Source of the DNA: Theristus sp. LFF4_11
Taxonomy: Eukaryota > Nematoda > Chromadorea > Monhysterida > Xyalidae
Assembly (NCBI GenBank): GCA_030248135.1
Contig: JASANC010005482.1
Coordinates: forward strand, 62,001-126,000
Length of the DNA stretch: 64,000 nucleotides
Direction: 5' to 3'
Part shown: positions 1-64,000 of the stretch, piece by piece
How the letters are laid out: each line of letters begins with the position of its first letter
Position numbering within the stretch: the first letter of the stretch is position 1
Notes under the pieces: model-generated
Seen by the model: only the letters and a program-made list of their open reading frames with translations
What the model was told of the DNA's origin: nothing
Database searches by the model: none
Translations under genes and position numbers: made by a program

Positions 1-2105
1 AATAGCGCATCACATAAAAAAAACTATAACAGTAACCGTACATATTATATTAAAAAAAAAATAAAACCTTACTGACGCAAAAATAATGTTCGTTGCCCAT
101 TGGAGGTGTTTGCCGCCATAGTTGATGACGGGCCACTGCGGCCGCGGGCGCACACCAAACTGACGGAAGCAGTTGTCCGAGTACTCGGACATCACGAACG
201 GGCGTGGCTCAAACATGTCGATGTCGCCGCCGGCCTGGCAGTTCGGCAGCAGCTGGTCGGTGCACGTCTAGCAACGGGAACATGGAACTTTGAAAACAAA
301 AAAACACAAAGCAGCATGATGTTAGCAATATGCTAAATGGACGTCCTCAAACGCTTTGTGCAACCTGGAACGGCCATGCTCCCCAGTCGTCGCTGTTCGC
401 CTTGTCCGAGAAACACTTCAGCGTTCCGGTGTAGTTGTAGTAAGTGTTCGAGGCACATTGCAATCCGGCCACCAGTTGCTCATCGGATGAGTTTGATGCG
501 GCGTTGAAACACTGACACGCGACCTGTGCAGTTGTTATTGGTCGAAAATTGGAGCACAAAACTTTACTACAACAACAACATGATGACTGTTGTTGAACAG
601 CAGTTGTCACCTCAAATAAGGATGGCATATGAGAACAGAATTAGATGGTCAGACCTGAACAGGATATTTTGGCATTGGCTTAACGAAGACGGTGGGGTAG
701 GGATAGTTGAACATGGCAAGATTGCCAAACGCAGCGCCGGCCAAATCGATCAATGTTGTCGCGTGGTCCGCGCTGCTCAGCTTTGCCGTCGGACACAGTT
801 GGAAGAGATTGTTCAGATAGTGACGTCCTTGTTCTGCAGCACAGGAACGCGATTGATTGGGCAAACGGAAAAGCACGCTGTTGTCTAGTTCAATGTAAAC
901 TGGCGAATAAACGTGAAAAAGTGGCAATGGAATTGTTAATTTTGTTAAAAAAAGTTTTGTTTCGGTACCGGTTTCAGCGAGTCGTCTCAAAGCAGCCCAC
1001 GAAGACGCAATGTATTTGTCGCAGTCTGGCCCCGACCGAGCGAATGTCTTCGTTGTGGTCGCTGCGTATGAGTAACAAGGCGCCAAACCCTGGAACTGCC
1101 ATACTGGCCCTGAGGACGAGTAAGCTCTGAAATCGTAAAAGCTTGTTTTAAGGGGTACCCCATACTACACTCCTTCAAATGCAGAAATCCTTAAATCTAT
1201 CGAGAAGTATCATATTGCCATGGTTGTTGACCCTTCAGCAGCCCATCAATGTTGGAACGGTTATATCTCACTGGCTTCAGTTTAGTTTAGTTCAGTTTTA
1301 TTTAGCACTTGCAAGGTAACACAGAGTTACAGTTACAGTCCAACCAAAGTTGGGTATAACTGCCATTGAGTCCAACCAAGTGCACCGACCCAACGACCAC
1401 GTGCGGGTATTTGAGGCGCATCCAGGCCGCGAGCATGGCGCCGTAGCTGCCGCCCATCGCCACCACGGGGCTGCTCGCAGCGCCCGTCGTGTTCGCCTTC
1501 AGCCACGTGACCAACTGCGCAAAGTCGGCCAACGCCTGCGTGGAGCTGAGGTGGCCGAGGTTGGCGAGGTTCGCGTTGGTCTGCTCCGCGAACGGCAGCG
1601 ACTTGCCGTAGTAACGGTGCTCGATGAATACAAGCATCGCGTTGTATTCGGGCGCCAGGTCCCACATGAAACCCTGCGCTGTTGAAGATGGCTTCAATTT
1701 GCGAGCTCTGGTATTAATAAGTGACGACAAAAAACATTCTGATGGTCAATCTCTGCAAAAACACTTTCGTTAATCTTCGTGATTCACAAATTCTGCCCTT
1801 ATCCATCCGATCGCCACACCCACCGAATTGTTCGCAAACGACTCAATGCGCAGCTCATTGCCGGTGTACAGAAATATTGGGCCAGAATTGGTTGCATCCC
1901 AATAGTCCGTGTTGATCAGGTAGCGCAGTCGAAACGTTCGATTGTCGACCGACGAAAAGTGATCAATCGGCATGCCATCGTACCATTTTTCTTGCCACTT
2001 ATAAGCGAAATATTCATTTTCGGACGGGCTAGTGCCAACTACTGCGTTTCTGAGGGAAACTAATCCTACAGCTAAAACCGCAAGAACTACTGAAGTTTGT
2101 GTCAT
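1..2105 (-). CDS. S28 serine carboxypeptidase (PRCP/DPP7-like), first of tandem pair, 3' end missing
   Basis: Lysosomal or secreted serine peptidase of family S28, which removes residues next to proline. Exons in transcript order: 2105-1824, 1673-1390, 1126-969, 833-655, 523-365, and 267 to about 77; phases agree at every junction. It starts at the Met at 2105, followed by a hydrophobic signal peptide (MTQTSVVLAVLAVGLVSL). Exon 2 holds the nucleophile motif GGSYGAMLAAW and the family block EHRYYGKSLPF. Exon 6 holds the NIIF block that precedes the catalytic Asp. The exon with the Asp (SNGxxDPWSGGG) and the His lies beyond the left edge, so the gene is incomplete here. The last donor is ambiguous: GTCAGT after 77 keeps the phase of the neighbouring paralogue, while GTAAGG after 73 would give phase 0. 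Exons 2 and 4 have exactly the lengths of those in the gene at 2791-6206, so this is a tandem duplicate. PRCP and DPP7 activity cannot be told apart from this. Confidence 0.9.
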
Positions 2106-2790
2106 TTTGGCAAAATGGGCTATTAGCTTTTTTGCCGCTAACTACAATGTGTGATTGTTATCAATAGGGTGAAAACAATGCATCTCTTATCAACTTTTTT
2201 GTTTTCGAGCAAGAAAATCAGAATCATTTCTGCTGACAACACAGCAAGCACCACACTTAGTAACACTGATTAAAAGAAAATCAACAAAGTAACGATAGAG
2301 GTAACACACCCGAATTGGATTCAGCAATCTGAAACCGTTAGAAAACAAAATCATATTTTCCATTATTATTATTATTATTTTTAATACAAAAATGTGCAAC
2401 AGAATAATGGCAAGTAAGTCTGATCCGAGGCAATAAACTGAAATAATGGCAAGTAAGTCTGATCCGAGGCAATAAACTGAGTCAACAACAGTAACACCGT
2501 CTAAAAATCGAGGCAAGTTCGGTAAAAATCAAATAAAGCATAACCCGCCGTGGACAAAATAAATCCAATTTAAAAACAGCACCTGAAAGAAAATGCAAGT
2601 AATGACATATAAAAATTGCACCTTAAAAAACGTAAATGTTGATTGCACGTCAGTGGGATGAGGATGAAAAGATGTGTAAAAAAGCAACAAAGCAACAAAT
2701 GATGATCGATACGTAAAGCACTTCTTTCCACATACAAAAAGGAGAAACGAGCACAAACCAACAAAACATGGCACAATTGTGGACAGCTCT
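2106..2790. other. Spacer between the two S28 genes
   Basis: AT-rich spacer holding the presumed promoter of the first S28 gene and the 3' region of the second. I see no exon in it. The one clear structure is a 39-bp tandem duplication at 2402-2479. Confidence 0.6.
2402..2479. repeat. 39-bp tandem duplication
   Basis: Two nearly identical 39-bp units in direct order, each containing AATGGCAAGTAAGTCTGATC and ending in GGCAATAAACTG. A recent local duplication in a spacer, with no coding meaning seen. Confidence 0.9.
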
Positions 2791-5700
2791 TTACCATTCT
2801 TCAATTTCCAGTGACTGGTTGCGCAACTTTTTCTGTATCCAGTTTTCCTGTCGTTGTCTGTTGTCGGCGTCATGTATCCACTTTCTGATGATCTTCATCT
2901 CCTTGTTCCTAACATCAATGATCTCCTGGGTGTCATTCAGCGCTCCACCCCGCAGGTCGTAGTGATGGGCTCCGTCGACAATTTTGATGATGTGCAAAGT
3001 TGGGTGCGGAAACGGCAGCGACAACACACCACCGCCAGACCACGGATCCAGGTGACCGTTGCTGAAAATCAACCGCTCACTTTCTTCAACTTGTTTGCGC
3101 TATTCAGCTGTTTGCTGTTTCATGTAGTCCATCAGCGAACAGCATTCAAATTACAATTTGTTTGTTGTGTTTACAATACGTAATTTGTTGTGTGCTAGAG
3201 AAGCCAATAAGTCAGACGAACGAGAAAAAATTGGAGAAAGTGATTTTAGATCCAGGAAGACTTTAAGGAACACGATGCATAATCATGAAAAGTTCAATCT
3301 GTTTGCTTGCTGATTTGCTCAATTTGTTCATTCCGTGGATGACCCAATGGACCGAATAACGCTTAAACCACAAAGCAACCTGAATATAATGTTGCTCGCG
3401 TAGCGCAGATGGTCAGCGCCGTAGTTGATGACGGCCCAGTTCGGCTGCTGTTGGACGCCGTACCAATTGGCAGCGCATTCCTGCTCGAATGCTGTCAAAT
3501 TCCATGGCTTCGGCTCGAACATGTCAGTGCCGTTGGCGCAGAATGGCATCACCATTGCTGTGCACGCCTACAGTATTGCGGGCAAAATGTGTTGAGACCA
3601 ACTTTCGTATCATCATATTATGTGGCGTATTATTATCACTACGGTATATACATACTGGTGTTCGTATACAGTATGTTTGTTTAAACCTGCCACTTTTTCA
3701 TAGAATATAAACTAGCGAAAACAGAAAGAATGGAGTTCGGAGTTGCAAGAAAAACATGTTCAGCGACAAATGGGGCATTTGATTTCAACCAAACCCGATA
3801 CATTCTTTCTTCGTACTATTCAAAATTTCGCATGCTCCGAATATCCGCAAAAAAAGGTGACAGGTTCAAGCAAACATACTGTAGTTTTATCACAGTTTAC
3901 TGCTTTCCGCAACATAAATTGAATGGACGGCTGGATGAGACACACATCGAAGTCTGCAGTTCACCTGAAAATCCCAGCCGTTCGTGCCGAGGTCGGGACT
4001 GGTGGCCGCCTTCAAGTCAAAGCACGCCTTCTCGCCAGTGTAGTTCTGGTAGACGCCGATCGCGTTGCGTATGGCTGTCACCAAGCCGACGTCGGTCAAC
4101 CACGGATTCTCGAGATGACGGCACGCTTCCTGGCATTGAACAGTGGCACGTCACTGGGATGGTTTCAGCAAAATGTTCATAGACTTCAGACTTCAGGTAA
4201 TCAAAATTTAACATAAAGTAGGTCTAATTTTCTGTTTCAATTCAGAAAAACGTTCTGTTATAGCGGTGTGTTCACTAACCTTGACCGGATACGCAGGCAC
4301 CGGCGCGAGAAAGTCCGTCTCGATGGGGTAGTCGATCATGGGCAGCTCACTGAGCGCCTCCGTGATCCACTCGATCAACGTGTCCACGTCTGACTCCGCC
4401 TGCAGGTGACTGTTGTCGCAGAGTTTCATTGCTGCGCTGATCGCTTCACGACCGGAGCCTGCAAATGGTCACTTAATTTTGTCATTCGATTTTCGACACG
4501 GTTTTTTTTCTATGATCTTGACACGGCGCATACAAACACACTGGCAAGCGCATGTCACAAAGGCGCTAATAACGGGTACTGGTGCGCGTGTGCTTGTCTA
4601 CTGTGCAACGAACCGAAACAAGATTCACCGATTACAATCACGATCACCAATCACAGCCTAATTTCAGCTGGCACTGACCGGTTTTCGACAGTCGCCGCAG
4701 CGCCGGCCACAACTTTCTGACTGTTTTCGTGCAGTAGAACGTGCCCGAGTTCTCGTAACTGAACGTGCGCGTCACAATCGAGTTGTACACCCAGCACGGC
4801 GTGTAGCCGCTGAACTGCAGAATTGGCGCGGACGCCGCCAGAGCACTGCAAACGGAGAAACACCGAATGAATGCAAACGCAGTTGATGTCATTCAACACG
4901 AGATGCTGGTTGTTTTCGAAATTTACTTCAAATATATCAACAAAACCGTTGTCAAAATACAGCTGCAATATGGATGTTCTGCAAAGGCAAAAAACTTTTG
5001 GAAATCTCCAATAACAACAACCTTTTCATACAGACGCACACTAAATTATAGTCTGTCCGCTGATTGGTTGGTGATCCAAATCACGTAATGCTTTCGGTGC
5101 AGGCATTGCTGTGGGGGTAGAGTCTGTCTTGCACAGAAAGCATGCATCACGTGATCACCAACCAATATGATTGAAAGACTTCCAGTTTAAAAGCTGACGA
5201 TAACAAACAAACTAAGTCAAAACGAACCCCTCAACAATGTGCGGGTATTTGATGCGCATCCAAGCAGCGAGCATGCCACCGTAGCTGCCACCAAACGCGA
5301 CCACGGTGCTCTGTGCAGCGCCTCTGATCGTTGCCTTCAAGTGCGTCAGCAGCACCGCAAAGTCGGCCAGCGCCTGCGTCGACGTCAGATAGCCGAGATT
5401 GTGCAGACTGGCGAACGACTCGTTGCCGAACGGCATCGACTCGCCGTAGTAACGGTGCTCGGCAAACACAACCATCGCATTGAACTCGTATGCGCGATCC
5501 CACATTAGACCCTGCAACATTGAAACCGATTCGCCTAAAATCGGGTCGTTCTGCCATACTTAAAAAATGAAATGCTCAAATTGCGAAATTAATCGTTGGA
5601 ACAACCCATGACCCGCAGAATCTACCTTCACCAGGGAACCAAAGATTAACTGCAACCGGTTGCGCGGTAGTCAAACGCAACCAGACCACACGGTCATGGG

Positions 5701-6206
5701 TAGCCGTGAGACCGCTGGCCTCTGATATCGAGTGCTTCTCATAAACTGAACATCTCAACAATTGTCCGTTTTTCTTGCTCTGCGACTTAACGGACGCACA
5801 GATAAAGCAGTTTCATTCAAAACTGCTAAAAAGAAACTGCTTTAAGATACGACAAATTCACTGTGGCAACTTTCGGTTGCCGCATCCAATATGAAACGAA
5901 TTTCTCTTCGACGTCTGCAGTCGCAAAGAATTATAAAAACGGATAAAACTACCAGTACCGAACCGTGTTATTCGCAAACATCTCGATGTTGCCTTCATTG
6001 CCGCAGTAGAAGAATATTGGCCCTGGCCTCGACCAATAGCCGCCCGGCTGCCAGTTTTCAGTGTTGAGCAGATAGCGCAGTGCAAACGTGCGTTCGTCGG
6101 CAAACGCGAAATGGTCGACGCTCATGTTCGTGTACCACAGCTCCCGCCATTCGTAGCCGTGAACAGGCGCGATTACGAGCGAAGCAAACGTCAACCAGAC
6201 CAACAT
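2791..6206 (-). CDS. S28 serine carboxypeptidase (PRCP/DPP7-like), complete
   Basis: Complete family S28 peptidase, predicted 498 residues, the usual size for PRCP. Exons: 6206-5964, 5511-5228, 4845-4679, 4458-4280, 4129-3965, 3567-3380, 3061-2791; intron phases 0,2,1,0,0,2 all agree. The N terminus (MLVWLTFASLVIAPVHG) is a signal peptide. The nucleophile Ser is in GGSYGGMLAAW (exon 2), the Asp in SNGHLDPWSGGG and the His in DGAHHYDLRG (both exon 7), so the Ser-Asp-His triad is intact. PRCP-type blocks such as SAPILQF, VMPFCANG and EHRYYGESMPF are present. NNT-type N-glycosylation sites suggest a lysosomal or secreted enzyme. Two introns hold small inverted-repeat elements (3684-3866 and about 5045-5190). 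The sister gene lies directly downstream on the same strand. Whether the enzyme is a Pro-X carboxypeptidase or a dipeptidyl peptidase is not decided by sequence here. Confidence 0.93.
3684..3866. mobile_element. Small inverted-repeat element (MITE family F) in S28 intron
   Basis: 183-bp element lying in an S28 intron. Its ends are inverted copies of AACCTGTCACTTTTT (here AACCTGCCAC at the left and GGTGACAGGTT at the right). A second copy with better-kept ends is at 61500-61665 in an intron of the transporter gene. No coding capacity. Confidence 0.7.
5045..5190. mobile_element. Hairpin element (MITE family E) in S28 intron
   Basis: Inverted repeat of roughly 50-bp arms: GATTGGTTGGTGAT on the left answers ATCACCAACCAAT on the right, with inner arms around ATCACGTAATGC and GCATGCATCACGTGAT. 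A related and longer hairpin occurs at about 10450-10735 in the CD36 gene. Target duplication not resolved. Confidence 0.6.
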
Positions 6207-7092
6207 CGTGGCACCTCGGCTGCAGGCCTGCGTTTGATTTGGTTTGGCAAACTATCAAAATTCTTGGGTTTATTTCAGGTGAATTGACACGGAAGTTTTG
6301 AAAAAGCAATCAGCTAAAGTGAAACACCAAAGGCACGCCAATTGCAGATAACTATACTAGACTTTTTGTTTATGGTTATTTTTCTTGCAGTCAATACAGA
6401 TAAGAAACGTGCTAAAACAGTAAACACCCGGGCGTTTCTATCCCATTATTTGCATCGAACATCGGACTCCGAAATCCCAAAAGTATATTTGCCGCTTTTT
6501 ATGCACATTAACCTATCAACATAACCAATATCCATCAATTTTTTTTTGATACAACCACATTTTGGGCGAAACAACAGAAATAAAACAGTTTATCATTTTT
6601 CAAAATTTACAAGCTGTTGAAACAACAATTCAGGCATTATAAGTTTGCAGAAAGGCAAGGTATCTACGCGCAAACAATTGAAAATTTGAAGAAAACACTT
6701 GAAATACGATATATCACAACAATCACACCCGTACGAAAGTTGAAAAAGGACGATCTCAAAAAGTGGATAATAAGCAGAGGGGAAAGAAAAAAAACGTTAC
6801 CAACTTTACCACTACTATGGTGACCACAACTGTGGTCCACAACTAAAATGAAGCACCCAAACGAATGACAATGTTGCGTGAAATCAGTAGTCAGTGTAAC
6901 ATGAAAGGTATAAACAAGTTTATAACAAAGACAAAATAAGGAAAAATGAAGAACAAAGCTGACGCTGAGCAGAAAACAGAAGAAAAATGCGTCCAGTTGA
7001 CATAAAATGTAAATCAAACAAATAAATCAGAAATAAAAACAAGAGCACGAGAAGACCGAAAATGTGAAGAAGCAGACCGAACAAAAAACACA
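6207..7092. other. Spacer upstream of S28 gene 2 and downstream of the CD36 gene
   Basis: About 0.9 kb, AT-rich. It should hold the promoter of the S28 gene beginning at 6206 and the 3' end of the CD36-family gene. No exon, RNA gene or repeat family could be supported. Confidence 0.5.
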
Positions 7093-10000
7093 TCACGCAA
7101 CAATCGGCTGTTGAACGTTTGCCAGAGCCGGATTATCGGAACCGCCATGCGAATCCACTGGATCTTCTCTCAACGGATCAGCGTCGTCAGCCACATTTTG
7201 CGAGGCCGTGTGCTGCGAAAAAAATTACATTGCCTTTTTACTGTCAACGTCGCGTTTCGTAGGAAAGCGCCGACACCGACCAGGCTCAATTTTGGTTGCG
7301 ATATAAGGTGTGCCCAGTGCACTTCCTGCGCAATCATTTGTTTGTATTTATATTTTTGATAAAGACAGTGTTGTTGTGTATTCCTATTCCTACATACACT
7401 TTGCACGGTGGCTCCTTTTGCGCAACACCTGAATAATCGCACGAGCCAACTCAGTGCAATCCCACTACGAAGCAAGATGGCACAGCATTTCATTTTTGCC
7501 GCATTTACCCGTTCATAAATGATCACCAGCAGTCCAACCAGCCCGGTGCACAGCAGGAACGCGCCGACACCAGCGAGAGCGTAGCAGATGATTCTGCCGA
7601 TCGTCATCGTCTTCACGAGATCGTTGTACAACTGGTCACGTGTTGCCGCGTCGATGTGCGCCGTTTCGTTCAGCCACAAAACTGGCACGATCACACTTTT
7701 CACTCGATCGAGATAACTGACAGGGGAAAACGCAGAATTTTTGTGCTGACAGCAACTCAAATGCAAATTGAAAACACTATTCGGTTGGCCCAACTGAAGA
7801 GAGATGGCTCCCTAATAATTATGCATCGCCAAGAGTCTGAAAATAAAAAAACGCACGGAAAATCTTCGTAATTCGGCATTTTAACGCTGATCATAATGCG
7901 ACGTGTGGCACGCAACAGGACACCGGTTGTCTTGAAAAAAATTGTGTGATTTCTAAGTTTTCTGTCAAGAAATCGAAAACTTCAAAGGTGATCACGACTG
8001 CGCCGAACCGGTTCCAGTTCAATGATGGTTGTGTGACGGTCGACACTCGGCTGCAGGCCATTCACGGAGTCAATCACGTCTGCAGTGCTGTTCAGGAAAT
8101 GAGGCAACGATGCGACTATTGGTGGATTGCCTGAATGCAGTTGCGCCGGTCAATGAATGATTGCTATTGTTGGTTACGCTCGTGTTGCACAGGTCTTCAG
8201 TCAGCATTGAAAACGTCAGCGAACCACTTTCAATTTCTGTTCACGAACACTAACCCGGCTGACAGCGACTGATATCCAACAGTCCTCTCGGCAGGCAGCC
8301 ACCGGCCTTCTGCGACGGATAAAAGCCGCCGTCGTTTGGATTGCAGAAACCGCGGTTCTCGTACAGCGCCGGGTCAAACACGGACACGGGCAACTTGAAA
8401 CGGAGACCCGGCAAGTCGTAGGCGGTGATCGAACCGACCGGCTCAATGAACAACGAGCTGCAGACAATTCACAAATACCAGCAAACACGCACAATGCAGA
8501 GTGGTGCAAAATGAAAGTCGCGCACGGCAACTGGACTGCTGCACACACCGGCAAATCTGCGAGATGAACATGCGCGGGTAAACGTGGTCGTCGAGGAACG
8601 GGCGGTAGATTGTGCCGTCTGAAACAACATCACATTATCATAGGAATTCTGAAAACATTTTTGTTGCGTTCTGCAGCAATCCACCCGAAACACACCAGTG
8701 CCATTGATAGCACGCGCCATGGTGTCGCCCCACCAAGACGCCGGCAGCATCGTCATGTTCTTCCACTCGAGTATTTCTCCCAGATCATCCAAATTCTCTT
8801 GACCAACCCCCGTCACAATTTTGTACAGCCCATCGTCCGTGTTGTTTTGCTGCAAGAATTATCAAAGCAACCATTATCGCAAAACGTGCTTGTGTGTCTC
8901 TGCGAATGAAGCGACGCTGTGCAACCGTAAAACAACAGCAGCACGCAGCAGTGTGTGCTTGTTGTGATGCAATGCTTAGATTATCAACAAAATAGTGGTG
9001 CTCTGTTGTATAGTTTGTGACGCCAGCCGATGGTTAACAGTCAGCTCAGCTCCACCGACCGATTCATTGCAAACTGACATTAAAAACAAGCAGCAGCTCG
9101 TCAAATGTTCAAGATAAATTGGGTGGGACGTGGGAGTGGGAGGACAGTTGCCGAGTGACTCACGCACCACTGTGACTAATTGTGCAGAGTGGCACATTCT
9201 TTCAAGAAGCTCACGAGCAATATGCTAAATAGTTTGCAGTGTATTATGCAATGAAAAATAATCATTGAAGTTCACAACAGTGTAAGCTCTGCTGTTCGAC
9301 AGTGACCTTGAAAAAGACGGCGATTCGCTCTGGAAACGTGTGGTTGCCAAGCAGATGCGCGATCGCTGGGTATTTCTGTATCATATCCAATATCGGATCC
9401 TTGTAGCCTTCGTACAAAAGTTCCCTTACGCTTCGTTGAACGAATAATTTCTCCTTGAATATAGTTCTCAGAGCTACATCAATGATCGGGCGTTCCAGTG
9501 GTGGAATATTTTGCTTCTTCATCATGTCAACGATCGACTGCAAATTAAGATAGACGATTATTGCACTATACGAAAGCGACAAAAACAACAGTTTTTTTTG
9601 AACTCTTCGGCTTTTGGCAACCACATTTAGGGGCTGGTTTTATAAGAGCTCAGTGGTCCAATAGCGCTACACCACTAGGCCCCAGAATGAACTCATGCGC
9701 CCTCCACACTTTCGGTTTTCACGCGACCTGTTGCACCAATGTCTGCTCTTATACGTGATGTGGGGAAACAATTGAATTGTCTCGTAAATTTCTTATAAAT
9801 ATAACTCTACTAGACTATAACTCAAATAAAACTGGCACCTTTTCAACCCCCATATAACTTCTAAAACAGGGGTTTATAGAAGTGGTTTCTCGGGCTCTGT
9901 GCGAACACGCGAGTTTTCATACAAAATATTCTTTGATCAGAGTGGATTCGGAGTTTTGACATTTACTGTAACTTTGCGTTCATTTGTTGTAAACAAGGTT

Positions 10001-11072
10001 GTGAACTTCACGAAACATGGTTTAAAATTGGAAGATAATTAGAAACCAATTTTAAAGCCGTTTTCGTGAAACACTCAACTGATAAAATCAGTTTTCATAG
10101 CTTGTGACACATAATACAACAGCACACACCAGCAGCAAGATGTTCGGAATCGTGATCATTGAGTCGGGGGTACAATCGGGGCATGATATGTTTGCGTTGA
10201 ACCAATACGTTTTACGGTTGCGAAATATCACATTCGCATGATCGTCGCTGAACTTGATGTCGTATTTTTTGTCGACTTCTCTGCAGTGGTAGATGTTCCG
10301 TGATGATACAAAAAATAACAATGGTACGGTTTCACAATATCAATTTTTAGAAACTCGATTCCAAAATCATGCAAGGTGCCACTCAATTAGCTCACTAGCT
10401 TTGAATGCTGCAATGGCAATCCAAATTAGTTGCGCATAAAAATGGCTTTTACCGTCGAACTCTAAATTATAGGCAATCAGCTTATTCGTTGGTTATCATG
10501 TGCTGCGTAAAGTCTAACTCAGTCACATATCTAATTAGCTGACTGGTTGTTGCATCACTCTGTGCACGCATTGCTGTGGAAGCGAAATATGGTTCTATCA
10601 CATGATCACCATCCAATCATCTGATTAAGAGTGAGACTGTACTTTCTGTGCAGGACAGACTCCTCTCCCCAGCAATGCCTGCACAGAAAGCATGCATCAG
10701 CATCACGTGATCACCAACCAATCCCTCAATGACTTGGAGTTCGATTGCATAAGAAAATATCGAACGATTAACAATCGTACGTGTATCCAAACGGGCCCCG
10801 CTCAATCAAGTTCGGCTTTTCACCGTTCAACTGAACGCTATGCGCGTTGGTGACTTCGAAAAAATAGAAGAGAATTGTGATCGGAAACGGTGGTTCGGCC
10901 CATTTGCTTGTCGTCGACGAGTACGCGCCGTTCGAGTCAACGCTCAGGCGCACTTGCTGAAATGAAGCACATATCGCTGAATCCGATGTAGCACCATGTA
11001 CATGAACACCACAATGAAAAGCAAAACTTCATTCGTTGCGATGTAAACGTTTGAAGAGTCGAGCCGTCGCAT
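7093..11072 (-). CDS. CD36/SCARB/LIMP-2-family scavenger receptor
   Basis: Two-pass membrane glycoprotein of the CD36 family, which binds lipids, lipoproteins or apoptotic cells at the cell surface or in lysosomes. Exons with agreeing phases: 10956-10781, 10280-10130, 9537-9307, 8849-8696, 8618-8549, 8457-8255, 8130-8009, 7930-7857, 7716-7509, 7212-7093. Family blocks in order: WAEPPFPITILFYFFEVTNA, ERGPFGYT, RELLYEGYKDP, NNTDDGLYK, the INGTDG junction, FCNPNDGGFYP, GGCLPRGLLDISRC, LPHFLNSTADV and IVPVLWLNETA, then a C-terminal membrane helix (ALAGVGAFLLCTGLVGLLVI) and a 39-residue acidic tail ending QQPIVA. Cysteines of the extracellular loop are kept. The N terminus is less certain: Met at 11072, a short hydrophobic stretch (VLLFIVVFMYM) and a 38-nt intron (10994-10957) would give about 528 residues, but the true first exon may lie further upstream. 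Small elements sit in two introns. Confidence 0.88.
9625..9705 (-). repeat. Possible tRNA-derived SINE fragment
   Basis: Read on the minus strand this has a polymerase III A-box-like stretch (CCTAGTGGTGTAGCGC) followed by ACCAGCCCCTAAATG. A similar A-box-like start and the same CAGCCCCTAA tail occur on the plus strand at 54008-54150. Short and diverged, so weakly supported. Confidence 0.25.
10450..10735. mobile_element. Hairpin element (MITE family E) in CD36 gene intron
   Basis: Related to the hairpin at 5045-5190. It contains GCACAGAAAGCATGCATCA, ATCACGTGATCACCAACCAA and inverted counterparts such as TTGGTTATCATGTG and CATGATCACCATCCAA. It looks like two partly overlapping copies. No coding capacity. 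Confidence 0.5.
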
Positions 11073-12714
11073 AAAAATGATGCCAGAATGCCAAGCATTT
11101 TTGTATTACAGGAATCCTCTAGTGGAACAGCGATTTGTTTACTAAAGCGAACAGCGCATGTTTCGAACGGAGAACAAGTATTTCCGCTGCAAATTCCAGG
11201 ACTTTTGAATGCCATGCGTTGAGGAGACTATCAATTAATTGACACTTCAAGGTAATACTTAACAACAAGGCCTATACCATCGTGGCGTAACACACTTCGT
11301 AATTGATTTAAGAGACCGTCCGCAAACCGGTGGAACATTTTTGCCCCTAGCCGAAAATCGATTTCGCTCAAATTTGGTATGGAGGTACCCTTAGGTCCAA
11401 CTAAGAAAAAACCGGCCCGCTTTTGGAATGAGACCCTTGTGGTGTGGCGCTAGAGGTCTCCAAAGTAGGGTATTTCGTCGAAAAACGTCATTTTTGGCGT
11501 TTTGAAAAAAAGGTCTTTTAAGGCAACACAAAAGCGTTATCGAATATTGGTGTTAATATGAAAAATGTAGTATTTTGCAAGGGCTTTCACGTGTTGCAAT
11601 TACTTTTTCAAAAAACATGAACTTTTATTTTGGTATAAACAAAAAACCTAAAAAATAAATTTCAAAAATTTCACTTTTTGGCTTTATTGCGTCGGCGTTT
11701 AGTCCGACCCAAAAATTCTCTCCGCTATCTTTTTCGCAATAAAAAATTGGTCTAGAAAACGTTTTAACGAGATGCAAACCGTTCACTCTTTTGAGATTTT
11801 TTTTCGTTGCAATGTTGGTTGAGAAATTTTTTTTGCTAGTATAAGCTCCTATTGCTTTATTAAGTTTATCTAAAAAACGTTTTAACCAATGTGATCTGTG
11901 CCATATATACGTAGTTTTGAACGCTCTTTCACGTGGTTTAATTTGTTATTTTTTTTTTTTTGTTTTAAGATAGGCTTTTTCACAATACCGACCCTCCTTA
12001 GGCACAATTTCAAAAAAGTTTTCAAATTCAGTCAAATTTAAGACCAATCGAACCGCCTTGATGCCCTGAGTTCGAAAATCATATTTTTATCTTAATCCAA
12101 GCTTTCTTTATGCTTCAAAATTGGGAAAAACCTAATTTTCGACCCCCTTGTAGTAAAACTGCTCTAGCTCGCCTCTGCTTGAAGCTATTAACAAAAATCA
12201 AACACCAATCAATTCCCCTTGTATTTGCGCACATTTTTCGCTGTTATACTATAGGTTGAAAATGTTTTTTCATGCTTTGTATTTTTAAAAAACTGCAGAG
12301 GTTGGTGGTTTTTCACGTTTTTCGGTACTTTAGAAACGTTTGTGGGGTATAGTTTCTAGGTAATTCTGAAAGATCTGCAAAAAATGTATATACATGTAAA
12401 ATTTCAGCTTCATAAAGCGTCGCCGGGACTCACACGATACAAAACAAAATGGCTTGTTGCATGCGTTTTTGGTCAATATGCCGCATGCAGGGTGTTTCCT
12501 CCCACCCCCAAATTTTTTGGGGCCACCTCAGGTGCTGCAACCGTGACTAAAAATGGGTTTTCGGGTACGCTGAGTTCAAAAATCTTATTTAGAATTTTGC
12601 CCGACGTTTCTACTGTGCCCTAAACGCGTATGCCATGGGGATCAGGAGGGAAATTTCCTTAAAAATTAAATTTAAATAAAAAGCGCGTCACAAGACACCT
12701 GAAATCCTGTTACA

Positions 12715-14230
12715 ATTACAAATCGAGGTCGCTGAGTCTGCATATAATGTTTATTTTGCTATACGGATTACTCCGCACCCTAAAAACGGCCTCTATGGGG
12801 ACGGAAAGGGAAAAAACTGGAAAAAATCGGAAACTAATCAAAAAATATATGAAAACTGTGCCGTAAATACAAATCGAGATTGCTGAGTCTGAATATGATG
12901 TTTATTTTGTTATACGGATTACTCCGCACCCTAAAAACGGCCTCTATGGGGACGGAAAGGGAAAAATTTGAAAAAATCGGAAACTAGTCAAGAAATATAT
13001 GAAAACTGTGCCGTAAATGCAAATCGAGGTTGCTGAGTCTGAATATGATGTTTATATTGCTATACGGATTACTCCGCACCCTAAAAGCAGCTTCTATGGG
13101 GACAGTAGGGGAAAAAATTTAAAAATCGGAAACTGGTCAAAAAAATCTGGAAACTATGCCGTAAATACAAATTGAGGTCGCTGAGTCCGAATATAATGTT
13201 TATTTTGCTATACGGATTACTACACACCCTAAAAACAGTTTTTATAGGGACGAAAAGGGAGAAATCCGGAGAAAATCGAAAACTAGTCAAAAAATCTGAA
13301 AACTGTGCCATAAATAAAAATCAAGGTCGCTCAGTCCGAATATAATGCTTATTTGGCCATACGGATTACCCCGCACCCTAAAAACGGTCTCTATAGGGAC
13401 GAAAAAGGAGAAATCTGGAAAAAAATCGGAAACTAGTCAAAAAATCTGAAAACTGTGCCATAAATAGAAATCAAGGTCGCTCAGTCCGAATATGCTGTTC
13501 ATTTTGCCATGCGGATTGCTCCGCACCCTAAAAATAGTTTTTACAGGGATGAAAATGAAGAAAATTGAAAAAATCCGGAAACTAGCCAAAAAAATCTGAA
13601 TCGATGTCGCTGAGTCCGAATATGATGTATATTTTGCTATACGGATTCTTTTGACTAGTTTCCGATTTTCTTCAGATTTCTCGCTTTTCGTCCCTATAGA
13701 AGCTGTTTTTAGGGTGCGTAGTAAACCGTAAGGCAAAATAAAAACATCATATTCAAACTCAGCGATCTCGGTTTGTGTTTGTGGCATAGTTTTCAGATTT
13801 TTTAACTAGTTTCGATTATTTTTTAATTTTTCCCTTTTCGTCCCAATAGAGGCCGTTTTTAGGGTGCGAAATAATTCATATGGCAAAATAAACATTATAT
13901 TCGAACTCAGCGACTTCGGTTTGTATTTACGGCACAGTTTCAAATTTTTTTGACTAGTTTCCGATTTTTTTTATTTTTTTTCCTTTTCTGTCCCCATAGA
14001 AGCTGCTTTTAGGGTGCGGAGTAATCCGTATAACAAAATAAACATCATATTCAGACTCAGCAACCTCGATTTGTATTTACGGCACAGTTTTCATATATTT
14101 TTTGATTAGTTTCCGATTTTTTCCAGTTTTTTTCCTTTCCGTCCCCATAGAGGCCGTTTTTAGGGTGCGGAGTAATCCGTATAGCAAAATAAACATTATA
14201 TGCAGACTCAGCGACCTTGATTTGTAATTG
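12715..14230. repeat. Inverted tandem arrays of a ~145-bp unit at the palindrome core
   Basis: About six left-arm units in one orientation (12715-13650) and about four right-arm units in the other (13650-14230). Recognisable unit pieces are CGCTGAGTCTGAATATGATG, TATACGGATTACTCCGCACC and TAAAAACGGCCTCTATGGGG. Units are diverged from one another, which suggests an old array. Unequal copy number in the two arms shows that the arms have evolved separately or by slippage. Confidence 0.85.
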
Positions 14231-14989
14231 TAACAGGATTTCAGGTGTCTTGTGACGCGCTTTTTATTTAAATTTAATTTTTAAGGAAATTTCCCTCCTG
14301 ATCCCCATGGCATACGCGTTTAGGGCACAGTAGAAACGTCGGGCAAAATTCTAAATAAGATTTTTGAACTCAGCGTACCCGAAAACCCATCTTTAGTCAC
14401 GGTTGCAGCACCTGAGGTGGCCCCAAAAAATTTGGGGGGTGGGAGGAAACACCCTGCATGCGGCATATTGACCAAAAACGCATGCGACAAGCCATTTTGT
14501 TTTGTATCGTGTGAGTCCCGGCGACGCTTTATGAAGCTGAAATTTTACATGTATATACATTTTTCGCAGATCTTTCAGAATTACCTAGAAACTATACCCC
14601 ACAAACGTTTCTAAAGTACCGAAAAACGTGAAAAACCACCAACCTCTGCAGTTTTTTAAAAATACAAAGCATGAAAAAACATTTTCAACCTATAGTATAA
14701 CAGCGAAAAATGTGCGCAAACACAAGGGGAATTGATTGGTGTTTGATTTTTGTTAATAGCTTCAAGCAGAAGCGAGCTAGAGCAGTTTTACTACAAGGGG
14801 GTCGAAAATTAGGTTTTTCCCAATTTTGAAGCATAAAGAAAGCTTGGATTAAGATAAAAATATGATTTTCGAACTCAGGGCATCAAGGCGGTTCGATTGG
14901 TCTTAAATTTGACTGAATTTGAAAACTTTTTTGAAATTGTGCCTAGAGGTGTGGAGGCCGGGTCGGTCGACTCAAAAAGCCTATCTTAA

Positions 14990-16010
14990 AGAGTTTATGA
15001 ATTTCTTCATGGTACACCAACAGTCTGGGATTTTAAGCAATTTTGTATTTGCACCAAACATATAGTTTAATATTTTTTAAAACAAACTAAACTACATGAA
15101 AGAGCGGTCAAAACTACGTATATATGGTTTAGATCACGTTGGTTAAAACGTTTTCAAATAGAAGTTAAACTTAACGAAGCAACAAAAGCTTATGCTAGGA
15201 AAAATCAAAAGTTCTCAACCAACCTTGTAACGAAAATCCTTAAAAAACGGAACGGTTTGCATCTTGTAAAAATGTTTTCTAGACCAGTTTTTTACGGTGA
15301 AAACGATGGTGTAAAGAAAAAACGATAAGGTAAAACGTTTTGATTGCAGAAACCATTAACTTCTTCATTTACACCAAAAGGTCTGGGATTTGACACAATT
15401 TTGTGTTTGCACCGAACATATAATTTGAAATTTATTAAAACAATTTAAACCACGTGAAAGAGCGTTCAAAATTACATATGTATGGAACAGATCATATTAG
15501 TTAAAACGTTTTTAAATGAACTTTATGAATCAATAAAAGCTTAACTAGCAAAAATAAAAATTTCTCGACCAACATTGTAACGAAAAAAACCAAAAATTAG
15601 AACGGCTTGCATCTTGCTAAAATGTTTTCTAGACCAGTTTTTTACAGTGAAATTGATGGTGCAAAGAAAACTACGATAAGTAAAAACGTTGTGACTGCAT
15701 AAACCATGAACTTCTTCATGGTACACCAAAAATTCTGGGGTTTGAAGCAATTTTGTGTTTGCACCAAACATATAGTTTAATATTTTTTAAAACAAATTAA
15801 ACCACGTGAAAGAGCGTTCAAAACTACGTATATATGGCACAGATCACTTTGGTTAAAACGTTTTTTAGACAAACTTAATAAAGCAATAAAAGCTTATACT
15901 AGCAAAAAAAAATTTCTCAACCAACCTTGCAACAAAAAAAACCTCAAAAGAGTAAACGGTTTGCATCTCGTTAAAACGTTTTCTAGACCAATTTTTTATT
16001 GCGAAAAAGA
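14990..16010. repeat. Right-arm tandem repeats of ~360 bp
   Basis: Three diverged units with the shared pieces CACCAAACATATAGTTTAAT, CGTGAAAGAGCGTTCAAAAC and TGTTTTCTAGACCAGTTTTT. The left arm carries only one equivalent unit (about 11700-11960), so the expansion happened in the right arm only. Confidence 0.75.
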
Positions 16011-16441
16011 TAGCGGAGAGAATTTTTGGGTCGGACTAAACGCCGACGCAATAAAGCCAAAAAGTGAAATTTTTGAAATTTATTTTTTAGGTTTTTTTGT
16101 TTATACCAAAATAAAAGTTCATGTGTTTTGAAAAACTAAATGCAACACATGAAAGCCCTTGCAAAATACTACATTTTTCATATTAACACCAATATTCGAT
16201 AACGCTTCTGTGTTGCCTTAAAAGACCTTTTTTTCAAAACGCCAAAAATGACGTTTTTCGACGAAATACCCTACTTTGGAGACCTCTAGCGCCACACCAC
16301 AAGGGTCTCATTCCAAAAGCGGGCCGGTTTTTTCTTAGTTGGACCTAAGGGTACCTCCATACCAAATTTGAGCGAAATCGATTTTCGGCTAGGGGCAGAG
16401 TATTACCAAAATGTTCCTCCTAATTCCGGACGGTCTCTTAA

Positions 16442-16514
16442 TAAAAGTATATTTGAAATAAAAAATTATAATTTTTTTTTTGGGGGGGGGGGGGTGGGGT
16501 TATTTTTTTTTTTT

Positions 16515-16557
<43 letters not shown>

Positions 16558-16620
16558 TTTTTATTTATTTTTTTTTTTTTTTATGTTTTTTTTTTTTTTT
16601 TTTTTTTGTTTTTGTTTTGG
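16442..16620. repeat. Homopolymer tract (G run, then poly-T)
   Basis: Low-complexity DNA: a run of about 12 G followed by more than 100 bases of nearly pure T. It sits between the palindromic element and the truncated family B element. Assembly in this tract may be unreliable. Confidence 0.8.
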
Positions 16621-17393
16621 TTTTTCGATTTGGATGACTTCTAGAGTCAATTTTTAGCGTTGAAATGATTTAACTGAATTGAAATATCGTTTCAGAAATC
16701 GTTTTCTTGCAACTTAGAACATGTTTTTTTTCAGTCGGTAGGCCATGAGATGAACATGATATTTTGTTGATTGGCGTATGTTATAGGTCTACAATGGAGT
16801 TGTGCGATATATTGTTAAACAATTGGAGCGGAGATGTTGGTTAATACCACATCACACGACCGTTTTTCAGATACCCGATAACATGGCCACATGTTAAAAC
16901 TTGCGTGCTGAGCTAAACTAACGTGTTAAACTTGCGTCTGTCAGTTGCCCGCAACGTGATCGCGAAATCATGGTACGTGTTTTCGATACGATGATTTGAA
17001 GAGTGGGCTCTCGCCATGTGGCAGATAGCATAGCTGGTTGAACCTGAAAGAAAGTGTCTTGGGGGGGGGGGCGACCGGGTCGACAGGGGTTGCCGACTTA
17101 GCTACAGCAAACAGGAATTTTTGAACACAGTCAAATTTTGGTAATTTTCTAAAGAGGAACAACTAAGAACGGTTCAATATTCAAGTACACGTCGAAAATT
17201 GTCCTGTTTTACTGTTGAAAATGCAACTTTCCCTCTATGAAATGGACATAATTTCAATAAAACACGATTTTCGCTCTTATAGTTTTCCGGATCGTTCTGA
17301 AAATAGTCTAGATGAACTCAGCTCGACGAGTTTTTTTAAATTTTTTTTTTTAATTTAAAAAAAAATCCGGATTTTTTTTCCTAACCCTAGGGG
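16615..17393. mobile_element. hAT-like element family B, left-truncated copy
   Basis: Closely matches 22205-23007 over its whole length, for example TTGGATGACTTCTAGAGTCA and CATGAGATGAACATGATAT, and ends in the same TCCTAACCCTA terminus. The left terminus is missing and replaced by poly-T. No transposase frame is visible. Similar relics lie at 44385-44575 (inverted) and 44800-45107 (direct). Confidence 0.75.
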
Positions 17394-17441
17394 GGGTGCC
17401 GACCAGTACCGAAGACGAGGGGGGTGGGGGGGGGGTACACA

Positions 17442-18175
17442 TAGGGTTGTTAAAAAAAACAAAAATCGTCATTTTTGTTTTTTTTTTTTAAAAAAAAATT
17501 TTTTTTTTAAAAATAAAATTGCAAAAAACAAAGTTGTGCTAAATCAATCAGGGAGTCCGAAGAACCACATATGATATGCAAGCGCCTCCCGAATGACTCC
17601 CGTATGGCGGAACTTTGCAGATTTTGTTTTGATGACCTCAATTACCCCTTTTCCAAACCGTCACCATGCCTCTTCTTGTGTTTTGACCTCCAAAACGTCA
17701 CTAATTGTCCCCAGCTAAGCTAATGCTAAAGTGAAGACAAACATACCGCCTTGAAATTCGATCAATTCTTCTGATGGTGTCGCGACGACACGACACGAAG
17801 CAGCAACCAGACAACGTAGCGCTTGCAAACGGAGCAGCGAGCACAATCGGACGCTCTGCGAGGCGAATCGTCACCTTATCTGCATCGGAAATGGTAGGCT
17901 AAGCTTTGGGACGCTCAAAAACTTCATCGCAGATGTTGTCGAAGCCTAAAATCAGTCGGTAAAACGGCCCAAAATCGACTGCTGAAGGTTTTACGAGGTA
18001 TAATCAAAGAAAATTTTTGTTGAACTTTCGAAAAATTGTGCCAAAATTGAGGTTTTCAGAGCATATTAGAGGAAAATTTTTCGAATTTTTTTTTAAAAAA
18101 AAAAATCGGCATTTTTGTTTTTTTTTAATCACTTTTTTTTAAAAAAAAAATTTTCATTTTTGTTTAACAACCCTA
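17442..18175. mobile_element. hAT-like element family A, copy 1 (intact, no nested insertion)
   Basis: 734-bp element starting TAGGGTTGTTAAA and ending TTTAACAACCCTA, exact inverted ends of hAT type. It is followed directly by GGCCGGCC and then copy 2. The interior is almost identical to copy 2, but it keeps an unbroken AAAGAAAATTTTTGTTGAAC at about 18006, which is the empty site for the element nested in copy 2. It has no transposase frame, so it is a non-autonomous (MITE-like) copy. Confidence 0.85.
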
Positions 18176-18183
18176 GGCCGGCC

Positions 18184-20872
18184 TAGGGTTGTTAAAAAAA
18201 AACAAAAATCGTCATTTTTGTTTTTTTTTAATTAAAAAAAAATTTTTTTTTCAAAAATCAAAGTTGTGCTAAATCAATCAGGGAGTCCGAAGAACCACAC
18301 ATGATATGCAAGCGCCTCCCGAATGACTCCCGTATGGCGGAACTTTGTAGATTTTGTTTTGGTGACCTCAATTACCCCTTTTCCAAACCGTCACCATGCC
18401 TCTTCTTGTGTTTTGACCTCCAAAACGTCACTAATTGTCCCCAGCTAAGCTAATGCTAAAGTGAAGACAAACATACCGCCTTGAAATTCGATCAATTCTT
18501 CTGATGGTGTCGCGACGACACGACACGAAGCAGCAACCAGACAACGTAGCGCTTGCAAACGGAGCAGCGAGCACAATCGGACGCTCTGCGAGGCGAATCG
18601 TCACCTTATCTGCATCGGAAATGGTAGGCTAAGCTTTGGGACGCTCAAAAACTTCATCGCAGATGTTGTCGAAGCCTAAAATCAGTCGGTAAAACGGCCC
18701 AAAATCGACTGCTAAAGGTTTTACGAGGTATAATCAAAGAAAATTTTTGGGCCTTTAACAAAACCACGGAGGCAACACGGAACACGGAGGCTGCACGCTT
18801 AACAAAACCACGGAGGCAACACGGAGGCTGCGTGCAGCTAAAGTGACCCATATTTTATATGCACACAACACGCTGCGCACCTTTAACAAAACCACGGAAC
18901 ACGGAGGCACGCGGATTTGGGGAGATTTGGGGACAGGACAAATCCGTTTCCTCCAAAAAAATATGTTTTTGTCAAATAAACAAACAAATAAATAAAGGCG
19001 CAATAAAGCAAAGCAAAGCTAAATGTCAAAACTAGACTTCTTACGGATTACGGTAGCTCTCCAACGGGTCTCGACACGATTTTTTAAAAACGTCCCTGAT
19101 TGCCAGCAAAAGATACTCTATTGGTGTACACCGTTCATATGATTGCAACAAACAGTCTTATGTTTGAAGTTCGGGCACACCGGTTACGGTAACGGTAGTT
19201 TTGGGTCTTGACACGAAGTTGCTGAAAACTACTTTGTTTCTTGCAAATAACAGTTGAAACCATATAGAAACATCCCGCATCATCACAGAACGTCAAAATG
19301 ATGGATGTCAAGGATTACGGTAACTCTGCAGTGGTCTCGACACGATTTTTTAAAATCGTCCCTGATTGCCAGCAAAAGATACTCTATTGGTGTACACCGT
19401 TCATATGATTGCAACAAACAGTCTTAAGTTTGAAGTTCGGGCACACGGGTTACGGTAACGGTAGTTTTGGGTCTTGACACGAAGTTGCTGAAAACTACTT
19501 TGTTTCTTGCAAATAACAGTTGAAACCATATAGAAACATCCCGCATCATCACAGAACGTCAAAAATCGGATTTTAAGGAGTACGGTAACTCTGCTGTGGG
19601 TCTCGACACGATTTTTTAAAAACGTTCTTTTATTGCCAAGAACTGTTACTAGAATGGTGGATACCGTTCACATGATTGAATTAAACAGTCATATTTCTGA
19701 AGTAAGGTCCCACGGGTTACGGTAGCTGTAGTTCGGTCTTGACACGAAGTTGCTGAAAACTACTGTGAATAACAGTTGTTTCTTGCAATCATGTGAACGG
19801 TGTTCATCAATTTAGTATTTTCCTGGCAATAAAAGGCAGTTTAAAAAAATCGCGTCGAGACCCACACAGCAGAGTTACCGTATTCTTTGAACTCAATTTT
19901 TGACAATTTGTGAAAACGCTGCGTGTTTCTAATTGGTTTCAACTGTTATTCGCAAGAAACAAAGTAGTTTTCAGCATCATCGTGTCAAGACCCAAAACTA
20001 CCGCTACCGTAACCCGTGTGCCCGAACTTCAAACATATGACTGTTTCATACAATCATGTGAACGGTATCCACCATTCTAGTAACAGTTCTTGGCAATAAA
20101 AGAACGTTTTTAAAAAATCGTGTCGAGACCCACAGCAGAGTTACCGTACTCCTTAAAATCCGATTTTTGACGTTCTGTGATGATGCGGGATGTTTCTATA
20201 TGGTTTCAACTGTTATTTGCAAGAAACAAAGTAGTTTTCAGCAACTTCGTGTCAAGACCCAAAACTACCGTTACCGTAACCGGTGTGCCCGAACTTCAAA
20301 CATAAGACTGTTTGTTGCAATCATATGAACGGTGTACACCAATAGAGTATCTTTTGCTGGCAATCAGGGACGTTTTTAAAAAATCGTGTCGAGACCCGTT
20401 GGAGAGCTACCGTAATCCTTGAAGTCTAGTTTTGACATTTAGCTTTGCTTTGCTTTATTGCGCCTTTATTTATTTATTTGTTTATTTAACAAAAACAAAT
20501 TTTTTTGGAGGGGACGGATTTGTCCTGTCCCCAAATCTCCCCAAATCCGCGTGCCTCCGTGTTCCGTGGTTTTGTTAAAGGTGCGCAGCGTGTTGTGTGC
20601 ATATAAAATATGGGTCACTTTAGCTGCACGCAGCCTCCGTGTTGCCTCCGTGGTTTTGTTAAGCGTGCAGCCTCCGTGTTCCGTGTTGCCTCCGTGGTTT
20701 TGTTAAAGGCCAAATTTTTGTTGAACTTTCGAAAAATTGTGCCAAAATTGAGGTTTTCAGAGCATATTAGAGGAAAATTTTTCGAATTTTTTTTTTAAAA
20801 AAAATCGGCATTTTTGTTTTTTTTAATCACTTTTTTTTAAAAAAAAATTTTCATTTTTGTTTAACAACCCTA
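18184..20872. mobile_element. hAT-like element family A, copy 2, with nested insertion
   Basis: Same TAGGGTTGTT...AACAACCCTA ends as copy 1, flanked on both sides by GGCCGGCC (18176-18183 and 20873-20880), a perfect 8-bp target duplication as made by hAT transposases. Without the 1,962-bp insertion at 18750-20711 and its 9-bp duplication it is about the same length as copy 1. Confidence 0.88.
18750..20711. mobile_element. 1.96-kb palindromic element with 9-bp target duplication (Mutator-like or foldback)
   Basis: Starts GGCCTTTAACAAAACCACGG and ends with its exact complement. It is flanked by AAATTTTTG at 18741-18749 and 20712-20720, a perfect 9-bp duplication. The same site occurs once, uninterrupted, in family A copy 1. 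The two arms are nearly identical complements meeting near 19730. Each contains two to three tandem units of roughly 270 bp with GGTTACGGTAACGGTAGTTT and TTGACACGAAGTTGCTGAAA. Nine-bp duplications and very long inverted ends are typical of Mutator-like elements. No transposase is encoded. The matching open frames in both arms are products of the palindrome. Distantly related motifs occur at 58240-58490. Confidence 0.88.
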
Positions 20873-20880
20873 GGCCGGCC

Positions 20881-21300
20881 CCCCAGGCCCCCCTAGAACA
20901 ACTATGTTTTCAGGATCTCGAAAGGTCGAAATTGCACTGTCTGCCACTGCAAGCGTAACTTCGTTGGTTGCTCGTTGCTGTTTCGCCTCGTGTCGTCAGC
21001 ATGATCACACCGGTTTGTTGTTGAACTTGTTTCCGTGTTATTTTATTGAGGTGAATTGAGAGGCAAAACACGAGACGTGATGTCGTCGGTGGGAAAATGG
21101 GGTCGCCGAAACCAAGTCTGAAATTTTCACCCTCCTCCCATATGAGTGGGGGTCATATGGCAAGTCGGCGGCTCCTCAGATGGTGATATTCGGACTCCCT
21201 GAAAAATTCTGAACAACTTTCATTTAAAAAATTAAAATTAAAAAAAATTTTTTTTTAAAAGAAAAAAAAATAGAAATTTTTTTTTCTTGACATCTATCGT
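20881..21300. repeat. Diverged inverted relic of family A, preceded by a family C end
   Basis: The start shows a family C terminus (CCTAGAACAACTATG). After it, sequence such as CCCATATGAGTGGGGGTCAT and GGACTCCCTGAAAAATTCTG is a diverged, inverted match to the interior of family A, closest to the copy at 45740-46354. Confidence 0.5.
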
Positions 21301-21969
21301 CCAACCTATGGTAACGTGGGACCCCCCAGGGGGGTCCCATGGGGGGGGGTGCATTTTTTCAAAATTTTCTGTGGGTGGGGTCCACCCACCCCCCCACCCC
21401 CCCATGACAACTAATCGCATAACTATTTAAGGAAAAACGCTAAATTTTGCTGCAAAATCGTTGAAATTACAATGAAGATGGTCAAGTTATCACATATTCA
21501 GCTTATATTATGGACTTTATAGACAAAAAATCATGATTTTCGAAAAAAATTTTAGAGTGTACGGACAGGGGTCGCGCCCGATTTTTGGCGAATCCGAGTC
21601 CGAGGGGGGGGGGGTCCGCCCAAATTTGGGGGGGGGGTCGTCCCGGGTGGGGGGGGGTCGACTTGGTTGGGGGGGGGGCTCCCGAGCGTGACCGAAAATT
21701 CTAGGGGGGGGGGTCCGAGCGAGACCGAAAATGCTAGGGGGGGTCGGACCAAAATTTTTTCTTGACGATGACATTGGGCAAAAAATGGCTAGTAGGGGTC
21801 GATTTGGTTGGGGGGGGGGGTGGGTTCCCGACCGAGACCGAAAATTCTAGGGGGGGGGGGGGTCGGACCAAAAGTTGTTGAATAAAAGTGCTAGAAACCA
21901 CAGCATCCAGTCAAGGCCTCTCTCTAGTCTCTAGCAGTACCGAAGACGAGGGGGGTGGGGGGGTACACC

Positions 21970-23007
21970 TAGGGTTAAAGGCTTTGAAAAAAAAAATTTT
22001 TTTAATTTTTTTTTTCGTTTTTTTTTAAATTTGGATTTTTTTTTCAAACTTAAAAAAAAATTTGAAAAATTTTTCTTCTACTTTGCTCTGAAAATTCGAT
22101 TTATGGCATAATTTTTTGAAAGTTCAAACCAAATTTTCTTCCCAACTTCTTTGTGTGCTTAGGTACATGTCATTATTTGGTCATTTTGACCGACGTACTC
22201 CATGTTTTTCGATTTGGATGACTTCTAGAGTCAATTTTTAGCGTTGAAATGACTTAACTGAATTGAAATATCGTTTCAGAAATCGTTTTCTTGCAACTTA
22301 GAACATGTTTTTTCAGTCGGTAGGCCATGAGATGAACATGATATCTTGTTGATTGGCGTACGTTATAGGTCTACAATGGAGTTGTGCGATATATTGTTAA
22401 ACAATTGGAGCGGGGATGTTGGTTAATACCACATCACACGACCGTTTTTCAGATACCCGATAACATGGCCACATGTTAAAACTTGCGTGCTGAGCTAAAC
22501 TAACGTGTTAAACTTGCGTCTGTCAGTTGCCCGCAACGTGATCGCGAAATCATGGTACGTGTTTTCGATACGATGATTTGAAGAGTGGGCTCTCGCCATG
22601 TGGCAGATAGCATAGCTGGTTGAACCTGAAAGTAAGTGTCTTGGGGGGGGGGCGACCGGGTCGACAGGGGTTGCCGACTTAGCTACAGCAAACAGGAATT
22701 TTTGAACACAGTCAAATTTTGGTAATTTTCTAAAGAGGAACAACTAAGAACAGTTCAATATTCAAGTACACGTCGAAAATTGTCCTGTTTTACTGTTGAA
22801 AATGCAACTTTCCCTCTATGAAATGGACATAATTTCAATAAAACACGATTTTCGCTCTTATAGTTTTCCGGATCGTTCTGAAAATAGTCTAGATGAACTC
22901 AGCTCGACGAGACACTTCGAACAAACCTAACTTGTAAAAAAAAATTATTTTTTTTTTAATTTTTTTTTAATTTAAAAAAAATCCGGATTTTTTTTCCCCT
23001 AACCCTA
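21970..23007. mobile_element. hAT-like element family B, full-length copy
   Basis: 1,038-bp element beginning TAGGGTTAAAGG and ending CCCCTAACCCTA, flanked by GGTACACC at 21962-21969 and 23008-23015, a perfect 8-bp target duplication. It inserted into the G-tract repeat, whose normal text runs GGGGGGTACACCCCC. The interior matches the truncated copy at 16615-17393. Non-autonomous. Confidence 0.88.
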
Positions 23008-23764
23008 GGTACACCCCCCCAGAGCACCCGAGACCTCCGCGTGGGGGGGGGGGGGGGGGGCACGCGACACCCCCCCCCCCCCCCCAAAACCTGACACTGG
23101 ACCATCCACACCCCCCCCTTCGAAATTTGCTAGACACCCCCCACCCCCCCCCCTAGATGGACCTAAGTAACAGTGACACCTCCCAAAAATTTTCTCGGAC
23201 CACCCAAAAATCATGAATTTTTGCTCAAAAATCATGATTTTTTGTCTTTAAAGTCCATAATATAAGCTAAATATATGATAACTTGACATTCTTCATTGTA
23301 ATTTCAAAGATTTTGCAGCAAAATTTAGCGTTTTTCCTTCAAAATTTAAGCCAAAAAATCTCATGGGTGGGGTGGGGGGTGTGCACCCCCCCCAGAAAAT
23401 TTTCTACAATAGGGCCCCCCCCCCCCCCATGGCCCACGCCTGGGGGGTGTCAATGTACCATTACTTACACCCCCCAAATTAAAAATTTTCGGCACCCCCC
23501 CCCCCACGTGACGTTACCCCCCCCCCCCCTCGAAAATTTGCTTTCGCCTTCGGTACTGGTCTCTAGTCATACATTTTGCTTTGATTTTCGTTCGGGTCGG
23601 GACATCTGAAAGCTACACGAACGAGACACGCTGCACGGGTGAGACTTGATATTGAAGTACAGTATTGAAAACATTGACGTGCAAAGTGGTAAATGTATAA
23701 CAAAGTGGTACGTATACAAAAAAACATACAAGATATATTGAGATACAAACATGCATATAATATA

Positions 23765-24512
23765 CAGTCTATCTCGCTAATATATGCAACTCGCTGATTG
23801 GTCGGCTCCTCACGCTCCGCACCCCTGGGAACGGGATTCAGAAAATATCATGTTTTTTTGTTGTTCAGCGGTTTGTTTTCATTTTTTTCATGCCGAAAAA
23901 ATTCTAAATCAAAAACTACAAAATTCCAAACGTTTGAATTGGTAAAAAATTAGTAAACTGAAGTTTTTTTGGTCGATTGACGGCGACGACGTCGTCGAGA
24001 ATTTTTGCTTTCAAACGTACCGCTGGCCGCTGCTGCGTGTTCAAAACAAATTTAAAACAAACAAACAAAATAACAAAACTTGCTTCCAACGATTTCGACA
24101 GTTTTCATCCCGCTTTTAACAATTGATTCATTGGGTGCGCCATGTCCATTCATTGTTGTTCAAAGATTGTTCACATTGTCAATAAATACTGTCACCTGCT
24201 GCGTTCTTCTTCTCTGTGCTTCGGACACACAGTAGCGGCCAGCGGCGGCACGCTGTTTTCATGCCTAAAGGCAAAAACTAAACCAAAAACCATAGACGAC
24301 GTCGTCGCAGTCAATCAACCAAAAAAGACATTTTTTTGACATTGTGACCAATGCAAATTTTTGGAATTTGGTAGTTTTTTATTTAGAATGTTTTTTCGGC
24401 ATGAAATAAATGAAAACAAACCGTTGAACAATGAAAAACATGATTTTTTCTGAATCCCGTTCCCAGGGTGCGCAGCGTGAGGAGCCGACCAATCAGCGAG
24501 TTGCATATATTA
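23765..24512. mobile_element. TA-flanked inverted-repeat element family D, copy 1
   Basis: Starts CAGTCTATCTCGCTAATATA after a TA. The left arm (GCTGATTGGTCGGCTCCTCA and on) is answered by the complementary right arm ending GCGAGTTGCATATATTAGCG. The terminal ~12 bp of the right end are missing: at 24513 the sequence passes straight into a family C terminus (AGCTCTGGAACAACTATG). A longer relative is at 55326-58207. The TA flank and CAGT start suggest the Tc1/mariner group. Internally deleted and non-coding. Confidence 0.75.
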
Positions 24513-24896
24513 GCGTGAGCTCTGGAACAACTATGGGGGGGTGGGGGGGGGTACACCCCCCCAGAGCACCAGAGACCGCCGGGTGGGGGGGGTGGGGGGG
24601 GGGCACCTAAACCCGGGCACCCCCCCCCATCGGACCAGTACCGTGGGCGAGGGGGGTGGGGGCAGTACCGTGGGCCCAAAACAATTTTCGAAGGGGGAGG
24701 GGGGTATGGTGCCGTGGGGGGGGGGGTGCCGCCGACCAAAAAGTGAGGGGGGTCCAACCTATGGTAACGTGGAACCCACCCCGTGGGGGTCCCCTGGGGG
24801 GTGCATTTTGTCAATATGTTCTGGGGGGGGTGCACACCCCCCACCCCACCCATGAGATTTTTTCGCTTGAATTTTGAAGGAAAAACGCTAAATTTT

Positions 24897-25147
24897 CGTA
24901 AAACTACAAAGCTAAACCGGAGCTGGAGCTGATCCCTGATCCCAATGTTTCACCCCTTCAACAAAGCTGTCAATCAAGGCACTTTCACTTTGTTAAAAAG
25001 GCTTCACTTAGGATTAGGAACCTACAACGACTTCATTAGGATTAGGATTGGGCTTAGGATTAGGAACCTACAACGACTTCATTGAAACCGAACTAAACAA
25101 CAAAACAGACTGTAAACTTGGCTTTGGTTTAGTAATGTAGGCAAAGC
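24897..25147. mobile_element. 251-bp insertion with 9-bp direct repeat
   Basis: Interrupts the AT-rich half of the G-tract repeat. It is flanked by CTAAATTTT at 24888-24896 and 25148-25156, and the uninterrupted text CGCTAAATTTTGCTGCAAAA exists at about 21449. The ends are imperfect inverted repeats (CTACAAAGCTAAACC against CTACATTACTAAACC). It contains repeats of TTAGGATTAGGAACCTACAA. The 9-bp duplication suggests a Mutator-like origin. Confidence 0.7.
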
Positions 25148-25149
25148 CT

Positions 25150-25810
25150 AAATTTTGCTGCAAAATCGTTGAAATTACAATGAAGATGGTCAAGTTATCA
25201 TATATTCAGCTTATATTATGGACTTTATAGACAAAAAATCATGATTTTCGAAAAAAAATTTAGGGTGTACGGAAAATTTTGGGGGGGGGTCTCCGCCAGA
25301 CAAAATTTCATGGGGGGTGTGGGGGGGTGTCGGCCAAATTTTCGAGGGGGGTCCGATGGGGGTGCCCGGTTTTGGGGGTGGAACGGTGCCCCCCCCCACC
25401 CCCCCCCCACCCGACGGTCTCTGGTGCTCTGGGGGTGTACCCCCCCCCCCCCCTCGCCCACGGTACTGGTGGGGGGGGGGTACGTACACCCCCCCAGAGC
25501 ACCAGAGACCGTCGGGTGGGGGGGGGGTGCACCGTGCCACCCCCCCTAAACCCGGGCTCCCCCCCCCCATCGGACCCCCCCTCGAAAATTTGGCCGACAC
25601 CCCCCCCACACCCCCCATGAAATTTTGTCTGGCGGAGACCCCCCACCCCAATTTTCCGTACACCCTAAAAATTTTTTCGAAAATCATGATTTTTTGTCTA
25701 TAAAGTCCATAATATAAGCTGAATATATTATAACTTGACCATCTTCGTTGTAATTTCAACGATTTTGCAGCAAAATTTAGCGTTTTTCCTTCAAAATTTA
25801 AGCGAAAAAT
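25150..25810. repeat. 650-bp palindrome with G-tract left arm and C-tract right arm
   Basis: Left arm (GCTGCAAAATCGTTGAAATT, AAATCATGATTTTCG, then G runs) is mirrored by the right arm (C runs, then CGAAAATCATGATTTTTTGT, AATTTCAACGATTTTGCAGC). The centre is near 25470. One strand of the left arm is suited to form G-quadruplexes and the whole unit could extrude as a hairpin. Confidence 0.8.
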
Positions 25811-26605
25811 TATCATGGGGGGGTGGGGGGTGGATTCCCCCAAAGAAAATTTTTAAAAAATGAACCCCCCTTGAACTTTACATTTGGTTGTCCCCCCCAT
25901 CACTTTTTGGTCGGCACCCCCCCCCCCCCCCCACGGCACCATACCCCCCCCTTCGAAAATTGTTTTGGGCCCACGGTACTGCATCGGACCCCCCCTCGAA
26001 AATGTGGCCGACACCCCCCTTCGAAAATTGTGTTGGGCCCACGGTACTGCTAGGCAATAGGCATCATGTGACTTTGGGGGGGGGGGGCGGTTAAAATTTT
26101 GAAATTAGAAAGATAGCTAAAACGCTAAAAAGCTATAAAAACAGCTAAATAATGCTTAAAACATGCAAAAATCAAGTATAAACGAGTATTAAAGCAAATG
26201 AGGAAAGGGGTTGGGAAGGGGGCGGAATGGGGGAAATGTGAGAAAGGGGGGTATGGTGCCGTGGGGGGGGGGGGGGGGCCGCCCACCAAAAAGTGAGGGG
26301 GGGTCCAACCTATGGTAACGTGGAACCCACCCCTTGGGGGTCCCATGGGGGGTGCATTTTTTTAAAATTTTCTGTGGGGGGGGTCCACCCCGCCACCCCC
26401 CCCCCCCATGATAATTTTTCGCTTAAATTTTGAAGGAAAAACGCTAAATTTAGCTGCAAAATCTTTGAAATTACAATGAAGATGGTCAAGTTATCATATA
26501 TTCAGCTTATATTATAGACTTTATAGACAAAAAATCATGATTTTCGAAAAAAAATTTAGGGTGTGCAGAAAATTTTGGGGGGGGGGTCTCCGCCAGACAA
26601 AATTT

Positions 26606-26882
26606 GGGTTGGCCTGTCGTACTAAATCAAACCACTGATGTTGGCAGACGTTGCCTAAACTAGCCTAAACCAAAACCTAATCCTAAAGCCTAATTCAAAG
26701 CTAAACAATATCCTGACCTAATCCTAACCAAAGCCAAGCCTTTTCAAGAAGGAAGATGTCAGAACAATTGCGTTTTGAACAAGTTTTTGTTGGGGCCGGA
26801 GCGTGTGCAGGCGCGCTAGTGGATCTTGAGCATGAGCATGCCGATGCCGCGTGCGCGTGCGCTTTAGTAATGAAGCTTTAGG
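26606..26882. mobile_element. 277-bp insertion with 7-bp direct repeat
   Basis: Splits the text CCAGACAAAATTTCATGGGG, which is intact near 25295. Flanks share AAAATTT (26599-26605 and 26883-26889). The interior has CCTAATCCTAA motifs, the complement of those in the insertion at 24897-25147, so the two may be one family. Confidence 0.55.
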
Positions 26883-27986
26883 AAAATTTCATGGGGGGTG
26901 TGGGGGGGGGGGGGTGTCGGCCAAATTTTCGAGGGGGGGGGGGTCCGAGGGGGGGGGGGTGCCCGGTTTTAGGGGGGGGTGGCACGGTGCCCCCCCACCC
27001 CCCCCCCCCACCCGACGGTCTCTGGTGCTCTGGGGGGGTGTACCCCCCCACCCCCCCCGCCCACGGTACTGATAATAGCTGAGCCGAAAAAACCTTTCTG
27101 ATAGAGATAGATTCAAAAAAATTTTGGGGGGGGCCGCCCCCCCCAGCCCCCCTAGAACAACCATGTGAATGAGTGGCCCCCTGGCCCAACGCGAAGAAAT
27201 GAAAGGCCCAATTGCCATTGATAGCAGGTAGCACTGAAAGAATGTTCAAATGTTTAATCTATTCTTCTTCATAGATATGCAGTAGCGAAAGCGGGACCTC
27301 GGGTGAGGGGGGGGGTGTTTGCCTAATTTTAGAGGGGGGGGGGTCAGGTGCCTTCTCGGTGAGGGGGGGGTGCACGGGCAGCAAATTTTCTTGAGGGGGG
27401 GGGGTGCACTGGCAGAAAAATTTCGTGAGGGGGGGGTGCACGGGATCGCACGGGTAATACCAAATTTTTGCCTCAGAAAAACACAGAAATTCTTGTAAAA
27501 TACAGATTATTTTGTGCAAACAAGCTGCTTGTTTGGTCAGAAATAACAAAATCTATGCAGGGACAGACACAAACGTCAAGAAAAATGCAAAAATTACGGT
27601 ATTTTTGGAAAAAATTGAGATGAGATTGACCACCGTGAGGGGGGGGTGCGATCCCGTGTTTTCTCGCGGAGGGGGGTGGGGGGGAGTCTAGTACCCGTGT
27701 CGAGATAAAGGGGGGAGGGGGGTACACGGGTATCTGCCCGTGCACGGGCAGGATTTTCGGCTGAGGGGGGGGTGGACCCACCCCCCCCCCCGCACTTTCG
27801 CTACTGTAGATATGTTACTTCCGTGTCCGTCCATTCCTCGATCACGTTCTTCTGCCTTCCAACAATGCAGTCGCCTTAGCTGGCCGAACACAGTCCACAG
27901 TTGTTTGGTTTGATGGTGCTTCTCCTGAACATGTTGAGGTTTGATTTGAAGGTTTTGAAAACAAAAGATTTCGAAATTCGAACAGT

Positions 27987-28709
27987 TAGGGTTGGCATAG
28001 TAAAAATACCGGTTTTTTACCAGGGCAAAAATTAGTGCCTTAAAAAACGGAAAAAAGACCGTTTCCGTATTTTTCCGGGTTTTTTCTTATTTTTTCGGTT
28101 TTTTTCAATTTCGGACAGTATGTTATTTTTCACTCGTTTAGCATCTTTACACGTGTCTTGTGCTAGTTGTACACGAAATTGACACTGATGTTTCGAAAGA
28201 ACTGTCAAGCGAGGTGCAAGAATCGGCTGGAGCTGCCGAGCTGAGCTGAAAATTCCAAAAATTCCATTTGTCAGTTAAAATTGTCTTTTTTACACAATTA
28301 CTGATTTGTTTTCTTTTTGATCAGAACTGACTCTGAATTCGGTTTTAATCCATTATTGCAGCAAATTGTGTTCGTCTATTGTGACCAAAGACTGTCCGGT
28401 GAAAACGCTGTGTTTTTTCTTGTAAAATTAGTGGAATATAAACGATTGAGCAAAAGATAATGTTCGATTTATTGCTGACCTTTTGGGTTTTTAAACCCAA
28501 ACAGAATTTATTTTATTTGTTGGTGCACGATATTTTGAACAAAGCATTCTGAAAACTGTTTTCACAAATCCTGGTTCAAGTTTATAGTCAGCTACAAAAA
28601 TTTTACAACTTTTTAGCTTTCGTTTTTTTCAGTAAAATTACCGTTTTTACCGCTAAAAATACGGGGGGTTTTACCACGATTTGAAAAAAACGGTATTTTG
28701 CTAATCCTA
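27987..28709. mobile_element. hAT-like element family H
   Basis: 723-bp element beginning TAGGGTTGGCATAGTAAAAA and ending GGTATTTTGCTAATCCTA (imperfect inverted ends), flanked on both sides by CGAACAGT (27979-27986 and 28710-28717), a perfect 8-bp target duplication. The sub-terminal parts TACCGGTTTTTTACC and ACCGTTTTTACCGC also answer each other. Non-autonomous; no transposase frame. Confidence 0.85.
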
Positions 28710-28976
28710 CGAACAGTACACCATTTCAACGTGCACGGCAGGACATGGACCGAAAAAAAACAGGAAGCTGAAAAAAATGAAAACATCAAAGAGAATTGAT
28801 TGGACTTTCTTAAAAATTGGCCAGTCTCTATTTGGAAAACTGAAAAACCTAAACCTTGTTTTAACCTATCTGTGTACACAGTGTTTCGGTGTTTTCCGCT
28901 TTCGTTTGCTCAGCCACTGTTTTGATTTGGTTTGGTGGTTGCGTGTAGTTTTTTTTCAAAATCGGACAACTCACTC

Positions 28977-30139
28977 TATAATTGTTCCAGAGCTGAGGTT
29001 GGGAAGGGGCGATTCAGGTAGCTAAAGCAAATTTTGAGTTTTTTTTCTTTCAAAATCGCCAGGATGCAATTCGCATTTGTGATGCATCATTATTAAAAGA
29101 TGTGCATGTGGAGTGGCGGTGCCCCTCTGCCCCATAACACAGAAAAAATGCAAAAACTAAGCTGATCATTTTCACCTTATCAAAAAGGCTTGGATTAGGT
29201 TTAGGATTAGGAAATTACAACGACTCATTGCAATTGCAAGCAACCTCTGATGAAAAATCAAAAAATCACTTTTAAGAATGTATGCAAATCATTTGCATTC
29301 GCCAGCCAAAAAAGGAGGCAAATTGAAAAAAATTAATGCAAATTTTTAAAACGCTGGAAGATGGCCAAATTTGTGCAAATTGTTATTTTTTACCGTTTTA
29401 AGGTTTCGCACTAAAAGTTGTTATGACGACGTAAGCGCATATTTATTGAAAAAATATTAAATTTTGTCACCAAAACAAAGTTTGGTAACTTCACAGAGAA
29501 TTCTGAATCTGGTATCTTAATAAAATAAATCAATAAACATTTAAAAATCTGATGTTCCTTTGCACTGCAGTCAATCCTTCATGGGTTAGTTAATGCCGCC
29601 TAGTTACGATTTATACGATTATACTGCACGTTTATATAATTTGAAAGTTCGGTTCGAAATGTCCAGAAAATTGTCTGAAGGGTTGATCAAAATTTCCAGT
29701 TTTCATACGGCAAAAGTCCAGGCATTTGGGTTGTTCTGTGGTTCAAAACAAAAAGACAGCATGGCAGCTTGCATCTTCTGGGCGATGATTTAAACATACT
29801 CCAGTGAGAAAATAAATAGAAGCAAAGAAAAATTTTAAGAATTGCACCGCAAAATACAGTTTTTGATCAACCGTTTTTTATAATATTTCTGCATTTTGAC
29901 TGAAAGGATGCAATTTGCATTTTTTTGACACAAGTCGAATGCAAATTGCACCCATTTGGATGCAAAAAAACTTAGGGGGTGATAAAATTTTTGGAGGTAG
30001 TAGATAGCTAAAACGCTGAAAACCAGATCGGTAGATAGCTGGCTCAGAAATTTATTAGAAAAGCTGAAGACTGCGTCAAAAAAACCTCTCAGACAGAGAC
30101 AGATTCAAAAAATGGGGAGGGGGGGCTAAAACAACTATG
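28977..30139. mobile_element. hAT-like element family C, long copy
   Basis: 1,163-bp element with ends TATAATTGTTCCAGAGC and CTAAAACAACTATG, flanked by ACTCACTC at 28969-28976 and 30140-30147, a perfect 8-bp target duplication. Shares its termini and the GATAGCTAAAACGCT sub-terminal region with the shorter copy at 55510-55980. No transposase is recognisable. Confidence 0.82.
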
Positions 30140-33100
30140 ACTCACTCAAACTAACAGTCGTAAATTTTCAAAAATATGTAAAAGTTACAAAAAGGCAAAA
30201 ATTTTCAATTGTAAAATCGATGTTCTATCAGCAACAGTTTTTTATGCGTTTTGCAAGCTAATTCTAAAAAAGATCTAATTTGAAAACACGTTTGTTGCAG
30301 CCGGTTGATTGTCGTCTCCATTCGTTGCACTGACGAGTGACAAGCCACGGAAATTAGCAGCATTCGAACCTGTCGAACAGCGGACTCAGTTGAGGTGGTC
30401 TGGCAGTTTACGGCCTCACAAACGAAAGGAAACGAAACACTTTACTACCGGAAGGTCAGGGAATTTCGTCTTGATAACAGTACCGAATATGACTGATGAC
30501 GGAAATTTTTCAGCTAGAAGTACCTACCTCCCGTGGGGCGCCAAATTTTTTTTGGGGGGGATGGGTGGGGGAGCTTAATTCAGGCTGAATAACCTTATAT
30601 TTAGTGCAGATTATGCGCCTGGGAAAACCGAAAAATCGTGATTTTTGAAGAAAAAGTTGTGATTGTTGAAAAAAAATGTGATTTTTGGGAACATTTTGGA
30701 AGTTCCGAGTTGTCAAGGGCGTGGGTCGTACGGGTACCCACAGAGGTCCGTTTATGGAGTGGGTCAGTACCGGAGATGATAGGGGTGGGGGTGTACCCCC
30801 AACCTAGCAAAAAGTTGCGCCCTGTGGGGGGTTGGGGGGGAGGTCGCGTACCGTGTCACACCCACGACCCACCCCCTAACCCGGAACCCCCCTGTGGGTA
30901 TCCACGGCCCCACCCCCTTCCTGACTCGGCACCCTCCCCCATAGGTACCCACCTCTCCCAAAATGTTCCCAAAATCACAAATTTGTGTTCACAAATCACG
31001 AATTTTCGTTCAAAAATTACAAATTTTTCTTCAAAAATCATGTATGTCGATTCCCATGTGCATAATAAACACTAAACCACCCCACCCCAACCCCTCCACG
31101 AGGCGCAACTTCGTGCTAGGAGGGTACCGTACTCAACCCCATTCCACCTCATCTTCGGTACTGCTTGAAAGTTTTCAAGAACCCCGAGTTTTCAAGCATT
31201 TCAAAAGAAAGCTTTTGACGTTTCATTTGAGAAGTCGCGTTGCGACTTTTTATTGTAGTCGACACAACCCGGGAAATGTTCACTTTGAAAATACCTGGCT
31301 CTTATTCCTTTCGGTCAAATTGAATTTAAAAAGGCTTTTTTGTCGTTTGATTTGTGAGAGCTGCCTTTCTCCGTTTTTGGATTTTACTCTAATCGTCATT
31401 TTTTAATTCTTTTTAGAGTTGGAGTTTACTGCTAACATGGTAACTGTGTCTGTTTGTGTCTTCATATCTGTTCTGTCCAACATTTTGCTGTATGCAAGTA
31501 TGTGGTCATCATATTTGCCAGATTAATAGCACTTTATAGATGAAGCTCGAGCAGCCGGCAGCTGCGGCCGAAACTTTAACAGGCAAAAATTAGTTTGGCC
31601 AATAGCTGCGCTTTAGTGAGTAGGTGCTAGCCCATTTTTAAAACATGATATTGGGAGGGATTGAGGAAACAAAAACATTGCTGGTCGCCTGGCCTTTGTT
31701 GCTTGTGCTTATTCCAACCAGTGGTCTGTGAGCCAAATTATAAATCTCGTGTGCTTGTATGATTCACAGATGTGCTATCATTCATGTGTTTGAAATATTC
31801 ATTGTTTAATGCAACCATGTCTATTCCCACCGGAGAACAGTTGATGGTGACGTTTGCCAACTTATCTGTCGATTGTTGTTATTTGTGGATTTGACGTACT
31901 TGTAGTTGATAATCACCCGTTTCACTGCAGTGTTTGCATGCTGAACAACGTTAGTTTCAAACAAATGGCTGGTTACACCGTGTCGATTGCGTTATCTTAT
32001 CTCCAGGAGGGTAAATAAGTGTGTAATGCGACATTTGGTCGATACATGCATGCGATACATGCAGTCAATACACAAATAAATCTGTTAGTCTCACTTCGCT
32101 CATAGTCAGTTTCAACGGCTGATTGATATTTGCCACCAAAAAAATAGTTTGTCTCCTTTGCACAACATTATTTTGTTGTTTGGTTGTGCAGTGTGTACAG
32201 AAGTGTCACCAAGTACCAGCCGTGTACCTGACACCACCACATGTCTTTCTACATGTGTCCCCCTCGCCTCTTCTCGTAACCATTGCACTTCGTCTTCTCT
32301 CTTTTGGGCAAGAAATACAGGCGCAGTTGTGTATTTCGTTTTTTAATAGTTTTTTTCATTTATTTTATTCTCCGGTTTTGTTAAACACCAAAAAAATTAC
32401 GGAAAGCTTTACTCATTAATCACTTCAACATTGAACTAGAGTGTGTGTTGTGCAGGACAGAGTCTGAAGCTTAGAATGAAGTTGGAAGTTTTTTTCCTGT
32501 TTTTCATGCGGTTTCGGTTTGTGGGGTTCTACGCACTTCAAAAACACTAGATGATTGTGTGATTGTAGCTGAAAAGAATAGCCAGACTTAACTTTTTTGG
32601 AAAGTTGCTTGAACACCGTGTTTCTCTCCTGAATCGTTGTGTTTAGACGCGGCTGCTTTCAAATTTGTTCTGACAAAGCATATTGACCAATATATTGTAT
32701 TTTTTATTGCAAAATGTCAAAGTTTTGCACGCGGTGTAAAACATTCTTCCGTACTCGTATATAGACAACAAATGTACAATGAAAAAATAATAACCGATGG
32801 ATCGCTGAAAAACGAATAAAATGCCGAAAACAAAACAGAAAAATCAGCGTGACGGTTGAAAACTGATCTACACACCTGGTTGTGGCATAAAACGTTTTGC
32901 CCAAGAAAATAACAGTGAAACAACAAAATATTGTTAAAAGTTCGAAAATAAAAATTCTGTCATACTCAGTGTTTTGATCTTCATCAGTTTTTTGTTAATA
33001 GTAGAAAAAACAAAAAATCACTTGTTAGTATCACCAGGATCATAGTCATTGCATTTGCAAATGGCTGAAACAGCAGTAAATATAGTCTAACCAGAAAATT

Positions 33101-35035
33101 TAGGGCATTAGCTGATTGGTTGGTGCGTGACCTGATCAGGTTCAAACGCGGGCCGTTCAAATTGTACTTTCCTTTTTTGAATTTTTGGTTTTTGAGTGTT
33201 TGGGTGAATGAATGTTTGGATATTTAACGGACAAAACTTGTTTGTGAATTATGAGGTGCAAAAGGTAACGGTTCTCAGCCCTGAATTTTTCAGTCCGTCT
33301 ATAGACAACAATAAAAAATACTGCTAATAATTAGAATAAAAATCAAAATGTGAATTAAAAATTTGATCGAAGCTTGAGAACACATTTCACGCTACACATG
33401 TGCGACAAAAAAATTGTCGGAAAAAAGGATCTTGATGAAACTAGAAAGGGGTCAAAGGGCGAACGTTTTAAAATAAGTTTTCTGCATAATTTAAAAGTGT
33501 TTTGTTAAAGAATGTGTTTTACTGCATTTATGATCAATGGGAAAACCGATAACGTTTATGATCAGTTTGGACCCAACAAATTGATACTGGATGGTAATGG
33601 GAAATGGTTTTAAGTAGTTTTAAGGGTCTCAGATTTGCTGGAAAAGGAAGCTTATAACAAAAACGGTGTTTTTGCAGCCTGTTAACATAGAAAGTCATTT
33701 AAAACTTCTCAAAAAGCTGCAGGCATAGGATGTGATGTTTTAAAATAGTTAAAACAGCTGCAGCAGTTTTAATCGGTTTCGACCGTTTAGATATTAACAG
33801 TTGATAAGGACGAGACTTGATGAAATGTAGGAACAGGTGACTACAGTTCTAATAAAATTTGAACTTGAAAATACACACTGCGATTGTGTTGCTGACGACT
33901 TTTACAGAAGTGCGTGTATTTAGGGGCACTGGCCAGTCTGACTTTGAATAAAACATATAAATTATGATTGAAAAATAAATAGGATGACCCCGCGACTGAA
34001 GTTGTCTGGTGTGTTGTGTTTCAACGAAATTTTACCACGAAATAAATGACTGTGCATGCATCCAATCCACACATGCGCAGCGTTATCGGAGAATAGTTTC
34101 GCCAATATGTATCGTTGATGATGTTGAATTTTGTTGAATGTTGTAGACCACAAAGGTGCCTTTGCTTCATAATGTTGAAGGTTATCAAAGAGATATATCG
34201 TGCTTGGTTGCACTACAGTGCATCACGTTAGTCACTGCACATTTTGAACACATAAAACACAGAACCAATGTGCCTTTCCTTTACACACATCCACACACCC
34301 AGGTCCAGATCGTTCTTATAGTTATGCAGCACTCTCAAAACAACATCAAAAAATAATTCACAATGTTTTATATTTTTTTGTGAAAACGATTTTTCTGGAT
34401 GGTTTCAAAAATACACACCAAGTTTTCTAAACGCATCACACACATACACTTACACAACCAAGTACATGTACATATGTAGCACTGTACTGGGTTTATGGCA
34501 ACATGTTTTGTTGTTGCTGTTAAAATTGAAAGTTTACAGAAAAAAAACGAGTGTTGCTTTCAAGGTTGGTCAGTCGAATGCAAATCAAAGCAATCCAAGA
34601 AAGTAGCAATACTGAGAGAGAGTTCTTTTTCAGACAGAATGTTTCTGATGTTATTACCGCGTGAGTTGTTATGCGGTCAAGATGTATGAAGAAATGTCTC
34701 TGAAGCACCTAAGCGTTTTTTCGAAGCATTGTTTATGGGAGCAGATGCTTTCGGATATTTTAATGCGTTTTCTTCAGAGTGTTGGCGACAACTTTTAGAA
34801 TGCTTAGACACGGTTTAACCTAAGGCTGCGTCACGGAAATGTTTTTGAAAACTCCGTCATCGGGCTGCGGTGATTTCAAAACCAAATTGAGAAATGTTGG
34901 CTGCTGAACGACATTTGGTCTAGTTTTACAAACATCATCAGCTGGTTACACGTATAGACGTTGCAATTGGTAGCGCCGGTGCCGGTCCCTCCTGACTTGC
35001 TCTTTAGAACACGGCACTTAACGTGTTTGCGATGG

Positions 35036-35081
35036 TGTGTGTATGTATGTAAGTGTGTGTGAGTGTGTGTGTGTGTGTGTG
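35036..35081. repeat. GT microsatellite
   Basis: Imperfect run of GTGTGT, GTATGTATGT and GAGTGTGTGTGT. Intergenic. Confidence 0.9.
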
Positions 35082-35892
35082 ACAAATTAGACACCCAAAA
35101 ATCAGATCCCTGAGACAAAAGTTTGTAAACTTTCGGGTTTGTAAGCACCGGCGCACAAGATGAGTGTGAGAGTAAAACCTCGGATATAACAATGTTTTAG
35201 CGTGCGTGGTCTTTCTCTGTGTAGTGTACACTCGAAGAGGAACTCGCACCCGTGCTGCCGAGCGACAAAATTGATAGACGAAAATGAACAAATGATGTGC
35301 TGTATGACATGTACATGTGTGTTCTGGCTTTGGAGGAAAATGGTTGCCCGTTGTGGTTAAATGTTATTTGTGTTTAAGTTTTATTTTAAGTTGTTATTTT
35401 CAAGTTTAGTTTAACAGCGTTTTTCAACAATGCAAAGTACACCAATGCTGTAGAAAGGCAAAATTCAGTAATCATGCAAATCAAAACTGGAACCATTTAA
35501 AAAAATACATGCAACTCATTATTTCCAACAGGCTTCATTTTACGCTCTGAAACTAGTCTATCTTGCAAACATTCTTTCATAACCGTTTCTGAAATTGTAC
35601 CAGATAATAACTGCCAACAAAAAGCAGCACTTATAAATGGTGTTCTCTCACAATAAATTATGTTTTCATTCGTTTTGCACACACGTGTTTGAGAAACTGA
35701 TTTTTTAAGAAAATCATGACGAGGCCGACTGAACAAGATACCATTCATGCACATGTCCCCATGTAAATTGTATACAGTCGTCATGGGCATTTTATTCGTC
35801 CCCTCCCGTGACACAAACCCGTATATGTATAATTTTAGATATTTTTAAAACCGTCAACCAAACAAACATGCGCGCATGCGCTGAGTCCGAAA

Positions 35893-35932
35893 TTAACAAC
35901 AACAACAACAACAAAACAACAACAACAACTGA
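35893..35932. repeat. AAC microsatellite
   Basis: AACAACAAC run with one interruption. Intergenic. Confidence 0.9.
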
Positions 35933-38900
35933 GCAAAAACATACAAAATTTGCCCACGGTCTCACGTCCACATATCTATGTTCATCTACACTGCTGCATT
36001 TTCTCCTGGCCATATTTGGCCGCAATTGGCGTTTAAGAGACATTGGTTATGGTGGAGCGCAAACAATTCTATCTGTTGTTTTAATGTACAACACAAATCT
36101 ATAATGCCATTTCTGCGCTAAACAGTAAACGTGAATGTGTGAGGAAGAGATTGAACGTGTGAATTTTTGTGTTTCACAAGTCAACAGCTGCTGCAGTAAC
36201 TGCAAATATGCAAAAAAACAAGACTTCAAATTTCACATTATCTGTAGTTTCGTTCTATTTCACATTTCACAAAAACAGTATCTGTAGTTTGCTCGTGAAA
36301 TATGAGACGGCTGCAGCATTAGCAAGAAACGTCCCAAAAAATTTAAATTTACCATCTATAGTTTCTACAGATTGTTGAACAACTGAAATATGGCCCCCAA
36401 AATTGATGATGTATATGAGAATTAGGCGTCCAGCCAGCCTCCGATGTGTTCCTCCTATATTATGCAACTCGTCATCCATCGTTGTACATATGTACATGTA
36501 CGTGGGACTCTTTGTTGAACTTAATCTAATATTTACACTGGGCACATAGACATAGCAAAGAATCAGTCATGTAAACTTAACACTATTTCCAAAGTCTAAG
36601 GCTCATCAACATCCTCATATGCACACAGCCTAATCGACAACCAAATGCACACACGTCACGTGGTACACCTCAATGCTGAAATTCACAACCAGCTTGTTCG
36701 CACACATCACATACATGGTCCATACAATGTACACGGACTTATGAGTTCGGCCTAAAATTTGTATCGGCCTCAGTAGAGATATGTGTATTTTGGATTGGTT
36801 GAGTTCTTTGCACATCTTTCCCTTCTTTGTTGGTTCATTCGTTGCTTTCCAATTGACAACCATCCATGCATAGCCATCATCTCTTTCGCCAGTTCCAAAA
36901 TAAGATTCACATCTCATCAACCGATACAGTGCCTGCCTCCTGCCTGTTGTTGTTGTGGTTTGTTTATAATCGTATTGTCAAAGTTATTCGTATGTTTCGT
37001 TGCTTGCTTGCGTTGCGACTGTTTCGAAGTTGCAAGTTCGCACAGCACACCACACCACCATTCATTCACTCTCGCCCGTTTGTGAAGCAATTTTCGAAAT
37101 GCGAAAAAAACGTTAAAGTAAAATAAGCCACTCTATTTATCAGTGGCGCATCATGCCCAATTCAGATACAGAGAGCCCAAAGTTTCATTTCTCTTTTGGG
37201 TATATATCTACGGTTTATTCTGAGAAAGAGCTTGATGACATTAGCAAAAGAACTATCTCAAGCCGGTGCACAAAAGTACACTCACGAGAGTATCCTGCGT
37301 GTATGGCCGTTATATCTGCAGATATTTGTAGAGTACACGAGGCTGCATGTACACTTCTTCATAGACTTTGAAAGAGCGACAGTTTTGGCTAACGATCAAC
37401 TCACTCCATCTAAAACTGAACACTGACTGAGCAAAGAAGAAGAAGAAGAATAGAAAACAAGATCTGGCATCTGTGCAGTTGTGTCATGCAAAAACGAATA
37501 TAATAGTATGAAACGACGTGGCATTCGAGCTCAATTTCATAGATACGTCCACAGGGGAAAGTATGTGGCCATGGGCCCTTTTTTCTGTCTGTTCTGATGG
37601 TGGAAACAAACCAAACACGGACGACCGAGTCTCATCTATTCGTTTAATGCTTCCGTGTGTGTACATACATTGTACATGTCTATATTGGCTTCGTTACCAA
37701 CCAACCAAAACGAAATTCCAAAGCAGCACATAACATTGCAGCGTTTATGTCTTCTACACAACAACAATGTTATTTATATAAGTCAATTTTCCACTGAGAC
37801 CTTAAATGTGACAGCATTAAGGCAGCATACACACACGGTGCTGCACGCTCCTGTTTAGGTTCCAATGCCGAAATATACATAGTAAAAGTCTTTCAAACGG
37901 TCTGCAGTTGCCCGAGGCTAGCTAACTTCACTGAGTGACTGACTTGAATTGGACTATATAGCCGTTATAAGCTGTGATAGAGCTCATATGGACCCGCAGA
38001 AGCTTTGGACAGACAGCTTACACACTTGCAATTGACAACCACTAGTCTATAACAATCCTTCAATCGTGTTCTGCTTAAAAATCTCATGCTATCCACGCTG
38101 AACTCAGCTCTCTATCTTTCTTTTTGACTGACTTTAATGGATGGTGAAATTTTACAACAAAAAAATACAAATTGCAATATAAAAAACACGGTAGCTTTAA
38201 CAAAACGCTAACGGAACTCGTGGTGTGGCAGCTTAAGTATGTGAATGTTCACTATACTCTTTGGCTAAAGTAGATAGCCAATAACTATGCAAAAAATATA
38301 TATGCGGTCGTACGAATCAGCGTTTACGCTAGAGATTTATGGAACATGCACGCGTAAAAAACGTTCACGATTAAGAACGCTGCGACGACATTACACGCTG
38401 GATTGATTGAATATCACGCCAGTGGCGTAACTTGCCCCATTTTTTTGCGTTGATAAAATTGCGACTGTTTAACGCGATGCATTGAGCAGATTTCGGGTTA
38501 GATTTTTTCTGCTAATCAAGAAAATGATCGTGAAATTTGAATTGGATTTTGTGTTTTGGATTGGTATACAAGAAAAAACTGTTTTATGTGAGAAGATTTA
38601 TGCCAGCAAAGCAATCAAGAGTCCAGCTAAATTATGTATGTACATTGTATGTCATGCTTCACGTTGACTATAGAACCATAATTTAGTTAAGACATTTAGT
38701 GTGGCTTAGATGCCCCCACGAGTTCTAAAACATAGTATTGCAGCGGGCGTAGTCCTGCGATTTTTATGATAGTCTGAAAACGAGATATAACTGCGAATGA
38801 GCACTTGTGCGTAAAATCTACATTGCGGCTAGCAAAACGCAAGAATAACATCATTCAGCGCTTTGATGCAGAGCAAAACAAAATGAGACGTGTGTGGAAA

Positions 38901-39482
38901 ACAAGCTGAATTTTTGGGTGTTTTTTGCACTAAATGCACTTTTTGATGCTGAAACTATTCAAAGAGAAAAACAGCTGTGAATAAATAGTGTTAGCTGAAC
39001 TCTTGAAAAGCAAAATCGTAAAATGAATGTTCCTGATTTGAAAATTTTAATTTGCGTAAAAAAGCTTTTGTGGAGGCCTGTGAAAAGGTTCTCATGCTGG
39101 TATCTGGGATCACAGTTAAAAATACATAAATTGCAGAAAAACAAATCAACGGTTTAAATATTATGCCACCCTGAATTGCACATTCAAAGTCATACATACT
39201 GACGCACAAAAAAACTTGCACAAAAGTTCCTGTGGAAGATTCATATGGTAGTTATACTGGCATGAATTTTTTTAATAATAGTGCATGTAATGCTATGTAT
39301 ATTATGACGATTGCTTGAAGGTGTGCAACGGTAACTGATCCGTTCAAAATGAACTGTAAGGAAATACAAGTGTCATTCAAAATTAATCAAACAGTAAATG
39401 CGTGGAAAATGCTAGTTTTTAACAAATCCATTAGCACACTAAATTGCACCAGAATAATAAAGTCTCTCTGTACAAAATAGCG

Positions 39483-41156
39483 CTACAACGATTGTAAAAT
39501 GACATTTTTGCCCGATAACGACGGCGGAATCAACTGATCAACATCGGTTGATCCGTCAGGTCCCGACTCACCGTACATCCACAGGGCTGCCGATGCGCAG
39601 GCGGGGTGATGCTGGCTCAAATAATCACCGTTAGTTCGGGTGTTGTTGATGTCACCATTGACTCCGGCAACAGCCAACGGATGATGTTCCAGGTGTATGC
39701 CGTTTGTCGTGTACGCCCGTCTGATGTGGTCGAGATGTGTCTGATGCGCTGCTGATGTCGCATTGATCACGGGGTATTCTTGCGGTTGCAGTTGTTGTTG
39801 TTGTGCATGGTGCATTTGTGCAGCACTAGATGTCGCAATGTCCTCACTGTCCAGCTGCAGCACTGTTGCACCGCATGAAGGCTGCTGTTGGATTGCTGTT
39901 GTTCGCGGTTGATTTGACAATGGTGACTGAGTGATCACTGACGTTGCAACGGTTGCCATTGATGACACAAGTTTTTGCTGTGATTGGCCACGTTGATTTA
40001 CCTGCATCATATTAAACTTAGTTCATACATTTTTATTCAGCATTTTATAAAGCGACAGGATTGTTTTTGCCCACCTGATGTATGGTTGCATATTGTTCTG
40101 CAGTGAGTCCATTGGTGTGACCGGACACAGATGAAGGGAGCACCGGGTGATTGTGTGCAAACTGCGCTTGCACGCCAGCGCCTCCGTTCAACATCGGCAT
40201 CAGTTTCGACGGCGGTGGCGTTTGTCCGTTGAGAACAGCATAACCACTGAGGAACGCTGGATTGTTGTTATTGTGGTACAATTGTTGTTGTTGAGCATCG
40301 AGCAACGCTGCTGATGGCACCGACTGGTTATTATTATTGTTATTGCTGTTCATGCAGGGGTGACCAGCCGTTATAGAACCGTTCATCGATGCACCGTTCG
40401 CGTACATCGTCAAGTTGCCGTGCGGTGGAAGACATTTGCCAGTTTGATCGGGCCTCAGTTGCTTTGATTTGAGCATCGACAGGTCGCCACCACCGGATGA
40501 CGGCCGTTTGAGAACACTGTGCTGTGCGTGATTGCTGGCCGCTCTGCATTGTTGCTGCTGTGCCATCACAAGCGAATGATGGCCGTTCATGCGTGCCTGT
40601 TGCTGTTGGTGAGCATCAAAGACGCCTCCGTAAACGCCGTCCACGATTGTTCTATACTGCTGATGATGCGCATGATGAAACTCGGGCCTCGGCGGTTGCT
40701 GGTGCATCTGGTGATGCTGGTGATGGCTGGGGTGGCCGGCGGCAATGCCGTTCGTCGGTGGCCCGCTGTATCCGGTCGGCGGAACGTCGATAGTGCGCGA
40801 CTGATTGCAGCGTTTCTTTGCGCACATGGCACCGGGCAGATAGCGATTCTGGAAGAACTTCTTGTCGAGGCAGACGAGACAGATCTGGCACTCTGGAGTG
40901 GTGCGACAGTCCTCGCATTGGTTGCAGCCGGCCTTTGCCTTGAACGTCGGCGCGTCTCGTTGCAGACGATTCTCGAGCACCCGATGGCAGCGCCGTTCGA
41001 GGCACGACTGCTTCTTGACGCCAGGCCCGCCAAACTGTGGACTGTCCTGGCAGTAGACGCACAGGCCGCACGGCTTCGACTGGCAACCGGCGCAGACGCC
41101 GCAACGCTGCGACCGATTCATTGACAGCTTGCAAGGCTCAATGGTCACCGGTGAAT
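39483..41156 (-). CDS. Protein with two CXXC zinc fingers and Gln/His-rich tail
   Basis: Chromatin-type DNA-binding protein. Exon 1 runs from about 41156 (possible acceptor) or from the Met at 41121 to 40075. Exon 2 is 40001-39483, joined in phase 0. From Met-41121 it has 521 residues. The first CXXC finger (about residues 5-45) has the full pattern of eight cysteines in CGVCAGC, CGLCVYC, the QFGGPGVKKQSC block and ERRC. The FGG and KQ motifs are those that contact unmethylated CpG in KDM2, DNMT1 and CFP1. The second finger (about 62-105: CNQCEDC, CQICLVC, final CAKKRC) keeps the cysteines but lacks FGG and KQ, so it probably does not read CpG. The remainder is low complexity, rich in Gln, His and Asn, and probably disordered. 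No catalytic domain is visible. An upstream exon is possible because the open frame continues to a CTAG acceptor. Confidence 0.8.
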
Positions 41157-42153
41157 CCTAGTATTGAAATTTTCGAGTTTAGCCGCCGCCAAATCAAGTC
41201 GAAGTGTGCCGGCGGACAATAAATACGTCGCTGCGGTAAAAATGCTGATTGATGCTAGCAGAATACAAAAACACCAATGTAGAACGACAACAATGAAAGT
41301 GTGACTGAAAGTACGTCCGGTCGTGCGTTGACACCGACGGGCCGCAACATTTTTTTTCGTCGTTTACATTTTATCACTTGCAGAACTTAATGGTGAATGT
41401 AGTTGATGTTGTTTTAGTATGTATTTATTTGTTGATTATAATTGTCGCTGTTGTTCCGCGGTGCGGTGCCGCCCTGTGCACAATAAATGTTCTGTTGTAC
41501 ACAGCCGATTGTCACAAGAGACCAGGAAGCAGAAAAGCAACAAAGCGACAAAATAAACACAGAGAGCACATTTGTTATATCTTTGGATTTTGAAAAGAGA
41601 ACTGAATGATTTGAGAGACGGTCATCATCAGATTTACATTGTGCTCTCTGGTACTAACTACATACGTACAGCCATGTCACACATTACACAATATGACGCT
41701 TGTGTATTTATTGCGTTTAAACACAAGAATGCAATGACAGACAAAACACAACACAGCGCAGTGCGAACACACGCGCGTTGTGTTAAACGCACAAAACGCA
41801 CACATTCTCATAAATAAACAGACTGCCTGCAAATCCACCGCTGTCATTGTCGCGGATTGAATTTGAAAATGTGCCTTGATGTTTCAGGCATAGAATCTTT
41901 TTTGTCAACCTGAAGACTAGCAGTTGAATTTGTTTGGTTGGCGGACAATTTTGTTGGTTGTTAACGGATCATTTAAAAACAAAGCTTGTTTGGTTACCTG
42001 GTGTGGTTTGTTGGAAAAACGCTTGTGAATGTGTTGAAAGTTCCGTATAAAGTCCATGTGAGAGAGTGAGACGGTAATTACTTTATGAATGCCGTTATTC
42101 TATGTGTTTTCCTATGTTGTCCAAGTTGTTATTGTAATCTTTAGCCAGTCATC
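41157..42153. other. Shared upstream region of two divergent genes
   Basis: About 1 kb between the minus-strand CXXC gene and the plus-strand gene at 42154. No exon or repeat family recognised. Expected to hold both promoters, but no specific site can be named. Confidence 0.4.
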
Positions 42154-43230
42154 ATGTTACAGTTCCTCGGTTTCCTACTTCGACGTTTCTATGCCAAACT
42201 CTGCGGGTTTTTCGAGTGCTTGCAACGAGTCTGGCACAAATTGTGGCGTCCGCGCCGTATCGAGCAGCCTACAGTGCGAAAAGTGAGCTTGCTTTCTTAG
42301 CCTTTTTGTGTCCCTTTTGTGTCTAAACCCTGGGTTCCAAAAATTGGCTGTGATAAGCAACGTCTTACTTAGCTGTGCACCATGTTTATTACCATTTATC
42401 ATGAATATCCATTTTTGGAAAGATGCATGCCTACATACATATGCTAAGCTGACGTTTTTGTGTTGGACACATCACATAGTTTCGGCTAAACGTTTTTTGT
42501 GTGTGTCATTTTTGAACTCAATTCACGATACTTCGATACTTCAGGCTGTTCGACTGCTTGTTGTCTGGCTACTCGTTCACCAGCTGTTGTTTTTAGCTGC
42601 GCTAAAGCCCACACTAAAACTGCTGGTTCGCCAATCTGTCCATCTGGTATTTTGGATTTTATCGTACAATAGCATCTATTGTCAATGGTGTCGCATGGAG
42701 CCGGAAGACGAAAAAAGGTCGGTCACAATGAAGCCTCAATTTCAGTTTTTAAATTTTTAACTATCAATACTTTGTTCCAACTACAACAAAGCACTGCTTC
42801 ATCAAACAAACTTAGTGACCCCGGCTATTTGAAAACCCATGACTCCACGACCGATGCGACGATCGATTGCAAAAGCAGATCCGTGGCAGCTTCCAATGGA
42901 TTTCGAAAGCTTCTGGTGCGGTGGATGTTTCGACGGCAGTTTGATTTCACCCAGTCTCTATCTTCTTCCGACTCTGATTTGTCTCCTAACAACGGACTCA
43001 CATTGTTGTCATCAACATCAAACATTGACCCAAATTTCTGTTCTCAAGAGCTTACAAGCGTTTCGCACGATTCAGTCTCAAATTCCGTTTCCAACTCTGA
43101 AGACGATGGCGACGATTGCAAAAGCGTTTCGGCAGAACCAGATTCAGAAACAGAACAAAAGATTGAAAATCTTGTTAATAATGAATTGTCACCACAGAAA
43201 CGTGCAAAAGTCAAAGACAAGATTGATTGA
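42154..43230 (+). CDS. Unrecognised three-exon gene, membrane-anchor-like N terminus and acidic Ser-rich tail
   Basis: Predicted from splice logic, not homology. Exons 42154-42282, 42545-42717 and 42792-43230 join in phases 0 and 2 to give 246 residues. Exon 1 encodes MLQFLGFLLRRFYAKLCGFF and more, a hydrophobic and basic amphipathic stretch. Exon 2 has further hydrophobic helices (LLVVWLLVHQLLFLAAL and VHLVFWILSYN). Exon 3 is rich in Ser, Asp and Glu and ends SPQKRAKVKDKID before TGA. The donors GTGAGC and GTCGGT are acceptable. The second acceptor (ACAACAAAG) is weak, so exon 3 may start elsewhere. I do not recognise the family. It may be a small membrane-associated protein with a cytoplasmic acidic tail. 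Confidence 0.45.
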
Positions 43231-43586
43231 TATATTTCACATTTCACAAGATTCCCGCAGCATTCAGACCTTTTTTAAAGCAAACGTTTCTTGTTTATTG
43301 TTAGGCATTGGTTAGAATGGCGAACTTCTGTTGGTTTACAGACGTTTACTAATTTGTATGCTTTGCGTCCGTGCAGTGTGTGGCAGTGAACATCCACAAC
43401 CGTTCAACCAGAGGTTTATAAATCGGGTTGGTGACTCAAGGCTGGGTTCGAAAGAAGTGAAAATCCCAATTTTTTAATTAAATTTTTTTTTAATTAATCA
43501 AAAAAAAGTTTTTTTTTAAATGCCGGTGAAAAATCTGATGCTAGACAACAATAGGTGCATTCAGTCAGCGCGGTTTGAAGGGATCG

Positions 43587-43793
43587 TCTCAAATTGGCCA
43601 GACTCAATCTGGCTCCGGTCTCAATCGGGCCAGTTTCAATCTGGCTCGGCTTAATCTGGCCAGATTGAAACAAGCCAGATTAAGCCGAGCCCGATTGAGC
43701 CGAGCCAGATTGAGACTGGCCCGATTGAGACTGGCCCGATTGAGACCGGAGCCAGATTGAATCTGGCCAGTTTGAGACCGACCCGTTTGAATA
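43587..43793. repeat. Hairpin minisatellite of ~17-bp units
   Basis: Units such as CTCAATCTGGCTCCGGT and CTCAATCGGGCCAGT run in one orientation to about 43665 and in the complementary orientation (AGCCGAGCCAGATTGAG, ACTGGCCCGATTGAG) to 43793. The whole can fold into one hairpin. Both strands are open and would encode Ala-Arg-Leu repeats, which follows from the symmetry and is not evidence of a protein. Confidence 0.85.
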
Positions 43794-44384
43794 TGGTACA
43801 AAATTGGCAAAAATCTTAATGAAAATTATCCGGGTCATGAAAATTATCCTCCGACGTCAATTTGGACTTACCTTTTACAGCATGTGAATCCAAACCCAAG
43901 TCGTGGTTCTCGTTCCAAATGACTTTTCTGTGTTCCATACTAATTTATTAAAAACTTCAGATAGAAAACGCACCGGTTCACGTTGTTGTTGTGCTTCTTC
44001 GAGACGACAAATCGGCAACAGCCAAGAGTTGACGAGCAGTTTTCTTCACATTTGAAGCAGAAAAACAAGGTATTTTTCTGCTGTTTAGTCTATTAATAAC
44101 GAGCTCATGAAACCAACTGCAGAAGCTTCTATTAGTATCTGGACTTTGCTCGTTGATCTTTGACCGGACAGAAGAAATTGTCAAAAAACTGTTAAAAACG
44201 TGGTCCACACGAAACTCTGGACAAAAAGTCATAAAGTCACTTTCTGTGGAACGTCTGTTAAACGCATTTTCAGATAAAAGTACAATTTTGATGGCCAAAA
44301 TTTGTTTTTTTAATAAATTAAAAATTTTAAATTTCCAATTTAAAAAAAGTTTTAAAAATTCAAACCTAATCCGGTTTTAGAAGC

Positions 44385-45107
44385 TAGGTTCGTTCGAAGA
44401 CCTGAGTTCAACGAGACCATTTTCAGAACGATCCGGTAAACTATAAGTGTTTTATAAAATTGTGTTTTATTGAAACTTTGTCCATTTCATGGTCCATAGA
44501 AGGAAAGTTGCCGTTTCAACAGTAAACAGGACATTTTTGACGTGTACTTGAATAATGAGTTGTTATTAGTTGCTCTTAAAGTTGTGGACCGCCAGCTGTT
44601 TTTAAATTTTTAGCGTTTTTGCTTGCTTCTTACTTACTACCTAATTTCAAATTTTTGACCGCCCTGCTCAGTTAGGGTTCAAATTCTTTAACTAAAAAAA
44701 ATTTATCGAGGATTTATCTTTTTTGAGCTATCTATCTGGAAATTTTGCTCCAGCTTTCTATATCGCCCCTCCTCACGCCTCGGCTCTAAAACAACTATGC
44801 CGCCGGGTCGACTTAGCTACAGTGAAGCAAACAAGAATTTTTGAACGCACCCAAATTTTGGTAATTTTCCAAACAGAAACAACTAAGAACGGTTCATTTT
44901 CCAAGTACTGTTGAAAATGCAATTTCCCTCTATAAATTGGACAAAATTCAATAAAACACGATTTTTGCTTTTATAGTTTACCTGATTGTTGTGAAAATGG
45001 TCTAGTTTAGCTCAGTTCGACGAGACGCTTCGAACGAACCTAACTTGTATCAAAAATTAAAAAAATCTTTAAAACAATTTGGATATTCTTTTTTCCCCTA
45101 ACCCTAG
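44385..45107. mobile_element. Relics of families B (inverted, then direct) and C
   Basis: 44385-44575 is an inverted, diverged copy of family B sequence (ATTTCATGGTCCATAGA region). About 44610-44798 is the right part of a family C element ending GGCTCTAAAACAACTATG. 44800-45107 is family B in direct orientation, ending CCCCTAACCCTA. The order suggests that C inserted into, or recombined with, a family B inverted pair. Confidence 0.6.
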
Positions 45108-45159
45108 GCGTGGGTGGTGGAGAGAGAGAGAGTGTGGTGACCTGTGAACTGGAGTGGAG

Positions 45160-47502
45160 ATGTCGCGCACATGTCCTGTTGTGCCGCCGCAGCACGAAAT
45201 TCAACAGCGGGAACTGAATGAACTTGAAGAGCATCAAGAAATGGTTATTCAACAGAAGCACACGGCATTTGCTGGGTCATCGTCGACGTTTCAAGCACAC
45301 ACTTCGTCGTCGCCGTCTGGGCAAGAGGTGATTTTTGTGTTTGGTTGTGTGGTGTGTTGTTTGTTTCTTGTTTGCGCTTGAAATACAAAGTGTCAAGCAA
45401 GTGCACCCAGAAAAACAAATTTATAGACCAGCAAAGCTTGGCGCACTGCACTGCCATGCCAAAATGAATGAATGAATGAAAAGTGCATGTTGATAAATAC
45501 CTTTCTTTGAAATATTGAAATGGTTTTCTATTTTACAACATAAAATATGACACTCCGTCAAAATGCATTCAGTTTGAGGAGTTTTATATGCAGATTATCA
45601 TCATGGGATTGAAAGCTAAATTTTTTGATAGCTCAATTTTTGGATTCAGGTGTCAGAAAGAAACTGTCATTTCAAAGTGAAATGCGTTCAAGAAAATGCG
45701 CCCTGAGGTGTTTTGAAAAAAACTCCGAGTTTCTGTACCTAGGGTTGTTAAACAAAATTTGAAAATCAAATATGCTCTGAATGCCTTATTTTTGACACAA
45801 TTTTTGAAATGTTCAACAAAAATTGTCTTTGATGTTACCTTGTAAAACCGTCAGCGTCGATTTTGGACCGTTTTACCTATTGATGTTAGGCTTGTACAAC
45901 TTTTGGAATAAAAGTTTTTGAGCGTCGCAAAGCTTGACTTCACATTTGCGATGAAGCCACGCCACGGTGACATTTCGCTTCACATTGTGAATTCTGAGCG
46001 TCCGAGCTGTACCGTCTGCACTGTGCAAGCGCTACTTTGTTTAGATGCCGTTTCGTGTTGTGTCATGACGTCGTTATCGCAACTGGTCGAATTTCAAGCC
46101 GGACAGCTGTTTTTCAGTGTAGATTGGGGATAGTTGGTGGCGTTTCGACGGCCAAAACGCGAGAAGTGTCATGATATCGGTTTGCAAAAGGGGTAATGAC
46201 GTCTCCGAAACAAAATCTGGAGATGCCGCCATATGGGAGTCATTCCGGAGGCGCTTTCACATCAAATGTGGTTCTTCTGACTCTGATTGATTTGGTACCA
46301 GTTTCGCTTTTCAAATTGTATTGAAACAGAAAAGACGATTTTTTAACAACCGAAATTGTACCGCACCTGACTCACACCAGATTCTTGACTTTTCGCTGTC
46401 GATGGCCGAGTCCGATGTGCTGGACGACGAGTGCACGCTGTCCGCTGGGTCGTCGTCGATCCAAGGCGCCGCCACTTTAACGACGGCCTATCATCGCCAG
46501 TCGACTGTGTCAAACAGCGCCGCTGTTGCGCCCGCGACCAGACAACTCGATGCAAACGACAACAACGGTCATGCTGCGAAAGTGCGCGCACCGCAACGGC
46601 CACAATATTCCTCGAACAATGCAATCATTCCATCGTCGCCGCCGCATTACGTTGGCCACGCGTCAACCAGTCGGCAGTATTACTATCCAGCAGCTCGCCG
46701 CAGCAACCTCGTTTACCAACAAAATGTGGCGGTTCGTGAACTTTCGAATTCAGTACCCGCTAGCATCTGTGTTTGCAACATATTGTGTCAAAGATCGAAA
46801 CAATTGGTTGAATTCATTTTTAAAGCTGAACTATCAAGCGCGCGGTGTGTCGATGCAACCAAATGGCCAACATCAAAGTCAACCAAACATCGGCTATGCC
46901 ACTTCAGCGTATTACGGCACCAACAGCAAATCAAGGTTGGAATAAAAGAGTTGTGATTGAGATTGTGTATTATGTGGTTCAACTTGTGTGTCAAACACAA
47001 ATTTCATCTTTGCAGCGTCTGGGAGGCACCGCCAGCACAAGTGCAACAGCAACAACACGCACACATCACTGCGGCCACAGCGCATTATTATCGCGGTGCC
47101 CCACTGGTGATGCGGGGCGATGTGCAACAGCCCCAATGTCACCAGGTGCCATACAAACAGCAAAACGGTGATTTCGCGTCGAGAGCAGGCAACATGCAGC
47201 GGCCTGTCCAGCCGTATCATCAGCGAGCGTGCAGTTCATCACTGCAACAACTGAGCGACCAACAAGCACAGCAACTCGGCGCGTCGCCACTGATAACATC
47301 GATCGAACTGGACACCAGCGACCACTCGAATTCGTCGATTTTCATGGACGTCGGACCCGACGGCGAACAGTACGAGTACATTCCGTTGGACGCGGCACCA
47401 CCGGAGCTGAGGCAGGCGGTCGTCGCAAACGACACTGCCAACTACGACAGAGACTACTGCCTGGCCACGGTGCACCAATCACAGCAAGCACAAGCACAAC
47501 AA

Positions 47503-47534
<32 letters not shown>

Positions 47535-49896
47535 GCTGCCCATACACACCCACCACCAGTACAACAGTGCGCCGGTCGTGTTCGAGCGCTCGTCCAACGG
47601 TCGCAGTGTGTACGCAGCCGAGCTGCCGCGCACACTGAATCCACTGCAGTACTGGCCGCAGACGCGACAGCACAACACGTTCGCGGCGTTGCCGGTGCGC
47701 TGTGCAACAACAACACAACCGGAACAACACCGCCAGCCGCAGCATGCAACACTGCAGCAGTACGCGCGCCCGTCCGTGATCGCGGGACACCGCCAAACGG
47801 TCAACGTGCCCGTGGCGGTCAGACGCACTGCGCAGGCCAATGAAGGCGTGGTGCAGCGCGAGTATGCTGACGCCGCTACAGACAGGCTCGCCGGCACGTT
47901 TGCCGCGTTGCCGCCGAGCGAGAGCACAGTGGTGCCGCCGGCCATGCGTGTTGCGCCACCGAAACGACGCGTCATCAGGCACACGATCATCCTGCAGGAC
48001 GACGACGCAGACGACGAGCACGCGGAGCACGCCAAGAAGACGGCCACCATCAGGAACAGCAACGACAAGAAACGCAAGGCGCCGTTGAAATTTCGAAAGA
48101 CCAGCACTGGCGGCGAGTCGGCGAAGAAATCGGCCGTGAAACGACAGAGGAAACAGAAAATCAGTGGTGACGAGCTGAAGAGAAGCGACAGCGGCAGCGT
48201 TGCTGCTGCATCGGTGCAAAGTACGCCCAAGCTGAGCGAACACACCGACACCGAACAACCGGCAAGTACTGTCGTGAGTTGAATGTTCGCGATCGCGATT
48301 TCTGTGTCTTTTCTTTTAATCCCGTTTTGTTCGTTTTCATTCGTTCAAATTTCTATCCACTGCAAATTGTTCAGGCAGTCGTCGAAGAACAAACCGTAGT
48401 GACGCAAGAAGCAACTGAAGCAACGTTGTTCGCGTCAACGTGCGAGCGAGCACCGGCAACAAACGAGCAAACGGCACAGCGACAAGCAGAACGCAGCACG
48501 GGCGAGTCGCCGACAGAGTCTCAAGCACCCGCTGAGCGAGCGGAGCCGCGGGCGCTCACCAACGACGAGCGTCAGACGGTGTGGACGTGCGTGTTCGCGT
48601 GTCTGCCGCGGCGTGACCTGCTCCAATGCGCGTTGGTCTCGTCGGAATGGAGCGACCTGGTCGACAAGATGACGCACGTCTGGCACACGATACGACTCGA
48701 GAGACGCACGACACTCACGTACGATCAGTGGCGCTCCGTCGGCAGAAAGCGACCGGTCGAGTTGGATTTGAGTGCGCTCGGCTTCATTTGTTCTATTTTA
48801 AAACTGCTCAGTTTGTACCAAGCGTTTCAGTGGTTGCAGACTTGCACAACCCAACCCACTCACTGTTGAATCAGGCAAATGAGGACTGTTGATCAGCTCA
48901 TAATTCTTATTTTGTATTGTCGAGTTTTGTTGTTACCAGCATACGCTGCAACACTGTTTTGTGGCTCAGGTAATCTCGTTTTGACCTTTCATCTCGTGTC
49001 CAGGCTGGACTGGCGTATCCGAGAAAGATCTGTCAGCGTTGCTGCGCGTTGACGACCGACTGAAGGTGTTGCGTCTGTGTGGCTGCCATTTTGGCTCGGC
49101 GCGAGCATTGGCCGAGCTGTGCAGCGACCTGGAGGTGCTCGATCTACGGTGGATGCACGGTTGCACGGTCAGACAACACAGCTGTTTCGTGTTTTTTTTT
49201 CCAGAAAAGTAACCATTGGTATTTGATGGTGAAGGTTGAAACGAACACACGCTTGTTTACTAATTGGCTTGAGTTTAGTGTTCAGTTGAATGCGCGCTGA
49301 TTGGTGATGATGGGAGAATCCTTGGGAGCTTGTGCGAAATTAAGAATTGTTTGAATTTGAATTAAGATCTGAATCGCCCAACGATCAGAATTCACTTTGA
49401 TGAAAACAGAGCCTTGTTTCTTTTAAAACTCTTCAGGACCGCTCATTCAAAGATCTGGTGATGAACGTGAAGCGAATCAAAAAAGTGCACGAGCTGCTGC
49501 TGTCCGGTGCCGATGTGAGCGATCAAACCGTTCGCCTTCTGTCCAATCAGTTTGTGGCGCTGAAGAAACTGGAACTTTGCGGATGCACTCAGGTTGGTGG
49601 TCGAGTGTTTTGCGTTTTTTGCTGGTATTATTTCGAAGGTTTCAATGTTTCTTCAGATCACCGAAACCGCAGTGAAGTTCCTGCCGGCACAAGGCAGCGT
49701 CCTGGCGAGTCAGTTGAGTCACCTTGGACTGTCGGGCTGCGCCGTGAACGAGACGATTTTCAACTCGATCCGTCGACTGCCTGCGCTGAGAACGCTCGAT
49801 CTGAGGGACTGTGAGAAACTGAAAGTCACAACTGCACGAGAGTCGATCATGCGACTGCGAGAAGACGGCCTGGATGTTTTGTTCAAATGGGAGTGA
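45160..49896 (+). CDS. F-box/LRR protein matching the C-terminal half of KDM2/FBXL19
   Basis: Predicted 945-residue protein, probably a substrate receptor of an SCF ubiquitin ligase or a chromatin-linked KDM2 derivative. Exons: 45160-45327, 46381-46725, 46826-46935, 47016-48273, 48375-48771, 49004-49167, 49437-49592, 49657-49896; all phases agree. Residues 1 to about 690 are low complexity (poly-Gln near 47500, acidic stretch DDDADDEHAEHAKK, basic KKRKAPLKFRK) and look disordered and nuclear. The F-box follows (RQTVWTCVFACLPRRDLLQC, about 690-735). LRRs follow: the exon 5/6 junction gives VELDLSWTGVSEKDLSALL, which matches the LDLSWTNIS block of KDM2, then LDLRWMHG, LLLSGADVSDQTVRLL, LELCGCTQITE and LRTLDLRDCEKL. 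No JmjC, CXXC or PHD domain is found in any exon. A hAT-like element lies in intron 1. Exons 1 and 3 are the least certain, and a further upstream start is possible. Confidence 0.8.
45740..46354. mobile_element. hAT-like element family A, diverged copy in intron 1 of the F-box gene
   Basis: Starts TAGGGTTGTTAAAC and ends TTTAACAACCGAA, in the opposite orientation to copies 1 and 2 (CCATATGGGAGTCATTCCGG here against its complement there). Flanks TCTGTACC (45732-45739) and ATTGTACC (46355-46362) agree at 6 of 8 positions, a decayed 8-bp duplication. It ends 26 bp before the exon 2 acceptor. Confidence 0.8.
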
Positions 49897-50739
49897 GTGG
49901 GCTTTGTTTTAAATTGGAAACGCACTTTTGATTTTTACATGGTTTTGGGGTGGTTGCTTTGCGTGTCTTCTTTTGTTGAATTGTGATCGAAAACCTGAAT
50001 ACCTTCTTGTGACCATATTTTTGAATTTCTCGAGTCTTTTTTACTCCGCTTGAGTCTAATCAAAATCTTGTGATCCTTGATGTTCGGTGGTTTGATGCTT
50101 ATTGGACCGGCTGTTGTTTTGTCTTGTTTGTTGGTCACGTGTTTAGTGCAGTACAAATTGTAAAACTTCTCTGAGTCCCGAACGTTAGCTGTTGTTTTGT
50201 TACTATTACTACTAGGCCTTTCGTACCATCTGCCAGTGTGCGTTGTTACTGGTTGACAAATGCGCTCTGATTTGACTTTTCCACGTTTTTATTCTTGCTT
50301 TCTACCCGTCCACAATTGGTGTGGTGGAAACATGTGCTCGTGGTAAGATAAAAATAAAAAGGTAAAAACAAGCTACAAACGCGATTGCACAGGGTCAAAG
50401 CAAAATCAATGATGGTGAGTGTAACACTCAAGGTTGTTCCAAATTATTTTACTTGAATGAGAACGGTCGAAAACGCAATCAGGTGCTCAAATACACCAAA
50501 GCCAAGCGTGCCGACCAGGGTTCACAAATGATTCCATCAAAGGCAGCTATACTGCATGTCCGAACAAATCTGTCACTTTTTGCACGGAAAAAATCGGATG
50601 AGATTTTGTATGAAAGAAGACGGAACGGGTTGGCATCACATATCAGGCGGTCAGATCCCGTACTGTCATTCAATTGCTGTGAGCTCGCTTGAACTGCACC
50701 CTGCGGTCGGTCACACTGTAACAATGACAACAACGCGCA
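49897..50739. other. Spacer between convergent genes
   Basis: 0.8 kb between the ends of the F-box/LRR gene (plus) and TMEM209 (minus). Probably 3' untranslated sequence of both. No other feature supported. Confidence 0.6.
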
Positions 50740-53700
50740 TCAAACACAATCGACGACGGACGTGAGATTCAGCGCAGAGGCGCCGATGCTGACGCCCCCG
50801 AGCAGTGCGTCCGCGTGCAGGCGGCAGTGTTGGATGAACAGCAACAGGGTGTGCCAGAAGTTGCGTCTGCCGACGCCCGTGTCGTAGAAGTCGTGGCCGC
50901 CATTGATGTACAGCTGCAAGTGCACTGGCGCCGGCGACGCGTCGTCGGTCGTCTGCAATTCATTGGCAGCACACATCTGATTGGCGCATTGAACAGTTGC
51001 ACGCGTTTGAATCGAGCGCACTTGTTTGGTGATGAAGAAGAGATGTTGTTACACTGGACGAAGTTGCAGAAGGCATCGGCCTCCGCCCTCCAGCACGCCA
51101 TGAGTTCGTTCGAGTAAGAAAACTCAAAAATTGATTGCTCGCCGAAAAACACGTGAGAAAATAAATGCCAAAGCTAAAAATATTCATAGTGTTCCACAAT
51201 TTAAAAAACTAATTGTATTTGAAATATTGAAAATGACACAGTACTTTTTGCCACGAGCACGTCAAAATGTAGTTGAAAAAACGCCGTGACAACAAGCACA
51301 GACCAGGTAAATGTAATAAGCGCTGTCCGTGAGTTGCGCCGGTTTCTCGGGCGCCCGCAGCGAGTACAACTTTGTGAACGGCTGTCCATCGGCAGCAATC
51401 GCGTTTGGCGCCAGCTGGCTGTCGAGGTAGACGCACAGCAGTCGCCAAACGAGCTCGGCGTCTGACGGGAGGTGTGCCGCCCATGGACGGATGCACGCCG
51501 TGCCTGCGAGTGTCACCGATACAGACAGACGTCACGTGCGAACGTGCAACACCGAACAGACACTTCAAACACCCATAAGCTGGTGGCGATCTTACACCGA
51601 TTAAGATGTGTCCGTTGCAGCAACGCAAAACAAATTCAGTGCACTGTTGCTAGAATTTCGAGAATTTCAACGCAAGAGCTAGCAGCCTCTCTCACCGGGC
51701 ACCGGCTCCGATCCGCCGCCATGGGAGCGATACTGTCGCATGCAGGCGTCGGTGGCCAGGTCGCGCAGCCTGCGCACGAGATACGCCTGGTGGGCGCTGC
51801 ACAGGTCGAGGTACGGCAGCAGCTGGTGCACCAGGGCGCAGGTGGCGCTGTTCGCGGTGTCCGCACCGTGCGCCGCTGTGTAGTGCTGCAATGCAGTGCG
51901 ACGTTGACGACACTACAGTGCAGTCCTGCTGATCGGCCGTGTTATTTTGCCAAAGAAATTCTGAGTTGAGATGAGAGTGGGAACATTTCCCTGGTGATGC
52001 AGTTATACCAACGTTAACTTGTCTTTTTGTCATGTGCTGCCGCTGACCAAATGAATCACGTACATAAAAACTGATCAGTTGTACGTGTTTTGAGATGCTG
52101 AAACGACAAAGCGTCAATGAACATTGTGCTGCTCACCCTGAGCGAGAGCACGGACGCTTCGCCGATGCGCAGGTCGTGGCGTGCCCTGGCAGCGAGCTGT
52201 TCGTTGACGATGTCGATGCGACGTACGATGCGCTTGAGAATGGTGCGCGACAGCCAGCTGCGCAGTGCCTGCTCGTACATGTCCATGCGGTCCGGCTCAA
52301 GCCCGTACCTGGGAATAGACCAACATTCCACTCATGCATGCCTTCGTCTCCACTCTCAATTATTTTCATAACTGACTATTCAAACTACACGTGTATTCTG
52401 TCCACGATGGCGCATCCACTAATGTCGCGCAAACAATCAGATTGATTGATTTCATTCGGCACATTGTAAGTGTCACGCAAATCCAGTTTCCAGACCAGCA
52501 AAGCTCGCCACTACAGTTAACAGAGAATCAGCCCACCTTTGTAACACGGCCGGCGTAACGTTGTGTCTTACGGGGGCGCGAACGTCCGGCAAAAACGCAG
52601 CCTTTGCCGGTGTTATCGTTTTTATATCAGCGGTGGAAAAGGTGGCCGGTTCGTTTACGGAATCTCTGAAAATCGAACGTTCTGAAAATCATGGATGAAG
52701 GATTGCTGAATGCTGACGATGAAACTATTTTGTAAAAAAACTGATCAGCATAATGACACAGCACAAACCTGAAAGCAACACGTTTCAACGCGGACAGCCG
52801 ACCGTTGCCGGCGTTCGGCGGTTTTGACGTGGTGGGCGTCTGGAAAACAACACGAGACAGTCAACAACCTCAGAATGTACTGGTGAAAATTGTACGACAT
52901 GAAAACGTAATAAAATCCAACCGATTGTTTCCGTTGATCTTGTTCGACAGCTGATTTGTCCGACTCAGTTCGATGCTTCACCTCAGCCATCACCGCGAAA
53001 TACGCCGTCTCCGGCGAGAACGACGACGCGAGCTTCGTCAGTAAACCACTGGACGCTTTTGCAGAGTTCTCTGGAAAACATGAAGCTAACAGCTCAAACC
53101 GAAAGTCGATCACAATTCACAACGCACTTAATCGCGCACCATCCACTCCGCAAATACGACTGAATGCAATACGCCATAAATGACAGAACAAGCAGAGCGC
53201 AGTTCCCGCGACCGACCGTCATTGCTGTCGGCCGGCGGTGCGGTTGCCGTCTTGTACGTTCGCGGCCGCTTCTGCTGCTCCAGCTGCAGCGCGAACGTCG
53301 ACCTCCGACCGAACGAAGCAGTGGACGCAACGCCCGTGGTGACGTCGCCGCCAAACGCTTCGGGCGTGCTCCGGTGCAGGTTGTACTGCTCCAGATAGTA
53401 GTGCAGCTGCTGCTCGGTGCTCATGTGCTGCGCACCGGAGAACGGCATCTCGTGCTCGGCCTTGTGCACCTGGTGCACGGCGTGCGCGAACGTGCGACAC
53501 GCTGCGGGAGAACTGCAAGTAAATGAAAATGCGGTGGCCACAGGCAACAAGGTGTGACAAAAAACTATGCCAGCATCGTCTGTGCAGCACTTTTGATTTC
53601 AAAACATTGAAACTCTGCACTTGTTCGCATAAGCAAAACGGATTCGCGACCGTTTTCAGTGCTCGGTCGCTAGTTGCGCTGTCACCCCAGACGCAACCGC

Positions 53701-54807
53701 TCTTTTGAGAAAAAACACGACGACAATCAATGCATCATTAGTCATTACGTCTGCATAATTCAGTGTTTCAAACGAACCCGGGGAAACTGAAATCCGACGA
53801 GAGATAGCTGCTCGCGTTGCTGGACGCAAACGACAGCTCACCACCGGCACTGTCTGCCTCGGACGAGCTCAGCGGCGCCCATTCTTCCGGCAAATACGTG
53901 GCGTCGAACGAACGCGAAAGCCTGATGCAGCAAAGCAGTTATCAATGCTGATGCCATTATCAATCAAAAACCAATTTTTGCCACCTTGTGGCCTGGACGG
54001 ATGGTGGAAGCGCGTTAGACTCTTGCCTGCGCGTTCGGCGGGTCAAGCTCAGAGCACAGGCACTTAAGGACCAAGAAACTAGTTTTACGGCATTCTCTAT
54101 GCGTTTTTCTCGGTTAGCAGTTAGCACTGGTTAAAAAAACAGCCCCTAATTACTGTTCGTTAACGACATAAACAACGTGGCAAGCAGCGCCGTTTGGAGA
54201 AGAAAACAAGAATTCCATGTGAGACCTCGGAGACGATTTTCGCTGACTGCGACCGCCATGGATCGTTGCGGCCGGCGGCGTCCGCACGCGGAAAAGCCAG
54301 TCGAGGTTCATCGGTTCCACGTTCGACTTGTCCTTGTCGAGCGGTTTGCCCGAGGGCGAAGTCTGTGCAGCACTCGCACCCTTCGGCTTCTTTGTGAGAA
54401 TCCATCGATCTGCAAGATCTCCGATTCTCCATGACAAACTGTCAAATTGGCAGATACTAGAAAAATGACTCGATGCAAAAAATTACGAACACAAAAAAGA
54501 CGCCTTCGATATGGCGAGCAGTTGTAACTGTTGATCAGAGAGCATCGGTTGTGTGTTGCGCCAAGCAGCAATCAGCATCGGAAGAGCACACACGAAACCG
54601 TTCACCAGACAAAGCAACGCAGCGAAACATTCCACCAAACGAAATGCCGTTTCAACAACGGCGCGATTTTCCAGAAAACTCGGAAACAAAGCCACTGATA
54701 AGCGCGTGATACGCCCAGCCGCGCTGCAGCCGAGAACCAAACAGTCGCACAGGATCGCTGCCAAAATCGCTGCACTGAACACGATCTGCTTCGCTCGGCG
54801 TTCGTAA
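50740..54807 (-). CDS. TMEM209: TMEM209 homologue (cytochrome b561 N-terminal family)
   Basis: Nuclear-envelope membrane protein family known to associate with nucleoporins in vertebrates. Exons: 54807-54493, 54438-54226, 53921-53778, 53512-53217, 53070-52982, 52839-52769, 52665-52537, 52308-52137, 51885-51696, 51503-51304, 50976-50740; every phase agrees, giving about 685 residues plus an unresolved first exon, since the first listed exon enters in phase 2 without a Met. Two hydrophobic helices lie near the N terminus (IVFSAAILAAILCDCLVLG and ECFAALLCLVNGFVCALPML), followed by a long Ser-rich linker. The conserved C-terminal domain matches the family block by block: LRIGEASVLSL, LLPYLDLCSAHQAYLVRRL, HLPSDAELVWRLLCVYLDSQ, LQLYINGGHDFYDTG and NFWHTLLLF. 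The linker is longer than in vertebrate members. The C terminus stops soon after LNLTSVV, slightly early relative to the vertebrate end. Confidence 0.9.
54008..54150 (+). repeat. Possible tRNA-derived SINE in TMEM209 intron
   Basis: Has an A-box-like GGATGGTGGAAGCGCG, GTTAGACTCTTGCC, and a B-box-like GCGGGTCAAGCTC in the spacing of a tRNA, but no full cloverleaf or CCA-side pairing. The end carries A-rich sequence and CAGCCCCTAATTA, shared with 9625-9705. Best read as a decayed tRNA-derived SINE. Confidence 0.35.
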
Positions 54808-55325
54808 CTGTGAAAACGATCACGTTTGAATTTCTTTCGGTGTTTCGGAGCCAAATAACAAGTTAGCAAATTAACAGAAGATTTTTAGTTTCTTTTGATC
54901 ATGCAAAATACCTCAGCACACATTACCTATACAGCATCTATCACGCGATCACCAACAACCTATCAGCTAGCTGAATCTCGCATGTGATGTTGAAATAAAC
55001 TGTACAATCAATCTACTCACTTCGACGTGTTTGCTTTCCAAGTCAAAAGCGCATGGCGTTTCATCTTTTCCTGGGGCGGCAACATTTTGGTTGTAGAATC
55101 GCGTTTGCTAATGTACCAATTTTTGTTTTAGTTCTGGCGTTTTCTTTCCTACGTCAATTAGAAAGGAAGTTGTTGTCTTGCTTGACTCGTTTGTATCTTG
55201 GGGACTCGGACGGAGTCGGGACGAGAGTCGGCGCTGCACATGGCAACGATATAACAATCATACACTGTTCTATTTTAGAGTAGCAACACTATCCTATTTT
55301 AGAGTAGCAACACTGTCCTATTTTA
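54808..55325. other. Upstream region of TMEM209 with a 24-bp tandem repeat
   Basis: Should hold the missing first exon or promoter of TMEM209. At about 55268-55325 there are two full units and part of a third of a repeat reading CTATTTTAGAGTAGCAACAC. The third unit is split by the element that begins at 55326. Confidence 0.6.
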
Positions 55326-55509
55326 CAGTCTATCTGGCTGATATATGCAACTCGCTGATTGGTCGGCTCCTCAAGCTCCGCACCCTTGAACGGGATTCAG
55401 AAAAAAATCATGTTTTTCATTGTTGAACGGTTTGGTTTTATTTATTTCATGCCGAAAAAATTCTAAATAAAAAACCAACCAAATTCCAAAAATTTGCATT
55501 GGTCACAAC

Positions 55510-55980
55510 CATAGTTGTTCTGGGGGGGGCCTGGGGGGGGCGGCCCCCCCAAAAAATTTTCGAATCTATCTCTATCAGACCGGTTTTTTCGGCTCAGCTA
55601 TTATCTATCTAAAAAAAATTTTCAGCCAGCTATCTATCTGAAAATTTTTGTCTCCGAAGACATGAAATGAGTCAATTTTTGACCAAAATTGACCATTTTT
55701 GCTCGTAATTCTTGAAAATTTCGCTAATTTTGGGTAAAATACGCGTTTATACTTGATTTTTGGTGTATTTTTAGCATTATTTTGCTGTTTTTATAGCTTT
55801 TTAGCGTTTTAGCTATCTATCTATCAAATTTCAAAATTTTGACCGCCCCCCCCCCCCCAAAATCACATGGCCCCCCCCCCGCGGCCCCCCCAAAATTTTC
55901 CAGCTATCTATCTATCCAGAAAATTTGCTCCAGCTATCTATATCGCCCCCCCCCAACCCCTCGGCTCTGGAACAACTATG
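55510..55980. mobile_element. hAT-like element family C, short copy nested in family D
   Basis: 471-bp element with ends CATAGTTGTTCTGG and CTCTGGAACAACTATG, flanked by GTCACAAC at 55502-55509 and 55981-55988, a perfect 8-bp duplication. The interior is made of G/C runs and repeats of AGCTATCTATCTATC. Non-coding. Confidence 0.88.
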
Positions 55981-57457
55981 GTCACAACGTCAAAAAATGT
56001 CTTTTTTTGGTTGATTGACTGCGACGACGTCTTCTATGGTTTTCGTTTTAGTCTTTAGGCATGAAAAGAGCGTGCCGCCGCTGGCCGCTGCTGTGTTTCC
56101 GAAGCACAGAGCAGAAGAACGCAGCAGGTGACAGTATTTGTTGACAATGTGAACAATCTTTGAACAATGAATGGACATGGCGCAGCCAAAGAATCAATTC
56201 GTAAAAGCGGGATCAAAAGGTTGGCCTACATAGGGAAAGAAATATTTTGTACTAAACAGCAAAAAGAAAACCAGAGCGTGAATTATAAGCAATCACGCTT
56301 TAGAAACAGAAGTAGACGTTTTAAAAAGGTGTGGCAGCCAAATTCATGTTTTTCTTTCGTCTACTTTTTCAATCAAAGAGAGAAAATGCAATTCCTTGTT
56401 GCAACTTCGTAAATAAAGGAACGTAGTGAAGAAACTGAAGCGGCGCCATTCGTGTGCTTTCGGCCGTTGTTCGCGATCCCAATTGCGAAAGGCCGCTCTG
56501 ATTGGTTGACCCAGAAAAACAAACAAGTCATGGTGATTGCATTGCTTTGCACGTTGCACAAGACCATGATGACCATAAACAGAAGTTTTAATGGTTGGTT
56601 GGTTGCTTGCGCCCTGATTGGTTGGCACAGAAAAACAAATGAAAAACGAATCGGGCCCTGATTGGTGGTTGCAGTTGCACCAGAGGCTACAGCGACGAAA
56701 AAATTCTGGATGCACATTCGATCGGTTGTTCAAAACTTTGTGCACTATCATTTAAAAATTTGTGGCAGCCAAACTCACTCATGGTACAATCCAAACAGAC
56801 AGCAATCGCAAACGGAAATCTCGTCTCTGAAGACGGAGGATCTCTGAACTGAACAAACGGAACGGCACAAGAGACAAGAAAATATCACTGAAAAGTGATT
56901 TTAGCCGTTTATCATAAATCATTCAATCAAGTTTATTTGTATGACTCACGTCAAACAGGACAACACATTGTCAATTTTTTGCTTGCACTATTGCAGAGGG
57001 AACAAACAGACAGACAGACAGACAGACACAGAGCTCACAACTTTTTGAACAATAAAAAATTGGTGAAGTGAAGGAGAGACTGATAATGCAACACTGAATG
57101 GAATCAGTTCATTGTTCTGGTTTGTTTTCTGGTCCATTTTCCGCATCGACAAGGTTTACAAATGGGTTCCCGATACTTTCCCACAGATGAGTAGATGCTA
57201 TGCGTGTGCAGCCGCTGCACCCGTACCAGTGGAATGGATTTTTGATGAAGACGCATGTGCATTTCTTTCATAATGTAGCACTCCGGGATCAAAACCGTGG
57301 AAATCGTTGTAAGCAAGTTTTGTTATTTTTTGTTTGTTTTAAATTTGTTTTGAACACCCAGACGCAGCAGCGGCCAACGGCACGTTTTAAAGCAAAAATG
57401 ATCGACGACGTCGTCGCCGTCAATCAACCAAAAAAACTTCAGTTTTCTAATTTTTTA

Positions 57458-57725
57458 CAGTATGGCCGAATAAAAAAGGCAGCCCGTCAAGGCGGGATCA
57501 GTCGCAGACTAGGAGTTGTCTTTTTCAAAAATGCCAACATAACTCCTAATCATGTGTTCAAGGGAGCAAGAATGAACATAATAGCACGCGAAGCATCCAT
57601 TAGTCTGAAAAAAACACGTCAAATTTGGCACACATGTTGGTGTCTGAACGTCTATTTTCTTTCATTCAAATTTCGCGCGCTCCTTGCACCCTGAAAAAAG
57701 CTGCCATGTTTACTCGGTCATTCCG
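57458..57725. mobile_element. Mariner-like MITE nested in family D
   Basis: 268-bp insert beginning CAGTATGGCCGAATAAAAAA and ending GTTTACTCGGTCATTCCG, an imperfect inverted repeat, flanked by TA at 57456-57457 and 57726-57727. Family D copy 1 shows the related uninserted sequence around AATTTTTTACC on its complementary strand. Confidence 0.75.
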
Positions 57726-57846
57726 TACCAATGCAAACATTTGGAATTTGGTAGTTTTTGATTTAGATTTTTTTCGGCATGAAAAATAAAATAAAAACAA
57801 ACCGCTGAACAATTAAAAACATGATATTTTCTGAATCCCGTTCCCA

Positions 57847-58140
57847 GTGGTCAGTTCTATAAAAGTGAATAGTGTTTGAAAAGTGAACATTTTTACTCCA
57901 GGGTGTTCCAAAAGTTAGTCTTTGAGAAATTCTAGAAAAATAATCGAGACATGAGCTTCAAAGACAAACAGTTTTGCGTGGAAATTAGAAATATCAATCC
58001 AATCAATGGGAAACTTCGGTCAAAGATAAACTTGTGGTTCAAGTATTCAACCGGAATTTGTCAAGGTCTAAATTTTCGGACACCCTGGAGTAGAACTATT
58101 CACTTTTCAAGCACTATTCACTTTTTATAGAACTGACCAC
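57847..58140. mobile_element. 294-bp palindromic MITE nested in family D
   Basis: Starts GTGGTCAGTTCTATAAAAGT and ends ACTTTTTATAGAACTGACCAC. The arms continue as TGAATAGTG and CACTATTCA. It splits CGTTCCCAGGGGTGCGGAG, which is intact in family D copy 1. The target duplication is 1-2 bp (A or CA) and ambiguous. Confidence 0.75.
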
Positions 58141-58239
58141 AGGGGTGCGGAGCGTGAGGAGCCGACCAATCAGCGAGTTGCATGTACCGTATTAGGCAGA
58201 TAGACTGTAGAGTAGCAACATATAAACAGCTCATTTAAA

Positions 58240-58500
58240 GCTATTTCAGCCGCGAAACTTTGTAAACCTACGTTATTTTGCACGGAAATTTTAAATTTTG
58301 ACTTTGTGGGTTACGGTAACGCCCGGTTTAGTCCCAACACGATCTTAGTTCCGTCAACAATCCACAAACAGCTTGGTAACCGCAACCAAACCGTTGAAAC
58401 ATGCTAGATTAAGGTTATTTTGCACGCAGATTTTGAATTTCAGCTTTCTGGATTACGGTAATGCCTGGTTTGGTCTCAACACAATTTTAGTTTTAAGCAC
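58240..58500. repeat. Two ~155-bp diverged tandem units
   Basis: Both contain TTATTTTGCACG, then GGTTACGGTAACGCCCGG or GATTACGGTAATGCCTGG, then AACACGATCTTAGTT or AACACAATTTTAGTT. They resemble the internal repeats of the palindromic element at 18750-20711. Confidence 0.6.
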
Positions 58501-58586
58501 AGCGTACACACACGACAACACACAACAACACACACACACGCGCGCAAATGCTAATTGTTTGGGATTGGGTTAGACCAAGAGACTTT

Positions 58587-58701
58587 CAATTGTAGTGACC
58601 AATCTCGCTAATATATGCAACTACCTGATTGGTTGGTCAATGCAATTCTCAGCGCTGATTGGTTACTCATGAGGTGTTACGTGGGTGCGTCACTACAATT
58701 G
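58587..58701. mobile_element. 115-bp MITE with CAATTGTAGTGAC ends
   Basis: Perfect inverted ends CAATTGTAGTGAC and GTCACTACAATTG. The inside has GATTGGTTGG-type sequence like families D and E. Confidence 0.65.
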
Positions 58702-58837
58702 TTACGGCGGAGCGACGAGCTCTCAGATCCCATAAAACAACGTGTCGGCGGAACGTGACTTCCACAACACTCCCATCGCGATCGTGCCATTCGCCGTCTG
58801 AAATTGCGCGCTGCTCTTTAAAACAATTGAGGGTCGG

Positions 58838-60700
58838 TCATTGATGGTTCAACAGGTCATACGCAATTGTAGCTCGAGTGCAAGAAATGCGCGCGATTGG
58901 TGATTGGTCGATAGTCGACGTTTGCTGTGCTTGGACGTTTTCAAACTGAAACTTTAACACAATCAATGGCAAATAGTTCTGGAACTGTGCTCCAAATTTC
59001 AGATTTAAAGACTGAACCGAACTCGAGAACGAGCCGTTTTGGCCATTGTAGTTGTTTATGAGCCACCCTGACAATGTTATTTGGACGTTTCGACGTCAAC
59101 AGTGTTTTTTTGTATCGTGCAATTCTGTTCAGTTCAATTTGTGTTTTGCATGACAATGTCTTTTCAATTACTTCAGGCAGCTGATCAAGCTAAAAAACGG
59201 AAGGCGCCATGTTTAGTTTAAGGTGGCTAACTTTTTCGCATTCTAGGTTAGCCGGATGTGACGGGCCGAACCGAAAACTTCAACTGAAACGCAGATGAAA
59301 AGTGCGCACACAGCACATTGTCAGACCTGAAAACCGGATTCATTTCAACTCCGTCCGCCAGCGCATGGGTGTGATTTGGCGTGTCGCAGAATCAAAGCAT
59401 AAAACTCAAGGCGAAACCAGAGACTGTGCTGCTCGTCGTAAAGTTGGCGGCTTGCGGTGAGAACAGTGAGCTTGTAAACATATGCGCTTCTGAGGCAGTG
59501 ATAAGAGAAAGCTGGCCGTGTGCCGCAGCCTGGTAATGTTATTGATTAAGCACCACGTTTCGCTCGTCGAAAAACGCTCTCATCCGGTCGAGGTCGACGA
59601 CGCTGCCGGTGTGGCGCACGGATACAATATATAAACGGCACTCGCAGCATGTGTCGTTTATCACCGATTCAGACCGCACCGCATCACCTTGCATGAACTC
59701 GATCCCGCACGCCTCAGCCACGGCAAGAGCTGGATATGGCGATTACATTGACATGCACTGGTATATTCTCGTGGTCGCTCGCTATCATGACAATGGTGAA
59801 AGGTGAGCTAGCTATGCGCTCGAATCAGAACATGCCGCGCAGCCAGCTGGCGCTTGCTTCGACGTGCTTTTCAGCGGCAACTTCCACCTGCGTGCAATAT
59901 GTCTTAAGCGATTGTTCCGACAAGTGCGTTTCCTTCGTGTCGGCGTGCAAGTGCCAGTGTGTGTGTGTGTGGCAGCAAGACAACGCCAGCAAAGAGCAAT
60001 TACCAGCTGCCTTTGGCCGGTGCGTATAATCGCTGCATGGCACCCACTCTGCTGATAATGATCGTGCGCCTGTTTTCCGGGCCGTGCATGGCTGGTGCGC
60101 AGACGACGTCTCTCGTGTGTCTCTTGCTTGCAGTGGGCGCGCTGGTGGCACACATGCACTTTAGCGCTGCAATTAGAAACTTTTTGCCATAGAACTTTGC
60201 GATACTTAGCCGACTCACGATGTTAATTGTTGGAGTTCGATTGTTTAAAAAATCAAACAGAGTTTAGACTGATTTTTTACAAATAAAAGAAAAAAAGGGC
60301 AAAAGAATTTTTCTTGTACGGTGGCATCTTTATGTATACTTTAAAATAAAACGTTTCGTAATGTTCCGGTACAACAATTTTTTGTGGTTTATTAGCCGTT
60401 CGAAACGAATGAAATTCCGCATATAATTCTGCAGTATAATGGACTTCCTGTTCGTGCTGCATAATCAAAGCAACGTTGAAGTTACACTGTAAAAGTTTAC
60501 CTATAACAAAGTATCGTACAGCGCCATTTGGGGCAGATGTTCTGTTTGCTGAATATGAGCGGCAACCGACGTCGAGCCAAGCCTGTAAACGAAACCGTGA
60601 ACGTGTCGTGTTCGTAGACCACCGCATTCGTTCCACGACAGATCACCAGCGCTGGCTGTGCACGAACGCGACATGGGTGAACTGCTGCCCCACGAGTTGA
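58838..60700 (-). CDS. Unidentified gene fragments (uncertain)
   Basis: Several minus-strand open segments look coding but could not be joined. About 60592-60353 encodes a 79-residue stretch with CNFNVALIMQHEQEVHYTAE and EHYETFYFK, bounded by a TTTACAG acceptor and a GTATAC donor. 59720-59539 encodes VAEACGIEFMQGDAVRSE and CCECRLYIVSVRHTGSVVDL, ending VVLNQ and a stop, after an ATATCCAG acceptor. Around 59450 lies LTASRQLYDEQHSLWFRLEF. 59074-58838 encodes a frame with FGAQFQNYLPLIVLKFQFEN. Intron phases between these do not agree in the combinations I tried, and some may be exons of different genes or chance. I recognise no family. The plus strand of 59740-60180 also has open frames, so strand is not certain everywhere. 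Confidence 0.35.
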
Positions 60701-60844
60701 ACATGAGTAAAAAACAACAGAGAATGAGTTTGCTTAAAAGCTTATTTTTGTCAGAAGAAAAGCGACCACGTGAAAGGACGCATGTTCTGTCGCGTGTTTT
60801 CAGTCAAACATTCGCCGCAGAGCAACGCGAATGAGAGCGCCCGT

Positions 60845-63800
60845 ATGCTTGTGACGGCCAACGTGGGCGCCGACGACTACTCCGACCACTGTGCGCGCAA
60901 CGACGCCGCCCAGCCGCACTGCCCGCAAGCGCCACCCACCCGTCTCGTCGCCGAGCATCATGCGGCCACCGAACTCGATACGGTCGACCGCGAGACCTGG
61001 GGCAAAAAAGTCGACTTTCTACTGTCCGTCATCGGATTCGCCGTTGATCTCGCCAACATTTGGCGCTTTCCATATTTGTGTTTCAAAAATGGAGGAGGTG
61101 ATTTATGTGTGCCGCTTGACTTGTAACGTCCTGATTGTTTGATGCTGACAGACAAAAAGAAAGTCAACACATTTTGGTGAACGAATTATGCACCAAACGT
61201 GTTGACAAAGGGTGTTTTTCATTTTAAAATGTGCATTCATTTTCTGAGCGTTTGTATTTTTCAAAATGTTGCATGCACGATTTGCATTTGCAGGCATCTT
61301 CCTAATCCCATATTGCATCATGGTGGTCACTGCTGGTGTGCCACTGTTTTACATGGAACTGGCACTCGGTCAATACTATCGGCAGGGCGCCATCTCATGC
61401 TGGGGCAAAGTTTGTCCGTTGTTCAAAGGTATAAGTTGAACAAAAAGTTCTTGTGCATGCTCATGTTCGCCTGCAAGGTTCCTACAGTGCGCTTGTTTTA
61501 ACCTGTCACTTTTTTCCGTAGAATGCAGAGCTCGCAAATGAAAGAATGGATCAGTATTGCAAAAAAAACTCTGTTTATTTAGCCGAGAAATCCGGTGTTT
61601 GATCAAACCCAAATTATCTCGATAATTCAACGTATTCTCCGTATTCTGGTAAAAAGTGACAGGTTTTAACAGACATACCTTACCAACACAGGCATCGGCT
61701 ATTGCGTGGTCCTGTCAGCGTTCTACGTTGACTTCTTTTACAACGTGATCATCTCTTGGGCGCTGCGTTTCTTCTTCGAGTCAATCGTTGGCGACATGCC
61801 ATGGGCGAGTTGCAACAACACTTGGAACGGCAACTGTTGCTATTCGATTGACAGGAACTTCACCGGCTGCAAATCGAAGTTGAGCATAAAACTCGCGCAA
61901 GAGGAACGTAAAAGGAATAACGAGTGCGAGATACTGACGTCTGCCGCTGATGAGTATTTTCAGTGAGTGGCGTTCAACTTCTCCATATAAACTGTTAAAA
62001 AACGCCAATAAAAATTTCAGAATTTACGATTTCGGGATAAAAAACTCTGCGTTTTTAACGTTCGATTGAAACGTTGCGTTAAACATTGTGTAACGCTTAA
62101 AACGTTGCGTAAACGTTAAATACAGTATGTTGCGTAACGCTGCTAAAAACGTTGCGTAAATTGGCACGTTGCGTTAAACGTTGTGCAACGTTTCCACTGA
62201 GCACTCACAAAAATCAAACATTCAGCTATTTTCTTCTAATTTTTGGAATTTTCCTATTGTTCTGTTTCCAATAAAGACCGATACGCGCAATTTTTTAGCC
62301 GCCATTTTCTTGGTTTCTATCGCGATGACATCGATGAAAAAGAAGTTGCCTACAGCGTGGAAAATCCCGGCCCGATACAGTGGAAAAACCTGCTTGCACT
62401 TGGCGCCGTTTATCTGATTTGCTACTTCAGTCTGTGGAAGGGCATCAAAATGTCTGGCAAGGTACAGTATCACCTGAAGTACCATCTTTTATTTTGGTTC
62501 TGCGACTCAATGCGTTTGCAGACGTGGACGACTCTTTATGTATCTCACGGACGCAGGCCTCTTCACCAATTTTTAACCAATGAATTTTTATGAAGCTAAT
62601 TATTATCATTGTTTTTGGTTCTGCGACTCAATGCGCGAAATAACCAGTTAAAAGCATGACGGGGGAATTTAAAGTTGGTGAGGTGACTTTTGAAAAAACT
62701 TTGAATGCACCGTAACAAATTTAATTCAAGACTCGAAAGTCGGCCAAATTCCATGCTCGTTGCTTTGCTTAGTTATTTTGAGTTTGTCCATTGTAATTTT
62801 GTATGAGACACTCTGTTGGACATACATATTATCGTTTCAGGAAGACCGGAGACACAAAAGTTTCACAAAAGGAAAACTCCACAACCGAACCAAACCCGTA
62901 AAACGTCAGCACACCGCGAAGGGTCTACCGTAACCAAATTTTGAATTCCGTGAAACATTTTCCTATCCCCGTGTGCAAACGCATTGAGTCCCGGAACCAA
63001 AATAAAAGATAATACAGTAAACACACACCTTTAGAATAGGTATTATTTTAGGTTGTCTGGTTCACGGCCATATTCCCATACGTTGTGCTGTTCATTCTTT
63101 TCATCCGCGGTATAACGCTGGATGGTGCTTATGATGGCATTCAATATTATTTGGCTCCAAATTTTACGAAACTTCTGGAAGAGGATGTTGGTGGTTTTAT
63201 TTCACCGTCAGTGCCAATCACAATCTGCACGTGCTTGTTCTGTTTAACTAAAGATTTGGATGGACGCGGCAACACAAGTGTTCTTCTCGCTGGGTCCCGG
63301 ATTCGGGGTACTCTTGGCATTCGCCAGCTACAATCCGTTTCACAACAACATCTATCAGTTTGTCGGCCTACTTTTTAGTCATGTTCAAATTTTAAAGCAC
63401 ATTTTTATGTGATATTTTATGAGTGCATTGAAAAATGGGTATATAACATGTTATAAAGAAAAATGAACGTGGCTTTTTGTATGTTTCAGAGATGCGCTTG
63501 TAACGAGTGCAATCAACTGTGCAACAAGTTTTGTTTCTGGTTTTGTGATCTTCTCCGTGCTCGGCCACATGGCGTGTCGTGCAGGCGCAGATATAAATGA
63601 TCTGTCAAAAGAAGGTTAATGGACGCCTGTTATCGGTTGTTGGGTAAACTGGTTTACAGAACAGATACGCAGAAAAAATGCAGATGTAGATGCAAGTAGA
63701 TGTTCGTGCAGATGCAGAAAAATTTTCAGATGCAAAAATAGATGTGTGGTCAAGATCAATAAACATATTACACAACTTACATATTTTGTACCGTTAGGGG

Positions 63801-63910
63801 CTAGTTTGGTGTTCGTCGTTTATCCGGAGGCTTTAGCCACAATGCCCGGTGGTCGCATCTTCTCCATTGTGTTCTTCTTGATGCTGCTGACGCTTGGTCT
63901 CGACAGTTCG
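60845..63910 (+). CDS. Dopamine-type Na+/Cl- neurotransmitter transporter (SLC6), 3' end missing
   Basis: Plasma-membrane monoamine transporter of the SLC6 family, closest by eye to the dopamine transporter (nematode dat-1, vertebrate SLC6A3). Exons: 60845-61097, 61294-61428, 61692-61907, 62277-62461, 63052-63186, 63254-63357, 63490-63614, 63798-63910; phases 1,1,1,0,0,2,1 agree. Start chosen at Met 60845 because a TTTTCAG site just upstream suggests an acceptor or trans-splice site. TM1 reads [20 protein letters not shown], with the Asp that binds the amine in monoamine transporters. Then [35 protein letters not shown], a Cys-containing glycosylated loop ([10 protein letters not shown]), [52 protein letters not shown] and [13 protein letters not shown]. 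The model stops at residue 422, after TM8 ([11 protein letters not shown]); the rest lies beyond the window. The exon 3 donor has an alternative (see findings). Two introns hold repeats. Confidence 0.92.
61500..61665. mobile_element. Small inverted-repeat element (MITE family F) in transporter intron
   Basis: 166 bp, perfect inverted ends AACCTGTCACTTTTT and AAAAAGTGACAGGTT, flanked by TTTTAA-type sequence on both sides. Same family as 3684-3866. Confidence 0.78.
62045..62195. repeat. AACGTTGCGT minisatellite in transporter intron
   Basis: Repeated, irregular copies of AAACGTTGCGTTAAACGTT and related words. CpG-rich against an AT-rich intron. No coding role seen. Confidence 0.8.
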
Positions 63911-64000
63911 GTCGGTAACCGAAGTTACAATGTGTACCGTTTGAATTTCAGAGTTCTGTAATCAAATGTGGAAAATTAAAACAACAGCGTGGAACTGCTT

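Follow-up and report, generated by a model that had tools for sequence, protein, structure and literature searches.

When one transposable element is found twice in close succession, once whole and once split by a second element, the locus raises a simple set of questions: what is the intruder, in what order did the two elements arrive, and what enzyme moved the second into the first? The locus considered here lies in a 64-kb window – the whole stretch of DNA that was analysed – which belongs to a 159-Mb assembly made up of 3,744 contigs, and it is this assembly that was searched. Two copies of a hAT-like non-autonomous element stand almost end to end on the plus strand, as an earlier note on this DNA had claimed: copy 1 occupies 17442–18175 (734 bp, with ends TAGGGTTGTTAAA...TTTAACAACCCTA), copy 2 occupies 18184–20872, and 8 bp separate them. 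In copy 1 the target site AAATTTTTG is empty (18011–18019, plus strand) and lies within the uninterrupted sequence AAAGAAAATTTTTGTTGAAC. In copy 2 the same site is filled by a palindromic element of 1,962 bp (18750–20711), which sits between a left and a right copy of AAATTTTTG (18741–18749 and 20712–20720, both on the plus strand). The earlier note had described this arrangement of filled and empty sites, and its description proves exact to the base.

With the palindrome and one AAATTTTTG duplicate removed from copy 2, the two hAT-like copies align from end to end at 96.3% identity (7 mismatches and 20 gap positions). At 18184–20872 the hAT-like element came first and the palindrome entered it afterwards. 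Copy 2 is itself flanked on either side by GGCCGGCC, an exact 8-bp duplication (18176–18183 and 20873–20880), the left member of which doubles as the spacer between the two copies. Copy 1, flanked by GGTACACA and GGCCGGCC, is without an 8-bp duplication; since these flanks differ, copy 1 is not a clean single insertion, and its history is less simple.

The nature of the intruder is evident in its anatomy, which has the traits of a foldback-type DNA transposon. Its inverted ends are very long and contain tandem subrepeats whose number varies between copies, and its termini are discrete and flanked by target duplications. Compared with its own reverse complement the insert matches over its full length (89.4% across an alignment of 1,980 columns). 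Gap-free arms of 401, 294 and 254 nt reach 97, 98 and 100% identity, and both ends of the insert start with GGCCTTTAAC. The left outer terminal domain (18750–19043, plus strand) contains three copies of the motif TTAACAAAACCACGGA, counted at four mismatches or fewer, and its complementarity to the right end is 98% along 294 nt. Next come two arrays called by Tandem Repeats Finder, the left at 19045–19764 on the plus strand (a unit of ~266 bp in 2.7 copies) and the right, inverted, at 19777–20437 on the minus strand (~267 bp, 2.5 copies). The right outer terminal domain (20421–20711, minus strand) is an inverted version of the left, and on its inner side it overlaps with the right array as delimited by that program. 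The outer arm is about 290 bp long on each side. There is no reading frame of 90 aa or more in the element, which by motif count holds 3+2 units.

The single locus demonstrates one 9-bp duplication; the genome reveals how far that observation extends. The exact 20-bp terminus of the palindrome, GGCCTTTAACAAAACCACGG, occurs 262 times (66 + 72 + 124) in the assembly, while reversed control patterns occur 0 times in the same genome; the exact terminus was not found in IMG/VR viral contigs. Flanking 9-mers, which the earlier note had proposed tabulating, were listed for 238 of the 262 termini, among which there are 75 adjacent pairs that face one another. In 64 of these 75 listed pairs the two 9-bp flanks are identical, where shuffling the right flanks among the 75 would lead one to expect 0.9 such pairs. 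Three more of the 75 pairs differ by a single mismatch, and one pair each by two, three and four; two of these last three, C2128 and C2189, have flanks that are runs of G or A. The 64 exact 9-mers from the listed termini share nothing by way of target consensus but A/T richness. Beyond the 75 lie further exact 9-bp pairs, at C3710, at C262 and in the window itself, whose copy, lacking a listed right end, falls outside the 75. A total of 88 of the 238 listed termini are without a partner, likely because the copy is truncated, its second end has mutated or the contig stops short.

The 9-bp duplication is therefore a property of the whole palindrome family, and the observation holds more generally than the locus alone could tell. 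The earlier note had set termini lacking such duplications against its interpretation. Flanks that are unrelated, differing at 7 or 8 of the nine positions, occur in five of the 75 listed pairs – two on C1107 and one each at C1655, C3498 and C2137 – and the reading of the palindrome as an insertion survives them. The contig C1107, on which two of the five lie, is rearranged.

Long palindromes are difficult to assemble, and it might be argued that the palindrome was collapsed or mis-joined beside a tandem duplicate. Copies at C673 and C1600 share both their length (1,409 bp) and their 9-mer flank, as expected for duplicate or allelic contigs, and may be one insertion present on two contigs. But exact 9-bp duplications are found at differing target sites on dozens of contigs, and mis-joins cannot be the source of these: an assembly artefact is almost certainly not the explanation.

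Copies of the palindrome differ greatly in length, and much of the difference resides in the tandem units. Among the 75 pairs of listed termini, 13 are 1,005–1,190 bp long, two are 1,285–1,295 bp, 30 are 1,392–1,519 bp, eight are 1,630–1,754 bp, four are 1,854–1,990 bp, and 18 are at least 2,089 bp. The outer arms are more constant: the 16-bp motif TTAACAAAACCACGGA, counted at four mismatches or fewer in 19 elements, is present as 3+3 copies in 16 of them and as 3+2, 2+4 and 4+3 in the remaining three. The ~266-bp unit was counted by one motif per strand in 16 elements that are without a ~480-bp core found in some longer copies. By this count three elements of 1,168–1,186 bp have 1+1 units, seven of 1,372–1,451 bp have 2+1 or 1+2, one of 1,683 bp has 3+1, and two of 1,962–1,964 bp have 3+2. 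Unit number follows length in 13 of the 16 elements when this one motif is used, and in 11 of the 16 if a second motif must concur, the second conflicting with the first in C191 and C339. Three elements stand off the ladder: C773 (1,285 bp), C2609 (1,722 bp) and C496 (1,754 bp). Most of the length classes would arise as the arms gain or lose ~266-bp units.

The ~480-bp core is common to four of the longer copies (L074, L075, L076 and L078), in which it is 95–100% identical and contains no frame of 100 aa or more; it has 34 matches in the genome, 12 of them full-length and four extending over positions 73–480. Homogenisation of the two arms within an element was also considered, and rejected. 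Median arm identity is 98.3% within elements and 97.3% between them, and an arm's own partner is its closest relative for just 4 of 46 arms (23 elements); four of the 23 have interrupted, badly aligning arms (49–74%), which lower the means.

The element into which the palindrome inserted belongs to a numerous family, examined here in its short non-coding form: across the genome the hAT-like end TAGGGTTGTTAAANAAA is matched exactly 2456+2393 times, compared with 1+1 for the control. An exact 8-bp duplication accompanies 8 of 15 pairs of hAT-like ends and is absent from the other seven; one of these seven, a pair of 866 bp at C230, joins the ends of two different copies. The palindrome has entered hAT-like elements elsewhere. 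A second filled site, at C403, shows an exact 9-bp overlap on the hAT-like reference, and at C2566 eight aligned bases overlap and the flanking 9-mers of the palindrome are identical. The reverse also occurs, with hAT-like copies inside palindromes, and with exact 8-bp duplications, at C414, C53, C423 and L077; hAT-like copies are likewise nested in the palindrome at C230. The order put forward by the earlier note, hAT-like element first and palindrome second, thus holds at the window locus and fails as a general rule. At C414, C53 and L077 the hAT-like copy occupies one common site in the palindrome while the 9-bp flanks of the palindromes differ, a pattern that reflects either a hot spot or a composite that moved as a unit. 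By a loose criterion 14 of 63 flanks adjoin hAT-like sequence, several of them at 71–81% identity, a figure from which we read no preference.

Could a hAT transposase then be the mover? The case for it comes from C172, which has, within the palindrome termini, a 285-aa frame corresponding to the C-terminal part of a hAT transposase, with its dimerisation domain (PF05699, E 3.8e-14), and which might be taken as carrying the palindrome's own gene. But the fragment lies between two palindrome pieces that overlap by ~10 bp, in the manner of a nested insertion, and it turned up in a single one of the 30 complete copies. hAT elements duplicate 8 bp of target. The palindrome duplicates 9 bp, as against 8 bp in the hAT-like family of this genome. 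C172 was accordingly rejected as a coding copy, and a hAT mover is scarcely credible.

The search for a coding partner rested on complete copies and on the genome at large. Thirty complete copies were read end to end – 27 of the 75 pairs together with C262, C3710 and the window copy – and in none was a transposase of the palindrome's own seen. Six further frames within copies (in L074, L076, L077 and L006, and two in L079) have no Pfam match above the curated cut-off, two weak matches in L074 falling below it; other frames within copies were assessed by eye alone. The length of the long copies owes much to nested elements and to the 480-bp core, and other repeats are nested in L075, L079 and L098. 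Two long copies were considered as a longer parent and set aside: at C230 (5,436 bp) the extra length consists mostly of nested hAT-like copies, and at C414 (3,967 bp) two hAT-like copies make up part of it, with ~1.07 kb between them to which no identification could be given. A stretch of ~745 bp at C423 is similarly without identification. C1653 looked promising as an autonomous copy: fragments of the 480-bp core are scattered there across more than 4 kb, and a match at the protein level linked it to the MULE locus C1426. It too was rejected: the DNA it has in common with C1426 lies outside the MULE frame and resembles a separate repeat at both places, and its seven frames have no Pfam match at E 0.1.

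MULE-like sequences are nonetheless present in the genome. A profile search with PF10551 gave nine matches (24 first-look candidates scored); this search reads intronless frames in first-look candidates only, so that a spliced or divergent transposase could escape it. One of the nine loci, C280, has a 555-aa frame with FLYWCH and MULE domains, and its best protein match, among 7,996 candidates scored and two proteins reported, comes from Rotaria socialis; this protein, 27% identical, likewise combines FLYWCH and MULE domains. C280 and C753 contain the two longest MULE frames, and the DNA surrounding them is 99% identical over 2,451 bp; around C280 a single inverted repeat came to light, of 28 bp. 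The existence of a frame combining FLYWCH and MULE domains means that a suitable source of enzyme exists, or existed, in this genome. The nine loci (74 kb in all) contain no match to the palindrome, and no terminus at five or fewer mismatches of 20, there being two places with six. A 16-bp version of the terminus gave two 4-mismatch matches near MULE loci, at C1426 and C1421, which we take as chance. The longer copy encoding a MULE transposase, which the earlier note had suggested seeking, was thus found neither among the 30 complete copies nor around the nine MULE loci.

Our preferred explanation, which we hold to be probable, is that the insert is a non-autonomous foldback DNA transposon, moved by cut-and-paste by a transposase supplied from elsewhere in the genome, most likely a Mutator-like one. 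A transposase made elsewhere in the genome would bind the repeated motif of the outer arms, excise the palindrome and reinsert it at a 9-bp staggered cut with little sequence preference, and repair of that cut would yield the 9-bp duplication. The enzyme would most likely be Mutator-like (MULE), perhaps of the FLYWCH/Phantom kind known from animals; at the window locus the palindrome would have entered a hAT-like copy already present. Since no coding copy was found, and no termini near the MULE loci, the Mutator assignment rests on the 9-bp duplications and the long composite ends.

Other transposon classes deserve consideration too. A foldback element of the Galileo type, from the P superfamily, would also have internally repeated ends, Galileo's being described as long and internally repeated in the part of the literature available to us. 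P-type elements duplicate 7–8 bp, which departs from the near-uniform 9 bp of the palindrome, and a Galileo-like origin is very unlikely. The chances of a Merlin-type element are slighter still. Merlin elements duplicate 8–9 bp, and this length, and nothing else, recommends them; the Merlin profile DDE_Tnp_IS1595 (PF12762) has no genome match at E 0.001 in the intronless frames of the first-look candidates scored.

A broader alternative is that the enzyme moving the foldback element comes from a different superfamily, perhaps one yet to be described, whose cuts are likewise staggered by 9 bp. None of the nine MULE loci has these termini nearby, and foldback structure has arisen independently in different transposon lineages, according to the portions available of two studies (PMC3169594, PMC4079207). 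Yet 9 bp together with long composite ends is a usual signature of Mutator (PMC6446971, in its available part), and the genome does contain a FLYWCH and MULE frame; we judge this alternative unlikely. For a Mutator-like mover it can be said that the palindrome has long terminal inverted repeats and that its duplication falls within the 8–11 bp given for MULEs in the accessible part of PMC6446971. The Mutator-like reading of the earlier note thus fares well in that 9-bp duplications and very long ends fit a Mutator-like or foldback element, and less well in that membership is inferred, no coding copy having been found.

The closest known relatives in kind are Tm1 and Tetris, which we compare with the palindrome through those parts of the published accounts that were accessible. 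The FB elements of Drosophila melanogaster also have a foldback structure, with arms built of tandem repeats, and duplicate 9 bp, but differ from the palindrome in unit length and host; this likeness is one of description. Tm1, a Mutator/Foldback family of root-knot nematodes (Meloidogyne) with a Phantom-type transposase, makes mostly 9-bp duplications, and duplications of 8–10 bp flank 45 of 53 complete elements (PMC3169594). Like the palindrome it has a nematode host, composite ends of variable length, many non-coding copies and, as far as the accessible account goes, no clear target consensus. It differs in its ends, which have the asymmetric 7-bp motifs A1 (CGGTTAA) and A2 (CCTACCC) where the palindrome has GGCCTTTAAC at both ends; in its tandem unit of 13–15 bp, compared with ~266 bp; and in possessing a copy that encodes 496 aa, whereas none was found among the 30 complete copies of the palindrome.

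Tetris, from Drosophila virilis, has an outer domain, then tandem units of ~220 bp and a variable middle that is non-coding, makes duplications of 8–10 bp and was assigned to Mutator on structure (PMC4079207). Its layout is much the same as that of the palindrome, with a variable number of units and, in the portion of the report available, no autonomous copy found; it differs in its insect host, its unit and an additional inner domain, and three structurally complete copies are given for it, as compared with at least 64 palindrome pairs with exact duplications. A further possibility is that the transposase behind the palindrome family is none of the 9-bp cutters known so far, and that this nematode evolved a Tetris-like layout independently; if this were true, the missing MULE link would be genuine and no product of an incomplete search, although we regard it as distinctly improbable.

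Returning to the Mutator-like explanation, animal MULEs of the Phantom and Muta kinds often have long ends with subterminal repeats and many non-coding derivatives (PMC6446971, PMC5225508, PMC2884549, each in its available part), Phantom duplications being 8–10 bp or not indicated in the accessible part of PMC6446971. A FLYWCH and MULE frame of this type does occur in the present genome, at C280, though without a link to the palindrome termini; none was seen in the 30 complete copies of the palindrome. The earlier note considered such elements less often described in small invertebrates, a view that the record does not bear out: besides Tm1 (PMC3169594), the available parts of the literature report Muta1-14, and Muta1 with its non-coding derivatives, in the mosquito Aedes aegypti (PMC5225508) and, in Daphnia pulex, ten Mutator families, Phantom-like ones included (PMC2884549). 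The literature, searched by kind of element and not by sequence, yielded no account of the palindrome family itself.

The palindrome adds one family to a known class and by itself opens no new mechanism. Its value lies in being a clean and well-populated nematode example of a foldback element, with at least 64 terminus pairs that have exact target duplications, in a ladder of subrepeats from which the growth and loss of arms can be traced, and in a hAT-like partner family whose copies both harbour it and insert into it. A coding partner, if found, would reveal an enzyme that tolerates nearly perfect palindromes of 1–2 kb.

Two observations concern the source of the DNA more than the palindrome. 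COX1 has no match in the assembly. Elsewhere in the window, at 40045–41148 on the minus strand, a frame with a CXXC zinc finger, the one gene by which the host was placed among the nematodes, has 53 protein matches among 7,980 candidates scored, most of them spanning between one third and one half of it; an organism is named for 45 of the 53, in every case a nematode.

Within the palindromic element (a foldback-type DNA transposon with 9-bp target duplications), one common site, GTGCAGCC / GGCTGCAC, is occupied by hAT-like copies on contigs C414 and C53 of the same assembly and in stretch L077, although the 9-bp flanks of the three palindromes differ. A second shared feature concerns hAT-like copies that lack a duplication: the left flank GGTACAC(A/C) is common to two such loci, one at 17434-17441 of the window and the other in L025 (contig C773). 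Words of this form also occur near position 21964 of the window, ahead of a different TAGGGTT element. On C172, a palindrome copy (14782-17720; L019, L042) contains a nested frame of 285 aa with a hAT dimerisation domain (PF05699), perhaps the remnant of a coding hAT element.

Irregular flanks were encountered at two loci. On C1107 (61024-65600; L017, L024) an 846-bp segment, whose own ends form an inverted repeat of 121-125 bp (96%), lies directly between two palindromic elements; comparison of flanks revealed a 9-bp duplication at neither of these palindromes. The arrangement may be a composite or a rearrangement. The 9-bp flanks at C3498:13270-15358 agree in inverted, not direct, orientation (8/9), which suggests an inversion or two different events.

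MULE frames of 555 aa and 529 aa are present on C280 (L062) and C753 (L061), respectively, in DNA that is 99% identical across 2,451 bp; the Pfam domain assignment is that of the C280 frame. Recognisable terminal repeats were found at neither frame, and the two may represent either decayed elements or genes of the host.

Other repeats were also noted. One, at 16620-16918 and 22204-22500 of the window (98-99% identical to each other), stands on both sides of the nested hAT-palindrome cluster, with relatives seen by eye within L073 and L098. At L075:1914-2496 a palindrome copy encloses another inverted-repeat element, smaller than itself, whose subrepeats are rich in TTCCGGCC. Finally, a candidate tRNA-derived repeat, recognised by eye in L079 (from about 417) and on C1426 (near 58300-58700), looks SINE-like.
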